Of a stretch of 64,000 nt of DNA, positions 1 to 64,000 are shown in pieces; within the stretch, counting starts at the first letter, position 1, and each line of letters starts with the position of its first letter. The stretch comes from Chryseobacterium vaccae. Lineage in GTDB: Bacteria > Bacteroidota > Bacteroidia > Flavobacteriales > Weeksellaceae. Position numbers and translations under genes: made by a program. The stretch is from positions 62,001-126,000 of the forward strand of contig NZ_VSWH01000001.1 of NCBI RefSeq assembly GCF_009602705.1, written 5' to 3'. The notes under the pieces were generated by a model. The model ran no database searches. It worked only from the letters and a program-made list of their open reading frames with translations, and was not told the origin of the DNA.

Positions 1-1
1 G

Positions 2-376
2 ATTCCTTCCAATCATGAATATATCGTTCATCAGCTGTTGAGAAAGGTAGCTGAAAAAGAACCCTATAAAACGGCTTATAGCTCATGGCAGAGAGAGTAT
101 ACGGTTTTAAAGATTGAAGATTACGCTAAAATTTTATTCGAGAATAAAGGAAAAGAGATCACAGTTTTCGAAAAGGTGTTTCCTCATGTTCTTGAAAATG
201 CTGATGCTGTATTTACCTGGGCCTCAGGAACAGCAATTATTCCGTATATAGAGAAACTTCCTGATGAGCTGAAAGAAGAATTTAAAAAAGAATATAAAAA
301 CGAATTACAACATATTTTCCCTGAATCACCGGTCTTTTATCCTTTTAAAAGAACGTTTATTTCAGGGCAATTTTAA
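2..376 (+). CDS. Trans-aconitate 2-methyltransferase-like protein, C-terminal part
   Basis: This is the 3' end of a gene whose frame is open from the window edge. The first visible in-frame start would lie inside the protein, so the N-terminal SAM-binding half is outside the window. The visible part has the C-terminal pattern of Tam-type methyltransferases, which methylate trans-aconitate with SAM: FTWASGTAIIPYIEKL followed by an acidic and basic helix and FPFKRTFISGQF-like end. The assignment is by family resemblance only; another class I methyltransferase is possible. The next gene starts 11 bases downstream on the same strand, so the two are probably co-transcribed. Confidence 0.6.
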   Translation: MPSNHEYIVHQLLRKVAEKEPYKTAYSSWQREYTVLKIEDYAKILFENKGKEITVFEKVFPHVLENADAVFTWASGTAIIPYIEKLPDELKEEFKKEYKNELQHIFPESPVFYPFKRTFISGQF

Positions 377-387
377 TTTAAAACAAT

Positions 388-840
388 ATGAAGACACAAA
401 GAATAGGCATTACTTTTTCGTCATTTGACCTGTTGCACGCAGGGCATATTAAAATGCTTGAAGAAGCCAAAACAGTATGTGATTATTTAATCGTAGGTCT
501 CCAGATTGATCCGTCCCACGACAGACCGAATAAAAACAGACCAAGCCAGACGATCGTAGAAAGGTACATTCAGTTAAAAGCAGTGAATGCTGTTGACGAA
601 ATTATCCCTTATTACACTGAAGAAGACCTGCTGGATATCCTGAAATCTTTTGTAATTGATGTAAGAATCATTGGTGATGACTACATGGACAGAGACTTTA
701 CAGGTAAACAGTATTGTGAGGAAAAAGGAATAGAAATCTTTTACAATAAAAGAGATCACAGATTTTCCACAAGCGACCTGAGAAGAAGAATTTACGAGGC
801 AGAAAAAGAAAAATTTGAACAGACTGAAACTGTAAAATAA
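388..840 (+). CDS. Cytidylyltransferase-like nucleotidyltransferase (TagD/glycerol-3-phosphate cytidylyltransferase type)
   Basis: This is a 150-residue protein of the cytidylyltransferase-like superfamily, which couples a phosphorylated or alcohol substrate to CTP. The HxGH nucleotide-binding motif is present as HAGH at residues 17-20, after the usual beta strand (GITFSSFDLLHAGH). A second conserved block near the C-terminus, RFSTSDLRRR at 125-134, replaces the more usual R-T-x-G-I-S-T-T signature. The size fits TagD-type enzymes. In Bacteroidota such proteins usually lie near lipid or envelope genes, but nothing here fixes the substrate. It follows the methyltransferase by 11 bases and ends at a strong terminator. 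Confidence 0.65.
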   Translation: MKTQRIGITFSSFDLLHAGHIKMLEEAKTVCDYLIVGLQIDPSHDRPNKNRPSQTIVERYIQLKAVNAVDEIIPYYTEEDLLDILKSFVIDVRIIGDDYMDRDFTGKQYCEEKGIEIFYNKRDHRFSTSDLRRRIYEAEKEKFEQTETVK

Positions 841-874
841 AAAAATCCCGAAAATTTAATTTTCGGGATTTTTT
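839..874. terminator. Bidirectional intrinsic terminator
   Basis: A perfect palindrome (AATCCCGAAAA paired with TTTTCGGGATT) has an A-run on its left and a T-run on its right. It therefore works as an intrinsic terminator in both directions between the convergent cytidylyltransferase-like gene and the TonB receptor gene. Confidence 0.9.
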
Positions 875-878
875 ATGA

Positions 879-3476
879 TTACATAGGACCTCCTTGCTGG
901 TCGTCGCCGGATTCATTGGCGTTGATGTCTTTTTTCTTCTTAGGCTGTTCTATTTTTTCACCTTGTTTGAAACGGTAAGTTAAAGCAATAGAGAACTGTC
1001 TCGGCTGCCATTGCATATAGTTTCGGCGGGAATAATCGCTGTTGAAGCTTAGCACCTCTCTGTTTCTGGTATTGAAAATATCCTGAATATTGAAAGAGAT
1101 GGTTCCGTCGCCTTTCCAGATCGTTTTGGAAGCACCCAGATTCAGCGCATACATATCTTCTGTGTTCTGGTTGGCTGTTTTCTGAGCTCCTCTGTAAAAC
1201 CCTTGAAGCTGTACACTTAATGTTTTATCAATCTTAAACGTGGTATTAAGACGGGCTCTTGTAGAGAAACCATCACCAGTGAAATTCATCGATCCTGTTT
1301 TCGTATTCCCTTCTGGATCTTTTGTATCATAATAGGCAATACCGGTTGTTTTATATCCGAACATGTCTAAACTACCCATAATTTTTAACCATGAGAAAGG
1401 ATCGTAAGTGAAATTCAGATCTAAACCATAACGGTCATCATTTCCAAGGTTAATCGGCTTGGTATAGAAAACACTCTGGCTTTCATCTGGTCTGTAGACA
1501 AGCATTTTAGTATCATCCGTTGCATGTCTGTAGTAAAGGGTAGGGTTAACGGTAAATTTCTTTCTTGTAATGTTATAACCTACTTCATATGAATCTACAT
1601 ACGATGGATTCAGATCAATGTTTCCTTCAAAAACATTCTGACTGTTGCTGTAGTTCGGGAAAGGAACCATAAAGAACGATCTTGGCCTGTCAATTCTACG
1701 TGAATAATTCAATAAAATCTGATTGTTCTTTGAAATATCATAACTTAAAAATATACTCGGGAATAGGTTGTTGTAATTTTTAGTTTTATTCAAAGCAGGC
1801 TTGGCTGGATTCTGGTTTACATAATCAATCTTTACATTCGAAAGTTCATCTCTTAATCCTAACTGATAAGCAAACTTTTCTCCAACCTTGCTTTTAAACT
1901 GTAAATAGAAGGCATTGAACATTTCACGATAATTCGTGTTATTGTTATAATCAAGAATAAACGGATTATTGGAAGTACTGTTTACTGTATTGTCATAATC
2001 ATTGTTATTCACATCTATTCTGTATCCAGCCTCAAGCTTAGACTGCTCGCCAATAGGAAGCTCATAATCTGCCTTTCCGATAATGGTTTTATTGACAGAA
2101 TATCTGCGGGTAATATCCTGCTGAACGAAAGCTGCATCTTCCGTTTCAAGAATATTGGAATTGTTAACGCTTCTGTTTCGCTGTACACTTAACGATACGG
2201 ATAAATTCTGTCCTTTGTCGTCAAATTTATGATCCAATCCTAGATCTCCCTGAAAAGCAAGGTTGGTACTTCTTCCTTCAGAATCTCTTTGTCCGAAAGG
2301 GTTAAGCAGGTTCCATGCTCCCTGAGTCTTATTGTACCTGTAAAAGCTGTTGTAGGTATCCAGAAGTTCACTGTTATCACTTTCAAATGTTCTTACAACT
2401 CCCGAAAAGTTAAGGGATGTTTTATCTGAAATGTCATATACAAAACCGGCACTTGCGTTATAATTTTTGTTATAGCTTTTATTTCTTGAGTTCTGAAGCT
2501 GGTAAGTCGGTACATCTCTTGGCTGCACAAACGGATTAGCTGTTGGATCTACATCAGGAAATACAATATTGTTGTAAGTGGTTTCCGTGTCGTTTTTACT
2601 CTTGTTTTCAGAATAACCGCCGCCGCCGTTCAGGAACCACGTCCAGTTATTTTTTCTCCAGCTTAAATTAGTGTTAAGCGCAGTTCTCGGAAGATAACCT
2701 AAAGTTCCGATCACGCTTCCGTTGAAACCTATTTTTTTATTCTTTTTAAGAATGATATTTAAAATACCTGAAGTTCCACTGGCTTCAAACTTAGAAGAAG
2801 GGTTGGTGATTACTTCAATTCTTTCAATCTGATCAGCAGGAATACTCTGAAGAGCATTAGCACCGTCATCAATTCCTAAAAGGGCAGAAGGCTTACCATT
2901 GATCAAAAATTTCACATTGGAACTTCCTCTCATAGAAACGGTACCATCGGTATCTACAGAAACAGAAGGGACGTTGGAAAGTACATCCTGAAGATTCCCT
3001 CCTTTACTTACGATATCCTGAGATGGGTCGTAGGTCTTCTTGTCCAGTTCTACTTTATAAGCCTTTGTAGCTGCTGCAGTGATGACAACTCCCTGGATCT
3101 CCTGTGTTTTCCCATCCAGTGTAGTCGTAGCTTCCGGCTGTATGGATAAAGCTCCGATATTTCCGGGGCCTGTAATGCTTTTGTTAACTGTGCTTTTCTT
3201 GTAATCGATAGCTTCTACTGTAATATCATAATTTCCAGGGACAAGCTCTAGTTTATACTGTCCTTTTTCATCGGTCAGTACTGCATCACTTAACGTTTTG
3301 TTAGCTTTGTTGCTGAACGTCACAGAAGCGTAAGGAACCGGCTGATTGTTTTTGTTGACAACCGTTCCTGAAACCCCTGCTTTTTCCTGTGCAAAGGCCA
3401 TAGCTGCAGCCGAAAGCACAAAAGTAAGCGCTAAAGTTTTTTTGGTGAAAATACTGACAATTTCCGTCTGATTCAT
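879..3476 (-). CDS. TonB-dependent receptor with N-terminal carboxypeptidase-regulatory-like domain
   Basis: This is an 865-residue outer-membrane receptor. The order seen is: signal peptide ending near AMAFAQ (about residue 29), a carboxypeptidase-regulatory-like beta-sandwich (about 33-115, starting GVSGTVVNKNNQPVPYASV), a plug domain (about 135-245, containing VSMRGSSNVKFLINGKPS and IERIEVITNPSSKFEASG), then a long beta-barrel rich in aromatic and Asn residues. Receptors of this layout (OMP_b-brl_3 type) import unknown ligands with energy from TonB-ExbBD. No SusD-like partner lies next to it, which argues against a glycan-utilisation locus. The C-terminus is a charged tail after the last strand (IALTYRF). 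The ligand cannot be told from the sequence. Confidence 0.9.
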   Translation of the reverse strand: MNQTEIVSIFTKKTLALTFVLSAAAMAFAQEKAGVSGTVVNKNNQPVPYASVTFSNKANKTLSDAVLTDEKGQYKLELVPGNYDITVEAIDYKKSTVNKSITGPGNIGALSIQPEATTTLDGKTQEIQGVVITAAATKAYKVELDKKTYDPSQDIVSKGGNLQDVLSNVPSVSVDTDGTVSMRGSSNVKFLINGKPSALLGIDDGANALQSIPADQIERIEVITNPSSKFEASGTSGILNIILKKNKKIGFNGSVIGTLGYLPRTALNTNLSWRKNNWTWFLNGGGGYSENKSKNDTETTYNNIVFPDVDPTANPFVQPRDVPTYQLQNSRNKSYNKNYNASAGFVYDISDKTSLNFSGVVRTFESDNSELLDTYNSFYRYNKTQGAWNLLNPFGQRDSEGRSTNLAFQGDLGLDHKFDDKGQNLSVSLSVQRNRSVNNSNILETEDAAFVQQDITRRYSVNKTIIGKADYELPIGEQSKLEAGYRIDVNNNDYDNTVNSTSNNPFILDYNNNTNYREMFNAFYLQFKSKVGEKFAYQLGLRDELSNVKIDYVNQNPAKPALNKTKNYNNLFPSIFLSYDISKNNQILLNYSRRIDRPRSFFMVPFPNYSNSQNVFEGNIDLNPSYVDSYEVGYNITRKKFTVNPTLYYRHATDDTKMLVYRPDESQSVFYTKPINLGNDDRYGLDLNFTYDPFSWLKIMGSLDMFGYKTTGIAYYDTKDPEGNTKTGSMNFTGDGFSTRARLNTTFKIDKTLSVQLQGFYRGAQKTANQNTEDMYALNLGASKTIWKGDGTISFNIQDIFNTRNREVLSFNSDYSRRNYMQWQPRQFSIALTYRFKQGEKIEQPKKKKDINANESGDDQQGGPM

Positions 3477-3645
3477 AAGTTAGTTTTTGTGTAAAATCGT
3501 GAAAGTATATCTCTTAATATTGTGAAATCGTTAATTGGATTTGATTTCATGATATTACGATTTGTTTATTATTTATAGTGTATAAGTATTATTTAAGTCC
3601 TAAATGTTAGTTGTTGAGTTGTTAAAATAAAGTTAAAATTATTTT

Positions 3646-4671
3646 CTATTTGATATTTTTTGAATTCAGCCAGTCCTGATAGGCTTTTGCGTTAACCGCA
3701 TGTTCTTCAGCACTTGCTGTAAATTTGTGATATCCGAATCTTGCAGGATCTGCACACATAAAAATATAATTATTGCTTTCTGCTTCTAAAACCGCATCTA
3801 CAGAGTTTTTATCCACTACGCAGATTGGTCCCGGAGGAATTCCTGCATTCGCATAGGTATTATAAGGTGATGGAGTAGATAAGTGCTTATACAGAACTCT
3901 TTTAATCGGCTCCTTGAAATTCGTCTGCTTGTTAATCGCATAAATTACAGTTGGATCAGACTGAAGTTTCATCCCTTTTCGGTAACGGTTCAGGTAAAGT
4001 CCTGCAATGGTTTTCATTTCGTCTTTTTTACCTCCGGATTCCTTATAAACAATGGATGCCAATGCATAAATCTGATCTCTTGTCAATCCGGACTGTTGCT
4101 CTTTGTTTTGTCTTTCGCTGGTCCAGAAATTCTGATATTGCTCATCAAACTTCTTGAAGAATTCTCTTGGGCTTACTGTCCAGAAAAAATTATAGGTATC
4201 AATGAAAAAATATTTCTTCAGATCTTCAGCATTTTTATAGCCTTTTTCAACAGCAATTTCATTCAGGTCATTTACAAAATGTAAAGAATCCAGTTCTGTT
4301 TTCTTCGTTACCTTTCCGATCATCTGGTACATGTCTCCGAAATCTCCGATTCTGAAACTGTTGGCCGTCTGATTTCCTGCTTTAATCATATTAACAAGGT
4401 TGGTATTTCCTGCTCCTTCCTCAAAATGATAGCGGCCGGGTTTAAAATATTTATCCAATCCTTTGTCTTTGGCTACCGTTTCAAAAGCTTCTTTATTTTT
4501 TACATACGGAGCAACAGAGTCAAGCACCTGCTTAAAACTTGCTTTATGAGGAATCAGCACATAGCCGTCTTTCACAACGTTGTTTCCATAATAGGTATTA
4601 TAAAATCTCAAACCAAAATATCCTGCTGCTGCCAATATCAGCAGAACGATAATGAGAACTGTTTTTTTCAT
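3646..4671 (-). CDS. mltG: Endolytic transglycosylase MltG (YceG family)
   Basis: This 341-residue inner-membrane protein has one N-terminal transmembrane segment (about residues 4-20) and a YceG/MltG domain. Family members cut nascent peptidoglycan strands and set glycan length. The catalytic glutamate motif is visible as ASIVYKESGG with Glu at 211, followed by AGLYLNRYRKGMKLQSDPTV and the conserved SPYNTY and GIPPGPI motifs. It lies 33 bases downstream of dapF on the same strand. Co-transcription would pair a peptidoglycan precursor enzyme with a peptidoglycan-processing enzyme. Confidence 0.93.
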   Translation of the reverse strand: MKKTVLIIVLLILAAAGYFGLRFYNTYYGNNVVKDGYVLIPHKASFKQVLDSVAPYVKNKEAFETVAKDKGLDKYFKPGRYHFEEGAGNTNLVNMIKAGNQTANSFRIGDFGDMYQMIGKVTKKTELDSLHFVNDLNEIAVEKGYKNAEDLKKYFFIDTYNFFWTVSPREFFKKFDEQYQNFWTSERQNKEQQSGLTRDQIYALASIVYKESGGKKDEMKTIAGLYLNRYRKGMKLQSDPTVIYAINKQTNFKEPIKRVLYKHLSTPSPYNTYANAGIPPGPICVVDKNSVDAVLEAESNNYIFMCADPARFGYHKFTASAEEHAVNAKAYQDWLNSKNIK

Positions 4672-4704
4672 TATTATAAAATGTTGATTAAAAGTTTTTT
4701 GTTT

Positions 4705-5472
4705 TTAAATAAGATCTACTTTACCTCTAAAAACCTGCTTTGCGGGACCTTCCAGCCAGATATTTTGGAAAGAACTTCCATTTTTCTCAGCATGTACCTT
4801 AAGATTTCCACCCAAAGTTTTAACTTTTACAGAGATTAGATTGTTTTTCTGCAGAAAAGTTAAAGCCGAAGCCGTAACTCCTGTTCCGCAGCTGTAAGTT
4901 TCATCCTCAACGCCTCGTTCATAGGTTCTTACGAAGATTTCATTATCCGTAATTTTTTCTACAAAATTCACATTGATCCCTTTTTCTTTATAATTTTCTG
5001 AATTCCGGATACTATTTCCTTCTGCAAAAACATTGTAATTAACCAAATCCTCTACATATTTTACATAGTGAGGAGATCCTGTATTCATTACCGTATCTTC
5101 ACCATCATTGGAAACTGTGTTTACATCAATCATTTTTAATTTAATGATGCCGTTGTGGATTTCAGCTTCATGTTCACCATCTATTGCAATGAACTTGCAT
5201 TTATCTTCGAAAATGTCAAGAAAAAAAGCAAAGGCAACCAGACATCTTCCGCCGTTTCCACACATCGTACTTTCACCGCCGTCCGAATTATAATAAACCA
5301 TCTTGAAATCATACTGATCATCATTTTCAAGGAGAATAAGTCCGTCTGCGCCAATTCCGAAACGTCGGTCACATAACTTTTCAATGATATCTTTATTTTT
5401 AGGGAATTGCAGATCACGGTTGTCTATCATCACAAAATCATTTCCGGTTCCCTGGTATTTATAAAATTCCAT
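4705..5472 (-). CDS. dapF: Diaminopimelate epimerase
   Basis: DapF converts LL-diaminopimelate to the meso form in lysine and peptidoglycan synthesis. The two catalytic cysteines are present: C71 in MCGNGGRC and C195 in YSCGTG. The N-terminal YQGTGNDFVMIDNRD block is typical. The length (255 residues) is slightly below the E. coli enzyme (274). A TAATTTTG -7 element lies 26 bases upstream of the ATG, so transcription probably starts in front of dapF and runs into mltG. Confidence 0.96.
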   Translation of the reverse strand: MEFYKYQGTGNDFVMIDNRDLQFPKNKDIIEKLCDRRFGIGADGLILLENDDQYDFKMVYYNSDGGESTMCGNGGRCLVAFAFFLDIFEDKCKFIAIDGEHEAEIHNGIIKLKMIDVNTVSNDGEDTVMNTGSPHYVKYVEDLVNYNVFAEGNSIRNSENYKEKGINVNFVEKITDNEIFVRTYERGVEDETYSCGTGVTASALTFLQKNNLISVKVKTLGGNLKVHAEKNGSSFQNIWLEGPAKQVFRGKVDLI

Positions 5473-5498
5473 ATTCTTTTTAATCTAAATTTAACGAG

Positions 5499-5506
5499 CA
5501 AAATTA
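5499..5506 (-). promoter_or_regulatory. -7 promoter element for dapF-mltG
   Basis: On the minus strand the sequence reads TAATTTTG, an exact match to the Bacteroidota -7 consensus TAnnTTTG, 26 bases before the dapF start codon. A clear -33 TTTG at the usual spacing is not seen. Confidence 0.5.
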
Positions 5507-5518
5507 ATATATTTTAAA

Positions 5519-5547
5519 CGAAAAACGGACAGTGAAAACTGCCCGTT
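5519..5547 (-). terminator. Intrinsic terminator after the Asn-rich lipoprotein gene
   Basis: Read on the minus strand, a 10-bp stem (AACGGGCAGT with ACTGTCCGTT, one G-U pair) has a TTTC loop and a T-rich tail. It lies between the lipoprotein stop codon and the dapF promoter. Confidence 0.75.
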
Positions 5548-5565
5548 GTGTTATTTATAATCGTT

Positions 5566-6249
5566 TTATCTAAATCCGCCCGACTGTCTGGTAGTACCTG
5601 TACTTGGTGGAGTTGTATTCTGAGAACCTGAACTGTTTCTGAAACCGCCACTGGAATCATTTCTGAACCCTCCATTCTGGTTTTGATTTTGATTCTGATT
5701 ATTATACTGTTGCGTATTTCTGAATCCTCCGGTATTTCTGGTTCCCTGGTTGTTCTGGGAATTGTTATTATTCTGTGTACCTGAAGAGTTTCTGAATCCC
5801 CCGGTATTTCTGGTTCCCTGATTGTTCTGGTAATTATTGTTATTCTGATTACCTGAAGAATTTCTGAACCCTCCGGTGTTACTGTTTCTGATGCCGTTGT
5901 TATTACCGCTTCCGGTTGGCTCACCTCTAAACCCGTTATTCGGTCTTTGTGAAGTTACCGCGCCATTATTTCTTCTTTCCACATATACTTTTCTTCTGCT
6001 GTTGTTGTAATTGTAGTAATAATAAGGAGCTCCGTTATCATAATAATAGTTGATGTCGTTTCTGTAATAATAGCCGTCATTACCATAATAACCACCATTG
6101 CCGTAATATCCGGATGGAGCATAATAATATCCGTTGTTATAATAAGGATCTCCATATCCGTTATTGGCATACCCGTCAGAATAGGCCAGACATGATGATA
6201 AACCAACAATAATGGTAAGACTTAGTGCTATTTTAAATAAATTTTTCAT
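5566..6249 (-). CDS. Low-complexity Asn/Gly/Tyr-rich lipoprotein with tandem repeats
   Basis: I do not recognise a family. The 227-residue product has a lipoprotein signal with lipobox LSSC (Cys20). A Tyr/Gly/Asn-rich region follows (about 23-82) and then a basic patch (RRKVYVERR at 85-93). The C-terminal half is built from Asn/Gln/Ser/Thr repeats with the recurring motif GGFRN. Two full 24-residue units (124-147 and 148-171) are followed by a degenerate third, and the protein ends in SGGFR. The composition suggests an unstructured surface or periplasmic protein. Its start codon overlaps the pnuC stop by 4 bases (ATGA), so it is translationally coupled to pnuC, though a functional link is not evident. 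Confidence 0.75.
   Translation of the reverse strand: MKNLFKIALSLTIIVGLSSCLAYSDGYANNGYGDPYYNNGYYYAPSGYYGNGGYYGNDGYYYRNDINYYYDNGAPYYYYNYNNSRRKVYVERRNNGAVTSQRPNNGFRGEPTGSGNNNGIRNSNTGGFRNSSGNQNNNNYQNNQGTRNTGGFRNSSGTQNNNNSQNNQGTRNTGGFRNTQQYNNQNQNQNQNGGFRNDSSGGFRNSSGSQNTTPPSTGTTRQSGGFR
5737..5880 (-). repeat. Two 72-bp in-frame tandem repeat units
   Basis: Two head-to-tail 72-bp units encode NTGGFRNSSG..NNNN..QNNQGTR. A partial third unit continues toward lower coordinates. Because the unit length is a multiple of three, copy-number change would keep the reading frame. Confidence 0.85.
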
Positions 6250-6923
6250 GACTTTAATTGTACTTTTTCTTTTAAATTTTTTTTCCAGTTAAGGTATCCT
6301 AAGATAGCCATTATTGTAAATACCAAATATTGAACCGAAGTGATACCAAGCTCCTTAAAAATCATCATAGGGATGCAAATAAAATCTCCGATGATCCAGA
6401 AAAACCAGTTTTCAATGCGCTGTTTAGCCATAAACCACATTCCCACCAAAAATATAGAAGTTGTGATTACATCCAGCCAGTTGGCCCAGTCAAGATGATA
6501 TAATCCCAGGCTGGTTCCTTCCATAGAAAAATGATTGTCAATATAAGGTTTGTAATAATAAACAAGAGTTACCAATGCCAGGCTGACGACAAAAAGAATT
6601 CCTGCAAACATTCTTTCCTTTTGTGTTGCCCAGGAAACTTCCACGTGAACGTGATCTTCGGAGTTTTTAGACCATAAAATCCAGCCGTAAATACTCATGG
6701 CGGTATAATAGACATTAATCATACAGTCTCCCAGCAATCCGAAGTTAAAAAGAATATATACGTAAATCAGTGTAGAAATAATACCGGTAGGGTATACCCA
6801 GATGTTTTTTTTGATGGAGAAATAGACGCTCAGAATACCGAAAACGGTTCCTGAAGCTTCCAGTATGATTTGTAAAGTATCATAATTTTCATAGGGCTTT
6901 ACAAAGAGATCATATAAATTCAT
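6246..6923 (-). CDS. pnuC: Nicotinamide riboside transporter PnuC
   Basis: This is a 225-residue polytopic inner-membrane protein with about seven hydrophobic segments. It matches the PnuC family, which takes up nicotinamide riboside by facilitated diffusion for NAD synthesis. Typical blocks are LEASGTVFGILSVYFSIKKN near the N-terminus and the WANWLDVITTSIFLVGMWF and WFFWIIGDFICIPMMIFK segments. I chose the ATG at 6923. A longer frame begins with TTG at 6941 but overlaps the likely -7 promoter box, which ends 5 bases before this ATG, so the mRNA may be leaderless. Confidence 0.9.
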   Translation of the reverse strand: MNLYDLFVKPYENYDTLQIILEASGTVFGILSVYFSIKKNIWVYPTGIISTLIYVYILFNFGLLGDCMINVYYTAMSIYGWILWSKNSEDHVHVEVSWATQKERMFAGILFVVSLALVTLVYYYKPYIDNHFSMEGTSLGLYHLDWANWLDVITTSIFLVGMWFMAKQRIENWFFWIIGDFICIPMMIFKELGITSVQYLVFTIMAILGYLNWKKNLKEKVQLKS

Positions 6924-6928
6924 GCGGT

Positions 6929-6936
6929 CAAAAATA
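6929..6936 (-). promoter_or_regulatory. -7 promoter element immediately before pnuC
   Basis: The minus strand reads TATTTTTG, matching TAnnTTTG. Only five bases separate it from the pnuC ATG, so transcription should start at or beside the start codon. Confidence 0.45.
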
Positions 6937-7056
6937 AACAAAAATTAACACTTCCTGAAATAATTTAAATAAAGTGCTAATCAGTTTTTTAAGCGGTTTT
7001 TTATAAAATAAATCATTAAAGTTTATCAATAAACGTTAAGGTTTGTAAAATTTTTA

Positions 7057-7064
7057 TATTTTCG
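7057..7064 (+). promoter_or_regulatory. Variant -7 promoter box before the permease gene
   Basis: TATTTTCG differs from TAnnTTTG by one base. The same variant occurs on the minus strand ahead of relA/spoT (28010-28017). No clear -33 box is seen. Confidence 0.3.
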
Positions 7065-7087
7065 TAAATCCTTAATAAATAAAAAAC

Positions 7088-8605
7088 ATGTCTAAAATTT
7101 GGGTTAAGAAGCCGCTAAGTGCCTATGAGGCAGATATGCAGAAAAGTGAGCTGAAGAAAGTCCTTGGAAAATGGAGTTTAACAGCAATTGGAGTAGGTGC
7201 CATCATCGGCGGTGGAATTTTTGTTCTTACCGGAACCGGAGCTTATTACCACGCAGGGCCGGCATTGGCTATTTCTTTTATTATAGCAGGTATAGCCTGT
7301 GTTTTCGCCGCATTATGTTATGCAGAATTTGCGTCTATTATTCCTGTTGAAGGTTCTGCCTATGCGTATGCGTATGGAACGGTAGGAGAAATCTTTGCCT
7401 GGGCTATGGGATGGTGTCTCATCCTGGAATATGCCATGGCAAGTATGGCGGTCTCCGTGAGCTGGTCAGGATATTTCACCAAATTTTTGAAAATATTCGG
7501 GATACATTTACCCGCTTATCTTACTTCTGATCCTGCCAGTTATACAGGAGACGGGTTTTCAATGAATCTTCCTGCATTCATTCTTGTTTTACTGATTACC
7601 GCGTTACTGGTAAAAGGGACAAAAGAAGCAGCAGGAGCCAATAATCTGATTGTATTATTGAAAACAGCAGCTGTTATTTTCGTAATCATTGCCGGAGTTT
7701 ATATCATCTTTTCAAACACAGATCTTTATACTGCAGCTGATGGAGTGAAGAACTGGAAGCCATTTATTCCCGATCAGATAAAAATCAAAAACTCTGAAGG
7801 AGATATGGTCTCAGCCTATGGTATTCAGGGAATTATTTCCGGAGCAGCGGCTATCTTTTTTGCGTATATTGGCTTTGATGCCGTTTCTACACAGGCAGGA
7901 GAGGCGATTAATCCTAAAAAAGATGTTCCTTTCGCTATTATCACTTCATTATTAATCTGTACAGCTTTATATATCTGTGTATCTCTTGTATTAACAGGAA
8001 TGATGCATTATACAGACTTTAACCCTGAAGGAAAGTTTCCGGATGCGATTAAAGCACCAGTGGCTTACGCTTTTGAAATAGCAGGAAAACACTGGGCAAG
8101 TAATATCGTAACCATTGCAGCTACCGTAGGACTGATTTCTGTAGTAATGGTAATGATGATGGGACAGTCCAGAATCTTCATTGGAATGGCAAAAGACGGA
8201 TTGATTCCTAGATTCTTTGGAGAGCTTCACCCAAAAACAAAAACTCCTTACAAAGGAATCATTCTGTTAGGAACTATAGTGGCGCTTATTGCAGCATTTA
8301 CTCCAATTTCTACATTGGCTGATATGACAAGCTTTGGAACCCTGTTTGCGTTTACATTGGTTTGTATCGCTGTTTGGGTAATGAGAAAGAAAGAACCTAA
8401 TTTAATCAGACCTTTTAAAGTACCGGCTTATCAGATCGTAGTGATTTTAGGAGTGGTTATTAACTTATTTCTGATTTCGCGTCTAAGTGCTCATGCATTG
8501 GAGCTTTCCGCCGCATGGCTGTTGTTAGGAGGGTTGATTTATTTCCTTTATGGAAAATCAAACAGTAAACTTAACAATCCTGAAAAGTATAAAAACATCG
8601 ATTAA
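7088..8605 (+). CDS. APC-family amino-acid permease
   Basis: This 505-residue inner-membrane transporter has about 12 or more hydrophobic segments. It belongs to the amino acid-polyamine-organocation superfamily, of the cationic amino-acid transporter (CAT/YfnA-like) type. The first-helix motif GAIIGGGIFVLTGTGA is at about residues 37-52. The conserved AIFFAYIGFDAVST followed by GEAINPKKDVPFAI is also present. The substrate is unknown; CAT relatives carry arginine, lysine or neutral amino acids. A variant -7 box (TATTTTCG, 7057-7064) lies 23 bases upstream, and an intrinsic terminator follows the stop codon. Confidence 0.9.
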   Translation: MSKIWVKKPLSAYEADMQKSELKKVLGKWSLTAIGVGAIIGGGIFVLTGTGAYYHAGPALAISFIIAGIACVFAALCYAEFASIIPVEGSAYAYAYGTVGEIFAWAMGWCLILEYAMASMAVSVSWSGYFTKFLKIFGIHLPAYLTSDPASYTGDGFSMNLPAFILVLLITALLVKGTKEAAGANNLIVLLKTAAVIFVIIAGVYIIFSNTDLYTAADGVKNWKPFIPDQIKIKNSEGDMVSAYGIQGIISGAAAIFFAYIGFDAVSTQAGEAINPKKDVPFAIITSLLICTALYICVSLVLTGMMHYTDFNPEGKFPDAIKAPVAYAFEIAGKHWASNIVTIAATVGLISVVMVMMMGQSRIFIGMAKDGLIPRFFGELHPKTKTPYKGIILLGTIVALIAAFTPISTLADMTSFGTLFAFTLVCIAVWVMRKKEPNLIRPFKVPAYQIVVILGVVINLFLISRLSAHALELSAAWLLLGGLIYFLYGKSNSKLNNPEKYKNID

Positions 8606-8615
8606 TTATTCACAT

Positions 8616-8637
8616 AAACCGCTTCGGCGGTTTTTTT
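8616..8637 (+). terminator. Intrinsic terminator with UUCG tetraloop
   Basis: AAACCGC and GCGGTTT pair around a TTCG loop, followed by a run of seven Ts. It terminates the permease transcript just before the next gene. Confidence 0.92.
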
Positions 8638-8641
8638 ATTT

Positions 8642-9661
8642 ATGCTTATGAAAAAGATTTTTTCCATTGTATTGTCGTGTTGGGGAATATGTTCATTTGC
8701 CCAGCAGATTGAAAGTTTTAAAACAATTTTTGAAGACAAAATCAGTATAAGAGCACTTGAACTGTATGATCACAAAATCTGGTACAGCGGAACGGATTCA
8801 AAATTCGGGTATATAGATCTCAGGGATCATAAAAATCAGAAGCAGATTAAGCTTTCTGATAAAAACCTTCAGTTCAGAACACTGGCACAGGACAAAGATT
8901 CGTTTTATGCAATCAATATTGTAAGCCCGGCTTACTTCTTTAAAATTGATAAAAAAGATCTTAAATCACAGATTATCTTTACGGATACCACAAAAACGGC
9001 ATTCTATGATGCTTTACATTTTGTAAATCCTCAACTGGCTTTTACTTTCAGTGATTCAGAGCCGGATAATATGCTGAAACTTGCTGAATACAGAAACGGA
9101 AAGTGGAGCATGTTCAAAAATAATGTGAAACTGAACGCTGGAGAGGCTGCCTTTGCTGCCAGTAACACCAATATCGCTTCATCCAAAAATTTCCTATGGA
9201 TTGCAACAGGAGGGAAGGCTTCAAGGATTTTAAGAATAAATCTGAAAAATCAGAATGCAGAAGTTTTTGAAATCCCTTTTGTACAGGGAGAATCTGCACA
9301 GGGAATGTATTCAATCGATTTTTTTGAAGATCAGTTTGGAGTTGCTGTAGGAGGAGATTATACCAAGCAGACTGAAAATGTTAATAATATAGCGACAAGC
9401 CATGATGCCGGAAAAACCTGGAAGATTCAGGCTTCGGGGAAGAATGCAGGATATACGACCTGTGTGAAAATTAAGCCCGGATCAAAAGGAAAAGAAATCA
9501 TCTCTGTTGGAGACCAGCATATCAGTTATTCATCAGACTTCGGGAAAACATGGAAGAAGATTTCCGATGAAAAAGGACTGTTTGTATGCAGCTGGGTAGA
9601 TAATAATTCCATCATATTTGCCGGGAATGGCAGGATTATGCTGATGAAGTTGAAATTTTAA
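8642..9661 (+). CDS. Secreted beta-propeller-like protein with BNR/Asp-box repeats
   Basis: The 339-residue product has an N-terminal signal peptide ending near SFAQ. The body resembles YCF48/photosystem II assembly-factor-like or sialidase-like beta-propellers. Two Asp-box motifs are clear: SHDAGKTWK and SSDFGKTWKK, both fitting S-x-D-x-G-x-T-W. Proteins of this type in Bacteroidota are often annotated as oxidoreductases, but no catalytic residues can be pointed to here. The ATG at 8642 and a second ATG two codons later are both possible starts. Confidence 0.7.
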   Translation: MLMKKIFSIVLSCWGICSFAQQIESFKTIFEDKISIRALELYDHKIWYSGTDSKFGYIDLRDHKNQKQIKLSDKNLQFRTLAQDKDSFYAINIVSPAYFFKIDKKDLKSQIIFTDTTKTAFYDALHFVNPQLAFTFSDSEPDNMLKLAEYRNGKWSMFKNNVKLNAGEAAFAASNTNIASSKNFLWIATGGKASRILRINLKNQNAEVFEIPFVQGESAQGMYSIDFFEDQFGVAVGGDYTKQTENVNNIATSHDAGKTWKIQASGKNAGYTTCVKIKPGSKGKEIISVGDQHISYSSDFGKTWKKISDEKGLFVCSWVDNNSIIFAGNGRIMLMKLKF

Positions 9662-9868
9662 GCAGGGATTTAACCTGAATTCACGATGATTCTTTCTAAA
9701 GAAATTATAAATAGTAATCATAGAAAATAACTTCCTCTTTTCAGAATGATTAACCGGTTTGGTGGAATGTTTGTTATTAGCCTGCCAGAAGGGTTTTATG
9801 AGAGTATTTAGATTCATTATAAAATAGAACCTAATATAATTCATAGGTTAAAATTCATCAGTAATGGT

Positions 9869-9876
9869 TAATTTTG
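9869..9876 (+). promoter_or_regulatory. -7 promoter element for hemN
   Basis: TAATTTTG matches the TAnnTTTG consensus exactly, 57 bases before the hemN ATG. The rest of the 272-bp gap from 9662 shows no other recognisable element. Confidence 0.4.
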
Positions 9877-9933
9877 CAGGATGGAATCTGATGAAGCTGA
9901 ATTTCATCTTCCAATAAAATTTTAATTTTCAAG

Positions 9934-11292
9934 ATGAACTCTTTAATAGATAAATATAATATTCCCGGACCTCGTTACACTTCTTACCCTACCGTTCCGT
10001 ATTGGGATGAAACGACATTTTCACCTGAAAAATGGAAAGAAAGTGTCATCAGGTCTTTTCATGAGAGCAATGCAGAGGAGGGAATTTCTATTTATATCCA
10101 TTTACCTTTTTGTGAGGCATTGTGTACCTTCTGTGCCTGCCACAAACGTATTACCAAACAGCATAGCGTTGAAACACCCTATCTGGAAAGTGTTTTAAAA
10201 GAGTGGAAACTGTATCTTGATCTTTTTAAAGAAAGGCCAAAACTAAAAGAATTGCACCTGGGTGGGGGGACACCTACATTTTTTTCTCCTGCGAATCTGA
10301 AAATATTGCTTGAAGGAATTTTTGAAACCGTAGATATTGCCGAACATCCTGAGTTTTCTTTTGAAGGACATCCGAATAATACAACCAGAGAACATCTTCA
10401 GACCTTATATGATCTCGGATTTAGGAGGGTAAGCTTCGGGGTACAGGATTATGATCCTAAAGTACAGAAAGCGATTAATAGAATCCAGCCTTTCGAAAAC
10501 GTGAAAAATGTTACGGAATGGGCTAAAGAGATCGGTTACAGAGGAATCAGCCATGATCTTGTTTTCGGACTTCCCCATCAGACCTGGGAGGCTATGGAGC
10601 ATACGATCCGAAAAACAATGGAACTGAAGCCGGACCGATTGGCTTTTTATTCTTATGCTCACGTTCCATGGGTGAAAGGAGTAGGGCAGAGAGGTTTTGA
10701 TGAAAATGACCTTCCAAGTGGAGAAGAAAAACGCCGTCTGTATGAAGATGGTAAAAAACTTCTTCAGGATCTGGGCTATATTGAAGTGGGAATGGACCAT
10801 TTCTCCCTTGAACATGATGACCTGTACCAGTCACTGATCCATAAAAAACTTCACCGGAATTTTATGGGCTATACCTCAAGCAATACCCAGCTGATGGTAG
10901 GATTAGGAATGTCTGCCATCTCCGATTCATGGTATGCATTTGCTCAGAATGTAAAAACGGTGGAAGAATATCAGAAAACCGTGGAAGAAGGTGAAATTCC
11001 TGTGGTAAAAGGCCATATCCTTAATGAAGAAGATCTTACGGTAAGAAGGCATATCCTTAACCTGATGTGCCAGCTTGAAACTTCTTTTAATGTCGGAAAC
11101 TCTTTCCCGGAATTGGATAATGCCCTGGAAATGCTGAAGGAAATGGAGAATGATGAATTGGTGGAAATCAGTAACAATCAGATAAAAATTACAGAAAAAG
11201 GAAGAGCTTTTACAAGAAATGTAGCGATGGTTTTCGATCTTAGAATGATGCGAAATAAGCCGGAGACCAGAATTTTCTCTATGACCATCTAA
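9934..11292 (+). CDS. hemN: Oxygen-independent coproporphyrinogen III oxidase
   Basis: This radical-SAM enzyme converts coproporphyrinogen III to protoporphyrinogen IX without oxygen, in haem synthesis. The iron-sulfur motif C-x3-C-x2-C-x-C is present at C60, C64, C67 and C69 (CEALCTFCAC), followed by LHLGGGTPTFFS. The conserved N-terminal RYTSYPT, which separates true HemN from HemW-like proteins, is present. The length (452) agrees with E. coli HemN (457). A membrane-protein gene follows after only 5 bases. Confidence 0.96.
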   Translation: MNSLIDKYNIPGPRYTSYPTVPYWDETTFSPEKWKESVIRSFHESNAEEGISIYIHLPFCEALCTFCACHKRITKQHSVETPYLESVLKEWKLYLDLFKERPKLKELHLGGGTPTFFSPANLKILLEGIFETVDIAEHPEFSFEGHPNNTTREHLQTLYDLGFRRVSFGVQDYDPKVQKAINRIQPFENVKNVTEWAKEIGYRGISHDLVFGLPHQTWEAMEHTIRKTMELKPDRLAFYSYAHVPWVKGVGQRGFDENDLPSGEEKRRLYEDGKKLLQDLGYIEVGMDHFSLEHDDLYQSLIHKKLHRNFMGYTSSNTQLMVGLGMSAISDSWYAFAQNVKTVEEYQKTVEEGEIPVVKGHILNEEDLTVRRHILNLMCQLETSFNVGNSFPELDNALEMLKEMENDELVEISNNQIKITEKGRAFTRNVAMVFDLRMMRNKPETRIFSMTI

Positions 11293-11297
11293 AATTA

Positions 11298-12506
11298 ATG
11301 AGCAGAAATCAGAAGTTTCTTATTGTTTTTTTATATCTGTTTGCGTTGTCTTTCAGTTTTTTTAAGACGGTAAGACTTCCGAATAAATGGGCAATAGCAC
11401 ACTGGCTGATGGATTACCGTTTCGGATTCATCAAGAGAGGTCTGATAGGAGAGCTGTTTGGTTTCTTTTTCGAGAAGAATGAATTCAACATTCTGATTAT
11501 CTCATCCGTGATATTGTTCTTGTTATATGCCTCACTATTGAGTATTGCGGTCAGAAATACCTGGAAAAATTATAGTATTGAGAAAGTTCTTTTCTATGTG
11601 ATATTCTTTTTATCACAGTATATGATACTTTCGGCGCATCTTATCGGTTATTTTGATCACCTTATTTTTCTGATGACCTTACTATCAGTGTATTTGATTG
11701 GTCATAAAAAGATGATCCTGGCTTCATTGATTACAGTATTCTGTATTGTTGCCCATGAAGTTTCTTTTGTTCTGATGGTCCCGGTCTGTCTTTTTGCATT
11801 GCTGGTGAATGAAGTTCAGGATAACAAACTGACGTTCAATTCAGGTCTGTTAAAAAAGATCGGACTTTATTTACTGCTACCTGTTGCTGCAACCGTTTCA
11901 GTGTCTCTTTATCAGGAACTGTACGGGCAGGATAACCGTCAGCTTATCTTTAACTATCTGAAGAATACAGAATTAATTAAAAAAGGGGTTGCTAATTCTG
12001 TGGCAGCTGCTTATACCGAAGGTTTTGGAAGTTATCTGAAAAGTGAAGCTCCCTATTTTCTGAAGAGGGTTTTTCTTTCCATAGGAACCGTCAAATATGG
12101 AGTGCCTTTGCTTTTTATGGCGTATATGGTGTATAAGAAGTTCAGCAGAATAAACATTTATATCCTTTTACTCCTTGCCGTGGTATCGGTATCACCGTTA
12201 GTTTTGCATTCAATTGCCTGGGATACATTCAGGATATGGAGCTTTCCGTTTATTATCCTTTTTACAGGCTTCTGGATTTTATGTGGAAAATTTCAACCGG
12301 TACATGAGCATGGCAATAAATTATCTTTATTTGAAATTGTCTTTTTCTTAATCTCAATAGCTCTGGTATCCATGTTTCCCAATTTTCTTTTTGAAAATGA
12401 AACGGAAAGGTTTTCAACTCCTGTGAGAATCCTGATACTTATTCCTATTTTTTCAATGGTGTGGTATCTGTATAAAAAAGCCCCGGAAAAATATAACCGG
12501 GACTGA
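11298..12506 (+). CDS. Polytopic membrane protein of unknown function
   Basis: The 402-residue product has about ten hydrophobic segments and no domain I can name. A polar motif after the first membrane helix, DYRFGFIKRGLIGEL (about residues 36-50), stands out. Charged loops of this kind occur in EpsG-like or glycosyltransferase-like membrane proteins, but I see no catalytic signature, so no function is given. It starts 5 bases after hemN and is very probably co-transcribed with it. A GC-rich inverted repeat covers its last codons but lacks a T tail. Confidence 0.7.
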   Translation: MSRNQKFLIVFLYLFALSFSFFKTVRLPNKWAIAHWLMDYRFGFIKRGLIGELFGFFFEKNEFNILIISSVILFLLYASLLSIAVRNTWKNYSIEKVLFYVIFFLSQYMILSAHLIGYFDHLIFLMTLLSVYLIGHKKMILASLITVFCIVAHEVSFVLMVPVCLFALLVNEVQDNKLTFNSGLLKKIGLYLLLPVAATVSVSLYQELYGQDNRQLIFNYLKNTELIKKGVANSVAAAYTEGFGSYLKSEAPYFLKRVFLSIGTVKYGVPLLFMAYMVYKKFSRINIYILLLLAVVSVSPLVLHSIAWDTFRIWSFPFIILFTGFWILCGKFQPVHEHGNKLSLFEIVFFLISIALVSMFPNFLFENETERFSTPVRILILIPIFSMVWYLYKKAPEKYNRD

Positions 12507-12603
12507 AATTTTACAGCTTTAAAAAATAATCAGGTAGGGGATTTTTATCTGTTGATTATGGAATTCCTGAATAATAATGCAGGAATTTATATTTCAGACT
12601 TCT

Positions 12604-12640
12604 TGGAACTTCCATCTCCCAGCCTCCATCTTCCCACCTA
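12604..12640 (-). repeat. Fragment of dispersed intergenic repeat family R1
   Basis: This is the GGAAGATGGAGG/CTTCCATCTCCCAGCC-type end of the repeat described at 19807-19996, standing alone downstream of the GSDH gene. The rest of 12507-12645 shows nothing recognisable. Confidence 0.5.
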
Positions 12641-12645
12641 ATCAA

Positions 12646-14016
12646 TCATTCAACAATAAGTTTCTGGCTGTAAGATTTGATATCTCCGGATTTTAAGATC
12701 AGATAATAAGCCCCTGAGGGAACCCCTGTGATGTTAATACTGCCGTCGTTTTCAATTTTGGCATTCTCCAGAACTATTCTTCCTTCGGTGCTGATGAGAT
12801 CTGCTGAACGTCTTTTTTCGTTGAAACCATCAACGAAAACTTTTTCAGAAGCAGGATTGGGATAAATTTTTACAGGGTTGTAATTATCAGTTTCTTCAAT
12901 GGCTAAAGTTCCTGTTGTGATTTTAAAGATTTTTCCGCTGGTAACGGCCGCTACATAAAGTTCTTTCTGAAAATCCTGTCCGAAGGTGGAAAAATTATTC
13001 CCAGAACTTGCTGCGGTCCACACAATGGAGTTGTCAGTGCTCATGATACCAATCTGAGTAGAGCAGTAGTCTGCAAAGAAATATTTTCCCTGAAGTGAAG
13101 GATACTGGCTTCCTCTGTAAACATAGCCTCCGGTAATGGAACACCTTCCTCCCGAGTGATTATAAACAGCAACAGGAAAGGTCATCGTTGCCATTCCCGG
13201 ACAGCCAGCTGTATTATAAGCATTATTGCCCTCGTAGCATCGCCAGCCGTAGTTCACACCTGCCTGTGTGATCGGAACCCTGTTGATTTCTTCTATAGCG
13301 CCTTGGCCTACATCGGCAATCATTACATTTCCGGAAGTGAGGTCAAAAGACCATTTCCATGCATTTCTGAGACCGTATGCCCAGATTTCATCAGCCCCGT
13401 CTACACCAGCTCCGGCAAATGGATTTCCTGCAGGAATATTATAAGGGCCGGTAGAATTCACATCAATTCTCAACATTTTTCCTAAGAGAGAGTTTTTGTT
13501 TTGGGAATTGTTGTTGGGATCTCCGCCGCTTCCTCCATCTCCGGTAACAATCCAGAGATTTCCGTCAGGGGCAAAATGAATGCTCCCGCCATTATGATTG
13601 TCGAAAGGTTTGGGAATATTCAGAAGGATCTTTTCAGAAGCGGGATCGGCAACATCAGGGTTGGTAGGGTTTACGGAATATCGGGCGACAATTATATTTC
13701 CAGCGGTATTGTTATAATAGACAAAAAAATATCCGTTTGATGAATATTGTGGATGAAAAGCAAGCCCCAGAAGACCTCTTTCCCCGCTAAAGTTAACCTT
13801 GGTGCTGATATTAAGGAAATCTGCTGTATTAGCGCTGCCGTTTGGCTGAAGGATCTTAATAATTCCATTCTGTTGTACAACGAAGAGACGGCTGTCTCCG
13901 GCGTTGGTAATTTCCACGGGACTGGTAAGCCCGGATGCAAATTCTTCCAAATTAATACTTTGAGAATTAATAATTAAAGAAGAAAAAATACCCATCGTAA
14001 AAAGTAGTTTTTTCAT
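12646..14016 (-). CDS. Secreted glucose/sorbosone dehydrogenase-like protein with T9SS sorting domain
   Basis: The 456-residue product has a signal peptide, a six-bladed propeller of the PQQ-dependent sugar dehydrogenase family (about 22-365), and a C-terminal type IX secretion sorting domain from about residue 380. Propeller motifs include SGERGLLGLAFHPQY, NHNGGSIHFAPDGNLWI, VTGDGGSGGDP and GVNYGWRCYEG. The sorting domain starts at IYPNPASEK and ends KSYSQKLIVE, the pattern of T9SS type A signals. The protein should therefore be exported across the outer membrane and exposed or released. The substrate is unknown. Confidence 0.9.
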   Translation of the reverse strand: MKKLLFTMGIFSSLIINSQSINLEEFASGLTSPVEITNAGDSRLFVVQQNGIIKILQPNGSANTADFLNISTKVNFSGERGLLGLAFHPQYSSNGYFFVYYNNTAGNIIVARYSVNPTNPDVADPASEKILLNIPKPFDNHNGGSIHFAPDGNLWIVTGDGGSGGDPNNNSQNKNSLLGKMLRIDVNSTGPYNIPAGNPFAGAGVDGADEIWAYGLRNAWKWSFDLTSGNVMIADVGQGAIEEINRVPITQAGVNYGWRCYEGNNAYNTAGCPGMATMTFPVAVYNHSGGRCSITGGYVYRGSQYPSLQGKYFFADYCSTQIGIMSTDNSIVWTAASSGNNFSTFGQDFQKELYVAAVTSGKIFKITTGTLAIEETDNYNPVKIYPNPASEKVFVDGFNEKRRSADLISTEGRIVLENAKIENDGSINITGVPSGAYYLILKSGDIKSYSQKLIVE

Positions 14017-14197
14017 AATATTTTGATATTTAGTGTATTGATATAGGAATGAAAATTTTATACCAATTAAAATTTGAAAATTTCATGATGATACGGTGAA
14101 AAAATTGTTAAATCTTAAATAGAAATTAAAACACCGATATATCTGAAAATAAACCATTTCTGTTGTTAAAAAATTCATAAAATATCAATAAAATCAT

Positions 14198-14205
14198 TAT
14201 ATTTG
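14198..14205 (+). promoter_or_regulatory. -7 promoter element for secDF
   Basis: TATATTTG is a perfect TAnnTTTG match, 29 bases before the secDF ATG. No good -33 TTTG is present at the usual spacing. Confidence 0.5.
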
Positions 14206-14234
14206 CCGACTTAATTTAACGTAGTTATAACAAA

Positions 14235-17129
14235 ATGCAAGGAAAAGGACTTATTACAATTGTTGCTATTGTGCTAGGGCTGATATGCTTAAACGAGCTG
14301 TTGCCAACCTGGTACGCCAGCAAAATTGAATCGCAGATTGAAGCTGCGAATGGGAACGAGAAAGAGATCAAACGGATCAAGGAAGATACTCTTAATCTCG
14401 GTTATACAAAGCTTTACTATTCAAAAGCAAAGGACAAAGAAATGAAACTTGGTCTTGACCTTAAAGGGGGGATCAACGTTCTATTGGAGATCAACCAGAG
14501 AGACCTGGTGAACGATCTTACCAATTATTCTACCAATCCTGTTCTTATTGAAGCTTTGAACAAAACTGACGAGGTTCAGAAAAATTCTACAAAACCTTAC
14601 ATCGACAATTTCTTCGAACAGTTTGAGGTGATCAACAAGGCAAAAGGAACTAACCTTAAACTTGCTGATCCTGAACTTTTTGGAAACACCAATCTGTCTG
14701 AGATCAAATACAATACTTCTGATGATCAGGTAAAAAGCATCATTAAAAGAAGAGTTGATCTTTCTGTAGGTACAGCTTTCGAGGTAATCAGAACAAGGAT
14801 TGATAAGCTTGGTGCTATCCAGCCTAACGTTCAGAGAGTACCTGGTACAGCCAGAATCTCAGTAGAAATGCCGGGTATGAAAGACATCGACAAAGTAAAG
14901 AAGATGCTTCAGACTTCAGCAAAACTTCAGTTCTGGGAAGTACAGCAGGTTGCTGAAATCGCTCCTTATTTCCAGAATTTAACAGCTATGGTGAGTGCAA
15001 AAGGAGATTCTATGGGAGTTAAAAAGAATGTTAACTTCATGAACCTTCTGCAGCTTGACAAATTAAGAAGCAATGGGGTAGCTAACGTAAAACTATCTGA
15101 TACAGCTGTTGTAAACAAAATATTAAACAGCAAAGTAGCTCAGTCTTTACGTCCGGCTAACATTAAATATACACAGTTCATATGGGGTTACAAACCTGAA
15201 GCTACAAGTCCTGATGATTTGGTATTGTATGCTATCAGAAGTAACATCAATCAAAAAGCTCCGGTAGACGGTGCGGTAGAGACTGCCAGCATCAGTTATG
15301 ACGAACTTGGAAGAGTAGTGGTAGACATGCAGATGGATTCCAAAGGAGCTAAAGAATGGAAAACTTTAACAGAGAAAAACGTAGGGAAGCCTGTAGCGGT
15401 AACTCTTGATAACAGAGTATATACAGCTCCGAATGTTGTAGGGGCTATTCCAAACGGAAGAACTCAGATCTCTGGTAACTTCTCTCAGGAAGAAGCTAAA
15501 GAATTGGTAGACGTTTTAGGAGCAGGTAAATTACCGGCTGGTGCAAAAGTGGTTCAAGCTACGCAGGTAGGTCCGTCTTTAGGACAGGAATCTATTAATG
15601 CAGGGATGATCTCATTTGCTATTGCATTCCTTATCATTATCGTTTATATCATTTTCTATTACGGTGGTGCCGGAGTATATGCGGTGATTGCAATGATCAT
15701 CAACTTATTCTATATCTTCGGAATTATGGATTCCGGTGACTTTACGCTTACCCTTCCTGGTATTGCAGGTATCGTTCTTACGATGGCCATGGCGGTAGAT
15801 ACCAACGTAATTATCTATGAAAGAACTAAAGAAGAACTATTTGCAGGAAAGAGCATCTTAGAAGCCTATAAAGATGGTTTCAAACACGCTTTAAATGCGA
15901 TTATTGATGGTCACACGACTACATTATTGACTGCCGTTGTGTTATTCTTCTTCGGAACAGGACCTATCAAAGGTTTTGCATTAACATTGATGATTGGTAT
16001 TGTAATGACATTGTTCACATCAGTACTTCTTTCCAGAGTAATGATCTTCAGCAGACTGGATAAAGGAAAAGGTCTTTCTGTTTGGACTGCTCCTACAAAG
16101 AACCTGTTCAGAAATACCTGGATCGATTTCATTGGAAAAAGAAAATACGCTTATATTATTTCTGCTGTTTTAACGGTTATTTGTGTTGTTTCAATTGTAA
16201 CTCACGGATTTAAATTCGGTATCGATTTCACTGGTGGTAGAAACTATGTAGTGAAGTTTGATAAAACAGTTAACGCTAATGATATTGAAGAAAACCTGGT
16301 AAAAATCTTCAAAACTGAGGACGGAAAAAATTCTTCCGTAGAAGCTAAAACTTTCGGAAATGATAAGCAGTTAAAGATCTCTACAGATTACCTTATCGAA
16401 GATGAATCTTTAAAAGCTGACCAGATTGTTGAACAAAAATTATATGAAGGACTGAAATCAAACCTTCCTGCTGGAATTACCCTGACAGATTTCAAATCTG
16501 CAGATAAAGATCATGCCGGAATTATTTCTTCTGAAAAAGTAGGACCTACAGTAGCAGACGATATCAAAACACACGGTATCCTTGCAGTTGTAGCTGCTCT
16601 AGCCGGAATCTTCATCTACATTCTTGTACGATTTAGAAAATGGCAGTTCTCTCTTGGGGCGGTGGCAGCATTGTTCCACGATGCGGTAATTATTCTGGGT
16701 GCTTACTCGCTTCTTCACAAATATATGCCGTTTAACATGGAGATCAACCAGGATTTCATTGCAGCAATCCTTACCGTATTAGGGTACTCAATTAACGATA
16801 CCGTGATCATCTTTGACAGAATCAGGGAATATTTAAGAGAGAAGAAATCTTTAACATTGGCAGGATTATTTGATGACTCTATCTCGAGTACGTTAGGTAG
16901 AACATTTAACACCTCATTTACAACCATCCTTGTGATCTTGGCGATCTTCATCTTCGGTGGTGATAACCTGAGAGGATTTATGTTCGCAATGCTTATCGGT
17001 ATCGGATTTGGTACATATTCATCCATCTTCATTGCATCTGCAATCGCTTATGATTTCCTTAAGACAGGAAAAGAAGAAGATGTACATGGAAAGTCAACAT
17101 CCAACAAAGAAGTACTTGCTTCAAAGTAA
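14235..17129 (+). CDS. secDF: Fused protein translocase subunit SecDF
   Basis: SecD and SecF are joined in one 964-residue inner-membrane protein. It uses the proton gradient to help SecYEG export proteins. The SecD half contains LGLDLKGGINVLLE, a large periplasmic region and the TM4 motif MAMAVDTNVIIYER. The SecF half begins near GFKFGIDFTGGRNYVV (about residue 660) and contains INDTVIIFDRIREYL. Fused SecDF is common in Bacteroidota. A strong terminator follows, so the gene appears to be transcribed alone. Confidence 0.97.
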   Translation: MQGKGLITIVAIVLGLICLNELLPTWYASKIESQIEAANGNEKEIKRIKEDTLNLGYTKLYYSKAKDKEMKLGLDLKGGINVLLEINQRDLVNDLTNYSTNPVLIEALNKTDEVQKNSTKPYIDNFFEQFEVINKAKGTNLKLADPELFGNTNLSEIKYNTSDDQVKSIIKRRVDLSVGTAFEVIRTRIDKLGAIQPNVQRVPGTARISVEMPGMKDIDKVKKMLQTSAKLQFWEVQQVAEIAPYFQNLTAMVSAKGDSMGVKKNVNFMNLLQLDKLRSNGVANVKLSDTAVVNKILNSKVAQSLRPANIKYTQFIWGYKPEATSPDDLVLYAIRSNINQKAPVDGAVETASISYDELGRVVVDMQMDSKGAKEWKTLTEKNVGKPVAVTLDNRVYTAPNVVGAIPNGRTQISGNFSQEEAKELVDVLGAGKLPAGAKVVQATQVGPSLGQESINAGMISFAIAFLIIIVYIIFYYGGAGVYAVIAMIINLFYIFGIMDSGDFTLTLPGIAGIVLTMAMAVDTNVIIYERTKEELFAGKSILEAYKDGFKHALNAIIDGHTTTLLTAVVLFFFGTGPIKGFALTLMIGIVMTLFTSVLLSRVMIFSRLDKGKGLSVWTAPTKNLFRNTWIDFIGKRKYAYIISAVLTVICVVSIVTHGFKFGIDFTGGRNYVVKFDKTVNANDIEENLVKIFKTEDGKNSSVEAKTFGNDKQLKISTDYLIEDESLKADQIVEQKLYEGLKSNLPAGITLTDFKSADKDHAGIISSEKVGPTVADDIKTHGILAVVAALAGIFIYILVRFRKWQFSLGAVAALFHDAVIILGAYSLLHKYMPFNMEINQDFIAAILTVLGYSINDTVIIFDRIREYLREKKSLTLAGLFDDSISSTLGRTFNTSFTTILVILAIFIFGGDNLRGFMFAMLIGIGFGTYSSIFIASAIAYDFLKTGKEEDVHGKSTSNKEVLASK

Positions 17130-17150
17130 TATAGACTACAATAAATAAGT

Positions 17151-17181
17151 AAAGGCCGTTTCGAAAGAAGCGGCCTTTTTT
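17151..17181 (+). terminator. Intrinsic terminator after secDF
   Basis: AAAGGCCG pairs with CGGCCTTT across a 12-base loop, followed by a T-run. Confidence 0.88.
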
Positions 17182-17228
17182 ATGGTTGAAAAGTAAACAT
17201 CAGAAGTGTTAATATCAGATTTTGAATA

Positions 17229-17322
17229 ATATCAGTTCAGAATTTTAAAGCGGTTTTAATTATATGGCATTGTTACCAAGTACAACTGAAAGTAACTTCC
17301 AGCTTCTTTCTTCCAGCTTCAA
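17229..17322 (+). repeat. Shortened copy of dispersed repeat R1
   Basis: The end AACTGAAAGTAACTTCC followed by AGCTTCTTTCTTCCAGC is nearly identical to the right end of the copies at 19807-19996 and 22974-23157. The left end, CAGTTCAGAATTTT, looks like the other end of the repeat with an internal deletion. Confidence 0.5.
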
Positions 17323-17396
17323 GCCAATTACTCAGGCTGAATATTAAATTTTCAGTTATACAACTAATTTAGAACCATTATTTTTCATGTTTTGAT

Positions 17397-17404
17397 TAAT
17401 TTTG
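17397..17404 (+). promoter_or_regulatory. -7 promoter element abutting the MFS gene
   Basis: TAATTTTG matches TAnnTTTG, with only six bases before the ATG at 17411. This implies a leaderless or nearly leaderless mRNA. Confidence 0.5.
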
Positions 17405-17410
17405 CAAATT

Positions 17411-18637
17411 ATGGAAAATTCAAAGAAAAAAGCGGCCATTGGCTTTATATTTATAACCTTACTGATTGATATTACAGGATGGGGAATTATTATTCCTGTA
17501 GTTCCAAAGCTGATTGAGGAGCTTATTCATGCCAATATCAGTGAAGCTGCAAAATATAGTGGCTGGCTTGGTTTTGCCTATGCTTTTACCCAGTTTGTAT
17601 TTTCCCCAATTGTGGGTAACCTTAGTGATAAATACGGGCGAAGACCTGTTATTCTGATCTCACTTTTCGGATTTGCTGTAGATTATATTTTCCTGGCACT
17701 TGCTCCAACCATCTGGTGGCTGTTTGTGGGACGTGTCATCGCAGGAATTACGGGAGCCAGTATTACCACGGCCAGTGCTTATATTGCAGATGTTTCTACT
17801 GATGAGGACAGGGCTAAGAATTTTGGACTGATTGGAGCTGCCTTTGGACTGGGGTTTATTATAGGGCCTGTATTGGGAGGCTTTTTAGGACATTACGGAG
17901 CGAGGGTTCCTTTTTATGCAGCAGCAGTTCTCTGCCTTCTGAACTTCCTGTACGGATACTTTATCCTACCTGAAAGTTTGGATAAAGACAAAAGACGAGA
18001 ATTCGACTGGAAAAGAGCTAATCCAATAGGTTCATTTAAATTTTTAAGAAAACACCCGGAAATTTCAGGATTGATTGTAGCGCTTATTTTAATTTATATC
18101 GCAGGGCATGCCGTACAGAGCAACTGGAATTTCTTTACCATGTTCCAGTTCAAATGGGATACCAGAATGGTAGGAATTTCATTAGGAGTAGTAGGCCTTC
18201 TGGTTGGTTTGGTTCAGGGGCTTCTTATACGATGGACAACGCCAAGGCTGGGAGAACAGAAAAGTATTTATTACGGGTTGATACTCTATGCTATAGGAAT
18301 GTTTTTATTTGCCTTTGCCACTCAGGGCTGGATGATGTTTGTGATTCTTGTCCCTTACTGTTTGGGAGGAATTTGCGGGCCCGCACTTCAATCGATGATT
18401 TCAAAAAGTGTCTCTTCCCACGAACAAGGGGAACTTCAGGGAGCTTTAACAAGTCTGATGAGTGCAACATCTATTATAGGACCTGTCCTAATGACCAGTC
18501 TCTTCCATTATTTTACAAGAGATGATGCACAGATTAAATTCGCGGGAGCACCGTTTCTGTTGGCTTTTGTTTTAATGGCAATAAGTGTGGTTATTACGTA
18601 TTATGCTTTTAAGAAAAAACCAAAGATTAAGCTGTAA
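17411..18637 (+). CDS. TetA-like MFS efflux transporter (TCR/Tet family)
   Basis: This 408-residue transporter has 12 predicted membrane segments and belongs to the drug:H+ antiporter-1 branch. The start [20 protein letters not shown] and the [14 protein letters not shown] stretch resemble TetA-type proteins. Motif A is present as [17 protein letters not shown] motif C-like stretch is seen in TM5 ([15 protein letters not shown]). I chose ATG 17411 over an upstream in-frame TTG at 17402, because the TTG lies in the -7 box. The substrate is not predictable; homology to tetracycline exporters does not by itself mean resistance. Confidence 0.88.
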
Positions 18638-18709
18638 AACGGAGCTGGTTAAAGAGTGTAAATAAAAGATTTTTTAATATAGTGATCTTATTAAAATCCT
18701 GATATAAAA

Positions 18710-18741
18710 ACGGGGAAGTTCAATTGAGCATCCCCGTCTTT
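18710..18741. terminator. Bidirectional terminator between convergent genes
   Basis: ACGGGGA pairs with TCCCCGT. The minus-strand reading ends in TTTTTA and the plus-strand reading in CTTT. It separates the MFS gene from the lipoprotein gene. Confidence 0.75.
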
Positions 18742-18769
18742 AATGAAAATATAATAATGAATTGATAAA

Positions 18770-19714
18770 CTATGGATAAAGTGATTTTGTTCCGTTATGA
18801 ACTAAGTTGCTTCCCAATCCTGAGAATGATACCGAAAAATTACTGGCATTAAAACTTAAAGAACCTGTAGGAGTACATAGTCCAAGAGCAAATCTGCACT
18901 GCCCGTATGTCCCAGTTCTTTTTGTTACTTTACTTTCGCTTTTTGCTTTTCCTAAGCTGATATAGCCCCAGTCTGTCACATCAACATTAGAAACAGTTGA
19001 GCCGGAATAATAAATGGTGATCTGGTATCCTGTTTCTCCTCTTTTAGAGCCCCAAAGCCAGCTTGCCGTCCACCATTCTTTATACCATTTGGACGCTACT
19101 TTCGCCTGATTATCTGATGGGGAAATTTCTGTAGTTCCCCTTTTATCCATGATGATAAGGCCGGCAAATACATTGTCCCAGATGATGCCGGATTCGTTAT
19201 AAAAGCATAATGAATTGAATGTTTCGCCTTTATAATTCCAGGAAACTTCAATAACTTCAGTTCCTATTTTAATCTGTTCTGCTGCTGTTTCCTTTAATCC
19301 TTTCTGAGCTTCAGTCAGATTGTCCCCGGAATACAGACTTCCAATTTTTCCTATCTTCATGGTCTCGGGATAAAGAATATTTCCTTCAGCAGTAAACTGA
19401 TCCTTATCTGAAATTAAATTCTGAGAAATTTCGAGACCTTTTTGTGTTGAGAGTTTTCCTAAAACAGTTGTTCCGGTGATCTGAAGATCATTGTTTAAGT
19501 ATTTTTCAAGGCTTTTCTTCGAATCATTCAATTGTACCTGAACATTTTCAGAAATGGTTTGAGATCCCGTACTCATTTCTTTTTTCAGATCTGCTGTGGT
19601 TACTTTTACAGCCGGATTTTCCTGTACTATTTCGCTGCTTTCGTTCTGACAGCCTGTAAGGACCATTACCAATACTATGGTAAAAACCCTGAAGGGAATA
19701 AGTAGTTTTTTCAT
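18770..19714 (-). CDS. Lipoprotein of unknown function
   Basis: The 314-residue product has a lipoprotein signal (lipobox LTGC, Cys22). A Lys/Gln-rich helical segment follows at about 40-75 and then a mixed region. The C-terminal third is beta-rich with Trp-rich stretches (WYKEWWTASWLWGSKRG) and ends in Ser/Asn-rich strands. I do not recognise the family. The Trp cluster and the final strands resemble small secreted bacterial proteins of unknown role. A one-mismatch -7 box (TATCTTTA, minus strand, 19742-19749) lies 27 bases upstream. Confidence 0.65.
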   Translation of the reverse strand: MKKLLIPFRVFTIVLVMVLTGCQNESSEIVQENPAVKVTTADLKKEMSTGSQTISENVQVQLNDSKKSLEKYLNNDLQITGTTVLGKLSTQKGLEISQNLISDKDQFTAEGNILYPETMKIGKIGSLYSGDNLTEAQKGLKETAAEQIKIGTEVIEVSWNYKGETFNSLCFYNESGIIWDNVFAGLIIMDKRGTTEISPSDNQAKVASKWYKEWWTASWLWGSKRGETGYQITIYYSGSTVSNVDVTDWGYISLGKAKSESKVTKRTGTYGQCRFALGLCTPTGSLSFNASNFSVSFSGLGSNLVHNGTKSLYP

Positions 19715-19806
19715 AAATTATATATTTGATTTTGTGTGTAATAAAGATAATGAAAAAACTATTTAATTCTCTACATTTTGAATTAATTTTCATTAATATA
19801 ACTTTA

Positions 19807-19996
19807 GTTCAGGATAAGAATTTCTAAGATAATTTTGAAGCTGGGAGATGGAAGAAGGAAGTTATGAAAGTCATCAATAATAAGTGTTGATCTGTTTTTA
19901 TATTTTTAAGATAATGAAATTACATAACGACTGTTGATACTAATAACTTAAACCAACTTCCAGTTTCCTTTTTACATCTTCCAGCTTTTCAAATCT
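19807..19996 (+). repeat. Dispersed intergenic repeat R1, copy a
   Basis: The copy begins TTCAGGATAAGAATTT, then GAAGCTGGGAGATGGAAGA, GTCATCAATAATA in the middle, and ends AACTTCCAG...CATCTTCCAGC. Its two ends are imperfect inverted repeats of each other. The same elements occur in reverse orientation at 22974-23157. It fills most of the 345-bp gap between the lipoprotein gene and tatA. Confidence 0.75.
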
Positions 19997-20059
19997 TAAA
20001 ATTTTTTTAAAATTATGGTTTACCGTAAATAAGTGTATAAACTTTCGTAATTTTACAGC

Positions 20060-20401
20060 ATGGAATTAAGCATTGGAGAAATGGCATTGATCGCGGTGGC
20101 GATTGTTGTATTATTCGGCCCGGATAAACTTCCTCAGATAGCACGTGACTTGGGAGCAGGTGTAAGAAAAATGCGTGGTGCAGTGGAAGACATCAAAACT
20201 GAGATCATGAAAGAAACAGATAATCCTGTTTCTGAGATTAAGCGTGAAATTGAGAAGGTAAAAGACGCTGCCAAAGATTTCAATCCCATGAAAGATATTG
20301 AAAAGGATATTCTTACAGAACCGTCTTCTACATCTAATAATGAACCTCCAAAACCAAAGCCTGCCGATGATGAAACCTACGAAGGGCCGGTAAGCAGATA
20401 A
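20060..20401 (+). CDS. tatA: Sec-independent translocase protein TatA/TatE-like
   Basis: The 113-residue protein has the TatA/B layout: an N-terminal transmembrane helix with the F-G-P hinge (VVLFGPDKLPQIARDLG, about residues 16-32), an amphipathic helix (to about 45), then a charged tail. The acidic and Pro-rich end (PPKPKPADDETYEG) is typical of Bacteroidota. TatA forms the pore-like assembly that exports folded proteins. A TatB role cannot be excluded, since no tatC lies nearby. A one-mismatch -7 box (TAATTTTA, 20048-20055) ends 4 bases before the ATG. Confidence 0.9.
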   Translation: MELSIGEMALIAVAIVVLFGPDKLPQIARDLGAGVRKMRGAVEDIKTEIMKETDNPVSEIKREIEKVKDAAKDFNPMKDIEKDILTEPSSTSNNEPPKPKPADDETYEGPVSR

Positions 20402-20404
20402 TGT

Positions 20405-20971
20405 ATGGAGGAGATCATTCAGGAAGATAAAAAGGTTTTCTTATTCCTTAACAATTTGGGAGATCCTTCTTTTGATCAGCTTTGGATGCTGATTTCAAGT
20501 ACCTGGATCTGGGTACCGCTCTACATTATATTTCTTTATTTTTTATATAAAAACTACAAGCTAAAATCTTTAGTTTTTGTTCTGATATTCATCGCATTGG
20601 GCGCTACCGTTTCTGATCAGCTTGCCAGTGTTTTCAAATATGGGGTAGCAAGACTTAGGCCGTGTCATGATCCTTCTCTGGAACATTATATGAGGATTGT
20701 GAAATGCGGAGGACAGTACGGGTTTTACTCAGCCCATGCTTCCAATACCTTCTTTTTGGCATCTTATTTAAGTATTTTATTAAAAAAGAAACTCAATTGG
20801 TTTCCATATGCTATATTTGTATGGGCTATAGTAGTTTCCTACAGCCGGATTTATTTAGGAGTGCATTTCCCGATAGATATTTTGGTGGGGGCGTTTGTTG
20901 GATCTTTATTGGGAGTGATATTTGGTGCACTCGCCAAAAAAGTGATTAACAAACAAACGATATCCGAATGA
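20405..20971 (+). CDS. Membrane PAP2-family phosphatase
   Basis: The 188-residue protein has about five membrane helices and the three PAP2 motifs: K78...RP (KYGVARLRP), a SAH variant of PSGH at 109-111 (FYSAHASNT), and SR...H...D (SRIYLGVHFPID, 147-158). Relatives dephosphorylate undecaprenyl pyrophosphate or phosphatidyl lipids at the outer face of the inner membrane. The gene starts 3 bases after tatA and overlaps the next gene by 4 bases, so the three form an operon. Confidence 0.88.
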   Translation: MEEIIQEDKKVFLFLNNLGDPSFDQLWMLISSTWIWVPLYIIFLYFLYKNYKLKSLVFVLIFIALGATVSDQLASVFKYGVARLRPCHDPSLEHYMRIVKCGGQYGFYSAHASNTFFLASYLSILLKKKLNWFPYAIFVWAIVVSYSRIYLGVHFPIDILVGAFVGSLLGVIFGALAKKVINKQTISE

Positions 20972-21780
20972 AAAAATCTTTATTACTTGCTGCACTGATG
21001 TGCACCTCATTCTATCTTTACGGACAGGATAAAAAAACAGCTGAGGAATGTTTTAAAAAAGCAGATTATAAATGTGCTGAAGAACAATATTCCAAACTTG
21101 CAGAAAAAGAACAGATCCAGAAATTTCAGTCTGAATACTACAACAATCTGGGAACAGCGCAGAGAAGACAGGGGAAAATAACAGCTGCTTTCAGGTCTTA
21201 TGAATCTGCATTGAAAGCCAATCCGATGTCTGGATCTGTATATGCCAACCTCGCTTCACTGCACAGCCAGAAAGGCAGTAAAGCCAAAGCATTGGAATAT
21301 ATTGCTACAGGACTTAAAATAGAGCCTGAAAATCCTGAGTTTTATCTCACCCGTTCCAAAATCTATGACAGTCAGGGTAAAAAAGATCTTGCACTTAATG
21401 ATCTTAAACAGATTTTAACCTTTGCTCCTGATAATATTTTTGCAAAAACAGGACTGGCCAATCTTAAAAAAAACAATGGTGATCTTGAAGGTGCTTTGAA
21501 AGATTACAACCAGTTGATCTCCGAGAAACCTGAATCCCTTTTGTATAATGGCAGGGCAGATACTTATTTCAAGATGAAAAAGTATAAAGAAAGTCTGGCA
21601 GATGCTAATAAAGCCATTTCTATAGATCCGAAATTTGCCCAGTCTTATGTAAGCAAAGCACTTGTCTTATTTGATACTTCAAAACCTAAAGAGGCTTGTG
21701 ATAATCTGGATAAAGCAGTCAGCCTAGGATATGAAAAAGCTGTTTTGGCAGAGTATTATACTAAATGCGCAAAGAAATAA
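20968..21780 (+). CDS. Periplasmic tetratricopeptide-repeat protein
   Basis: The 270-residue product has a signal peptide (LLLAALMCTSFYLYGQ) followed by about six TPR units covering almost the whole protein (for example AFRSYESALKANPMSGSVYANLASL). TPRs mediate protein-protein contacts; no enzyme domain is present. The ATG overlaps the stop of the PAP2 gene (ATGA), which indicates translational coupling. The partner is unknown. Confidence 0.85.
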   Translation: MKKSLLLAALMCTSFYLYGQDKKTAEECFKKADYKCAEEQYSKLAEKEQIQKFQSEYYNNLGTAQRRQGKITAAFRSYESALKANPMSGSVYANLASLHSQKGSKAKALEYIATGLKIEPENPEFYLTRSKIYDSQGKKDLALNDLKQILTFAPDNIFAKTGLANLKKNNGDLEGALKDYNQLISEKPESLLYNGRADTYFKMKKYKESLADANKAISIDPKFAQSYVSKALVLFDTSKPKEACDNLDKAVSLGYEKAVLAEYYTKCAKK

Positions 21781-21872
21781 AGATCATATCCAAACTATTA
21801 TTAATAACCCTTAAATAGAAGAGACTTTTTAGCCGCTAAAGCTAAATAGAGCAGTCAATAAAAAAAGATTAA

Positions 21873-22325
21873 ATGTTAAATATTGTTCTTGTAGAACCGG
21901 AAATTCCTAATAATACAGGGAATATCGGAAGATTATGTGTAGGTACTGAAAGCAGATTACATTTAATTCATCCTTTTGGATTTGTGATTAATGATAAAAA
22001 CCTGAAGCGCTCCGGCTTGGATTACTGGGTTCATCTTGATGTAACTGAGTATTCAGATATTGAAGAATGGGTAAAAAATGTTCCGGACCTTTCACGGGTT
22101 TTCCTCATGAGTTCACACGCAGAAAAATCTTATCTTGAAAATGACTTTCAGGATGGTGACTGGCTGGTTTTTGGAAAGGAAAGCGTTGGGCTAAGCAAAG
22201 AAATTCTGGACCGTTTTGACAATCACTTAACGATCCCGATGTCAAAATTAATCAGAAGTTTTAATATTGCCAATTCTGTTGCTTTTGTAGTGGGAGAAGC
22301 AAAAAGACAGATTAATTTGAAATGA
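21873..22325 (+). CDS. trmL: tRNA (cytidine/uridine-34-2'-O)-methyltransferase TrmL
   Basis: This 150-residue SpoU-family SPOUT methyltransferase modifies the wobble ribose of certain leucine tRNAs. The characteristic start NIVLVEPEIPNNTGNIGRLC, the central LVFGKESVGLSKEIL and the C-terminal knot IPMSKLIRSFNIANSVAF are all visible. The length fits TrmL (about 157 in E. coli) rather than the longer TrmH or RlmB. It lies 92 bases after the TPR gene. Confidence 0.94.
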   Translation: MLNIVLVEPEIPNNTGNIGRLCVGTESRLHLIHPFGFVINDKNLKRSGLDYWVHLDVTEYSDIEEWVKNVPDLSRVFLMSSHAEKSYLENDFQDGDWLVFGKESVGLSKEILDRFDNHLTIPMSKLIRSFNIANSVAFVVGEAKRQINLK

Positions 22326-22362
22326 TACTGAGCTTTAACAAATACAATTAAAAAGGATCATT

Positions 22363-22836
22363 TTAGTCATTGTGATAAGGTTTCCCCTGCAGAATCTGAT
22401 CTGCACGGTAAATCTGCTCTACAATAAAAAGCCGGATCATCTGATGGGTAAAGGTCATTTTAGACAAAGACATCTTTTCATTAGCTCTGTTGTACATTTC
22501 GTCTGAAAAGCCATAGGCACCTCCAATAAGAATATGTACTTTTTTAACGGAAGAATTCATCCAGGTATCAATTTTCTGGGCGAATTCACGGCTCGTAAAC
22601 TGTTTTCCCTTTTCATCAAGCATAATAACCAGATCGGTCTTATCAATATGATTGAGAAAAAGTTTAGTTTCTTCTTTTTTCAGAAGATCGGGAGACAGGT
22701 TTTTGGCATTTTTAACATCAGGAATCTCAGTAATCTCGAAATTCCAGTGTTTGGGAAGGCGGGTAAGATAATAGCTGATCAGAGAAGTGATTTCCTTATC
22801 GTCTGTTTTTCCGATACAAAGTAAGCCGATTCGCAT
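22363..22836 (-). CDS. rlmH: 23S rRNA (pseudouridine-1915-N3)-methyltransferase RlmH
   Basis: RlmH methylates pseudouridine 1915 of 23S rRNA in assembled ribosomes. The 157-residue product carries the SPOUT C-terminal knot LIGGAYGFSDEMYNRANEKM followed by MTFTHQMIRLFIVEQIYRA. The N-terminus is MRIGLLCIGKT. I chose ATG 22836. An in-frame ATG at 22866 would add ten residues, but it lies upstream of the -7 box at 22855-22862 and so would probably not be transcribed. Confidence 0.94.
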   Translation of the reverse strand: MRIGLLCIGKTDDKEITSLISYYLTRLPKHWNFEITEIPDVKNAKNLSPDLLKKEETKLFLNHIDKTDLVIMLDEKGKQFTSREFAQKIDTWMNSSVKKVHILIGGAYGFSDEMYNRANEKMSLSKMTFTHQMIRLFIVEQIYRADQILQGKPYHND

Positions 22837-22854
22837 ATAAAAGGTTTCAAAATG

Positions 22855-22862
22855 CAAAGATA
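22855..22862 (-). promoter_or_regulatory. -7 promoter element for rlmH
   Basis: The minus strand reads TATCTTTG, an exact TAnnTTTG match, 18 bases from the chosen rlmH start. It decides between the two candidate start codons. Confidence 0.5.
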
Positions 22863-22973
22863 CCATTTTTTAAAACTGAAAAAAAGACGGCTTCTTTTAA
22901 TCGCGAAAACTCTCCCGGTTCTAAGAATCTTTTAATTTTTGAATCTTTAAATAATCTGAATTTTAAATATAAA

Positions 22974-23157
22974 AGGTTGAAAGATGGAAGAAGGAGGCTG
23001 GAAGTTACTTTTAGTTATAGATACTGTGAAACCCCTGTAAAATCAAATTAGCTAAAAAAGATGGTAATCTATTATTGATGACCTTCATAACCGCCCTCTT
23101 CCAGCTCCCAGCTTCTCAGCTCTATAAATCAAAAATTCTTATCCTGAACTGAGGTTA
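22974..23157 (-). repeat. Dispersed intergenic repeat R1, copy b (inverted relative to copy a)
   Basis: The reverse complement starts TTCAGGATAAGAATTTTTGA, continues GAAGCTGGGAGCTGGAAGAG, then GGTCATCAATAATA, and ends TAACTTCCAGCCTCCTTC. This matches copy a block by block while the middle diverges. It fills the rlmH-proximal part of the 748-bp gap 22837-23584. Confidence 0.75.
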
Positions 23158-23362
23158 AATGGCATTCACACAATATATTCTCCCTTAGAATCGTTTGAGT
23201 GTATCTATTCTTAAAAATAAATACAGATTGGTCAATCCCAACCGGGAATAAAGGACGGAGAAAATGTTTATATTTGTGGGAAGACTTATTGAAAATCTTT
23301 AAAATAATATCCGCTTATTCTGTTGAAACCCGGATTTTTATTGATTAAGTCTGTTTTAACTT

Positions 23363-23533
23363 AACCACAAAGGCACAAAAGCTATTTGCACGGATATTAG
23401 ATATGATAAAAGTTCTCAAGAGAATAAAAATCAAAGATTTTTAAAGGCTTATGTGAACTTCTATACGCAAAGGTATTTAAACTTAAAAATTACTAAAGTG
23501 TTTAAAATAAAACTTTTGTGACTTTTATGGTTT
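23363..23533. repeat. MITE-like palindromic intergenic element (R4)
   Basis: Imperfect terminal inverted repeats of about 20 bases (AACCACAAAGGCACAAAAG and CTTTTGTGACTTTTATGGTTT) enclose about 130 bases. Inside is a small perfect hairpin AAAAATC-AAA-GATTTTT at 23426-23442. No coding potential is seen. Confidence 0.55.
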
Positions 23534-23584
23534 AATAAAAAAGTTTAAACAGCTTTATTGTAAAGTGAACCTTAAAACAAATAG

Positions 23585-24598
23585 ATGAGTATAAAAGTTC
23601 CAAGATTTGTCCTGAAGATTCAGGAATTTTTTGACAATATACATATTCCTGTTCTGGGAATATCGTTGTGGCAGATGTTCCAGATTTATATTTCGGGGAT
23701 TTTTAAAGGAAAGATCGGAAGAAAAGCCGCTGCGATTTCCTGGAGTTTTACCATCAGTTTATTTCCGTTTATTCTCTTCCTACTGTCTGTATTACCCTAT
23801 ATGCCGCATTATGACAAGCTGCAGTTCTATATTTTTGAAGTACTCATGCATAATGTGTTTCCATCCAATATGGAAGGAGATATACGCGGATATATTGAGA
23901 AAAATATTATTCCGAATATGAAAGGAATCAGCAACCTTACCATTGTGCTGGCTCTGCTCTTTGCAACGAACGGAACTTTTTCCCTCATCAACGGGTTCAA
24001 TGAAAATACAGAGGAAAAACTCAGTGATGTAAAAGAATTTATTCTTTCGTTTTTTATCACGATCGGCTTTATTGTTATTGTATTTCTGGCTCTTTTCGGG
24101 GTGTATTATGCGGAAGTCGTTATAAAACCTTTCACTCCTGCTTATGATATCTCGTGGCTGGTGAATAACCTTACCAAAATTATAGGATTTGTTTCTTTTC
24201 CGCTGTTTTACTTTATCCTGTTGACCTTGTTTTACTGGCTGGGAACCGTTAAAATTGCAAGATTCAGGCAGGCTGTTCCCGGAGCTATTTTAACCACCGT
24301 TTTGTTTGTCCTGACCACTTATATCTTTGCCATCTATGTAAAAGATATTGCCCGGTATAACGTACTTTACGGCTCCATCGGAAGTATGATTCTGCTAATG
24401 GTCTGGGTAAATGTCAACGTGTATCTGCTTCTGTTCGGGAATGAATTGAATATGGCCCTCAGAAGATTGAGAATAGAAAAACTGCTCTCCGATGAAATTC
24501 AGAAAGAAGCTGTTCATTATCATGCTGCTGTTACTGAACCCAACCTGGAAAGTGACGAGGAACACCGCAGAAAACTGGAAGAGAAGAAAGAATATTAA
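23585..24598 (+). CDS. YihY/BrkB-family inner-membrane protein
   Basis: The 337-residue protein has about six membrane helices with the family signatures AAAISWSFTISLFPFILFLL, NGFNENTEE, and IGSMILLMVWVNVNVYLLLFGNELN. Members were once called ribonuclease BN by mistake; their function is unresolved and a transport role is suspected. The C-terminus is a charged cytoplasmic tail. The stop codon overlaps the end of the convergent nhaA gene by a few bases, and no terminator is visible between them. Confidence 0.88.
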   Translation: MSIKVPRFVLKIQEFFDNIHIPVLGISLWQMFQIYISGIFKGKIGRKAAAISWSFTISLFPFILFLLSVLPYMPHYDKLQFYIFEVLMHNVFPSNMEGDIRGYIEKNIIPNMKGISNLTIVLALLFATNGTFSLINGFNENTEEKLSDVKEFILSFFITIGFIVIVFLALFGVYYAEVVIKPFTPAYDISWLVNNLTKIIGFVSFPLFYFILLTLFYWLGTVKIARFRQAVPGAILTTVLFVLTTYIFAIYVKDIARYNVLYGSIGSMILLMVWVNVNVYLLLFGNELNMALRRLRIEKLLSDEIQKEAVHYHAAVTEPNLESDEEHRRKLEEKKEY

Positions 24599-25773
24599 TC
24601 TTCTATGGCTTCCGGATCTTTTTTAGAACTCATGCTCAGAATCACAAAGCCGGTTACAGCTGCTAAGAAAGATGCAATCAAAATGGCGAATTTGGCTTCA
24701 TCCTGAATCGCAATATCGTCTTTAAAGGAAAGAAGGGCAATGAAAATCGACATGGTAAATCCAATTCCTGCCAGCAAACCTACTCCAATCATTTGTAACC
24801 AGTTACTGTTTTGTGGCAGTGAACTCAGTTTTAATTTGATGGCGATAAGGGAAAAGAGGTTAATTCCAAGTAATTTTCCTAATACGAGTCCACAAATGAT
24901 TCCCAGACCTAATGTACTTGTAACTCCTTCCACCATTTCTTTTGAGAAAGCAATATTGGTATTGGTTAAAGCAAAGATTGGCATAATCAGGAAGCTTACC
25001 GGAAAATGAAGTTTATGCTCAAGTTTTTCCAATGGTGATATTTCTACATTCGAGGCGTTTGTTGGAATAGAAAACGCCAGCAGAACACCCGCTATCGTCG
25101 CATGAATTCCTGAATGATGAAGGAAATACCACAGAAAAAGCCCCGGGATGATATAAAAAACAAGACGGGTAACTTTCAGGAAATTAAGAACAAACAGAAG
25201 GGCTGCCGTTCCGAAAGATAATAAAAGGTAGGTCCAGTGAATCTGTTCTGTATAAAATATAGCAATCACCAGAATAGCCCCTAAATCATCTACAATGGCT
25301 AATGCTGCCAGAAATATTTTAATAGAGTTCGGGATCTTTTTCCCCAACATGGAAATAATGGCCAGAGAGAAAGCAATATCTGTTGCCATAGGGATTCCCC
25401 AGCCGCTTCCATATTCTGTTCCGCTGTTGAAAAGACTGTAGATCACTGCAGGAACCAGCATTCCGCCCACCGCTGCAAAAATAGGAAGCGACGCATTTTT
25501 AAAGGAGGAAAGTTCACCTTCTACCAGTTCTCTCTTAATTTCAAGCCCTACCAGAAGGAAAAAGACAGCCATAAGTCCGTCATTGATCCAGATGCTGACA
25601 GGGTAGGTCAGATGGAAAAGGTGAGTGCCGACTTCCTTATCCAGGAAATGCTGAAAGGCTTCTCCTGCAGATGAATTGGCAATAAGTAGTGAAATGAGCA
25701 CACAGAAAATAAGGATGATTCCTGATGACTGGTTGCTGCTGAAAAATTTTTTAAAATAGAGAGTTAAATTCAT
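24595..25773 (-). CDS. nhaA: Na+/H+ antiporter NhaA
   Basis: The 392-residue inner-membrane antiporter expels Na+ in exchange for protons. The ion-binding Asp pair is at D162-D163 (AIVDDLGAILVIAIFY), and D132 lies in MATDIAFSLAII, corresponding to the key aspartates of E. coli NhaA. FFLLVGLEIKRELVEGEL is also conserved. It starts 2 bases after the end of relA/spoT on the same strand, so the two genes probably share a transcript. Confidence 0.96.
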   Translation of the reverse strand: MNLTLYFKKFFSSNQSSGIILIFCVLISLLIANSSAGEAFQHFLDKEVGTHLFHLTYPVSIWINDGLMAVFFLLVGLEIKRELVEGELSSFKNASLPIFAAVGGMLVPAVIYSLFNSGTEYGSGWGIPMATDIAFSLAIISMLGKKIPNSIKIFLAALAIVDDLGAILVIAIFYTEQIHWTYLLLSFGTAALLFVLNFLKVTRLVFYIIPGLFLWYFLHHSGIHATIAGVLLAFSIPTNASNVEISPLEKLEHKLHFPVSFLIMPIFALTNTNIAFSKEMVEGVTSTLGLGIICGLVLGKLLGINLFSLIAIKLKLSSLPQNSNWLQMIGVGLLAGIGFTMSIFIALLSFKDDIAIQDEAKFAILIASFLAAVTGFVILSMSSKKDPEAIED

Positions 25774-25775
25774 GT

Positions 25776-27986
25776 CTAAGATTGTAGTCGTCTCACTCTT
25801 GAAACTCCGTCGATGTCTTTAAGTTTTTTAAATGTTTCCTCGAGCTGTCCTTTGTTCTTCACCTCAAGGTTAATATTTCCGGTGAAAACACCGTTGTTGG
25901 ATTCTATAGACATACTCTTCATGTCCATTCCCATACTTCCGCTGATTACGGCGGTAATATCATTAATCATACCCATTCTGTCAAGACCTTCAATTTCGAT
26001 CTTAACCCTGTTTTTAAAGCTTTCCGCATTCACCCATTTGGCAGGGATCACCCGGTAATCATATTGGGCTCTCAGGTTGATGGCATTCGGGCAGTTATCA
26101 CTGTGAACCTTGATCCCGTCGGAGATTGTAATAAATCCGAAGATCTTATCTCCCGGAATTACAGTACAACATTTAGCATAGCTATAGTTCAGCTTCTCTT
26201 CATCTTTCCCGAAAACGATCATGTCAAGATTCTGTTCTTTCGGTTCTTCGAAATGTAGATTTTTGGACGGTGATTTTCTGAATCTTGAAAGTAAATTATT
26301 GAATACATTTTTACTTTCAATATATTTTCTTAAACTGCTTGCATCCAGCTCGTTGCTCTGGAATTTAAGGAACAGTTCCTGAGATGATTTTAAATTGAAA
26401 AACTTCTGAAGTTTATTGATCTCTTCATCGTTGAAGTTAATTTTAGCGTGACGAAGTTTTCGTTGAAGTATTTCTTTTCCGTCCTCTACCAACTGGTTTT
26501 TCTGGGAATTCAGGTAGCTTTTGATCTTCGACTTAGCCTTCGAAGTGACTACAAATTCCAGCCAGTCAGATTTAGGCTTCTGGTTCTGGGAAGAAAGGAT
26601 ATCTACCTGATCTCCGTTTTGAAGGGTGTATGAAATAGGGACCAGCTTTCCATTGATCTTGGCTCCCAGGCATTTCATTCCAAGGTCGGAATGGACTGCA
26701 AATGCAAAATCCAGCGCTGTTGCATTGGTCGGAAGGATTTTGATCTCACCTTTTGGGGTAAATACAAATACTTCCTTCGCATATAAATTAAGTTTAATAT
26801 TATCTAAAAGTTCAGATGTGGAAAGGTTCTGCTGCTGTTCAAGAACTTCACGGATTTCGGTCACCCATTTTTCGAAATTCCGGTCGTCTGTGCTTTGTTT
26901 ATAGCCTTCTTTGTATTTATAATGGGCGGCAACACCTTTTTCAGCAATTTCGTCCATTCTTTCAGAACGTATCTGAACCTCGATCCATTTTTTGTCCGGC
27001 CCGAGAACTGTTAAATGGAGACTTTCATATCCTGTAGAGCGTGGCTGTGTAATCCAGTCCCGCATCCTTGAAGGATTACTGTGGTAGACATCTGTTACAA
27101 TAGAGTAAATTTTCCAGGCCAGGAACTTTTCATTTTTCGCATCCGATTTATAGATGATCCTTATGGCATAGTTATCAAAGACTTCCTCAAAAGAAACGCC
27201 TTGTTTCAGCATTTTCCTGTAAATGGAGGAAATGGCTTTTGCACGGCCTTTAATCGTAAAGTTTAATCCTTCTTCTTTTAATCTTTCTGAAACTTCCGTT
27301 TTAAATTCTTCAATATAGCGTTCACGGCTTTCTTTGGCAAGTTCTAGTTTTTCGGTGATCTCATTGTAAACCTCAGGACTGTTATACTTTAAAGAAAGAT
27401 CTTCCAGCTCAGATTTTATGTTGTACAATCCAAGGCGGTGTGCCATCGGAGCGTAAATATAAACCGTTTCGGAAGCAATTTTTTTCTGCTTGTCCGGAGC
27501 CATACTTTCCAGCGTACGCATATTGTGAAGGCGGTCTGCAATTTTGATCAGGATCACTCTGAAATCCTCAGACAACGTCAGAAGCAGCTTTCTGTAATTT
27601 TCAGACTGTACAGAAATATTCTGATGATTCATAATGGAGATCTTCGTGAGCCCGTTCACAATGTTGGCGATCTTTTCTCCAAAAATTTTTTTCAGATCTT
27701 CATAGGTGTAGTCTGAATCTTCAATAACGTCATGCAAAAGGGCACAGGCAATGGAAGTAGCTCCAAGACCGATCTCAGTCGCTACAATTTTAGCAACCGC
27801 AATAGGATGGTAGATATAAGGTTCCCCGGATTTTCTCCTTTGGTCCTTGTGGGCATCCAGCGCAATATCGAATGCCTTCCGGATGAGCTTATTATTTTCT
27901 TCATCCAGTGTTCTGTATGTGTTAGAAATCAGATCCTTATAACGGGCAAGGATCTCTTTGTTTTCCTGTTCTAAATCGTAACTCAT
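25776..27986 (-). CDS. Bifunctional (p)ppGpp synthetase/hydrolase RelA/SpoT
   Basis: The 736-residue stringent-response enzyme has all four usual parts: HD hydrolase (HDVIED at 85-90), synthetase (RSTGYESLHLTV at about 318-329), TGS (about 405-465, FTPKGEIKILPTNATALDFA) and a C-terminal ACT domain (about 660-735). The intact HD motif together with an intact synthetase motif suggests that both activities are present. The gene therefore resembles SpoT/Rel rather than synthetase-only RelA. A variant -7 box (TATTTTCG, 28010-28017 on the minus strand) lies 23 bases upstream. Confidence 0.95.
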   Translation of the reverse strand: MSYDLEQENKEILARYKDLISNTYRTLDEENNKLIRKAFDIALDAHKDQRRKSGEPYIYHPIAVAKIVATEIGLGATSIACALLHDVIEDSDYTYEDLKKIFGEKIANIVNGLTKISIMNHQNISVQSENYRKLLLTLSEDFRVILIKIADRLHNMRTLESMAPDKQKKIASETVYIYAPMAHRLGLYNIKSELEDLSLKYNSPEVYNEITEKLELAKESRERYIEEFKTEVSERLKEEGLNFTIKGRAKAISSIYRKMLKQGVSFEEVFDNYAIRIIYKSDAKNEKFLAWKIYSIVTDVYHSNPSRMRDWITQPRSTGYESLHLTVLGPDKKWIEVQIRSERMDEIAEKGVAAHYKYKEGYKQSTDDRNFEKWVTEIREVLEQQQNLSTSELLDNIKLNLYAKEVFVFTPKGEIKILPTNATALDFAFAVHSDLGMKCLGAKINGKLVPISYTLQNGDQVDILSSQNQKPKSDWLEFVVTSKAKSKIKSYLNSQKNQLVEDGKEILQRKLRHAKINFNDEEINKLQKFFNLKSSQELFLKFQSNELDASSLRKYIESKNVFNNLLSRFRKSPSKNLHFEEPKEQNLDMIVFGKDEEKLNYSYAKCCTVIPGDKIFGFITISDGIKVHSDNCPNAINLRAQYDYRVIPAKWVNAESFKNRVKIEIEGLDRMGMINDITAVISGSMGMDMKSMSIESNNGVFTGNINLEVKNKGQLEETFKKLKDIDGVSRVRRLQS

Positions 27987-28043
27987 TTGTGTTAATGCCT
28001 ATATTTAAACGAAAATACGAAATTTTTTAAACTTTTCAAACAT

Positions 28044-28070
28044 AAAAAATCCGCAGAACGCTCTGCGGAT
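28044..28070 (-). terminator. Intrinsic terminator upstream of relA/spoT
   Basis: A 9-bp perfect stem (ATCCGCAGA/TCTGCGGAT) is followed on the minus strand by a T-run. It ends transcription of the small gene at 28097-28462 before the relA/spoT promoter. Confidence 0.9.
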
Positions 28071-28096
28071 TACGGTTATTAGGTTTTATGTTTGTG

Positions 28097-28462
28097 TCAG
28101 AATTTCACTTCTGAGTCCATGCCGCTGCTTGATGCCTTTATCTTCACATCAGGGCTGTTATGGATTTCGGCTCTGCTTCTGGCGTCAATGAATCTTTTAA
28201 TATGATCATAGTTAGCCTGCTCAATACTCATATTCTCGAGCAAATAAGTTTTCATTACTGAATTTTCGCTGAAAACATTTCGGGCATTATCAGTTTGGTT
28301 ATTATCTTTTACCGCAACACTCGCCAGATATTGAGCGTGTTCAGAACCGCTGTTTAAGTATATGATGTAATCTGAATCTCCAAATCCTGAATTCTCCAGA
28401 TCGGCTTCAAGCTTTTTGTAATCGCTGTGATGTGCAAATACCCCAGCTAATATATTTGACAT
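28097..28462 (-). CDS. Small protein of unknown function, possibly stress-protein-like
   Basis: The 121-residue cytosolic protein starts MSNILAGVFAHHSDYKKLEA. The pattern of a short strand, an acidic residue, a helix and GFGDSDYIIYLN faintly resembles YflT-type (general stress protein 17M-like) domains. The resemblance is weak and I would not transfer the name. I chose ATG 28462, because the two codons upstream would need a TTG start. A near-consensus box (TACCTTTA, minus strand, 28487-28494) lies upstream, and its own terminator follows, so it is a single-gene unit. Confidence 0.65.
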   Translation of the reverse strand: MSNILAGVFAHHSDYKKLEADLENSGFGDSDYIIYLNSGSEHAQYLASVAVKDNNQTDNARNVFSENSVMKTYLLENMSIEQANYDHIKRFIDARSRAEIHNSPDVKIKASSSGMDSEVKF

Positions 28463-28635
28463 AAGCAATAGTTTTTAAATTGTACTTAAAGGTAATAAAT
28501 ATTTTCCGATATTGTTGTTTAAATTTCAATAAAATTTGAAATTTATTGTTTTATCTATAAAATAGTGTTAAAATATTTGATAATGTCTATTGAACAGGTG
28601 TTTAAATTGTAGTCTTCCAGATGAAATATTTTCTT

Positions 28636-29592
28636 TTAATCATTCATATATTCGTATTCCGTCCATCCAAACTGATAGATATAGAGTATAATCTGGTCAT
28701 AAAAGTTCATCGTTCTCAGTCCTCCGTTTTTGCCATAGTTCCAGATCTCTTTATTCTGGTTCTGGTCGTAGTTGATATCAAGGAAATAGTTTCCAACGTT
28801 TTTAACCGGAGTGTTTTCTGAATTGTCAATATTGGTAAAATCCATATCATTCAGAAGCATCAGAAGCTGTTCTTCATCTTCTTTTGACATTTTTTTGAAG
28901 TAGGTTTTTTCTGCATCCAGTTTATTGAGTCGGGTATGGTCCAGGTACATTTTTTTCTCTTTAAAATCCAGCGTCATGAGAAATTGTCCGTGAAGCTCTA
29001 TTTTAACCTCATTAATGGTATGTTTTTGAGGTGTTTTGATATATTCCGTAGTAACATTGTTTTTAACTGTTAAAATATCCGTTTCATAGAATTCTTTATA
29101 ATCAACATTTCTTGATGGGGTATATTTAACCCTTAAAACATGTATGAACTTTCCGTCCGGAGAAATCTTTGCGGCAATAGGTTCTTCATTCATCTCCTTG
29201 TAAGGATTGAATATTCTGTACTTTCCTGATTTTTGACTCAGAGCTATGGCGATATTTCCCATTCCGTCACAACGATTAAGAGGGAAAACATTAATCGCTA
29301 TTTCCTTGCCTCTATATTCCTTTTTCTGTTGAATATTAACCACATAATCATCTATCCCGTCATGATTAAGGTCTGCAGTATAAAATGGCTTCAGGTTCTC
29401 TTTTTCTATTTTCTCTCTGAAGGCTGTTGTATTCAGATAGGATATTTTAGGAGGAAGACTGTCATTGATCATCATCTGCTTATAGCAATAATCAGCTTCA
29501 AAGATCTTTGTAATTTTCTTCGCAGTTTGTTTCTCTTTATTGCAGGAAAGTAGGAATGTCAGAGCGGCAGCAGTAGTCAGGGTATATTTCAT
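28636..29592 (-). CDS. Lipoprotein of unknown function with an EF-hand-like Asp loop
   Basis: The 318-residue product has a lipobox LLSC (Cys17). It carries a calcium-loop-like stretch ADLNHDGIDDYVVNI around residue 75-90, as found in FG-GAP or EF-hand-like repeats of secreted proteins. No known family is recognised beyond that. I chose ATG 29592: the -7 box TATTTTTG ends six bases before it, and the longer frame begins with TTG. The 165 bases between this gene and 28463 show nothing beyond the upstream box of the next gene. Confidence 0.68.
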   Translation of the reverse strand: MKYTLTTAAALTFLLSCNKEKQTAKKITKIFEADYCYKQMMINDSLPPKISYLNTTAFREKIEKENLKPFYTADLNHDGIDDYVVNIQQKKEYRGKEIAINVFPLNRCDGMGNIAIALSQKSGKYRIFNPYKEMNEEPIAAKISPDGKFIHVLRVKYTPSRNVDYKEFYETDILTVKNNVTTEYIKTPQKHTINEVKIELHGQFLMTLDFKEKKMYLDHTRLNKLDAEKTYFKKMSKEDEEQLLMLLNDMDFTNIDNSENTPVKNVGNYFLDINYDQNQNKEIWNYGKNGGLRTMNFYDQIILYIYQFGWTEYEYMND

Positions 29593-29598
29593 GGTTGT

Positions 29599-29606
29599 CA
29601 AAAATA
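29599..29606 (-). promoter_or_regulatory. -7 element abutting the lipoprotein gene
   Basis: The minus strand reads TATTTTTG, with exactly six bases before the ATG. This implies a leaderless mRNA. Confidence 0.45.
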
Positions 29607-29860
29607 ATATTTTTAACGAATCGTTTGGATTTTATTTACAAATTCAATTTATTTTTTTAAATATTGTTGAAAAGTTAGTTTAATATCAATGCTTTACAGA
29701 TTTTAAAGTGTAAAAATTCTCTCGCAGATGAGCAGGTGTTTGCGTAATAAATTCAAACGTTGTTGGTTTTCAAGACCTATACCATTTTTTCAATCAACTA
29801 ATACGCTGAATTAAAAAAATCTGTGTAATCAGTGGGAAACTGAAATGAATGTTGGAAAAC

Positions 29861-30014
29861 GCTAAAGGACGCAAGGGTTTTGGTCTGTTATGCTGCTTTT
29901 AAGGCGCAAGAAAATCGAAGATTTTCAGCAAGCTATACGGTATTGCATTTTATCGGAGATAAAATCTTGCGACCTAATATCCATGAAGCAGGTAAAAAAT
30001 AGCGCCTTTGCGCA
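29861..30014. repeat. Nested-palindrome intergenic element (R5)
   Basis: Two perfect small hairpins, GAAAATC-GAA-GATTTTC (29910-29926) and ATTTTATC-GGA-GATAAAAT (29947-29965), lie between outer arms related to GCTAAAGGACGCAAG and AGCGCCTTTGCGC. The element occupies the middle of the 570-bp gap 29593-30162. An open frame across it is only a by-product of the repeat. Confidence 0.5.
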
Positions 30015-30116
30015 AACTCCAACAAAAAATACATCAATCAAAAGATCTGCTCAATCTGCGAGCGATAAAAAATAAATCAATCATAAAAAAGTAGTCTGTG
30101 GGAAATGGTAAAAAAC

Positions 30117-30140
30117 AAAAAAACGGACCGGAGCCCGTTT
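30117..30140 (-). terminator. Intrinsic terminator after acs
   Basis: On the minus strand AAACGG and CCGTTT pair around an 8-base loop, followed by a T-run. It closes the long minus-strand carboxylate module. Confidence 0.8.
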
Positions 30141-30162
30141 TCATTCAATATCATTTTAAAAA

Positions 30163-32070
30163 TTAAATTCTTTCGTTTTTAATCTCTTCCACAATCTCAG
30201 GATTTAATAAAGTGGTAATATCCCCGAAGTTGCTGAAATCTCCTTCCGCAATTTTTCTCAGGATTCTACGCATAATCTTACCTGAACGCGTTTTCGGAAG
30301 TCCGGAAACAAACTGTATTTTATCCAGCTTGGCAATAGGCCCGATCTGATCAGAGATTAACAGGTTGATCTCCTTCTTAAGGTTCTCCTTATCACGGCCT
30401 TCTCCGCTTTCTTTTAAGATCACAAAACCGTACAGGGCATTTCCTTTAATATCGTGAGGATACCCTACAATTGCAGATTCTGCAACAGCCGGATGCTCAT
30501 TGATGCTGTCTTCAATAGGAGCGGTTCCCAGATTATGCCCAGAAACAATGATCACGTCATCTACACGTCCGGTAATTCTATAGTATCCGACTTCATCTCT
30601 TAAAGCACCGTCACCTGTGAAATACTTGCCCGGAAATGCGGTAAAATAGGTTTCCTTATATCTTTGGTGATCGCCCCAGATGGTTCTGGCAATTCCCGGC
30701 CATGGAAAACGGATGCATAGATTTCCGGTAACCTGATTTCCAGTAATTTCATTGCGTTTGTCATCCATCAGTACCGGCTGAATTCCCGGAAGTGGAAGGG
30801 TGGCGTAAGTTGGTTTTGTAGGAGTGACAAATGGGAGAGGAGAGATCATGATTCCTCCGGTTTCCGTCTGCCACCAGGTATCTACTACAGGACACTTTTT
30901 CTTTCCGACATGATCGTTGAACCAGTGCCAGGCTTCTTCATTAATAGGCTCTCCAACTGATCCTATAACTTTCAGGGTGCTCAGGTCGTGCTTGTCTACC
31001 CATTCTGTGCTTTCTTTGGCTAAAGAACGGATGGCGGTAGGAGCAGTGTAGAACTGGGTGACTTTATGTTTTTCAATAACTTCCCAAAAACGATCCGGTT
31101 CCGGGTAAGTAGGTACTCCTTCAAAAATTACAGTGGTAGCACCGTTAAGAAGTGGTCCGTAAAGGATATAGGAGTGTCCCGTGATCCATCCAATGTCTGC
31201 CGTACACCAATAGATGTCATTTTCTTTATAATTAAATACATTTTTAAAGGTATAAGCAGTGTACACCATATAGCCGGCACAGGTGTGAAGCATTCCTTTT
31301 GGCTTTCCGGTAGACCCAGAGGTGTAAAGGATGAAAAGAGGGTCTTCGGCATCCATGATTACGGTTACAAAATCAGAGGAGGCTTTTTCATACAGGTCGG
31401 TGAAGCAGTAATCGCGGCCTTCTTTCATTTTGATTTCGTTGTGGGTTCTTTTCACCACAAGAACAGATTCTACGCTCGGTGTTTTTTCCAGGGCTTCATC
31501 TACAATGCTTTTCAGGTCCAGAACTTTATTTCCTCTGTAGCTTCCGTCTGATGTGATCACCATTTTGGCACCGCAGTCATTCACTCTGGATGATACGGCT
31601 GAAGCGGAAAATCCTGCAAAAATCACTGAATGTACAGCTCCTAATTTTGCGCAGGCCAACATGGTAATGGCCAATTCCGGGATCATAGGAAGGTAAATGC
31701 ATACTCTGTCTCCTTTTTCAATTCCCATTTCACGTAAAACATTCGCGGTTTTGTTCACACGGGTGTATAATTCGTTGTAAGAGATATGTTGAGCTTCCTC
31801 TTTCGGATCATTAGGCTCCCAGATGATAGCGGTTTTTTCACCTCTTATGGAAAGATGCCTGTCCAGACAGTTCTTGGTAATATTTAATTTTGCATTTTTA
31901 AACCATGTGATTTTAGCTTCGTTCATATCGTACTTAACGACCTTACTCCATCTCTGGTACCACACGAAATTCTGGTCTGCAACTTTGTCCCAGAATTTTT
32001 TAGGATTTTTGATAGACTTTTTGTACTCTTCAAAATAGTGAGGCAGATCTTCTATTAAGTAATTTCTCAT
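30163..32070 (-). CDS. acs: Acetyl-CoA synthetase (AMP-forming)
   Basis: The 635-residue enzyme activates acetate to acetyl-CoA through acetyl-AMP. The ATP-binding loop YTSGSTGKPKG is at about residue 249. The acyl-pocket Trp motif TWWQTETGG and the C-terminal lysine motif LPKTRSGKIMRR (about residue 600, the site of regulatory acetylation in other bacteria) are present. The start MRNYLIEDLPHYFEEYKKSI is plausible, though short of the usual N-terminus. It follows the propionyl-CoA synthetase-like gene by 60 bases, so the two are probably co-transcribed. Confidence 0.96.
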   Translation of the reverse strand: MRNYLIEDLPHYFEEYKKSIKNPKKFWDKVADQNFVWYQRWSKVVKYDMNEAKITWFKNAKLNITKNCLDRHLSIRGEKTAIIWEPNDPKEEAQHISYNELYTRVNKTANVLREMGIEKGDRVCIYLPMIPELAITMLACAKLGAVHSVIFAGFSASAVSSRVNDCGAKMVITSDGSYRGNKVLDLKSIVDEALEKTPSVESVLVVKRTHNEIKMKEGRDYCFTDLYEKASSDFVTVIMDAEDPLFILYTSGSTGKPKGMLHTCAGYMVYTAYTFKNVFNYKENDIYWCTADIGWITGHSYILYGPLLNGATTVIFEGVPTYPEPDRFWEVIEKHKVTQFYTAPTAIRSLAKESTEWVDKHDLSTLKVIGSVGEPINEEAWHWFNDHVGKKKCPVVDTWWQTETGGIMISPLPFVTPTKPTYATLPLPGIQPVLMDDKRNEITGNQVTGNLCIRFPWPGIARTIWGDHQRYKETYFTAFPGKYFTGDGALRDEVGYYRITGRVDDVIIVSGHNLGTAPIEDSINEHPAVAESAIVGYPHDIKGNALYGFVILKESGEGRDKENLKKEINLLISDQIGPIAKLDKIQFVSGLPKTRSGKIMRRILRKIAEGDFSNFGDITTLLNPEIVEEIKNERI

Positions 32071-32130
32071 ATCCTTTCGTTTTTTGAAATTTGAATTTTA
32101 TTACTATTAAATGTATGTTTAATTTTTCGT

Positions 32131-34017
32131 TTAACCCCTATATTCCTTGATTTTTTCCTGAATTTCCTCGATGATTTTTTCATCATCAATCGTTGACGGA
32201 ATCTGGAATTCTTTTCCGTCCAGCAGGGTTCTGATCAGTTTTCTCAGGATCTTTCCGGAACGGGTTTTGGGTAATCGTTTGACAACCATTGCATTTTTTA
32301 AAAATGCTACAGCCCCAATCTTTTCACGGACCATCTGAATGATGTCTTTTTCTACCTGTTCTTCGGAAACCTTTGATCCATTTTTCAAAACAACCGTGGC
32401 GAAAGGGATCTGTCCCTTAAGATCGTCATCTATTCCTACTACAGCGCATTCTGCTACATCAGGATGTGATGAAACGATTTCCTCCATTTCTGAGGTTGAA
32501 AGACGGTGTCCGGCCACATTAATCACGTCATCGACTCTTCCGGTGATGAAAATATAGCCGTCTTCATCCCGGATCGCTCCGTCACCTGAAAAATAATAAC
32601 CATTGTACTGTGATAGATAGCTATTCTGAAAGCGTTCATAATCATTCCAGATTCCCAGCATGGCGCCAGGAGGAAGCGGAAGTTTAATCACGAGATAACC
32701 TTCATGGTGAGGATCAAGTTCAAATCCGGTATCGTCAAAGATCTTGATGTCATATCCGGGAATCGGCTTTCCGGCAGAAGCTCTTTTGATTTTGTACTGA
32801 TCATCAAAAGTCATTAAGCCAAGCATTGGCCATCCGGATTCTGTCTGCCACCAGTGATCGATAGCAGGTACACCGATATGTTTTGCAAACCAATCGAGGG
32901 TAGCGACATCACATCGTTCTCCGGCTAAAAACTGTTTTTTTAAGCAGGACAGATCGTACTTTTTAACCAGTTCACCTTCCGGGTCTTCCTTTTTAATAGC
33001 TCTGATAGCGGTAGGAGCGGTAAACATGGCTGATACTTTATATTCCGAGATAATTCTCCAGAAAGTTCCGGCATCAGGTGTCATGATAGGTTTTCCTTCA
33101 AAAATAATGGTAGTATTTCTATTGATAAGAGGTCCGTAAATGCTGAAGCTATGTCCAACTGCCCATCCGAAATCGGAAGCTGCCCAATAGGTTTCTCCGG
33201 GTTCCACACCGTAGATGTATTTCATAGAGAATTTCAAGGCAGTGGCATATCCTCCGGTATCTCGGACAATTCCTTTAGGTTTGCCGGTAGTTCCAGAAGT
33301 ATAAAGAAGATATAAAGGGTGAGTGGATTCTACCGGTACACAGTCTGCGGGAGCTGATTGGTGAACGAGTTCCTCATAATCAATTAATCCTTCAAACATT
33401 TCATGCCGGTTATCCACTAATTTTCTGTTGTAAACAATAATGTGATCCACCTTATCCTGCGCCAGTTCAATTGCTTTCTCTACTAAGGGAAGATAAGGGA
33501 TTCTTTTGGCGATTTCTACTCCTGCGGTAGCGGTAATTAATGCTTTGGGCTTGCAGTCGTCTATTCTTACTACAAGCTCGTGCGGGGCAAATCCTCCGAA
33601 AACGACATTGTGAATCACTCCGATTCTTGCACAAGCCAGCATGGCAAATAGCGTCTGCGGAATCATTGGCATATAGATCACGGCAGTATCTCCCTTCTGC
33701 AATCCTAAAGAAGCCAGTCCTCCGGCAAATTTGGAGATTTCCTCTTTGGCCTGGCTGAATGTATAGGTTTTCTTCTGGCCGGTTACCGGAGAGTCATATA
33801 CAATGGCGGTTTGCTCTCCAAAACCGTCTTCAATATGCTGGTCAATACACAGGTGGCACATGTTGAGTTTTCCGTCTGCGAACCACTGCGGGTAATTGTT
33901 TTTATCCTGAGAAAGAATCTGTGATGGGAACTCAGTCCATTGGATCTCCCGGGCCTGTTCTTTCCAGAAATTCTCTTTATCGTCTATGCTTTGTTTAAAT
34001 AAATGATCTGCATTCAT
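32131..34017 (-). CDS. prpE: Propionyl-CoA synthetase-like acyl-CoA ligase
   Basis: This 628-residue AMP-forming ligase of the Acs/PrpE group differs from the neighbouring acs in the blocks typical of PrpE (VVFGGFAPHELVVRIDDCKP and HWWQTESGWPM). The ATP loop YTSGTTGKPKG is at about residue 238 and the catalytic lysine motif KTRSGK at about 585. It probably activates propionate or another short-chain acid. Acetoacetate or butyrate cannot be excluded from sequence alone. It lies between the response regulator and acs. Confidence 0.85.
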   Translation of the reverse strand: MNADHLFKQSIDDKENFWKEQAREIQWTEFPSQILSQDKNNYPQWFADGKLNMCHLCIDQHIEDGFGEQTAIVYDSPVTGQKKTYTFSQAKEEISKFAGGLASLGLQKGDTAVIYMPMIPQTLFAMLACARIGVIHNVVFGGFAPHELVVRIDDCKPKALITATAGVEIAKRIPYLPLVEKAIELAQDKVDHIIVYNRKLVDNRHEMFEGLIDYEELVHQSAPADCVPVESTHPLYLLYTSGTTGKPKGIVRDTGGYATALKFSMKYIYGVEPGETYWAASDFGWAVGHSFSIYGPLINRNTTIIFEGKPIMTPDAGTFWRIISEYKVSAMFTAPTAIRAIKKEDPEGELVKKYDLSCLKKQFLAGERCDVATLDWFAKHIGVPAIDHWWQTESGWPMLGLMTFDDQYKIKRASAGKPIPGYDIKIFDDTGFELDPHHEGYLVIKLPLPPGAMLGIWNDYERFQNSYLSQYNGYYFSGDGAIRDEDGYIFITGRVDDVINVAGHRLSTSEMEEIVSSHPDVAECAVVGIDDDLKGQIPFATVVLKNGSKVSEEQVEKDIIQMVREKIGAVAFLKNAMVVKRLPKTRSGKILRKLIRTLLDGKEFQIPSTIDDEKIIEEIQEKIKEYRG

Positions 34018-34077
34018 GCCAATTCTGTGTTTCGTTTTTTCCTGATTATTCTGAATTTTCGTTTTTGAATCTTATTT

Positions 34078-34440
34078 TTATTCAAACATTTCTTCGATCT
34101 GCTGTATAAGCTTCTTGATAGAATAAGGCTTGGTGACATAAGCATCGGCTCCCATTTCAATGCCTTTCTCAATATCTTTCGGATTATTTTTGGCGCTGAG
34201 GAAAAGGACTTTGGTGTTTTTAAGTCTTTCGTCCTGTTTGATGATTTCCAGGGTACTGTATCCATCCAGATTCGGCATCATGATATCGAGGAGGATAACA
34301 TCCGGGATCATGGTTTTTAAAAAATCCAGAACTTCGGTTCCGTCTCTGGCAATATAAACGTCATATCCGTTCTTTTTAAAACTGTATTCCAGCGACATTA
34401 ATATTTTGTGCTCATCATCTGCAATGATTATCTTTTTCAT
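34078..34440 (-). CDS. Stand-alone response regulator receiver protein
   Basis: The 120-residue protein is a single CheY-like receiver domain: acidic pair D8-D9, phospho-acceptor D52 (LLDIMMP), S82 and K104 (TKPY). No output domain is attached. It must act by protein-protein contact, or as a phosphate sink or relay for the adjacent SSS-histidine kinase, whose stop codon lies 30 bases upstream. Confidence 0.93.
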   Translation of the reverse strand: MKKIIIADDEHKILMSLEYSFKKNGYDVYIARDGTEVLDFLKTMIPDVILLDIMMPNLDGYSTLEIIKQDERLKNTKVLFLSAKNNPKDIEKGIEMGADAYVTKPYSIKKLIQQIEEMFE

Positions 34441-34470
34441 AGGAGATTTTTATAGGGGTTCAACTTCATT

Positions 34471-37155
34471 TTAACTGTCCTGGGGTATTCTTTCAGGTAT
34501 ATTGATGGTGAAAGTAACGCCCAGTCCGCTGTTTTCAGCTTTTATGGTTCCTTTGTGGGCCTGTACTATCTTTTTGGAAATAGCCAATCCAAGTCCGCTT
34601 CCGGTAGGTTTAATAATATTTTGGTTTTTAGACTGGTAAAATTTATCAAAAATCATTTCCAGATCTTCTTCGGGAATATGTCTTCCGGTATTAAAAAATT
34701 TGATGATCAGTTCATTATCTTTGTCTGATAACTTTGTCTGTATCGTTCCCTGATCATCTGTGAATTTCAGAGCATTTCCTAAAATATTCTGGAAAAGTTG
34801 GATCATTCTTGCTTCGTCATACTCAAATATATGCTGATTCAGGAGATTGACCTCACTTAAATGGATATTTTTCTGCTGAATAAGATGGAGCAGGGGATTA
34901 ACTGCTTTTTTATAGGTTTCAAGAATGTTGTTTTCCTTGATGTTTAATGCAATTTCACCATGTTCAAGTTTATCCAGATAAAGAATGTCGTTGATGATCT
35001 CGCTCAGCCTGTCTGATTCTGTTATAATATTATTTAAAAACTCTTTTTTGATCTCCAGCGGAATATCATCATCATCAGCTAAAATCTCCCCTGCAGAACG
35101 GATAGCGGTGATCGGTGTTCTCAGTTCATGCGCTACGGAATCCAGAAAATCATCTTTCTGACGGTCTTTGATGATCAGGCTTTCGTTGGCATTTCTGAGG
35201 TCATCAGATAGTTTCTGCAATTCTGTAGACTGTTCCGTAAGTTTTTTATTGAGGGTGATATTTTCTTTGGATTCCTCTAAAATATTTAAAACCTCTTTTA
35301 ACGAAATTTTATCTTCTTTGGTTACTCCTTCAATCAGGATCTTGGCAGAAGCGGTTCCTATTCTTCCGGCTAAAAGGTTTTCTGAAAATTTGATAAACCT
35401 TGAATCTGCGGTTTCAGCCTGAGAATCAATATTATATTTTAAATTGAAGATTCTTAATGCCTGTTCAGTTTTATTCTTGCCTAAAAATCTTTCGAGAATA
35501 TTCTTGATATCAGAAACATAAGCAGTTCCGCGCCAGATAAAGGCATTTTCATGGTTCTGAATATATTTGTCGATGTCTACATACAGTTCTGCAAAATTTC
35601 TTTCACGGTAATTTCCTTTAACACTCACGGAAATAATGGTAAACAGAGCGGTATTGACCAGTAAAGACCAGAAGAAAATCTGAGAAATTCTGCTCAGGTA
35701 AGGAATGCTGAAAAATCCAAAGGCATCATACATCTCTCTCAAAACACCTTTAAATTCCTGATTGTAAGAAAAATAATACTGCGGAATGATCAATCCGAAG
35801 TAACATACGGCAAGTCCGGCAAGCAATCCTATGACAGCCCCTTTGTAGCTTCCTCTTCTCCAGAAAATAGCTCCAAAAAATGCAGGAGCAAGCTGGGCGA
35901 TCACTACAAAAGAAATCAGACCTACAGAATCCAGTGATGTTCTCAGGATGAAATATTTATAGAAAACAAAAGCCATAATGATTAGTGCGAAAATACTGAA
36001 CTTCCTGATATTGGTAATATTTCGGGTATTCTGAATCTCATTTTCAGACTTGAATTTTCCAAGCAGCCCGTAAGGAATGATGAGGTTGTTGGAAAGCATA
36101 ATCGAAAGGGTGATCGCAGAAATAATGATCATGGAGATACACGAACTCAGCCCTCCCAGGAATACAAAAACCGTAATCAGGGTATTGTCAAAATGCTGGG
36201 GAATCAGAATAGAGTAGAACTCCGGATTTACTTTCTGGCCGTCAAAAATAAGCCTTCCGCCCCAAGCGATCGGGAATATAAATACAGTGAAGATTAAAAG
36301 GTAAAGAGGAAAAAACCAGATAGCGGTTTTAATATGTTTTTCCTGTCTGTTCTCTACAATGGCAGTGTGAAATTGTCTCGGTAAAATACAGATGGCTGTT
36401 GCAGAGATCATACACAATACCATCCAGTTCATAGCGTCTTCAATACCGTTGAGGGTGTTTTTTTCTTTGAAATCTTCAAATTGGCTAGCCTTTTGGTAAA
36501 TGTCAGAAAATCCGTCAAATACAAAATAGATAACAAAAATACCTAAGATAATAATGAAGAAAAGTTTTAAAAAACTCTCCAGGGCAATCGCTGAAATAAT
36601 TCCTAGCCGTTTTTCCGATGCATCCACATATTTTGTTCCGTAATAAGAAGAAAATAAGGCGATGAGAACGACTACAAATGTTGCGTTGTCTGTAAGAATG
36701 TTATTGGACATCGATGTTTCGGTAACCAGGTGAAAGGTTTCTGAAATGGCTTTGATCTGAAGCCCTATGTAAGGAACAATAGCGAGCAGGCAGACTATTG
36801 TAATAATAGCACTGAAGCTTCTGCTGTTGCCATATCTCAAAGAAATAAAATCTGCAAGGCTGCTTATTTTGTTGATTCTTGCGATGCGTACGATCCGGGT
36901 ATTGATGTAGATCCATGCCGGAATGACCATAATAGGACCAATATAAATCGGAAGATAATTAAGTCCGCTGGTAGCCGCAACACCAATGCTTCCGTAGTAC
37001 GTCCATGCCGTGCAGTACACCGCAAGAGACAGCGCATAAATGTAAGGATTGTTGATCCAAAGCTTGCTCTTCTTCTTCTCTGCCAGGTGGGCAACTAAGA
37101 ACAAAAGAGCGAGGTAAAACAAAACCACAAAAAATAATGCGAAACTACTCATCAT
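34471..37155 (-). CDS. Sodium/solute symporter-histidine kinase fusion (CbrA-like)
   Basis: The 894-residue membrane protein begins with an SSS-family transporter-like domain of about 13 helices (about 1-520). A linker follows, then a coiled-coil (about 625-660), a HisKA dimerisation domain with H-box DFLDSVAHELRTPITAI (His near residue 676), and an HATPase with NILGNALKFT and TGSGLGLAISKK. Such fusions (CbrA, CrbS) sense or transport small metabolites and often control acetate or amino-acid use. Here it is followed by a receiver-only protein and acyl-CoA synthetases, so acetate or related acids are the likely signal. Its start overlaps the preceding gene by 11 bases. Confidence 0.92.
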   Translation of the reverse strand: MMSSFALFFVVLFYLALLFLVAHLAEKKKSKLWINNPYIYALSLAVYCTAWTYYGSIGVAATSGLNYLPIYIGPIMVIPAWIYINTRIVRIARINKISSLADFISLRYGNSRSFSAIITIVCLLAIVPYIGLQIKAISETFHLVTETSMSNNILTDNATFVVVLIALFSSYYGTKYVDASEKRLGIISAIALESFLKLFFIIILGIFVIYFVFDGFSDIYQKASQFEDFKEKNTLNGIEDAMNWMVLCMISATAICILPRQFHTAIVENRQEKHIKTAIWFFPLYLLIFTVFIFPIAWGGRLIFDGQKVNPEFYSILIPQHFDNTLITVFVFLGGLSSCISMIIISAITLSIMLSNNLIIPYGLLGKFKSENEIQNTRNITNIRKFSIFALIIMAFVFYKYFILRTSLDSVGLISFVVIAQLAPAFFGAIFWRRGSYKGAVIGLLAGLAVCYFGLIIPQYYFSYNQEFKGVLREMYDAFGFFSIPYLSRISQIFFWSLLVNTALFTIISVSVKGNYRERNFAELYVDIDKYIQNHENAFIWRGTAYVSDIKNILERFLGKNKTEQALRIFNLKYNIDSQAETADSRFIKFSENLLAGRIGTASAKILIEGVTKEDKISLKEVLNILEESKENITLNKKLTEQSTELQKLSDDLRNANESLIIKDRQKDDFLDSVAHELRTPITAIRSAGEILADDDDIPLEIKKEFLNNIITESDRLSEIINDILYLDKLEHGEIALNIKENNILETYKKAVNPLLHLIQQKNIHLSEVNLLNQHIFEYDEARMIQLFQNILGNALKFTDDQGTIQTKLSDKDNELIIKFFNTGRHIPEEDLEMIFDKFYQSKNQNIIKPTGSGLGLAISKKIVQAHKGTIKAENSGLGVTFTINIPERIPQDS

Positions 37156-37348
37156 ACCTTTTTACAATTACAAAAGAAATAATGATGGAAATCATCCAGA
37201 CTGTGAACAGGTAAATAAGGATCATCGGATACCCGAAAACCTCCCTCTCACTGTTGAATAGCAGAGAAAAGGGAATGCTGAAAGCAATCATCAGCCCGAT
37301 GCTTAGGATAACCAGTTTTTGTTCGTGTCTTTTTTTCATAATGATCAT
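37145..37348 (-). CDS. Small two-helix membrane protein
   Basis: The 67-residue protein has two predicted membrane helices and a basic N-terminus (MKKRHEQKL). The start may be ATG 37348 or the internal ATG 37339. Its end overlaps the start of the SSS-kinase gene, so translation is coupled. The pattern resembles small partner subunits (DUF4212-like or symporter-associated proteins) that lie ahead of SSS symporters. That is inference from context. Confidence 0.6.
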   Translation of the reverse strand: MIIMKKRHEQKLVILSIGLMIAFSIPFSLLFNSEREVFGYPMILIYLFTVWMISIIISFVIVKRYDE

Positions 37349-37415
37349 GAATAAAGATAATTGATGAACGGATGTCTAATGCTTATCATTCATCAATTAT
37401 CATTTATTTTTATAA

Positions 37416-37643
37416 TTAAAGTTTCTCGTCAGAATATTCTCCGGTCAGGGCATAATAGCCGAAAACAGCCAGTCCGCCGGAAATAATCGGCATCAGGACG
37501 AATAAAATGATGATACCGAATACCAGATCTTCCTGCTTGCCCGAAGTGATCTTGGGAATTCCTAAAACCGTGGTTCCGAAATATCCCACCACCAGTGCAA
37601 TCGCGATCCAGAGTATGCCTAATATTTTTTTTAGTCCGTTCAT
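37416..37643 (-). CDS. Small membrane protein of the MHS-transporter neighbourhood
   Basis: The 75-residue protein has two membrane helices (ILGILWIAIALVVGYFGTTV and a second around IIILFVLMPIISGGLAVFGY). It is conserved in Bacteroidota next to MHS-type carriers, possibly the DUF6814 family, though I cannot verify the name. It lies 43 bases after the symporter gene on the same strand and probably assists it. Confidence 0.6.
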   Translation of the reverse strand: MNGLKKILGILWIAIALVVGYFGTTVLGIPKITSGKQEDLVFGIIILFVLMPIISGGLAVFGYYALTGEYSDEKL

Positions 37644-37686
37644 TTTAGTAGATTTAAAATTAATAAAAATTTGAGTGATTCAGTAC

Positions 37687-39267
37687 CTAATCGTGAATAT
37701 TGTTGTTCTTATTTTTAAGATAAAATAATCCGATGATCAGGCAGACGGCGGCAACCCCTATCGGATACCATAACCCTTGAAGATACCACGTCGGATGGCC
37801 TGCGTCTTTGCCTACAGTTACCAAATAAGTGGCGACAGCAGGAAGAAGTCCTCCGAATACCCCGTTTCCTATATGGTAAGGCAGTGACATAGAAGTGTAG
37901 CGTATTCTTATCGGGAACATCTCTACAAGAAAAGCAGCGATTGGACCGTAAACCATCGTTACAAATATCACCTGGATAAATACAAGGAAGATCAGATACC
38001 ATTTTGTATTATCGGCCAATGTCAGAGACTGTGATACTTTAGGTTCTTCCGCTTTTCCGTCTTTCATTACAGGACCTGTCGGCGACCAGTGAACCACACT
38101 GTCTTTTTTAATTAAAGTTCCATCTGTGTAAAGGGTTTCCTTATGGAAGGTCACGAGACTGTCTGTGGTAATTTTATCGTGAATTTTAGCTGTTCTTTTT
38201 TCTGTGATGCCGTTAGCGGCAACCGTTTTACTTTCAAGCTTTACACTGTTGAACATACTGTCGTAAATTGGGCGGTAGGCTAATATGGCCACCAGCATTC
38301 CCGTCATCATTACTGCTTTTCTTCCTATTTTATCAGAAAGCCATCCGAAGAAGACAAAGAAGGGGGTTCCCAGGAATAATGCTGTTGCCATCAATGAGTC
38401 AACCTGTGCAGATTCCACATTCATTACTTTCTGCAGGAAACTCATCGCATAAAACTGCCCGGTGTACCAGATTACCCCTTGTCCCATAGCAGCTCCAAAT
38501 AGGGCAAGAAGAACGAATTTGAAATTATACTTGTTTCCGAAACTCTCTTTTAAAGGATTTTTCGATGTTTTTCCTTCGCTTTTAGCCTTCGCAAAAAGCG
38601 GAGATTCTTTCATGTTTTTTCTGATGATATAAGAAACCCCAACCATAAGAATTGAAATCCAGAAAGGAACCCTCCATCCCCAGTGATCAAATTCTTCTGC
38701 CGAAAGCGAGGTTTTGGTAACCAGAATCACAATCAGGGAAATGAAAAGTCCTGCCGTTGCAGTAGTCTGTATCCAGGAAGTCCAGTAGCCTCTTCTGTGG
38801 GGTTGTGCATATTCGGCAACATAAGTCGCGGCACCACCATATTCACCGCCAAGGGCAAGTCCCTGAAGAAGTCTTAAAATTAAAACAAGAACAGGTGCTA
38901 AAAACCCGATAGTCTCATAACTTGGAATACACCCGATCAGGAAAGTTGAAAATCCCATGATCAGCAATGTCACCAGGAAAGTATATTTTCGTCCGATAAT
39001 ATCTCCCAATCTTCCGAAGAACAAAGCTCCGAAAGGTCTTACCACAAATCCTGCTGCAAAAGTTGCCAGAGTAGATAAAAATGCTGCGGTAGGATTATCT
39101 GCAGGGAAGAATTTTGTTGCCAGAACAATGGCTAAGCTTCCAAAAATATAGAAATCATACCATTCTATCAGAGTGCCGAGAGAAGAGGCTGTAATAACGC
39201 TCCAGATGGTGCGGTTTTTTTGCCTTTCGGTCATATTCTCGTAGTTTTCGTGATGGTTTTCGCTCAT
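37687..39267 (-). CDS. MHS-family metabolite:H+ symporter
   Basis: The 526-residue MFS carrier has 12 membrane helices and the MHS signatures GRLGDIIGRKYTFLVTLLIM and RLLQGLALGGEYGGAATYVA. Relatives (ProP, KgtP, ShiA) carry small organic acids or osmolytes. An unusual hydrophilic stretch at about residues 337-420, rich in Lys, Thr and Asp, interrupts the C-terminal half; a similar insertion is not usual for the family. The gene lies between a porin gene and the sensor kinase, which supports carboxylate uptake. Confidence 0.88.
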   Translation of the reverse strand: MSENHHENYENMTERQKNRTIWSVITASSLGTLIEWYDFYIFGSLAIVLATKFFPADNPTAAFLSTLATFAAGFVVRPFGALFFGRLGDIIGRKYTFLVTLLIMGFSTFLIGCIPSYETIGFLAPVLVLILRLLQGLALGGEYGGAATYVAEYAQPHRRGYWTSWIQTTATAGLFISLIVILVTKTSLSAEEFDHWGWRVPFWISILMVGVSYIIRKNMKESPLFAKAKSEGKTSKNPLKESFGNKYNFKFVLLALFGAAMGQGVIWYTGQFYAMSFLQKVMNVESAQVDSLMATALFLGTPFFVFFGWLSDKIGRKAVMMTGMLVAILAYRPIYDSMFNSVKLESKTVAANGITEKRTAKIHDKITTDSLVTFHKETLYTDGTLIKKDSVVHWSPTGPVMKDGKAEEPKVSQSLTLADNTKWYLIFLVFIQVIFVTMVYGPIAAFLVEMFPIRIRYTSMSLPYHIGNGVFGGLLPAVATYLVTVGKDAGHPTWYLQGLWYPIGVAAVCLIIGLFYLKNKNNNIHD

Positions 39268-39320
39268 ATTGCTTGATTTTTTGATGTTATTAAATAAATG
39301 ATATCGGGATAGCTTGAGTG

Positions 39321-40700
39321 TTACAGGTAAATTTGAAACTGAACAATGAACTCTCCCTTAGAAGAAGGGCTTTCAGTAGGGCTTGTGTAAACCGGTCTTG
39401 TAGAATATTGGGTGGTGATTTTTGCATGATGCCCGTCAATAAACCAGTTGGCACCAATATCGAATTGTGAAGATGATTTGTCAAAAGCTTCAAAGCTTTT
39501 ATGGGTATATGCTGCAAAAGGCTGTATTCTGACTTTAGGTTTTTCTGCCTGATTGGGTAAAAGTAAGCCGGCCTGTGCGTAGATAATAGTACCTGTTCCG
39601 ATTGTTGGCTGTAAATTTCCGGGTCCTGCAATGGCTTTGTTTCCGATGAAATTCGGATCTGTTGCCGCAATATTCATGATTCCTAGATTTCTGATATAAT
39701 TCGGGCCGAAATTATAATTGTAATATCCGGCATACGCAGAAACGGCCATTTTGTTTTTGGCTTCTCCCAGCGGAATATCAGCAAATGCATCTACTGCGAA
39801 AAGAGTAATGTCATGTTTTTCTATATTTGAATTTACAGAAGTTCTAGTGCCGTCTGCCTGGTGATAAAATCCTGCTCCTACATTGAAGACTTTCTTGGTT
39901 CCCAGGTAAGAGCCAACTTTGAAAGGAAGAGTGTTGGATTCTTCATCAAGGAACTGGTATTCAACATAACCTGCCTTTGAAAAGCTTGGATTTCCGTTAT
40001 TATCTACAGCTGCAGCTTTCGACGGATCAGTTACATTTACCGGTACAAGATCGGTGGCAAAAGGCTTGTTTAAACTGAAACGGTATTCCAGTTTTCCGTA
40101 TTTTCCCTTAGCAAACATTCCGAGCTGTCTTGCAAACTGATCTGAATTGTCAATCAGAGGCCATGAGAAAATAGGAGAATCTACGGTTAGGAAATTAAGC
40201 GTTGAAGCCATGGTCATACGGGAAAGTCCCATGTAGTAATGAAGTCCTGCCCCTAAAGATAAACTGAATTTTCCTGCTTCTCCAGGTAAAATAACAGCAT
40301 ATTCATTCCAGGCATCATGGAAAAACATCTGAGGTTTTTTTCCGTTTCCATACCCTCCAGTCCCTGAAGTCCCTGATCCTCCGCCATTGATAAAGGTCTG
40401 GTTGTTGATTCCGAAATGGGCCAGAATCATATATCTTTTAGAGATCTGAGCATAAGCTAGAGCACGTAATCTTCTGTTTCCCAGGCTCCATGAATTGTCT
40501 GCAGGTTCACCGGCAACCATACTTCCTGGATTCATCTGGGTATTCCTGAGCCAGAACTGATCCCATAAAATAAATCTGATATACTTATCTCCGTCCTGGT
40601 TGAGGTTTAATTTTAATCCGCTGCCATAATCCGGAGAGCCCTGCGAGTATAAAGAGCTACTCATTACGGCTAATCCTATGAATGTAAGAATTTTATTCAT
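39321..40700 (-). CDS. Outer-membrane porin-like protein
   Basis: The 459-residue product has a signal peptide (MNKILTFIGLAVMSSSLYSQ) and alternating beta-strand patterns with aromatic girdle residues. It ends in a strand finishing FIVQFQIYL, whose final aromatic is not the usual Phe. It resembles the phosphate-selective or short-chain-acid porins of Bacteroidota. It is the first gene of the minus-strand unit containing the MHS symporter, so it probably passes the same solute across the outer membrane. Confidence 0.75.
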   Translation of the reverse strand: MNKILTFIGLAVMSSSLYSQGSPDYGSGLKLNLNQDGDKYIRFILWDQFWLRNTQMNPGSMVAGEPADNSWSLGNRRLRALAYAQISKRYMILAHFGINNQTFINGGGSGTSGTGGYGNGKKPQMFFHDAWNEYAVILPGEAGKFSLSLGAGLHYYMGLSRMTMASTLNFLTVDSPIFSWPLIDNSDQFARQLGMFAKGKYGKLEYRFSLNKPFATDLVPVNVTDPSKAAAVDNNGNPSFSKAGYVEYQFLDEESNTLPFKVGSYLGTKKVFNVGAGFYHQADGTRTSVNSNIEKHDITLFAVDAFADIPLGEAKNKMAVSAYAGYYNYNFGPNYIRNLGIMNIAATDPNFIGNKAIAGPGNLQPTIGTGTIIYAQAGLLLPNQAEKPKVRIQPFAAYTHKSFEAFDKSSSQFDIGANWFIDGHHAKITTQYSTRPVYTSPTESPSSKGEFIVQFQIYL

Positions 40701-40712
40701 AAATTATCAATT

Positions 40713-40740
40713 TTTGGCGTTTTTTTTTATTGATGCCAAA
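40713..40740 (-). promoter_or_regulatory. Inverted repeat upstream of the porin gene (operator candidate)
   Basis: TTTGGC (40713-40718) and GCCAAA (40735-40740) form an inverted repeat spaced 16 bases apart, 13 bases upstream of the porin start codon. The spacing of about two helical turns suits a dimeric regulator. Its role is inferred. Confidence 0.35.
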
Positions 40741-40870
40741 TTGTAATTAATAATTTATTTACGAAAATTTAATATATATTTATGGTAATAGTATAGTTAT
40801 TAAGATACAATCCGTAAAATACAAGGTTTAAAGTCTATCATCCATTATCCATTCATCTTTTGTCTAATAT

Positions 40871-41287
40871 CTACTTCTTAAACCTTTCCCACTTAATCAA
40901 CATATATTTGTCCGCAAACTGGGTAATAATAATCCCTGAGTTTTTGATATTTTCCTCCTGGGCTATATATTCTATCAGCTCATTTTGCTTCAGTATTTTA
41001 TAAACGGGGTGGAATTCTGAATGAGGAGGTCTTGTAATATTGTATTTTTTAATCCAGGAGCTTATCGTTACATGAGAAACCCCTATGATTCTTTCTATTT
41101 CACGATAACTTAGGCCTTCAAGATAGAGCTGTAGTGCTTTTGTAACATAATAATCGTCGATTTGTTTTCCCAGTTTTTTAACAGTAAAGTAATATCCGCA
41201 ATCCTTACAATGGAAGCGTTGTTTTTCCTTAATGATACCACTTTTTACGATTTTGGAACTATTGCATTTCGGACATGTATTTTCCAT
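40871..41287 (-). CDS. IS1 InsA-like zinc-ribbon/helix-turn-helix protein, probable domesticated regulator
   Basis: The 138-residue protein has an N-terminal four-cysteine zinc ribbon (C5, C8, C27, C30: CPKCNSSKIVKSG and HCKDCGYYFTV). A helix-turn-helix of the IS1 InsA/IS1595 type follows (about 58-80, LSYREIERIIGVSHVTISSW). The C-terminal end (about 95-138) is not a transposase catalytic domain; no DDE residues or InsB frame follow. No terminal inverted repeats were found. It looks like a co-opted DNA-binding protein, possibly controlling the carboxylate module downstream. Confidence 0.65.
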   Translation of the reverse strand: MENTCPKCNSSKIVKSGIIKEKQRFHCKDCGYYFTVKKLGKQIDDYYVTKALQLYLEGLSYREIERIIGVSHVTISSWIKKYNITRPPHSEFHPVYKILKQNELIEYIAQEENIKNSGIIITQFADKYMLIKWERFKK

Positions 41288-41298
41288 AACTATAATTT

Positions 41299-41334
41299 TT
41301 TAGCAAATGTATAATAATTTAGCAAATATATAAT
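41299..41334 (-). promoter_or_regulatory. Two 17-bp near-identical direct repeats containing TAnnTTTG boxes
   Basis: TTTAGCAAATGTATAAT and TTTAGCAAATATATAAT (one mismatch) start 19 bases apart, just upstream of the IS1-like gene. On the minus strand each contains a -7-like box (TACATTTG and TATATTTG). They may be tandem promoters, or an operator for autoregulation. Confidence 0.5.
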
Positions 41335-41393
41335 TTTTAATAAAGATAATTTTACCTGTTTATTTTCTAAAAATAAAAAAAATATCTTTTTAA

Positions 41394-41426
41394 TTTGGAT
41401 TTAGAAGAAATTATATTTTAAATTTG
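41394..41426 (+). promoter_or_regulatory. Promoter of the arginine operon
   Basis: A -33 TTTG (41394-41397) and a -7 TAAATTTG (41419-41426) are separated by 21 bases, close to the Bacteroidota optimum of about 19. The first gene of the arginine operon starts 21 bases downstream. Confidence 0.65.
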
Positions 41427-41447
41427 CCAAAAAAATTAGATAAATAA

Positions 41448-42122
41448 ATGGAAATAGAAATTTCCTCATGCGCACATCTAATGTATGTGAGTGAAATACA
41501 GCAGGAAATGTACGATTCTGCACAGCGTAGAGGAACAGGGATTGCAAAGCGCTCCCTTGAATATTTGAGTAAGAAAATTTCAGAAGGCAATGCTGTTGTA
41601 GCTACTGAAAATGGAGAGTGGGTTGGTTTCTGCTACATAGAAACCTGGTCACACGGGAAATTTGTAGCCAATTCTGGACTTATCGTTTCGCCAAAATTCA
41701 GGAACGGAGGAGTTGCTACTCAAATCAAACAAAAAGTTTTCCAGCTATCTAGGGATAAATATCCGGATGCAAAAGTATTCGGGCTGACAACAGGGCTTGC
41801 AGTAATGAAGATTAACAGCGATCTGGGTTACAAGCCGGTGATTTATTCAGAGCTTACTCAGGATGAAGAGTTCTGGAGCGGATGTAAGAGCTGTGTGAAT
41901 TATGAAATATTAATGATGAAGGAACGTAAAAACTGTCTTTGTACAGCCATGCTTTTTGTTCCTGAAAACAAAATAAAGGAAGCTGCAGATGATCAGCCTG
42001 AAGATAAATATCATCATGAAATCCATCAGGCGGGTGTTGAAGATCCTCTTGATGAGTTCCATCTGACCATTAAAAATAATAAAAAGAATCCAGATGAAAA
42101 AGAAAGTCATCTTAGCGTTTAG
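41448..42122 (+). CDS. GNAT acyltransferase of the arginine operon (probable glutamate N-acyltransferase)
   Basis: This 224-residue GNAT-fold protein has the acyl-CoA-binding motif FRNGGVATQIKQK (about 84-96). It also has a four-cysteine cluster (C146, C149, C163, C165) not typical of GNAT enzymes. As first gene of the arginine operon it is the best candidate for the N-acylglutamate synthase that starts the pathway in Bacteroidota, which lack ArgA and ArgJ. Acetyl- or succinyl-CoA could be the donor. Its end overlaps argG by 29 bases, a tight translational link. Confidence 0.75.
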   Translation: MEIEISSCAHLMYVSEIQQEMYDSAQRRGTGIAKRSLEYLSKKISEGNAVVATENGEWVGFCYIETWSHGKFVANSGLIVSPKFRNGGVATQIKQKVFQLSRDKYPDAKVFGLTTGLAVMKINSDLGYKPVIYSELTQDEEFWSGCKSCVNYEILMMKERKNCLCTAMLFVPENKIKEAADDQPEDKYHHEIHQAGVEDPLDEFHLTIKNNKKNPDEKESHLSV

Positions 42123-43287
42123 CGGAGGTTTAGATACCTCTTACTGTGCAAAATATCTTAGTGAAACACTGGGATATGATGTGTATGCAGTTACTGTAAA
42201 TACCGGAGGTTTTTCTAAAGAAGAAGAGAAAGAATTGGAGAAGAAAGCCCTGAATCTTGGGGTAAAGGAGTACAGGTGCGTAGATGCTCAGGAGGATTAT
42301 TATAATTCTTGTGTAAAATATCTGATCTTTGGTAATGTGTTGAAAAATAACACGTATCCTTTGTCTGTGAGTGCTGAACGTACCATTCAGGCACAGGAGA
42401 TTGCAAAATATGCGATTAAAATAAATGCTGATGCTATTGCTCATGGAAGTACAGGAGCCGGTAATGACCAGGTTCGTTTTGATCTGATCTTTCAGGTGAT
42501 GTGTCCGAAGGTGGAAATCATTACACCAATCCGTGATATGTCTTTGTCCCGTGAAGAAGAAATTGAATTTTTAAAAAGTCACGGCTATGAAATGGAATTT
42601 CATAAAGCACAATATTCTGTGAATAAAGGGCTTTGGGGGACTTCAGTGGGAGGAAAAGAAACATTAACTTCCAGAAATTATCTTCCTGAAGAAGCATTTC
42701 CTTCGCAGATCACAGAAACTCAGCCTTCAGATCTTGAAATTGAATTTAAAAACGGAGAAGTGGTTGCTGTGAATGGAGAAACTTTTAAACATTCTGTTTA
42801 TGCAATTCAGAAAATAGAAGAACTGGCTTCTGTGTATGGAATTGGCCGGGATATTCATGTAGGAGATACGATTGTGGGTATTAAAGGAAGAGTAGGTTTT
42901 GAAGCAGCAGCGGCATCTGTAATTATCAAAGCCCATCATTTATTGGAAAAACATACCCTTTCAAAATATCAGCAGATGATGAAATCCCAGCTTTCAGATT
43001 GGTATGGGAACTGGCTTCATGAAGCGCTTTTCTTAGATCCTGTGATGAGGAATATCGAAGCTTTTTTAGCGGATTCCCAAAAAATGGTAACCGGAAAAGT
43101 ATTTGTAACCCTTCATCCTTACAGGTTTATTTTAAATGGAATTGAGTCCGGTCATGACCTGATGTCTGATAAATTCGGAAGTTATGGAGAAGCCAACAGA
43201 GCCTGGAGTGGTGAAGATGTAAAAGGATACACCAAAATTGTAAGCAATTCCCTGAATATATACCACCAGGTCAATTCAACATTATAA
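42094..43287 (+). CDS. argG: Argininosuccinate synthase
   Basis: The 397-residue enzyme joins citrulline and aspartate with ATP to give argininosuccinate. The ATP-binding PP-loop AFSGGLDTSYCAKYL is at about residues 8-22. The family blocks ADAIAHGSTGAGNDQVRFD and YSVNKGLWGTSVGGKET are also present. The start codon lies inside the end of the GNAT gene. Confidence 0.96.
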   Translation: MKKKVILAFSGGLDTSYCAKYLSETLGYDVYAVTVNTGGFSKEEEKELEKKALNLGVKEYRCVDAQEDYYNSCVKYLIFGNVLKNNTYPLSVSAERTIQAQEIAKYAIKINADAIAHGSTGAGNDQVRFDLIFQVMCPKVEIITPIRDMSLSREEEIEFLKSHGYEMEFHKAQYSVNKGLWGTSVGGKETLTSRNYLPEEAFPSQITETQPSDLEIEFKNGEVVAVNGETFKHSVYAIQKIEELASVYGIGRDIHVGDTIVGIKGRVGFEAAAASVIIKAHHLLEKHTLSKYQQMMKSQLSDWYGNWLHEALFLDPVMRNIEAFLADSQKMVTGKVFVTLHPYRFILNGIESGHDLMSDKFGSYGEANRAWSGEDVKGYTKIVSNSLNIYHQVNSTL

Positions 43288-43292
43288 TAATA

Positions 43293-43436
43293 GGAGTTCC
43301 GAAGGAACGACTTAACGAAGGATAGGATGAAGTCCTATCAACCCATAAATTAACAATAAAAATCAACCCATCAGGAACGCCCGTTAAAAGAGTTCCGAAG
43401 GAATGATTTAATAAAGGATAGGACGAAGTCCTATCA
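43293..43436 (+). repeat. Two REP-like elements between argG and argC (R2a, R2b)
   Basis: Two copies (43293-43340 and 43389-43436) each consist of a hairpin AGTTCCGAAGGAACG (the second AGTTCCGAAGGAATG), a spacer GAyTTAA, and a second hairpin GGATAGGAtgaaGTCCTATC. The two hairpins per unit and the shared spacer show that they belong to one family. Confidence 0.75.
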
Positions 43437-43458
43437 GCTATCAACAACATCATTAAAC

Positions 43459-44424
43459 ATGAAAAAAACAGTAGGTATTGTAGGCGCCAACGGCTACACA
43501 GGAAGCGAATTGGTACGTCTGCTGGCTTTTCATCCTCATGTGTCATTGAGTTTTTTATATAGCCGTTCCAATCCGGGAATAAAGATTTCAGATTTGTACC
43601 CGGATTTAACGGCAGTTTGCGAGGATATTCTGACGGATCAGCCGGAGGAAACAGATATTCTTTTTCTGTGTCTTCCTCACAAGGAAAGTCAGAATTGGCT
43701 GGAGCAGAATCCGGTTAATGAAGAAACTTTGGTTATTGATCTGGGCAACGATTTCCGTTTGGATGGAGAATGTGGAAACAGAACTTTTATCTACGGACTT
43801 CCTGAAATCAATAAAAAAAATCTTCAAGGAGTCAAAAGTATTTCGAATCCTGGATGTTTTGCTACGGCAATTCAGTTGGCATTACTGCCTTTGGCTGAAA
43901 AAGGATTGCTGGATGAGGTTTTTACAACGGGAATTACGGGTTCCACAGGTGCCGGACAGTCTTTGCAGGCAACAACCCATTTTACGTGGAGGAATGATAA
44001 TATTTCAGCATATAAAACACTCACACATCAACATGTGGATGAGGTTTTAAAACAGTTGATCTCATTTAATCATAAAGAGGTTAACCTGAATTTTGTTCCG
44101 TGGAGAGGAGATTTTACGAGAGGGATTTTTACAAGTTCTACAGTGAAAACAGATTTAGTACTTTCAGATATCAGTCAGTTGTATAGGGACTTTTATGCAG
44201 AGGAGCCTTTTGTAAAGGTAAGTGAAAAAGCAATTGATTTAAAGCAGGTTGTCAACACCAATCGCTGTGTGATCCAGATTGAGAAAAGTGGAAATGTAGC
44301 CGTTATTCACACAGCGATTGACAATTTGTTAAAAGGGGCTTCCGGACAGGCAGTTCAGAATATGAATATTGCGATGGGCTGGGAAGAAAATCTGGGGCTG
44401 GATTTGAAGCCGATCGCGTTTTAA
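43459..44424 (+). CDS. argC: N-acyl-gamma-glutamyl-phosphate reductase
   Basis: The 321-residue enzyme reduces N-acylglutamyl phosphate to the semialdehyde using NADPH. The NAD-binding start GIVGANGYTGSELVRLL and the catalytic Cys133 (SNPGCFATAIQLALLPL) are visible. The length matches the shorter ArgC type. Whether it acts on acetyl or succinyl substrate is set by the pathway as a whole. Confidence 0.95.
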   Translation: MKKTVGIVGANGYTGSELVRLLAFHPHVSLSFLYSRSNPGIKISDLYPDLTAVCEDILTDQPEETDILFLCLPHKESQNWLEQNPVNEETLVIDLGNDFRLDGECGNRTFIYGLPEINKKNLQGVKSISNPGCFATAIQLALLPLAEKGLLDEVFTTGITGSTGAGQSLQATTHFTWRNDNISAYKTLTHQHVDEVLKQLISFNHKEVNLNFVPWRGDFTRGIFTSSTVKTDLVLSDISQLYRDFYAEEPFVKVSEKAIDLKQVVNTNRCVIQIEKSGNVAVIHTAIDNLLKGASGQAVQNMNIAMGWEENLGLDLKPIAF

Positions 44425-44479
44425 AGTGAATGGGCAACAGGCTAATGATGAATTTTAAAACCTTAATTAAAAAACAAAA

Positions 44480-45619
44480 ATGAATTTATTCAACGTATAT
44501 CCATTATTTAATATAAATCCGGTAAAAGCCCAGGGATCTTTTCTTTGGGATGATAAAGGAGAAAAATATCTTGACTTCTATGGTGGGCATGCTGTAATCT
44601 CGATTGGGCATAACCATCCCCATTATCAAAATAAACTAAAAGACCAGCTGGGGAAAATTTCATTTTATTCCAACTCTGTACAGAATAACTTGCAGAATGA
44701 ACTGGCTGAAAAATTGGGAGAACTTTCAGAGTATGAAAATTATAATTTATTCCTGTGTAATTCAGGCGCTGAAGCTAATGAAAATGCCTTAAAACTGGCC
44801 TCTTTTCATAATGGGAAAGATAAAGTGCTTTATTTTTCAGGATCGTTTCATGGAAGAACTTCTGCTGCGGTTTCAGTAACGGATAATCCAAAAATTGTGG
44901 CTCCGGTCAACTTTTCAGAAAAATTTATCAAATCAGAATGGAATGATATAAAGCAGCTTGAAGAAGCTTTTGAAATACACGGAAATGAAATTTCTTCCGT
45001 GATTATTGAAGGCATTCAGGGAGTAGGAGGAATCATGATTCCAACAGCAGAATTTCTGTTTAAAATTAAAGAGCTGTGTAATAAATACAATGCTGCTCTT
45101 ATTCTTGATGAAGTACAGTCAGGATATGGAAGAAGCGGATACTTCTTTGCCCATCAGGAATTTGGAGTTGAACCGGATATGATTACAACAGCAAAAGGAA
45201 TGGGGAATGGCTTCCCGATTGGAGGAGTGTTGATTCATCCTAAATTTGAAGCAAGTAACGGTCTTTTGGGGACAACATTTGGTGGAAATCATCTGGCCTG
45301 TGCTGCAGCAATTGCTGTTCTGGAGGTCATGAAAGACGAAGATCTTATTAAAAATGCTCAGCAAATAGGTGAGTATATTGAAAATGAAATTAAAGATTTA
45401 CCACATATTCAATCTATCAGGAGGAAAGGTCTGATGATAGGAATAGAGCTCGATAGAGACTGTTCAGAAGTGAGGAAAAACCTGCTGTATGACCATCATA
45501 TTTTTACAGGAAACTCCAATGATAAAAATGTATTGAGGATTCTTCCTGCACTTAATATAAGGAAAGAAGAAACGGATCTCTTCATCAATGCTTTGAAAAT
45601 GGTATTAGAGCAAATTTAA
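44480..45619 (+). CDS. argD: N-acylornithine aminotransferase
   Basis: This 379-residue PLP enzyme of class III aminotransferases converts the N-acylglutamate semialdehyde to N-acylornithine. Conserved blocks are NSGAEANENALKLA, LILDEVQSGYGRSGYFFAH and the PLP lysine K239 in ITTAKGMGNGFPIGG. It starts 55 bases after argC. Confidence 0.95.
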   Translation: MNLFNVYPLFNINPVKAQGSFLWDDKGEKYLDFYGGHAVISIGHNHPHYQNKLKDQLGKISFYSNSVQNNLQNELAEKLGELSEYENYNLFLCNSGAEANENALKLASFHNGKDKVLYFSGSFHGRTSAAVSVTDNPKIVAPVNFSEKFIKSEWNDIKQLEEAFEIHGNEISSVIIEGIQGVGGIMIPTAEFLFKIKELCNKYNAALILDEVQSGYGRSGYFFAHQEFGVEPDMITTAKGMGNGFPIGGVLIHPKFEASNGLLGTTFGGNHLACAAAIAVLEVMKDEDLIKNAQQIGEYIENEIKDLPHIQSIRRKGLMIGIELDRDCSEVRKNLLYDHHIFTGNSNDKNVLRILPALNIRKEETDLFINALKMVLEQI

Positions 45620-45728
45620 ACCACAATAGTTTATATTAAAACTCATGTGCCGGATCAACAATTAATGTGTAAACAAAATCTTTAAAATGGATATTCCATT
45701 TATCCATTAAAAAAACAGAAACTAACAA

Positions 45729-46685
45729 ATGAAAAAATTCACCTCTGTGAGTGATGTAGAAAGCTTACAGGATATTATAAAAAAAGCTTTAGAAATTAAA
45801 GAAAATCCTCTTTCGGAAACTGAAAAAGGAAAAGGAAAAACAATTGGATTGGTATTTTTGAACTCAAGTTTGAGAACCCGTTTAAGCAGCCAGATAGCGG
45901 CTCAGAATTTAGGACTAAATGTATTGACTTTAAACGCAGCCCAGGAAGCCTGGAATCTTGAATTTGCCGATGGAGCCGTAATGAACGGAGATACGGTAGA
46001 ACATATCAAAGATGCTATTGAGGTTTTAAATCAATATTGTGACATCATCGCGGTACGTTGTTTTGCGGGAATGAAAGTTAAGGAAGATGATGTTAACGAA
46101 AGTATTTTGAGTCAGTTTGAGCAGCACGCAAAAGTACCCGTTATTTCTCTGGAATCAGCAACCCGTCACCCTTTACAAAGCCTTGCAGATTGTATTACAA
46201 TTACTGAAAGCTGGAAAGAAGAACGCAAACCAAAAGTGGTTCTCACCTGGGCACCTCACATCAAACCGATTGCCCACGCAGTAGGAAACTCTTTTGCAGA
46301 ATGGATGCAGGAAATGGATGTGGATTTTGTGATCACCAATCCGGAAGGTTATGATTTGGATAAAAATTTTACAAAAGATGTAAAAGTAATTCATGATCAG
46401 AACGAAGCTCTGAAAGATGCAGACTTTATTTATGTGAAAAACTGGTCGTCTTTTGAAGATTATGCAGCAATGCCTGAGGTAAAAGAAAACTGGATGCTGA
46501 CCAATGAAAAATTGGAAAATACCAACGATGCAAAGGTAATGCATTGCCTTCCCGTCCGCAGAAATGTAGAACTCAGCGACGAGGTCATGGATGGTAAAAA
46601 CTCCATTATCTATCAACAGGCAAAAAACCGGATATTCTCTGCTCAGACCATCTTCAGCGAAATGTTGGACAACATAAAATCATAA
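45729..46685 (+). CDS. argF': N-succinylornithine carbamoyltransferase
   Basis: The 318-residue transcarbamylase carbamoylates N-acylornithine, using carbamoyl phosphate from CarAB. Phosphate-binding motif SSLRTR (46-51), TRHPLQSLAD and the C-terminal HCLPVRRN are seen. The substrate-determining residue in the loop NGDTVEHI is Val90. In acetylornithine transcarbamylase this site is Glu, and in the Bacteroides fragilis succinylornithine enzyme it is Pro. Published mutagenesis shows that small residues at this site favour the succinyl substrate, so N-succinylornithine is predicted here. Confidence 0.9.
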   Translation: MKKFTSVSDVESLQDIIKKALEIKENPLSETEKGKGKTIGLVFLNSSLRTRLSSQIAAQNLGLNVLTLNAAQEAWNLEFADGAVMNGDTVEHIKDAIEVLNQYCDIIAVRCFAGMKVKEDDVNESILSQFEQHAKVPVISLESATRHPLQSLADCITITESWKEERKPKVVLTWAPHIKPIAHAVGNSFAEWMQEMDVDFVITNPEGYDLDKNFTKDVKVIHDQNEALKDADFIYVKNWSSFEDYAAMPEVKENWMLTNEKLENTNDAKVMHCLPVRRNVELSDEVMDGKNSIIYQQAKNRIFSAQTIFSEMLDNIKS

Positions 46686-46693
46686 TATCCAAA

Positions 46694-46938
46694 AGAGTTC
46701 CAAAAGAATGATTCAACAAAGGACAGGATAGAATCCTGTCAAATTGAAATATAAAATCCGGATTAAAGTCCCGAAGGGACGATTCAACAAAGAATAGGAT
46801 GCAATCCTATTAAACAAAACAAAGATAACATACCCAAAAAGAAAGAATCCCAACGGGATGATTTACCCAAGAATAGGATGCAATCCTATTAAATAAAATA
46901 TAAAATCATTTAACAAAGAATAGGGTAAAATCCTATTA
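46694..46938 (+). repeat. REP-like elements between argF' and argB (R2c-R2f)
   Basis: Three full copies (46694-46741, 46766-46811, 46842-46890) and one half copy (about 46908-46938) lie between the genes. Each full copy has a first hairpin (GAGTTCCAAAAGAATG, AGTCCCGAAGGGACG, AATCCCAACGGGATG) and a second hairpin of the type AATAGGATGCAATCCTATT. The first arm differs from copy to copy but mostly keeps its pairing. Confidence 0.75.
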
Positions 46939-46981
46939 AATAAAATTATCAAACAAATATCAAAAAACACCACAATCTGTA

Positions 46982-47773
46982 ATGAACAAGCTGTACATCA
47001 TAAAAATAGGAGGCGCTCTGATTGACGATGAAAAATTGTTAAATCATTTCCTGGAGCAGTTTTCCGAAATTAAAGAAAAGAAAATTCTTGTTCATGGAGG
47101 AGGTAAGCTGGCGACAACGCTGGCAGATAAGCTTGGTGTAGAACAGAAGATGGTTAATGGAAGAAGGATTACAGATAAAGAGACGTTGGATATTGTAACG
47201 ATGGTGTATGCGGGCGGAATCAATAAGAATATTGTTGAAAAATTGCAGCAGAAAAAATGTAACGCCATAGGGTTTTCGGGGGCAGACGGAAACTTAATTA
47301 AAGCCAAAAAAAGAGAACATCCTGAAATTGATTTCGGATATGTTGGAGATATTAATAAGAAGAGTGTGAACAGGAAGCTGGTTTCAAAACTAATTAAGCT
47401 TGATCTTGTTCCTGTATTTTCTGCGATTACCCATGATAAAAAAGGAAATCTTTTCAATACCAATGCAGATACCATTGCTTCTGTAATGGCGCAGGCTTTA
47501 TCGGAGAAATATGAAGTTGAATTGTTGTATTGTTTTGATAAAGAAGGGGTTTTGGAAGATGTTAATAATCCGGATTCCGTTATCAGAAATGTTTCTGAGG
47601 AGAAGTTTTTGACATTGAAAGAACAGGGGAAACTTCATAAAGGAATTCTTCCCAAACTGGAAAATGCTTTGGGAGCTATAAAAAACAATGTAAATAAAGT
47701 ATTTCTGATCAAAGAAACCGAACTTAAAAATCATATAGAAAATCATCATGCAGGAACTGAAATCTGTTTATAA
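46982..47773 (+). CDS. argB: N-acylglutamate kinase
   Basis: The 263-residue amino-acid kinase phosphorylates N-acylglutamate. The glycine-rich IKIGGALIDDE and VHGGGK motifs are at the N-terminus, and FNTNADTIASVMAQAL in the ATP-binding half. It ends inside the start of argE (26-base overlap). Confidence 0.95.
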   Translation: MNKLYIIKIGGALIDDEKLLNHFLEQFSEIKEKKILVHGGGKLATTLADKLGVEQKMVNGRRITDKETLDIVTMVYAGGINKNIVEKLQQKKCNAIGFSGADGNLIKAKKREHPEIDFGYVGDINKKSVNRKLVSKLIKLDLVPVFSAITHDKKGNLFNTNADTIASVMAQALSEKYEVELLYCFDKEGVLEDVNNPDSVIRNVSEEKFLTLKEQGKLHKGILPKLENALGAIKNNVNKVFLIKETELKNHIENHHAGTEICL

Positions 47774-48830
47774 TAAAGAAGAATTATTGAGTAATGCTAT
47801 AGGGCTGCTTAAAAAACTGATTGAAATTCCTTCATTCAGTAAAGATGAATTCAATACATCGGTAGAAATTGAAAACTTCTTCAGAAAACATCAGATCCCT
47901 ACAAAACGTTTTAAAAACAATATCTGGGCGGTGAATAAGAATTTTGATGTATTCAAACCATCTGTTCTGCTCAATACGCATCATGATACGGTAAAACCCA
48001 ACAAAGCATATGCGCTGGACCCGTTTCTGCCAATAGAAAAAGACGGAAAGCTGTATGGACTGGGGAGCAATGATGCGGGGGCCTCTTTGGTTTCTATGGC
48101 TCAGGTTTTTTTACATTTTTATGAAAAAGAAGATTTAAAATATAATTTAGTTATTGCTTTGACAGCAGAGGAGGAGATTTCAGGATTTGATGGAATTGAA
48201 GCCCTGTTTCCGCAGCTTCCCAATGTGGAATTCGCTATTGTAGGTGAACCCACGCAGATGAATCTGGCGATCGCGGAAAAAGGACTTTTGGTTATTGACG
48301 GGGAAATGAAAGGAACTCCTTCTCATGCTGCTCATCCAAACGATGATAATTCCATTGTAAAATGCATGGAAGATCTTCAGCATATCTTAAACTTCAGGTT
48401 TCCTAAAATTTCAGACTATCTGGGTGAAGTAAAAATAACGTTGTCAGGAATTCATGCCGGCGTACAGCATAACGTGGTTCCGGAATCATGTTCTTTCACG
48501 CTGGATGTAAGGGGTACCGATGAATATTCCAATAAAGAGGCATTTGAAATCATTCAGTCACAGATGAAGTCAGAACTCAGGGCAAGGTCATTCAGGCTTA
48601 ACTCGTCAAAGATTGAAATGGATCACCCGTTTGTACAGGCCGGATTGGAAATAGGAAGGACCACGTACGGTTCACCTACCTCTTCGGATCAGGCGATCAT
48701 TCCTTGTACATCGGTAAAAATAGGACCTGGAGACAGCAGGCGCTCCCATACAGCAGATGAGTACATCCATATAGGAGAAATAGAAGAAGGAATTGAAATC
48801 TATATCCGGATTCTGGAAAAAGTTTTATAA
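47748..48830 (+). CDS. argE: M20-family N-acylornithine deacylase
   Basis: The 360-residue metallohydrolase removes the acyl group from the pathway intermediates. M20 metal ligands are visible in LNTHHDTVKP, GLGSNDAGASLVS, LTAEEEISG and VGEPT. In Bacteroidota this step probably acts on N-succinyl or N-acetyl citrulline rather than ornithine, because carbamoylation precedes it. Coupled to argB by a 26-base overlap. Confidence 0.9.
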   Translation: MQELKSVYNKEELLSNAIGLLKKLIEIPSFSKDEFNTSVEIENFFRKHQIPTKRFKNNIWAVNKNFDVFKPSVLLNTHHDTVKPNKAYALDPFLPIEKDGKLYGLGSNDAGASLVSMAQVFLHFYEKEDLKYNLVIALTAEEEISGFDGIEALFPQLPNVEFAIVGEPTQMNLAIAEKGLLVIDGEMKGTPSHAAHPNDDNSIVKCMEDLQHILNFRFPKISDYLGEVKITLSGIHAGVQHNVVPESCSFTLDVRGTDEYSNKEAFEIIQSQMKSELRARSFRLNSSKIEMDHPFVQAGLEIGRTTYGSPTSSDQAIIPCTSVKIGPGDSRRSHTADEYIHIGEIEEGIEIYIRILEKVL

Positions 48831-49057
48831 AAAAGAAGAAGTGATAGTTTAGGTTTAAAGCTTCTCATCAACAATACATGTTTTAGCTACGCTCGGCAGG
48901 AAATTAAAGTGGAGTTTTTAATAAGGATTTATGCAAAAAGAAAAATTAAAAACAAAAGCTTTTGAATGTGGAGATGTTTTTTTAATAGTTTTTTTACTGG
49001 TAACAGTATAGTTAAGGATTCCTGTCGGGCTGCTGAAACAATATTAAATAATTATCT

Positions 49058-50362
49058 ATGAAAAAAATATGGCAAAAGGATAACCTTGCTACCAATATAT
49101 TAGTCAACAATTTTACAGTCGGAAAAGATCTTGACTTTGATGAACGTCTGGCAAAATACGACGTTAAAGGTTCAATGGCACATTGTAAAATGCTGGCAGA
49201 AACCGGAATTATCTCCGGTGAAGAATCAAAACAGATGCTTTCCGTTCTGGAAACCATTCTGAATGATATTGAGAACAATTATTTTGAGATCGATAAACAA
49301 GCTGAAGATATTCATTCTCAGATCGAAGCGATACTCATTGAAAAATTAGGCGATACCGGAAAGAAGATCCATACCGCAAGATCACGTAATGATCAGGTTT
49401 TGACAGACATCAAACTCTATCTTTTAGACGAGATTCGTGAGATTACCGTATTAACAGATGAGTTTTTTCAGATCCTTACGGGACTTGCAGATCAGCATAA
49501 AAATGTATTGCTTCCCGGATACACACATTTGCAGATTGCAATGCCGTCTTCTTTCGGGTTGTGGTTCGGGGCTTATGCTGAAGCGTTGCTGGATGATGTT
49601 GAACTGCTGTTTTCAGTGAAAAATATCATCAACAAAAATCCTTTGGGTTCAGCAGCAGGATATGGCTCTTCATTTCCGATCGACCGTGAAAGCACTACCT
49701 ATAATCTGGGATTTCAGTCAATGAATTATAATTCAGTATATGCCCAGATGACGCGTGGAAAATCTGAGAAATTACTGGCCATGTCCATGGCAGCCTTAGC
49801 TGGAACGCTTTCGAAATTTGCGTATGATGTATGTCTGTATCTTAATCAGAACTTCAATTTCATCAGCTTTCCGAAAGAATTTACCACAGGAAGCAGCATT
49901 ATGCCGCATAAAAAAAATCCGGACATTTTTGAGCTGGTTCGTGCCCGTTGCAACAGAATCCAGTCGCTTCCGAATGAACTGATTATACTTACCAACAATC
50001 TTCCGTCGGGCTACCACAGAGATGTACAGCTTACAAAAGAGATTCTTTTTCCAGCTATTGATTCATTAAAAGAATGTCTGGAAATTTTAAATTATACCCT
50101 TCCGAATATTCAGGTAAAAGATGGAATTCTGGAAGACGAAAAATATAAATATCTTTTCAGTGTAGAGAAAATCAATGAAGAAGTGAAAAACGGAAGTTCG
50201 TTCCGGGATGCTTACATCAAAGTAGGACAGGAGATTGAAAACAATGAATTTGATTTTGAAGCAGGAGAGTTGAATCATACCCACCAGGGAAGTATCGGAA
50301 ATCTCAGCCTCGATAAAATAGAATACCAGTTCAATAAGCTGAAAAATAAATTATTGGGTTGA
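49058..50362 (+). CDS. argH: Argininosuccinate lyase
   Basis: The 434-residue enzyme splits argininosuccinate to arginine and fumarate. The superfamily signature GSSIMPHKKNPD is present, with HTARSRNDQVLTD in the N-terminal half. It is separated from argE by 228 bases in which no promoter is clear, so it may be the last gene of the arg operon. Confidence 0.95.
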   Translation: MKKIWQKDNLATNILVNNFTVGKDLDFDERLAKYDVKGSMAHCKMLAETGIISGEESKQMLSVLETILNDIENNYFEIDKQAEDIHSQIEAILIEKLGDTGKKIHTARSRNDQVLTDIKLYLLDEIREITVLTDEFFQILTGLADQHKNVLLPGYTHLQIAMPSSFGLWFGAYAEALLDDVELLFSVKNIINKNPLGSAAGYGSSFPIDRESTTYNLGFQSMNYNSVYAQMTRGKSEKLLAMSMAALAGTLSKFAYDVCLYLNQNFNFISFPKEFTTGSSIMPHKKNPDIFELVRARCNRIQSLPNELIILTNNLPSGYHRDVQLTKEILFPAIDSLKECLEILNYTLPNIQVKDGILEDEKYKYLFSVEKINEEVKNGSSFRDAYIKVGQEIENNEFDFEAGELNHTHQGSIGNLSLDKIEYQFNKLKNKLLG

Positions 50363-50380
50363 TCTAAGACAACATTTGTT

Positions 50381-50479
50381 AAAGATCTTATCAAAGCTTC
50401 GATTTCGCTCAGTTGATACTTCTGATTACGAACGACGTTCTGCAGGGCTGTCATGCTGAGCGGAATCGAAGCATCTTTA
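50381..50479. repeat. Inverted repeat of the GTCATGCTGAGCGGAATCGAAGC type (R3)
   Basis: A left arm (AAAGCTTCGATTTCGCTCAG, 50394-50412) and a right arm (CTGAGCGGAATCGAAGCATC, 50455-50474) are near-perfect inverted copies. The sequence resembles a very widespread Bacteroidota intergenic repeat. It could serve as a processing or termination site after argH. The rest of the 328-bp gap 50363-50690 holds only a short AAAGT...ACTTT hairpin. Confidence 0.6.
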
Positions 50480-50690
50480 AAATTGTGAGAATAGATTTGA
50501 ATTAAATAAATGTTGTAGATCTGTAAAAAGGATAAGAATGGAAATTAGATTGAGTGCAGGCGAACTGAGATAAAAACAAAAGGTATAAAGTTCAACAAAG
50601 TAAAAAAACTTTCTTTATTTTAAAAACGCTCAGCAATATTTCTCCTTGTGTATTCTTACGATTATTAATAAATTATCAAATGAAGACAAA

Positions 50691-51152
50691 CTATTCCAGA
50701 TCAATCTTAAACTTTGTAGATTTTTTCACCTCGTGAAGCACAATAGAGCTGTGGTATTGTCCGATATTGGGGATATTCGAAATAACATTAACTGCGAAAT
50801 CATTATATGAGTTAATATCCTTAGCGATAATTTTAAGCATATAATCGTACTCGCCGGAAAGACTGATGATCTCCTGTACTTCGTCATGTTTGCCAATGTT
50901 CTTCTCAAAAGTTTCCAGAACTTTCTGGGATTGTTCCTTTAAACGGACATTACAATACACCACAATATTAAGCCCCAGCTTTTCACGGTTTAAAAGACCT
51001 ACATATTTCTCAATGATGCCCTGCTTCTCCAATTGTTTGATTCGTTCATAAGTAGGAGTGAAGGTAAGACCGATCCTTTCTGATATTTCCTTAACAGATA
51101 AAGTAGAGTCTTCCTGGATGATGCTGAGAATCATTTTGTCTTTTAAATCCAT
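50691..51152 (-). CDS. Lrp/AsnC-family transcriptional regulator
   Basis: The 153-residue protein has an N-terminal HTH (SVKEISERIGLTFTPTYERI, about 18-37) and a C-terminal RAM/ligand domain (EVQEIISLSGEYDYMLKI). Family members sense amino acids and form octamers. I chose ATG 51152 (MDLKDKMILSI). A frame extending further upstream lacks similarity to the family, and a -7 box lies between the two. It is divergent from pyrB and next to arginine genes, so arginine or pyrimidine control is plausible. Confidence 0.88.
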   Translation of the reverse strand: MDLKDKMILSIIQEDSTLSVKEISERIGLTFTPTYERIKQLEKQGIIEKYVGLLNREKLGLNIVVYCNVRLKEQSQKVLETFEKNIGKHDEVQEIISLSGEYDYMLKIIAKDINSYNDFAVNVISNIPNIGQYHSSIVLHEVKKSTKFKIDLE

Positions 51153-51172
51153 AAAATAAATTTGAGTTGAAA

Positions 51173-51180
51173 CAAAAATA
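51173..51180 (-). promoter_or_regulatory. -7 promoter element of the Lrp-type gene
   Basis: The minus strand reads TATTTTTG, 20 bases from the chosen start codon. It supports ATG 51152 as the translation start. Confidence 0.4.
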
Positions 51181-51238
51181 GTATTTATAAATGAAAATAA
51201 GGAAAGAACCACCGGTTTAATTTTTTTGGAAAAATGGT

Positions 51239-51269
51239 TTTGTAGATTCGTGAACTTTTTATATCTTTG
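51239..51269 (+). promoter_or_regulatory. Consensus promoter of the pyrB leader
   Basis: -33 TTTG (51239-51242), 19-base spacer, -7 TATCTTTG (51262-51269). This is an exact match to the Bacteroidota consensus TTTG-N19-TAnnTTTG and the best promoter in the window. Six bases lie between it and the leader-peptide ATG. Confidence 0.8.
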
Positions 51270-51275
51270 CACCTA

Positions 51276-51347
51276 ATGAATAAAAAAGTATTTATATCAT
51301 TAGAATTACCGGGCGAGAGCGCCCTTTACGATATTTATTGTTATTAA
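51276..51347 (+). CDS. pyr leader peptide, 23 codons (candidate)
   Basis: A short open frame starts at the predicted transcription start (ATG 51276), begins MNKKVFISL and ends YDIYCY before a TAA at 51345-51347. It encodes a GGGCG-AGAG-CGCCC hairpin within codons 12-17 (51311-51324), followed by a U-rich stretch. The stop codon overlaps the base of the intrinsic terminator stem that precedes pyrB. The arrangement matches a ribosome-coupled attenuator; three tyrosine codons near the end are the only notable codon bias. Confidence 0.55.
   Translation: MNKKVFISLELPGESALYDIYCY
51311..51324 (+). promoter_or_regulatory. GC-rich pause hairpin in the pyr leader
   Basis: GGGCG pairs with CGCCC around an AGAG loop. 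It is followed by 24 bases with 13 U residues, where low UTP would slow RNA polymerase. Confidence 0.5.
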
Positions 51348-51372
51348 GCGAAGATTTGTCTTCGCTTTTTTT
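51346..51372 (+). terminator. Attenuator (intrinsic terminator) before pyrB
   Basis: A perfect 9-bp stem AAGCGAAGA/TCTTCGCTT with TTTG loop is followed by seven Ts (51366-51372). It lies 20 bases before the pyrB ATG, so polymerase must read through it to transcribe pyrB. Confidence 0.9.
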
Positions 51373-51392
51373 ATGTTCAAAAATTAAGAAAT

Positions 51393-52283
51393 ATGTTTAC
51401 GATTACAGAACTTAGCACCGAGAGAATCAACAGTATACTGGCCGAAGCAATGGCTTTTGCCAATGGAAAAACTGCTAAAATTGAAGGAGAAGTTTTTTGC
51501 TCAAATCTTTTCTTTGAAGACAGTACAAGAACAAAGACAAGCTTTGATATGGCAGAAAGAAAACTGGGACTGCAGGTAGTTCCCTTTGATGCTTCCAACA
51601 GTTCTGTAAATAAAGGGGAAAGTCTTTATGATACCGTAAAGACTATAGAAAGTATCGGAGTGAATCTGGTGGTGATCAGAGATAAAAAAGACCGTTATTT
51701 TGACGAACTGAAAAACATCAGCATTCCGGTAATCAATGGAGGAGACGGAACAGGAAACCATCCTTCGCAGTGTATGCTGGATCTGCTGACGATTTATCAG
51801 GAATTCGGAAAGTTTGAAGGACTGAAAGTAGGGATCGTAGGGGATGTAAAGCACAGTCGTGTAGCCAACTCCAATGCCGAAGCCTTAAGAAGATTAGGCG
51901 CAAAAGTATACTTCTCAGGACCGGAACAATGGTTTGATGAAGGAGCCTTAATCAACGGAACCTATCTGGCGGTAGATGAGCTGATTACTGAAGTAGATGT
52001 TGTCATGCTTTTAAGAATACAGCACGAAAGACACGATGCCAAAATGAGTTTCTCCGCTTCCGAATATCACAGAAGATACGGCTTAACCAAAGAAAGAGAA
52101 AAATCAATGAAAGATAGTGCAATCATCATGCATCCGGCACCCATCAACAGAGGTGTTGAAATAGATACCGATCTTGTGGAATGTAAACGTTCAAGAATCT
52201 TCAGACAGATGCAAAACGGAGTTTTTGCAAGAATGGCAATCCTAAAAGAAGCTCTGGAGCAAAAAGGATATACATTTAAATAA
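51393..52283 (+). CDS. pyrB: Aspartate carbamoyltransferase catalytic subunit
   Basis: The 296-residue enzyme condenses aspartate with carbamoyl phosphate in pyrimidine synthesis. The carbamoyl-phosphate motif STRTKTS is at 44-50, and [11 protein letters not shown] is in the C-terminal half. It is somewhat shorter than the E. coli chain (311). No regulatory chain pyrI is adjacent. A leader with an attenuator precedes it. Confidence 0.95.
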
Positions 52284-52290
52284 AAGAAAG

Positions 52291-52371
52291 AGCCCCAAAG
52301 GGGCGACTTATCATAGCCATGGGTGAAACCCTTGGAAAATAATAAGAATAAGCCCCGTAGGGGCGGCCTGT
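52291..52371 (+). repeat. REP-like elements between pyrB and carA (R2g)
   Basis: AGCCCCAAAGGGGCG and, after a short spacer, CCATGGGTGAAACCCTTGG form two hairpins (52291-52335) in the same architecture as the arg-operon repeats. A second single hairpin AGCCCCGTAGGGGC lies at 52351-52364. Confidence 0.65.
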
Positions 52372-52401
52372 TAATAAAAAAAGAAAATCTAAATAAAAAA
52401 A

Positions 52402-53475
52402 ATGAAGAAAAAATTAATACTGGAGTCCGGTGAAGTGTTTCATGGAGAAGGTTTCGGAGCAGATTTGGAAACTGCCGGAGAAGTAGTTTTCAATACCGGA
52501 ATGACAGGGTATCAGGAACTGATTTCTGACCCGTCTTACTGCGGTCAGATTGTTTGTATGACCTATCCGCTTATCGGGAATTATGGTATTAACCGTGATG
52601 ATTATGAGAGTATTGAGCCGGCTATTAAAGGACTTATCGTAAAAGAACTTTGTGATCTTCCTTCTAATTTCCGTACTCAGATTACTTTAGATGAATTATT
52701 TAAGAAGAAAAACCTTTCAGGAATTTCAGGAATCGACACAAGAAGGTTAACCAGAATTCTTCGTAATCATGGAGTAGTAAAAGGAAAAATTGTGAATGCT
52801 GATGCAGATGAAAATGCAGTAGCTTCAGAATTGAAATCAACTACTTTCCCAATCAATCAGGTGGAAGAGGTTTCTACAAAAACACCTTATGCCAATCCAA
52901 ACAGAGGTTTCAAAGTTGTTTTGGTGGATTTCGGAGCAAAACTGGGAATTATCAGAGAATTATCTCAGAGAAACTGTGATATTATCGTAGTTTCCCAGGA
53001 TACTACTGCTGAAGAGATCCTGTTGATGAACCCTGACGGAATCATGCTTTCAAATGGTCCTGGTGACCCGGAAGATGTACCACATGCTCTGGATATGATC
53101 CGCGGATTATTAGGAAAAGTTCCCATCTTCGGAATCTGTTTAGGACACCAGCTGATCGGATTGGCCTGCGGAGCAAAAACTTTCAAACTGAAATTCGGAC
53201 ACAGAGGAGGAAACCACCCGGTACTGGATTTAGAGAAAAACAAAGTAGCAATTACTTCCCAGAACCATGGCTATGCAGTAGACCAGGAAAGTTTGAAAGG
53301 AACAGACCTTATCGAAACGCACATCGCATTGAACGACAGAACCAACGAAGGGCTAAGACACAAGATCCACCCATGCTTCTCAGTTCAGTATCACCCTGAA
53401 GCAAGCCCGGGGCCGGAAGATGCGAATTACCTGTTTGATGAGTTCATTCAAATGATGGAGGACTTTAAAAAGTAA
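52402..53475 (+). CDS. carA: Carbamoyl-phosphate synthase small subunit
   Basis: The 357-residue glutaminase subunit supplies ammonia to CarB. The glutamine-amidotransferase nucleophile Cys246 is in FGICLGHQLIG, and the catalytic His/Glu motif is YHPEASPGPED at the end. It lies 118 bases after pyrB with only repeats between, so the same attenuated transcript probably covers it. Confidence 0.96.
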   Translation: MKKKLILESGEVFHGEGFGADLETAGEVVFNTGMTGYQELISDPSYCGQIVCMTYPLIGNYGINRDDYESIEPAIKGLIVKELCDLPSNFRTQITLDELFKKKNLSGISGIDTRRLTRILRNHGVVKGKIVNADADENAVASELKSTTFPINQVEEVSTKTPYANPNRGFKVVLVDFGAKLGIIRELSQRNCDIIVVSQDTTAEEILLMNPDGIMLSNGPGDPEDVPHALDMIRGLLGKVPIFGICLGHQLIGLACGAKTFKLKFGHRGGNHPVLDLEKNKVAITSQNHGYAVDQESLKGTDLIETHIALNDRTNEGLRHKIHPCFSVQYHPEASPGPEDANYLFDEFIQMMEDFKK

Positions 53476-53479
53476 GAAA

Positions 53480-53921
53480 GACTTCAGATATTAGACATCA
53501 GATAACAGACTCTATCATGCATAATTTTGAAAAATTAGTTTTTTGGCAAAAATTAATTGAACTTGCAAAACAGGTTTATATCATTTGTTCAGAATTACCT
53601 AAAGATGAAAAGTTTGGTTTGATTTCTCAAATAAAAAGGTCAGTAATTTCAATTCCATCAAATATTGCGGAAGGAGCAGGAAGAAATAACGATCGGGAAT
53701 TTTATCATTTTCTTGGTATTGCAAATGCTTCCTCTTTTGAATTGCAGACACAGTTAATCTTAACTAGAGAATTAAATTTACTTGATGTAGAAAAAATCAA
53801 CAGTCTAATATCAAATCTGAATGAAATTCAAAGAATGATTTATACATTCAAATCTAATCTAAAAAAGTAAACACAACGCTGGAAAGTCTGAAATTTGACA
53901 TCTGGCATCTCATATCTAAAT
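53480..53921. repeat. Imperfect inverted repeats flanking the four-helix-bundle gene
   Basis: The left flank (53480-53511) contains CAGATATTAGACATCAGATA and CAGACT. The reverse complement of the right flank (53885-53921) reads AGATATGAGATGCCAGATGT and CAGACTT. The two share the ATAT-AGA-CAGAT-CAGACT core. Together they bracket the small gene as a unit. Confidence 0.55.
53517..53870 (+). CDS. Four-helix-bundle protein (23S rRNA intervening-sequence-type)
   Basis: The 117-residue protein has the S23/IVP-like four-helix signature: FEKLVFWQKLIELAKQVY, PKDEKFGLISQIKRSVISIP, SNIAEGAGRNNDREFYHFL and a C-terminal helix pair. Such proteins were first found encoded within rRNA intervening sequences, but many Bacteroidota carry them elsewhere. 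Here it splits carA from carB. Its composition is more A/T-rich than its neighbours (many AAA, ATT codons), which fits recent insertion. The function is unknown. Confidence 0.85.
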   Translation: MHNFEKLVFWQKLIELAKQVYIICSELPKDEKFGLISQIKRSVISIPSNIAEGAGRNNDREFYHFLGIANASSFELQTQLILTRELNLLDVEKINSLISNLNEIQRMIYTFKSNLKK

Positions 53922-53927
53922 TAGAAA

Positions 53928-56900
53928 ATGGCAAAACGTACAGATATAAAAACAATTTTAGTAATCGGTTCAGGACCTATCATTATTGGTCAGGCAGCAG
54001 AATTTGATTACGCAGGAACGCAGGCTTGTTTGTCTTTGAAAGAAGAAGGTTACAAAGTGATCCTGATCAATTCAAACCCTGCAACAATCATGACAGATGT
54101 GGAAATCGCTGATAAAGTATATATCGAGCCGATTTCATTACAGTTTGTAAGCCACATTATCAGAAAAGAGCGTCCTGATGCACTTTTACCGACACTTGGA
54201 GGACAGACGGGTCTTAATATGGCGGTAGAGCTGGAAAAGTCCGGAATCCTTGAAGAATGTAAAGTAGAAGTACTGGGAACAAAGCTTTCAGCAATCAACA
54301 GAGCAGAAGATAGAGACCTTTTCCGTGAGCTGATGAGAGAACTGAATGAGCCCGTTCCGGAATCTGACATCGTTAACACGGTAGAAGGTGCTTTAGGATT
54401 CGCTGACAATATCGGTTATCCTGTAATCGTTCGTCCGGCCTTCACAATGGGAGGAACCGGAGGAGGAATTGCTTCCAACGAAGTAGAATTGAAAGAGATT
54501 GCTGAATTAGGACTGAAGTACAGTCCTGTTACCCAGTGTCTTATTGAAAAATCAATTGCAGGTTTCAAAGAAATAGAATACGAAGTAATGCGTGATGCGA
54601 ACGACAATGCAATTGTAGTTTGTAACATGGAAAATATTGATCCGGTCGGAGTTCACACGGGAGATTCAATCGTAGTAGCACCTTCCCAGACCCTTTCAGA
54701 CAGAGAGTATCAGTTATTGAGAAATGCTTCCTTAAAGATCATCAGAGCATTGGGAATTGAAGGAGGATGTAACGTGCAGCTGGCTTTAGATCCGCATTCA
54801 TTCGACTATTATATCATTGAGGTTAACCCTAGAGTTTCCCGTTCATCAGCATTAGCAAGTAAGGCAACAGGGTATCCGATTGCAAAGATTGCGGCGAAAA
54901 TCGCGGTAGGATTAACGCTGGATGAGATCATGAACCCGGTAACAGGAAAAACATACGCTTGTTTCGAGCCTGCTCTTGACTATGTGGTAACAAAATTCCC
55001 AAGATTCCCATTCGATAAATTCGAAACGGCGGACAGAAGACTTTCTACTCAGATGAAAGCAACAGGAGAAGTAATGGCTATCGGAAGAAACTTCGAAGAA
55101 TCTTTACAGAAAGCGATCCGTTCCTTAGAAACAGGAATCAAGCATTTAGGATTAAAAACGAAGCAGGCAGAGGCTCTTACAGCTGAAGAAATTGAAAGAA
55201 GAATCAGAGTATGCGACGATGAGAGATTATTCATCATCGGAGATGCTTTAAGAAGAGGATATGACTGGGAACAGATTGTAGAATGGAGTAAAATCGATAA
55301 GTTCTTCATCTGGAAACTGAAAAAACTGGTTGACTTCGAAAAAGTGATCGCAGACAATAAATTTGATAAAGAAACTTTAATTCAGGCTAAAAAACTAGGA
55401 TTTGCCGATATCAATATTGCAGTTCTTTGGGAAGTAAAAGAGCGTGAGGTTTTCAACTTCAGAAAAGAAAACGGAGTGATGCCGGTTTACAAAATGGTAG
55501 ACACCTGTGCCGCTGAATTTGAAAGTGAAACCCCTTATTTCTACGGAACTTACGAAGAAGAAAACGAAAGCGTTGTTTCAGATAAAGAGAAGATCATTGT
55601 ACTGGGTTCAGGACCTATCAGAATCGGGCAGGGAGTTGAATTCGACTATGCAACCGTTCACTCGGTTTGGGCCATCAAAGAAATGGGTTATGAAGCAATC
55701 ATCATCAATAACAATCCTGAAACGGTTTCCACAGACTTCTCAATCTCTGATAAACTATACTTCGAGCCGCTTACAGAAGAAGATGTAATGAATATCATCG
55801 ATCTTGAAAAGCCTAAAGGAGTAGTAGTACAGTTCGGAGGACAGACTGCGATTAACCTTGCCGATAAACTGGCCTCTCATGGAGTACAGATCCTGGGAAC
55901 TTCTCTGGAAGACCTTGACAGAGCTGAAAACAGAGATAAATTTGAAAAGGCACTTCAGGAAATGGGAATTCCTCAGCCTTTAGGAAAAACATCAACTTCA
56001 AAAGAAGAAGCGATTAAAATTGCGAATGAAATCGGTTATCCGGTATTAGTACGTCCAAGCTACGTTCTTGGAGGTAGAGCAATGGAGATCGTATACGCAG
56101 AAGCAGAGCTGGCACACTATATGGAGCATGCAGTAGATGCAAGCCCTGAACATCCTGTCCTTGTAGACAAATACATGGTAGGTAAAGAGATTGAAGTAGA
56201 TGCAATCTGTGACGGGGAAACTGTTGTGATTCCCGGAATTATGGAGCACATCGAAAGAGCAGGAGTTCACTCCGGAGACTCTATCGCTGTATATCCGCCG
56301 CAGAATATTTCACAAAGCGAAGTTGAAACACTGGTAGATTATACAAAAAGACTGGCAAAAGGACTGAACGTAATCGGATTAATGAATATCCAGTATGTTC
56401 TTTTCGAAGGAAACGTTTATGTGATCGAAGTAAACCCAAGATCTTCAAGAACCGTTCCTTTCCTTTCCAAAATTACAGAAGTTCCGATGGCTAATCTGGC
56501 AACAAAAGCCATTCTTGGACAGAAATTAACAGATCTGGGCTACAAAGACGGCCTGGTTCCAAATAAAGAAGGAGTATTTGTAAAAGTTCCGGTATTCTCT
56601 TTCTCAAAACTGACGAAGGTTGACATCTCTTTAGGCCCTGAAATGAAGTCTACAGGAGAAGTAATGGGGAAAGATACGACCTTGGAAAAAGCCCTGTACA
56701 AAGGACTTATCGCAGCAGGAAGAAAAGTTCCGATGCATGGTTCAATCCTTTTCACAGTAGCAGATAAACATAAGCAGGAAGCAGCTGACCTTGCGGCAAG
56801 ATTCCATGAAGTAGGTTTCAGAATCTGGGCTACAGAAGGAACCGCGAAATTCTTTGAAGAAAAAGGAATTCCTTGTAAAATAGGATACAAAATCGGAGAA

Positions 56901-57110
56901 GAAGATGTGAACCTGATCGACCTGATCCAGAAAGGAAAAGTTCAGTATGTAGTGAACACAACCACCAAAGGAAAACAGGCAGAAAGAGACGGATTCCAGA
57001 TCAGAAGAATGAGCGTGGAAAACGGAGTACCTTGTCTGACTTCAATGGATACAGTAGAAGCCATCTTAAAAGTAATTGAAAGCATGAGTTTCAAAATGGA
57101 AACCATGTAA
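53928..57110 (+). CDS. carB: Carbamoyl-phosphate synthase large subunit
   Basis: The 1060-residue enzyme makes carbamoyl phosphate from bicarbonate, ATP and ammonia from CarA. Two homologous ATP-grasp halves begin at [19 protein letters not shown] and [19 protein letters not shown] (about residue 555). The C-terminal MGS-like regulatory domain (from about 930, [19 protein letters not shown]) is the usual site of UMP and ornithine control. Confidence 0.97.
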
Positions 57111-57132
57111 TCAGAACTTAAAATAATATTGT

Positions 57133-57168
57133 AAACCTCATAGATTTTTATAATCTGTGAGGTTTTTT
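57133..57168 (+). terminator. Intrinsic terminator after carB
   Basis: AAACCTCATAGATT and AATCTGTGAGGTTT form a long stem with a short A/T loop and a T-run behind it. It closes the pyrB-carA-carB unit. Confidence 0.88.
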
Positions 57169-57241
57169 TATTAAATTCGGATGCAAATATTTTTGAATAA
57201 AAGAGTATCAGGTAATTTTACAAAACTTTAAATCAGAATCA

Positions 57242-57688
57242 ATGCATCTTCTAAAGAAATTTAAAATCATCTACGGAGTTATTTTCATCTTTATTTTGTT
57301 GGGGTGCTCAATACCAACAGATTTTTATATCCAGAATCTGACACAGACCAACAAAGTTGTAAAAATCAATTATGCAAGAAAGATAACCAATGCATTGAAT
57401 AATGATGGTTATGGACATTTCAGTTTCAATTATCAGGAAGACATTGTAAAACCCAGAGTTTTTAAAAGGAATAAAAACCTGCGATCCTTGGAAAAAATAA
57501 GTATTACTGATTCTTTGATCACCATTGAAATTCCCCCGCATTCAACGGTAAGGATCGAAAAAACACATAATTATTACTGGGTGAGAGGCATAAGGAGTGT
57601 TGAAATTGATGGGCAGAATTTTGACATTAAAGAGCTAAGAGAAAAGTCAGAAGAAATTAAAGATGATTATGTTTATAAAATTCAATAA
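57242..57688 (+). CDS. Small lipoprotein of unknown function
   Basis: The 148-residue product has a lipoprotein signal (IFIFILLGC, Cys22) and a beta-rich body without recognisable domain. Basic and aromatic residues alternate (for example HNYYWVRGIRSVEIDGQ). It is followed by 184 bases with no feature I can name, then another lipoprotein gene. Confidence 0.6.
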   Translation: MHLLKKFKIIYGVIFIFILLGCSIPTDFYIQNLTQTNKVVKINYARKITNALNNDGYGHFSFNYQEDIVKPRVFKRNKNLRSLEKISITDSLITIEIPPHSTVRIEKTHNYYWVRGIRSVEIDGQNFDIKELREKSEEIKDDYVYKIQ

Positions 57689-57872
57689 AAGGCTTTCAGT
57701 AGATTTTCTTAAAACATTACTTTCCAAAAATAAATTACACTCAATTTCAATGCTGCCCGGTACAAACGGCAAACGGCTTGGAAATATAAACGGGACAAAC
57801 TATAAAGAAACGCTTTCCCCGATTAAAACTAATTAAAAATTAATAAAAATATTCCATGAAAAAAATTGTATT

Positions 57873-58562
57873 ATGCTCGTATGCTTATTTTCCTGTAAGA
57901 AAGATCCGGAAATTTCTCAAAGTATGAGCGAAGAAGCAGAAACCTCTTCTCCTATAGAAAATCTGAATATTCAGACCAATTCTTTTATTGAAATTGACAG
58001 TACAGGTATTTTAATGTTTCCATTACAGATGGGGGAAAACCCAAGAGAAAACGGAAAGTACTCTTATAAGGAAATGCCGGATAATGGATATTGGAACATC
58101 ATCTTTCTTAATTCAAACACAAATGAATATCATCTGCTTACAGAAAAGAAAACTCTGATACTGGATTATGACTACAAATATGGTACGGAAGAAGGAATTA
58201 ACGTTTCCAAAAAGACCAATCATATTTTTTATGCCATAAGAAACCTTGATTTTAATAAGGATAAATTGTTAAATGAAAAAGACCCCGCTTATTTATTTGT
58301 TTCAGACCGGTTCGGGAAAAATTTCAGACCCATTTCACCGGTGAATTGTAATGTGAACAGCTGGAAATATATTCAGTCTTCCAATAAAGTGATCATGACT
58401 GTAACAAAAGACAGCAATAATAAACTGTTTGATGATAAAGATGAAGTTATGACTTTCGAAATTGTATTAGATCAATCCGAAACGCCTAAAGAAGTCTTTC
58501 AGCAGGATATTAAAAATAAACTCAAAAAGCTGTATGACAGAGACTGGAAAAGGATAAAATAA
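57873..58562 (+). CDS. Lipoprotein of unknown function with a possible frameshift at its start
   Basis: The frame open to the stop at 58562 starts at ATG 57873 with MLVCLFSCKKD, giving 229 residues. This leaves a lipobox (LFSC) but almost no signal peptide before it. An ATG at 57856 followed by seven As (ATGAAAAAAATT) begins a typical signal start MKKIVL in another frame, one base off. One extra base would join them (MKK...MLVCLFSCKKD), so either a sequencing or replication slip in the A-run, or phase variation, is likely. The mature part has an acidic Asp-rich motif (NLDFNKDKLLNEKDPAYLF) and no known domain. Confidence 0.6.
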   Translation: MLVCLFSCKKDPEISQSMSEEAETSSPIENLNIQTNSFIEIDSTGILMFPLQMGENPRENGKYSYKEMPDNGYWNIIFLNSNTNEYHLLTEKKTLILDYDYKYGTEEGINVSKKTNHIFYAIRNLDFNKDKLLNEKDPAYLFVSDRFGKNFRPISPVNCNVNSWKYIQSSNKVIMTVTKDSNNKLFDDKDEVMTFEIVLDQSETPKEVFQQDIKNKLKKLYDRDWKRIK

Positions 58563-58591
58563 TAGGTTTGTTTTATATTTCTTCAAGCTCA

Positions 58592-58758
58592 CAGCAAAGG
58601 TTTATGAGTAATTCTGCTTTACTTTAAGTAGGCAAAGTTATGCGACTTCGTCGCTGATGAAGCGGGATGTTTATCCATACGCTTCGACGAATCAACAAAG
58701 TTGATTCTAACCTTTGCTCCCTTAAAATCAGCAGCTTCAAAAATGAAGACCTTTGCGT
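58592..58758. repeat. Nested-palindrome intergenic element (R6)
   Basis: Small perfect hairpins GCGAC-TTC-GTCGC (58642-58654) and GAATCAAC-AAA-GTTGATTC (58689-58707) lie between GGCAAAG and CCTTTGC arms, with a further outer pair. The same design is seen in R4 and R5. It occupies the 313-bp gap 58563-58875. Confidence 0.5.
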
Positions 58759-58875
58759 GAGAAAAACGCATCATAAGAACATCTTCTTTTTAATCAAAAA
58801 ATACTCAAAGAATATGATTAAGATAAAAATTTGAATGATATACAAAAAATCAATTTCAGAAATTTAAACAGGCTG

Positions 58876-60039
58876 TTAATCTCCCAACTGTATTTCTATT
58901 TGCTGCTGCTTTACATAACTGCTGGGTGACATTTGGGTAATTTTCCTAAAATTCCGGTTAAAGCTGGTTTTGGAATTAAATCCGCATTCAAATGCCAGTG
59001 CCAGTAAAGTATACTGTCTGCTTTCCGGTTGTAGCAGCAACTCTTTAAAAGCTTCTACCCGGAGCGTATTGATATATTCATAAAAGTTTTTCCCCTCCTT
59101 TGAATTAATAACCTGTGAAAGAGTACCGGGAAGAATATTCAGCATTTTAGCCAGATCTCCTAGAGTGAGTTCAGGATCTTTATAACATTCCTGTTCTTTC
59201 ATTAATGCAGCCAGTTCTGCTTGAATTTCACCTGCTTTGGTCTCTTCCAGTTTTGTCTTTTCGTATTTTATCCGGTCGGCCGTTTTTGTGATAGTCTCAG
59301 GTTCTTCCGGCTGACTGTCCGGTTCAAGTACAATTGGAAGAAGAACTTCATGCATTGATGCCGGATTAGAAAAAATGCCCGCCTGGCGGATGCCAAAATA
59401 ACCGATAAAGAAAATAAACAATGCAACAGCAATATACACAGCCTGGGCCGATTGGATAAATATCACAACAATCCATATAATTCCCATCCCTGAAATAAGG
59501 TACCGCATCCAGTTAAGCGTGATTTTATCAGTATTGGAGAACTGTCCCACAATATTGTGCCGGTGTCTGTAGAGGAGGCGGAGTGATAAGGTCACATATA
59601 CAACCCCTGAAATCATAATGCATCCCACAATTCCCTTAAACAAGGGAGTAAAAGCAGATAGTGCAGAGGTATCCAATCGTGCTGCCGGAATGACAAATGC
59701 CAATAAAAGAGATGCCAATAGTGTCGGAATAAAATGAAGTAAATACCGGAAACCATAATAGCGCTGCTGGCCGCTTAGAAACAAAATATAGAGATATAAA
59801 AAAGGACCATGCAGAAAGGGGAGTGGTAATTCCCATCCGACCAGTGCCGGAATTTTATAGATAAACCCTGAAGCATAGCCTGCAATGAGTATCAGATGAA
59901 TCAAAGCAAACAAAAACCAGGTACTCAAAATCTTATCTGCCGTAGTTTTCTTCTGCTTACTGATCAGCATGATAAAAAGAAACAGTGATATTGAAATCCC
60001 GCCTATGTAAATAAGTTGCCAGCCTTCCGCCATGGTCAT
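58876..60039 (-). CDS. Membrane-anchored AraC-family regulator
   Basis: The 387-residue protein has about seven membrane helices in its first 225 residues, a charged linker (about 235-285, EPEETITKTADRIKYEK), and a C-terminal AraC-type double HTH (LTLGDLAKMLNILPGTLSQVI and ALAFECGFNSKTSFNRNFRKI). Such 7TM-AraC proteins are common in Bacteroidota and sense signals at the membrane. Either ATG 60039 or 60033 may be the start. It is last in a minus-strand group with an outer-membrane protein and an esterase. Confidence 0.88.
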   Translation of the reverse strand: MTMAEGWQLIYIGGISISLFLFIMLISKQKKTTADKILSTWFLFALIHLILIAGYASGFIYKIPALVGWELPLPFLHGPFLYLYILFLSGQQRYYGFRYLLHFIPTLLASLLLAFVIPAARLDTSALSAFTPLFKGIVGCIMISGVVYVTLSLRLLYRHRHNIVGQFSNTDKITLNWMRYLISGMGIIWIVVIFIQSAQAVYIAVALFIFFIGYFGIRQAGIFSNPASMHEVLLPIVLEPDSQPEEPETITKTADRIKYEKTKLEETKAGEIQAELAALMKEQECYKDPELTLGDLAKMLNILPGTLSQVINSKEGKNFYEYINTLRVEAFKELLLQPESRQYTLLALAFECGFNSKTSFNRNFRKITQMSPSSYVKQQQIEIQLGD

Positions 60040-60135
60040 AATAAATCAAAAAAGTAAAAATAACAAATATCAGATTCGGATTTCCCTTTTTTGAGCAATG
60101 ATTTTATTTATTTTTCATTAAGAGCTATATTTCAT

Positions 60136-60720
60136 CTATTCTTTTTTTATTTTATAGAGCTTGATTCCTATACCCATTTCCAGATAGGCAAGATTGGTTA
60201 ATGTACCCAGCGGATAATAGCGGATGGGGCTTAACGGAAGATAGAGTCTTGTATCAAATGTACATCTCTTTTTTCCCAGAGAAAATTCATACATAAGACC
60301 GTAATCCGGAACTGTATTTCGGGTGCTTACCGTTACCTTTTCCAGCTCCGGATTGTCCATAGTTTCTTTAAAGGCTACATACTTTATACCTCCTAAGGCC
60401 AGTAACGTATGTCGGCTTTTCCCTTTTTTCCCATACAGAGAGTAGCCTAAGCCCATTTTTTGTGAAAATGAATAATTATAATGGGTTTTAATATACTGTT
60501 GGGGGGAATTCCTGAACAATAAAAAACTGAACATAGAATGGGAAACCACAGAAAACCTGTGATTCAGCGGATAAAGAATCATTGTTGATACAGTAGGCTT
60601 TATTGAGCTGCCTGTGCCGCCAATGGCCGGTTTAATTTCTAGGGATGCCACGTGTTTTGTACTATCTTGTGCCTGTATATAAAAGGCAGTCATAAAAAGG
60701 AAGATGAATGTCAAACGCAT
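60136..60720 (-). CDS. Outer-membrane beta-barrel-like protein of unknown function
   Basis: The 194-residue product has a signal peptide (MRLTFIFLFMTAFYIQAQ) and alternating strand patterns with Tyr/Phe. Its start lies 8 bases after the esterase stop, so the two genes are co-transcribed. No family is recognised. Confidence 0.65.
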   Translation of the reverse strand: MRLTFIFLFMTAFYIQAQDSTKHVASLEIKPAIGGTGSSIKPTVSTMILYPLNHRFSVVSHSMFSFLLFRNSPQQYIKTHYNYSFSQKMGLGYSLYGKKGKSRHTLLALGGIKYVAFKETMDNPELEKVTVSTRNTVPDYGLMYEFSLGKKRCTFDTRLYLPLSPIRYYPLGTLTNLAYLEMGIGIKLYKIKKE

Positions 60721-60728
60721 AAAACAGA

Positions 60729-61523
60729 TTAAAGTTGTTGGAAATAAAAAGCAATGGCTTTCCGGATATTGGGCTTTTTGGAACTCATATGGTTCAGCCC
60801 TTTAGCCAGATTATATTGTTGTGAAAAACCGGTGTAGTGCTGATGAAGAATCTGACGGAATGCTTCTACAGGTGGACGCATTACCTCTTCTTCAAGTTCA
60901 CCAACAGCTAAAAAGAACCTACCATTTCGGGTCTGATTTGCAGTCCGGTTTTTTTTTTCTTCTTTAAGTACAATTTGATCTCCTATCCAAAGTGAAGGAC
61001 TCAGACAAAGGTAGGTGCCGAAAATATCAGGATAATTAGTGAAGCAGTAAGCTCCAAACAGTCCTCCGGCAGAATGACCCAATATAGTACGGTCTTCCCG
61101 TGAGACTGCTGCATGAAAATCCTGTTCCACCTTTGGAATGAGCTCCTCATCAATAACCCGGGCAAATTCACTGGCCAGACCCTTTCCATCCTTGAAGGGA
61201 ACCGGAAGATAATCATCCAGCCGGTCGTTACCCCAGCCAATACCTACTACCAGAATATCATTGCGTTGAGAATTTTCAGACTGTTTCTGAACCTCCCGTG
61301 CCACAATATCAAAATCCCATTTCGAATCCAGGACATAAATGGTTTTATATTTTGACGAGGCAGAGTAATTTTTAGGCAGGGCAACCTTAATAGGATAGCT
61401 GCTTCCGTTAATGGAAGAATTAAGCGTAAATTCCCTCACGTATTCCTGATCGAATGTATCCTCCCGGCAGGCCGTTAAAAAAAATAACAAGGTGCCGAGA
61501 CATGCTGTAATATATCTGTTCAT
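60729..61523 (-). CDS. Lipoprotein esterase of the alpha/beta-hydrolase fold (IroE/Fes-like)
   Basis: The 264-residue lipoprotein (lipobox FLTAC, Cys19) has the esterase D-like fold with nucleophile Ser151 in LGHSAGGLFG, an acidic residue region (VGELEEEV) and the catalytic His in GLNHM. Relatives hydrolyse siderophore esters, S-formylglutathione or acyl chains. The two downstream genes encode an outer-membrane protein and an AraC-type regulator, but the substrate is unknown. No TonB receptor lies next to it, so a siderophore role is not supported. Confidence 0.78.
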   Translation of the reverse strand: MNRYITACLGTLLFFLTACREDTFDQEYVREFTLNSSINGSSYPIKVALPKNYSASSKYKTIYVLDSKWDFDIVAREVQKQSENSQRNDILVVGIGWGNDRLDDYLPVPFKDGKGLASEFARVIDEELIPKVEQDFHAAVSREDRTILGHSAGGLFGAYCFTNYPDIFGTYLCLSPSLWIGDQIVLKEEKKNRTANQTRNGRFFLAVGELEEEVMRPPVEAFRQILHQHYTGFSQQYNLAKGLNHMSSKKPNIRKAIAFYFQQL

Positions 61524-61849
61524 CTGGTTGGTTTTACGATTAGGTATGAAGTGTATAGCAGATGGTCGAAGTAAGCTTCGTATTTAAAAGTTGGTTCATG
61601 GGTCTTCATTTTGTTGGGGTTTAGTTGTTTTTTAATTTGTACTTCTTTCTTTGAGGTTGATAATGCAAAAATAGCCGGGTTATTTCATGCAGATGCTCCA
61701 CCTTATAAGATGAAACTTATTTATAATATACTCAAAAACAGTGTGTTATTTCGTGTTTTATGGAAGGGTGTTGAAACTTGATATTCCTGCTAATATTAAA
61801 TAATAAAATACAAACCGTCCGGAAATTATTTCTAAACAGGAGCATTAAA

Positions 61850-61945
61850 ATGGAAAGGATTTTCTTGTTAATAGTGTTTTGCTTTTTGGTGAAAAAACAA
61901 TTTAAATTTTACGGAATTATTTATAAATTAGAGCGTTATAAATAA
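61850..61945 (+). CDS. Candidate 31-codon small protein
   Basis: An open frame begins MERIFLLIVFCFLVKK and ends YKLERYK. AGGAG lies 7 bases before the ATG, which is unusual in this genome. One hydrophobic stretch followed by basic residues is what small membrane proteins look like. There is no conservation evidence, so this is a weak candidate within the 478-bp gap 61524-62001; nothing else is seen in that gap. Confidence 0.2.
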   Translation: MERIFLLIVFCFLVKKQFKFYGIIYKLERYK

Positions 61946-62001
61946 AAGCAGACCATACGATTCAGAAACAGGCAGGAAATTCAACAAACTAAAAACTTAC
62001 C

Positions 62002-62499
62002 ATGGCAGAATATCAGGCAAAATCCATTAATTCTCTCACTTTTGAAGTCACTGATGAAGGACACACAATAGGAAAACTTATTTATAAAGGCTGGTTCAGT
62101 TTTAACGCTGAGATACAGACGTCGGAGGTTTCCTACCAAATTGAACCAAAAGGTTTTTGGGGAACAACCATAGAGCTGAAAGACAATGAAAAAGTACTGT
62201 TGAAATTCAGATTAAACTGGAACGGGGAAATTGTGGTGCAGACCTATTTTAATGGAGTAAAAGAAAGTTATGCTTTTAAGTATAGAGGGGTTTTTAAAGA
62301 ATCGTTTGTCCTTACAGATCAGGAAGGAACAGAGCTTATGGTCATGAAGCCACACCTGAAATGGACCTCTATGAATTACGAATACAGGATCACAACCTCT
62401 GATGCATTTGAAGCATCTTCCTATAAAGACATTTTATTGCTCAATTCCTTACACTGTGCCAATTATTATATGGCGATGATAACTTCTGCAATGATATAA
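62002..62499 (+). CDS. Beta-rich protein of unknown function (Tubby/LURP-like appearance)
   Basis: The 165-residue protein has no signal peptide. It has a regular beta-strand pattern with repeated motifs (GKLIYKGWFSFNAEI, YQIEPKGFWGTTIEL, YAFKYRGVFKESFVL). This resembles LURP-one/Tubby-like folds, but I cannot confirm it. The C-terminus is hydrophobic. It is followed after 13 bases by a Crp/Fnr regulator and is probably co-transcribed. Confidence 0.55.
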   Translation: MAEYQAKSINSLTFEVTDEGHTIGKLIYKGWFSFNAEIQTSEVSYQIEPKGFWGTTIELKDNEKVLLKFRLNWNGEIVVQTYFNGVKESYAFKYRGVFKESFVLTDQEGTELMVMKPHLKWTSMNYEYRITTSDAFEASSYKDILLLNSLHCANYYMAMITSAMI

Positions 62500-62512
62500 A
62501 CAAGAAAATCCG

Positions 62513-63088
62513 ATGTTCTCCGAATTCAACCCTATCCTGAAACATTTCAGCCAATATATTCCTATCAGAGAGCCCTTCAAAAAAGAACTCCTTGAAAGAC
62601 TGTCTTTTCAGGTCTTTGAAAAAGGAGAATTGCTGCAGGATGCCGATAAGATCTGTACCAAAAGCTATTTTATTGTTAACGGGCTGGCAAGGACCTATTA
62701 TCTGAAAGACGGAATTGAAATCAGCGAATACTTTTCCTGTGAAAATGAATGGATCAATTCACCGAAAAGTTTCATAGAAAGAACAAAAGATATTTATTAC
62801 ATCGACTGCCTTGAAAAAACAGAAACCTTCTGCCTGAATGTGCAGGATCTTGTCTATTTATTTGATCATTTTCCGGAAATGGAGCGATATGCTAGGCTTT
62901 CCATGGGAAGTGTATTCGGTCATTTGATGGAACGTATTACCTCACAGAGATTTACGACCGCCAAAGAAAAATATGAACATTTTCTCAGAATTTACAAAGG
63001 AATTTATCACCGTATCCCACTGGGAATGACCGCTTCCTATCTGGGAATTACCCAGTCTACACTCAGCAGGCTCAGGGCAGAAAAATAG
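62513..63088 (+). CDS. Crp/Fnr-family transcriptional regulator
   Basis: The 191-residue protein has an N-terminal cyclic-nucleotide-binding-like beta-roll (FEKGELLQDADKICTKSYFI) and a C-terminal winged helix ending in TASYLGITQSTLSRLRAE. The HTH resembles the Bacteroidota Crp-like group that often lacks cAMP-binding residues. It sits between the beta-rich protein and a secreted hydrolase. Confidence 0.88.
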   Translation: MFSEFNPILKHFSQYIPIREPFKKELLERLSFQVFEKGELLQDADKICTKSYFIVNGLARTYYLKDGIEISEYFSCENEWINSPKSFIERTKDIYYIDCLEKTETFCLNVQDLVYLFDHFPEMERYARLSMGSVFGHLMERITSQRFTTAKEKYEHFLRIYKGIYHRIPLGMTASYLGITQSTLSRLRAEK

Positions 63089-63129
63089 ATTTTTTGATCT
63101 AGAGCAAAAATAAATTGGAACCATTGAAA

Positions 63130-63137
63130 TAGTTTTG
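63130..63137 (+). promoter_or_regulatory. -7 promoter element for the secreted hydrolase
   Basis: TAGTTTTG matches TAnnTTTG, 12 bases before the chosen ATG 63150. Confidence 0.35.
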
Positions 63138-63149
63138 TCAAAAAAAGCA

Positions 63150-63974
63150 ATGAAACTACTATTCAAAACATTACTGATTCTGTTTTTTGTGAGCAGTATA
63201 TTAAAAGCACAGGACACCCTTGTATCAAAAAATACCGATGCCGTTTTATATACTCCTTCAAAAAAGATTCGTGGTCTTGTTGTAGGATTAGGTGGCTCCG
63301 AAGGCGGGAATGCATGGGCCTCCAATCGATGGAAAACGGTGAGAGATCAGTTTCTGGGCAAAGACTATGCTTTTCTGGCAGTAGCTTATTTCGGATCAAA
63401 AAACTCACCCCGTCTGCTTGAAAAAATTGAAATTGAAGATGTTTATAAGGTAATTCAGTCTGCAAAAAATAAAATTCATACAGACAAAATAGCTATAATG
63501 GGCGGTTCAAGAGGAGCAGATCTGGCGTTGTTATTAGGAAGTTATTATCCGGATATTTCCTGTGTTATCGGACTTTCTTCAAGCCATGCTGTTTTTCCCG
63601 GTAATACCGATCATTTTTCTACCTCCACCTGGACCTTTCAGGATAAAGAGCTGCCTTTTATTCCCGTCAACGAAGCTGCTATACCTTTTATGATTCAGAG
63701 AAATATCAGAAAGGCATTTGAAGCGATGCTCCAGGATCATGATGCAGAACAAAAAGCCCTTATTCAGGTTGAAAATATCAGAGGTCCGGTTTTGCTGATC
63801 TCAGGTACAAAAGATGAAATATGCCCTTCATCCGAAATGTCTGATGCTATGGTTCAAAGACTGAAACAAAAGAATTTCAGGTATCATTATGAACATCTCA
63901 GATTAGAAGGCGGACATACAGAGCCCTATAAGCATTTTGATAAAGTCTTTGATTTTCTTCAGCATTATTTTTAA
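63150..63974 (+). CDS. Secreted alpha/beta-hydrolase, acyl-CoA thioesterase (BAAT)-like
   Basis: The 274-residue product has a signal peptide (LLILFFVSSILKAQ), nucleophile Ser120 in MGGSRGAD, an Asp in SGTKDEICPS and the catalytic His in EGGHTEP, the order and motifs of BAAT/acyl-CoA thioester hydrolase C-terminal domains. Being secreted, it probably acts on another ester or peptide bond. I chose ATG 63150; an upstream TTG at 63135 would lie within the -7 box. Confidence 0.75.
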   Translation: MKLLFKTLLILFFVSSILKAQDTLVSKNTDAVLYTPSKKIRGLVVGLGGSEGGNAWASNRWKTVRDQFLGKDYAFLAVAYFGSKNSPRLLEKIEIEDVYKVIQSAKNKIHTDKIAIMGGSRGADLALLLGSYYPDISCVIGLSSSHAVFPGNTDHFSTSTWTFQDKELPFIPVNEAAIPFMIQRNIRKAFEAMLQDHDAEQKALIQVENIRGPVLLISGTKDEICPSSEMSDAMVQRLKQKNFRYHYEHLRLEGGHTEPYKHFDKVFDFLQHYF

Positions 63975-64000
63975 GATCTGCTTATTAAAATTTTGTATGA

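Follow-up and report, generated by a model that had tools for sequence, protein, structure and literature searches.

The DNA analysed here, called the window throughout, is a 64,000-nucleotide stretch of a Chryseobacterium vaccae contig (NZ_VSWH01000001.1, positions 62,001 to 126,000), and the locus in question is the short region ahead of pyrB, the aspartate carbamoyltransferase (ATCase) gene, with carA and carB downstream. The features of the locus are the following:

51239..51269, + strand: Bacteroidetes-type promoter, TTTG-N19-TATCTTTG, read from the sequence (TTTG at 51239-51242, a 19-nt spacer, TATCTTTG at 51262-51269)
51274..51276, + strand: predicted start of transcription, at the leader ATG or 1-2 nt ahead of it, placed from flavobacterial box positions
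51276..51347, + strand: leader ORF of 23 codons and a TAA stop, MNKKVFISLELPGESALYDIYCY, read from the sequence (ATG 51276-51278, TAA 51345-51347)
51273..51303, + strand: possible 5' hairpin pairing the leader AUG, (C)TAATGA-ATAAA with TTTAT-a-TCATTA(G), from the minimum free energy (MFE) fold
51311..51324, + strand: putative pause hairpin GGGCG-AGAG-CGCCC (5 bp), from the sequence, a cross-genus helix test and covariation
51325..51345, + strand: U-rich stretch, 13 U in 21 nt, putative UTP-dependent pause region (composition read from the sequence, pausing conjectured)
51346..51372, + strand: intrinsic terminator, a 9-bp stem with a loop of 4 (51346-51367) and a T run, from the sequence and covariation
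51393..52283, + strand: pyrB, aspartate carbamoyltransferase (best solved-structure match 3r7d, E 1e-101)
52402..53475, + strand: carA, probably served by the same promoter as pyrB and placed after it in 80 of 80 named loci
53928..57110, + strand: carB, co-control uncertain, separated from carA by 452 nt and a 117-aa ORF

The names carA and carB are assumed, for carA from a motif and the gene order. The TAA (51345-51347) shares the first two bases of the terminator stem, and the seven T at 51366-51372 begin with two that lie within that stem. Direct reading of the sequence bears out the parts that the original prediction had described before pyrB, namely a promoter, an ATG 6 bases on, a 23-codon ORF, a hairpin, a U-rich end and an overlap of the stop with a 9-bp terminator; it had made no mention of the possible hairpin at the leader AUG (51273-51303), which is present in the MFE fold. 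The 100-nt leader has a better fold than any of its 200 dinucleotide-shuffled versions (z -3.2). The interval 45000-60000 contains 15 terminator-like sites where shuffles give 11.1 (sd 3.3), and the leader ORF stays open in 17% of shuffles, so that both are unremarkable alone; an Rfam scan of the same interval gave no family at the gathering score. The significance of the element comes from its relatives.

The genus set comprises the window and 80 loci from a scan of the contigs of named genomes, 79 of them labelled Chryseobacterium and one a Weeksellaceae MAG, with PyrB proteins that are 90-98% identical; Chryseobacterium is placed in the Weeksellaceae (PMC7660247, excerpt). The promoter box, an ATG exactly 6 nt on, the ORF and the terminator are present in 81 of 81 leaders. 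In the family sample of 120 genomes the PyrB query matches 94, of which 82 lie outside the genus, and the upstream DNA was read for 58 of these 82 (59 loci); the design is found in 56 of the 59, which give 53 distinct leaders from 24 other genera. The frame and the terminator of the original prediction are thus kept in relatives, in all 81 genus leaders and in these 53, and the feature before pyrB is almost certainly real.

The three loci without the design (L214, L215 and L216) all belong to g17, where pyrB follows another, longer upstream region. Their pyrB has 53-55% identity to the query. Approximately 320 nt ahead of it lies TATCTTTGTAGGATTTTAAAA or a similar sequence that resembles a promoter, and pyrB is also preceded by a terminator, AAAACATCTTA..TAAGATGTTTTTTT, but by no short leader; this may be another attenuator. 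Genome G184 carries pyrB twice (L136 and L210, with 75% and 64% identity to the query), and both copies have a leader of their own. For g10, g19, g21, g28 and g29 there is no PyrB match among the genomes listed, apart from weak ones in g21 (E 5e-5 to 8e-4), and in some of these genera the identity of carB to that of the window is only about 45%.

Searched with covariance model R1, the genome of the window (G000) gave one strong site, the window's own, and three weak ones (E 0.7-9.8). The family gave 77 sites (E at or below 1.1e-5) in 76 of the 120 genomes, and 77 of 77 lie, by their coordinates, directly ahead of a pyrB match, a figure to be read with the fact that many of these sites trained R1. 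Among the 198 genomes of the phylum sample, under stricter filters that lose weak matches, no match outside the family was better than E 0.0049. The weak matches in f35/g125 (best E 0.0049) look like gene ends. Weaker matches were read by eye at 27 places, of which 26 look like the ends of genes with normal terminators or lack an obvious gene downstream; the remaining one lies ahead of carB in genome G222. This locus, L255 (about 444-551 on the reverse strand of G222:C1:643077-643727), has a second leader, built like the one before pyrB and placed immediately ahead of carB, with a promoter, an ATG after 6 nt and a 31-codon ORF that runs through the terminator. The same pattern was found upstream of carB in 1 of 20 regions (that of G222) and upstream of pyrD in 0 of 20 (one region being 433 nt).

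The position of the transcription start can be predicted from the promoter. The -7 box is TATCTTTG in 79 of the 81 genus leaders, TACCTTTG in one and TAATTTTG in one. As TAnnTTTG ends with its G at -5 in F. johnsoniae (PMC6847099, excerpt) and the promoter box covers -12 to -5 in F. psychrophilum (PMC9723704, excerpt), +1 is predicted at 51274, leaving a 5' UTR of 1-2 nt. The original prediction had let transcription begin at the leader ATG itself, which agrees with a predicted start 1-2 nt before it and with the distance from box to ATG, which is 6 nt in 129 of the 134 leaders (81 of the genus and 53 distinct others, the latter having 6 nt in 48, 5 in 4 and 7 in 1). Messengers with such short 5' UTRs are uncommon in the phylum: according to excerpts of two transcriptome papers, leaderless messengers make up 5.5% in F. 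psychrophilum (PMC9723704), and in B. thetaiotaomicron about 3.7% of 5' UTRs are shorter than 10 nt (PMC7366714).

In 23 of the 25 genus representatives the leader frame continues without a stop until no more than 9 nt remain before the terminator, an outcome seen in 15-49% of shuffles for each; over these 23 genera log10 p sums to -13.4 against shuffles if the genera are taken as independent, which they are not fully. The stop overlaps the foot of the terminator stem in 72 of 81 genus leaders and 33 of 53 others. A further 2 of 81 (L002 and L073) and 10 of 53 have an ORF that enters or crosses the stem, which brings the leaders with a stop at the foot or past it to 74 of 81 and 43 of 53. The stop lies 4 nt ahead of the stem in 7 of the 81 and 4-7 nt ahead in 8 of the 53, which also include one leader with the stop 11 nt (L198) and one with the stop 16 nt (L187) ahead of the terminator. 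TAA, TAG and TGA are all present as stops at the stem foot within the genus. A ribosome translating the leader should be able to reach the stem, since the stop sits at or in its foot in most leaders. Within the genus, codon-level conservation of the 23-codon frame, a mark of translation considered in the original prediction, does not appear: the nucleotides themselves are held, with third positions variable in 6 of 20 leader codons, compared with 55 of 59 in pyrB codons 2-60. The genus leader is therefore conserved in its nucleotides and not only in its codons, more than a plain pyrBI device needs, and, as the genus test gives no codon pattern, it is the other genera that supply the evidence for translation. 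A translated-leader attenuator before pyrB is, on this evidence, very probable.

The leader peptides are divergent between genera (e.g. METLHPTIQVQDVKFDGLPAIKIFIF, MNLVQNLATTTIGKFADNNNIFYI and MCRLENIFNLKTEGQGPSQRYCYY), and no single-codon run common to different genera was found when they were compared by eye. Several genera partly share an FPLDD-like start followed by an NIYF-like pattern. Such sharing would suit an arrest peptide, or a leader ribosome that senses arginine, carbamoyl phosphate or UMP and blocks the terminator by stalling at the end of the ORF; carAB lies downstream, and upstream ORFs resemble arginine genes. Against this explanation, the peptide is very different in g2, g9, g11, g22 and g23, and the end of the ORF shifts between leaders, which arrest peptides rarely tolerate. 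We regard it as unlikely.

The hairpin in the middle of the leader and the sequence after it also recur across genera. A hairpin of at least 4 bp is present in 25 of 25 representatives and ends 16-28 nt ahead of the terminator in 23 of them; the best helix of g13, at 45 nt from the terminator, and that of g16, at 41 nt, are probably non-homologous. The MFE z-score of this middle region is weak for each genus (mean -1.0, below -1.64 in 5 of 25), and a direct helix test was for that reason used instead; it gave a combined p of 7.8e-7, with 6 of 25 singly below 0.05 and 23 different best stems among the 25. The T fraction over the 25 genera is 0.54 in the last 20 nt ahead of the terminator, compared with 0.29 earlier. 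Covariation was assessed on alignment A1, which holds 54 chosen leaders. In A1, 92.6% of cells are paired, compared with 84.6% in shuffles, 65 cells show changes on both sides, compared with 19.5, and the covariation score is 0.280, compared with 0.146 (levels that 0 of 500 shuffles reached in each case); both sides have changed in 9 of 14 pairs (1 of 500 shuffles). Structures slid along the alignment have 29-55% of cells paired and scores of at most 0.102, in a comparison that favours the consensus-derived structure. The terminator helix has 99.0% of its cells paired, with five of its nine pairs changed on both sides and four invariant, and the middle hairpin has 86.4% paired in its inner three pairs and 72.9% in its outer two. 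The compensatory changes that the original prediction had expected in the terminator among relatives were accordingly found, and the hairpin has them too.

Similarly to the middle hairpin, the possible 5' hairpin can be followed beyond the genus. A helix covering the whole ATG is stronger than in shuffles over the 25 genera (combined p 9.5e-5, 6 of 25 below 0.05), in a test that admitted bases just 5' of the predicted start, and it is absent in 2 of the 25. Position -2 covaries with the presumed partner: of 99 distinct leaders in which -2 is T or C, the 69 with T have CATTA in 63 cases, CATTG in 1 and neither in 5, and the 30 with C have CATTG in 10, CATTA in 1 and neither in 19, the base that differs often being the third base of a Leu codon (TTA/TTG); at the genus level the counts are 5, 1, 1 and 7 (Fisher p 0.026). 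Within the genus, with stems taken from the MFE fold of the window leader, variable columns in the 5' and middle stems compared with the rest number 1 of 26 and 9 of 34 (p 0.033) when the minor base is required in at least two sequences, and 3 of 26 and 12 of 34 (p 0.041) when any variation counts. For the 5' hairpin alone the corresponding figures are 1 of 16 and 9 of 44 (p 0.26), and 1 of 16 and 14 of 44 (p 0.05). An earlier comparison, with stems drawn after the variable columns had been seen, gave 0 of 26 and 10 of 34 (p 0.003) and is superseded by the MFE-fold stems with p 0.033. The leader RNA is constrained beyond its peptide, and a hairpin at the AUG is likely to exist in several genera, though not universally, with a presumptive function.

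The same tight hold on nucleotides in the genus, where 6 of 20 third positions vary in the leader and 55 of 59 in the start of pyrB, would suit a protein or small molecule that binds the 5' or the middle hairpin, the ORF being incidental. The 23 different best middle stems speak against such a binder, as do the retention of the open ORF and of the register between stop and terminator, the lack of an Rfam family at the gathering score in 45000-60000 and the failure to find PyrR in G000; this explanation is about as improbable as an arrest peptide. A leader peptide and a terminator would likewise fit attenuation of the trp or his type, with an antiterminator, and clues to such control have been described before amino-acid operons of F. 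psychrophilum (PMC9723704, excerpt). The 5' arm of the terminator pairs, however, less strongly with the leader than within the terminator in 25 of 25 genera, and its pairing with the leader does not exceed shuffles overall (combined p 0.36, with g7 and g24 singly below 0.05), which argues against switching of the trp type, and the genera share no regulatory codon run; amino-acid attenuation is thus very unlikely.

The surroundings of pyrB bear on the extent of control and on one further explanation. In the 80 named loci the gap between pyrB and carA is 30-842 nt, with a TAnnTTTG box in 1 of 80; carA is likely to be under the same control, and for carB this is uncertain. The gap in the window contains G+C-rich palindromes that might act as terminators; such palindromes (GCCCC..GGGGC) lie at 52291-52364 and 46767-46811, and the segments 52291-52335 and 46767-46811 fall just below the Rfam cut-off for Acido-Lenti-1. 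The 117-aa ORF between carA and carB (53517-53870) presumably resembles four-helix-bundle proteins. On the minus strand, at 50691-51152 and divergent from pyrB, stands a gene for a putative Lrp/AsnC-like regulator. Although tblastn finds this gene divergent from pyrB in 78 of 80 named loci, control by the promoter or by the Lrp-like regulator, with a terminator that merely lowers basal expression, explains neither the ORF, the hairpins and the register nor their occurrence in 24 other genera, and is the least credible of the explanations considered.

We therefore return to the attenuator with a translated leader. It is probably a pyrBI-like, ribosome-coupled device tuned by UTP, and control by pyrimidine supply is likely. 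It is filed as pyrBI-like and not as a proven member of that class, since the UTP response is a prediction and the ORF usually ends at the terminator and not beyond it. For its working we infer UTP dependence, pausing, an action of the ribosome and a role of the 5' hairpin, in the following way. RNA polymerase would start 1-2 nt ahead of the leader AUG. With ample UTP it would cover the approximately 100 transcribed bases before the leader ribosome comes, the terminator would fold and transcription would stop before pyrB. With scarce UTP the polymerase would pause in the U-rich stretch past the hairpin and the leader ribosome would catch up; once at the stop codon, at or beyond the foot of the terminator, this ribosome would cover the 5' arm and allow readthrough into pyrB and probably carA. 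A 5' hairpin around the AUG may hold back the first ribosome, which would sharpen the difference between the two states. A pause set by UTP is suggested by the identity of the gene, the U-rich stretch and the precedent in E. coli. According to an excerpt of PMC4824070, a stop 5 bp ahead of an E. coli terminator cuts its efficiency from about 90% to less than 10%, termination is complete only when more than 27 nt separate stop and terminator, and suppression is less frequent for terminators within 100 bp of the start of a coding region, where translation is not yet coupled. The leader fits these data, by which the polymerase should win without a pause and the ribosome with one.

The history of the element appears to be linked to that of PyrR. 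A PyrR query from a sister family found nothing in G000 and, among the 120 family genomes, one partial match of 62 residues (E 5.7e-4), the genome concerned being 56% complete. Of the 148 genomes in the order sample 101 gave a match, in a few cases a weak one, and none of these 101 belongs to f1. In 19 of the best 20 PyrR matches PyrR lies less than 300 nt from pyrB of the same genome, and in G393 at 977 nt; in three sister-family loci that were translated, the ORF before pyrB is PyrR. PyrB of the window is 38-45% identical to PyrB of the sister families, and its closest solved structures are 3r7d, 2at2 and 6pnz (E 1e-101 to 2.2e-97), presumably Bacillus and Staphylococcus ATCases, compared with E 6.5e-38 for 1q95, presumably that of E. 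coli. The simplest reading is that the attenuator replaced PyrR. An origin independent of the enterobacterial leader, i.e. convergence, is plausible since the element was seen in this family alone among the samples searched. A search of titles and the starts of abstracts, mostly of papers outside subscription journals, found no description of a pyrB leader or attenuator in this family.

If the pyrBI-like reading is true, the element represents a second, probably independent, invention of nucleotide sensing through ribosome-polymerase coupling. It would imply tight coupling of transcription and translation in the Bacteroidetes, whose mRNAs are described as lacking Shine-Dalgarno sequences (PMC6847099, excerpt), and would offer a compact assay for such coupling; leaderless initiation may itself be a timed step. 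With an attenuator present, PyrR not found and PyrB different from that of the sister families, it would also exemplify regulator turnover. A more far-reaching proposal, which we consider possible but doubtful, is that of a family-wide nucleotide gauge in place of PyrR, made of a leaderless cistron whose AUG lies in a co-transcriptional 5' hairpin, where the timing of the first ribosome against UTP-dependent pausing would decide the expression of pyrB; it would be a convergent, minimal (about 100 nt) form of pyrBI with an initiation clock added.

Known attenuators offer several points of comparison. The pyrBI operon of E. coli and Salmonella has a pyrL leader of 44 codons, a hairpin, a U-rich region and a terminator, with the position of the ribosome deciding termination, and in E. 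coli the leader ORF passes through the terminator. An excerpt of PMC4824070 describes that terminator as lying within a 135-bp leader gene and as unrepressed at normal UTP. The present element is similar in having a leader ORF, a hairpin, a U-rich region and a terminator ahead of an ATCase gene, without an antiterminator beyond chance. It differs in its 23 codons, predicted leaderless start, possible AUG hairpin and Bacteroidetes promoter class, in a stop that lies mostly at the foot of the terminator (into or through it in only 2 of 81 and 10 of 53 leaders), and in a PyrB nearer to 3r7d (E 1e-101) than to 1q95 (E 6.5e-38). With PyrR attenuation it shares a control placed ahead of pyrimidine genes, and pyrR adjoins pyrB in the sister families; it differs in its translated leader, in the lack of a PyrR element among the Rfam matches and in that PyrR was not found in G000. 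The leader attenuators of flavobacterial amino-acid operons, of which there are clues in F. psychrophilum (PMC9723704, excerpt), likewise combine a short ORF with a structured 5' region, whereas here there is no antiterminator beyond chance and no regulatory codon run, and the gene downstream is a pyrimidine gene. Compared with known attenuators, what is new here is a predicted 5' UTR of 1-2 nt with a fixed spacing from promoter to ATG and, possibly, a 5' hairpin that captures the leader AUG.
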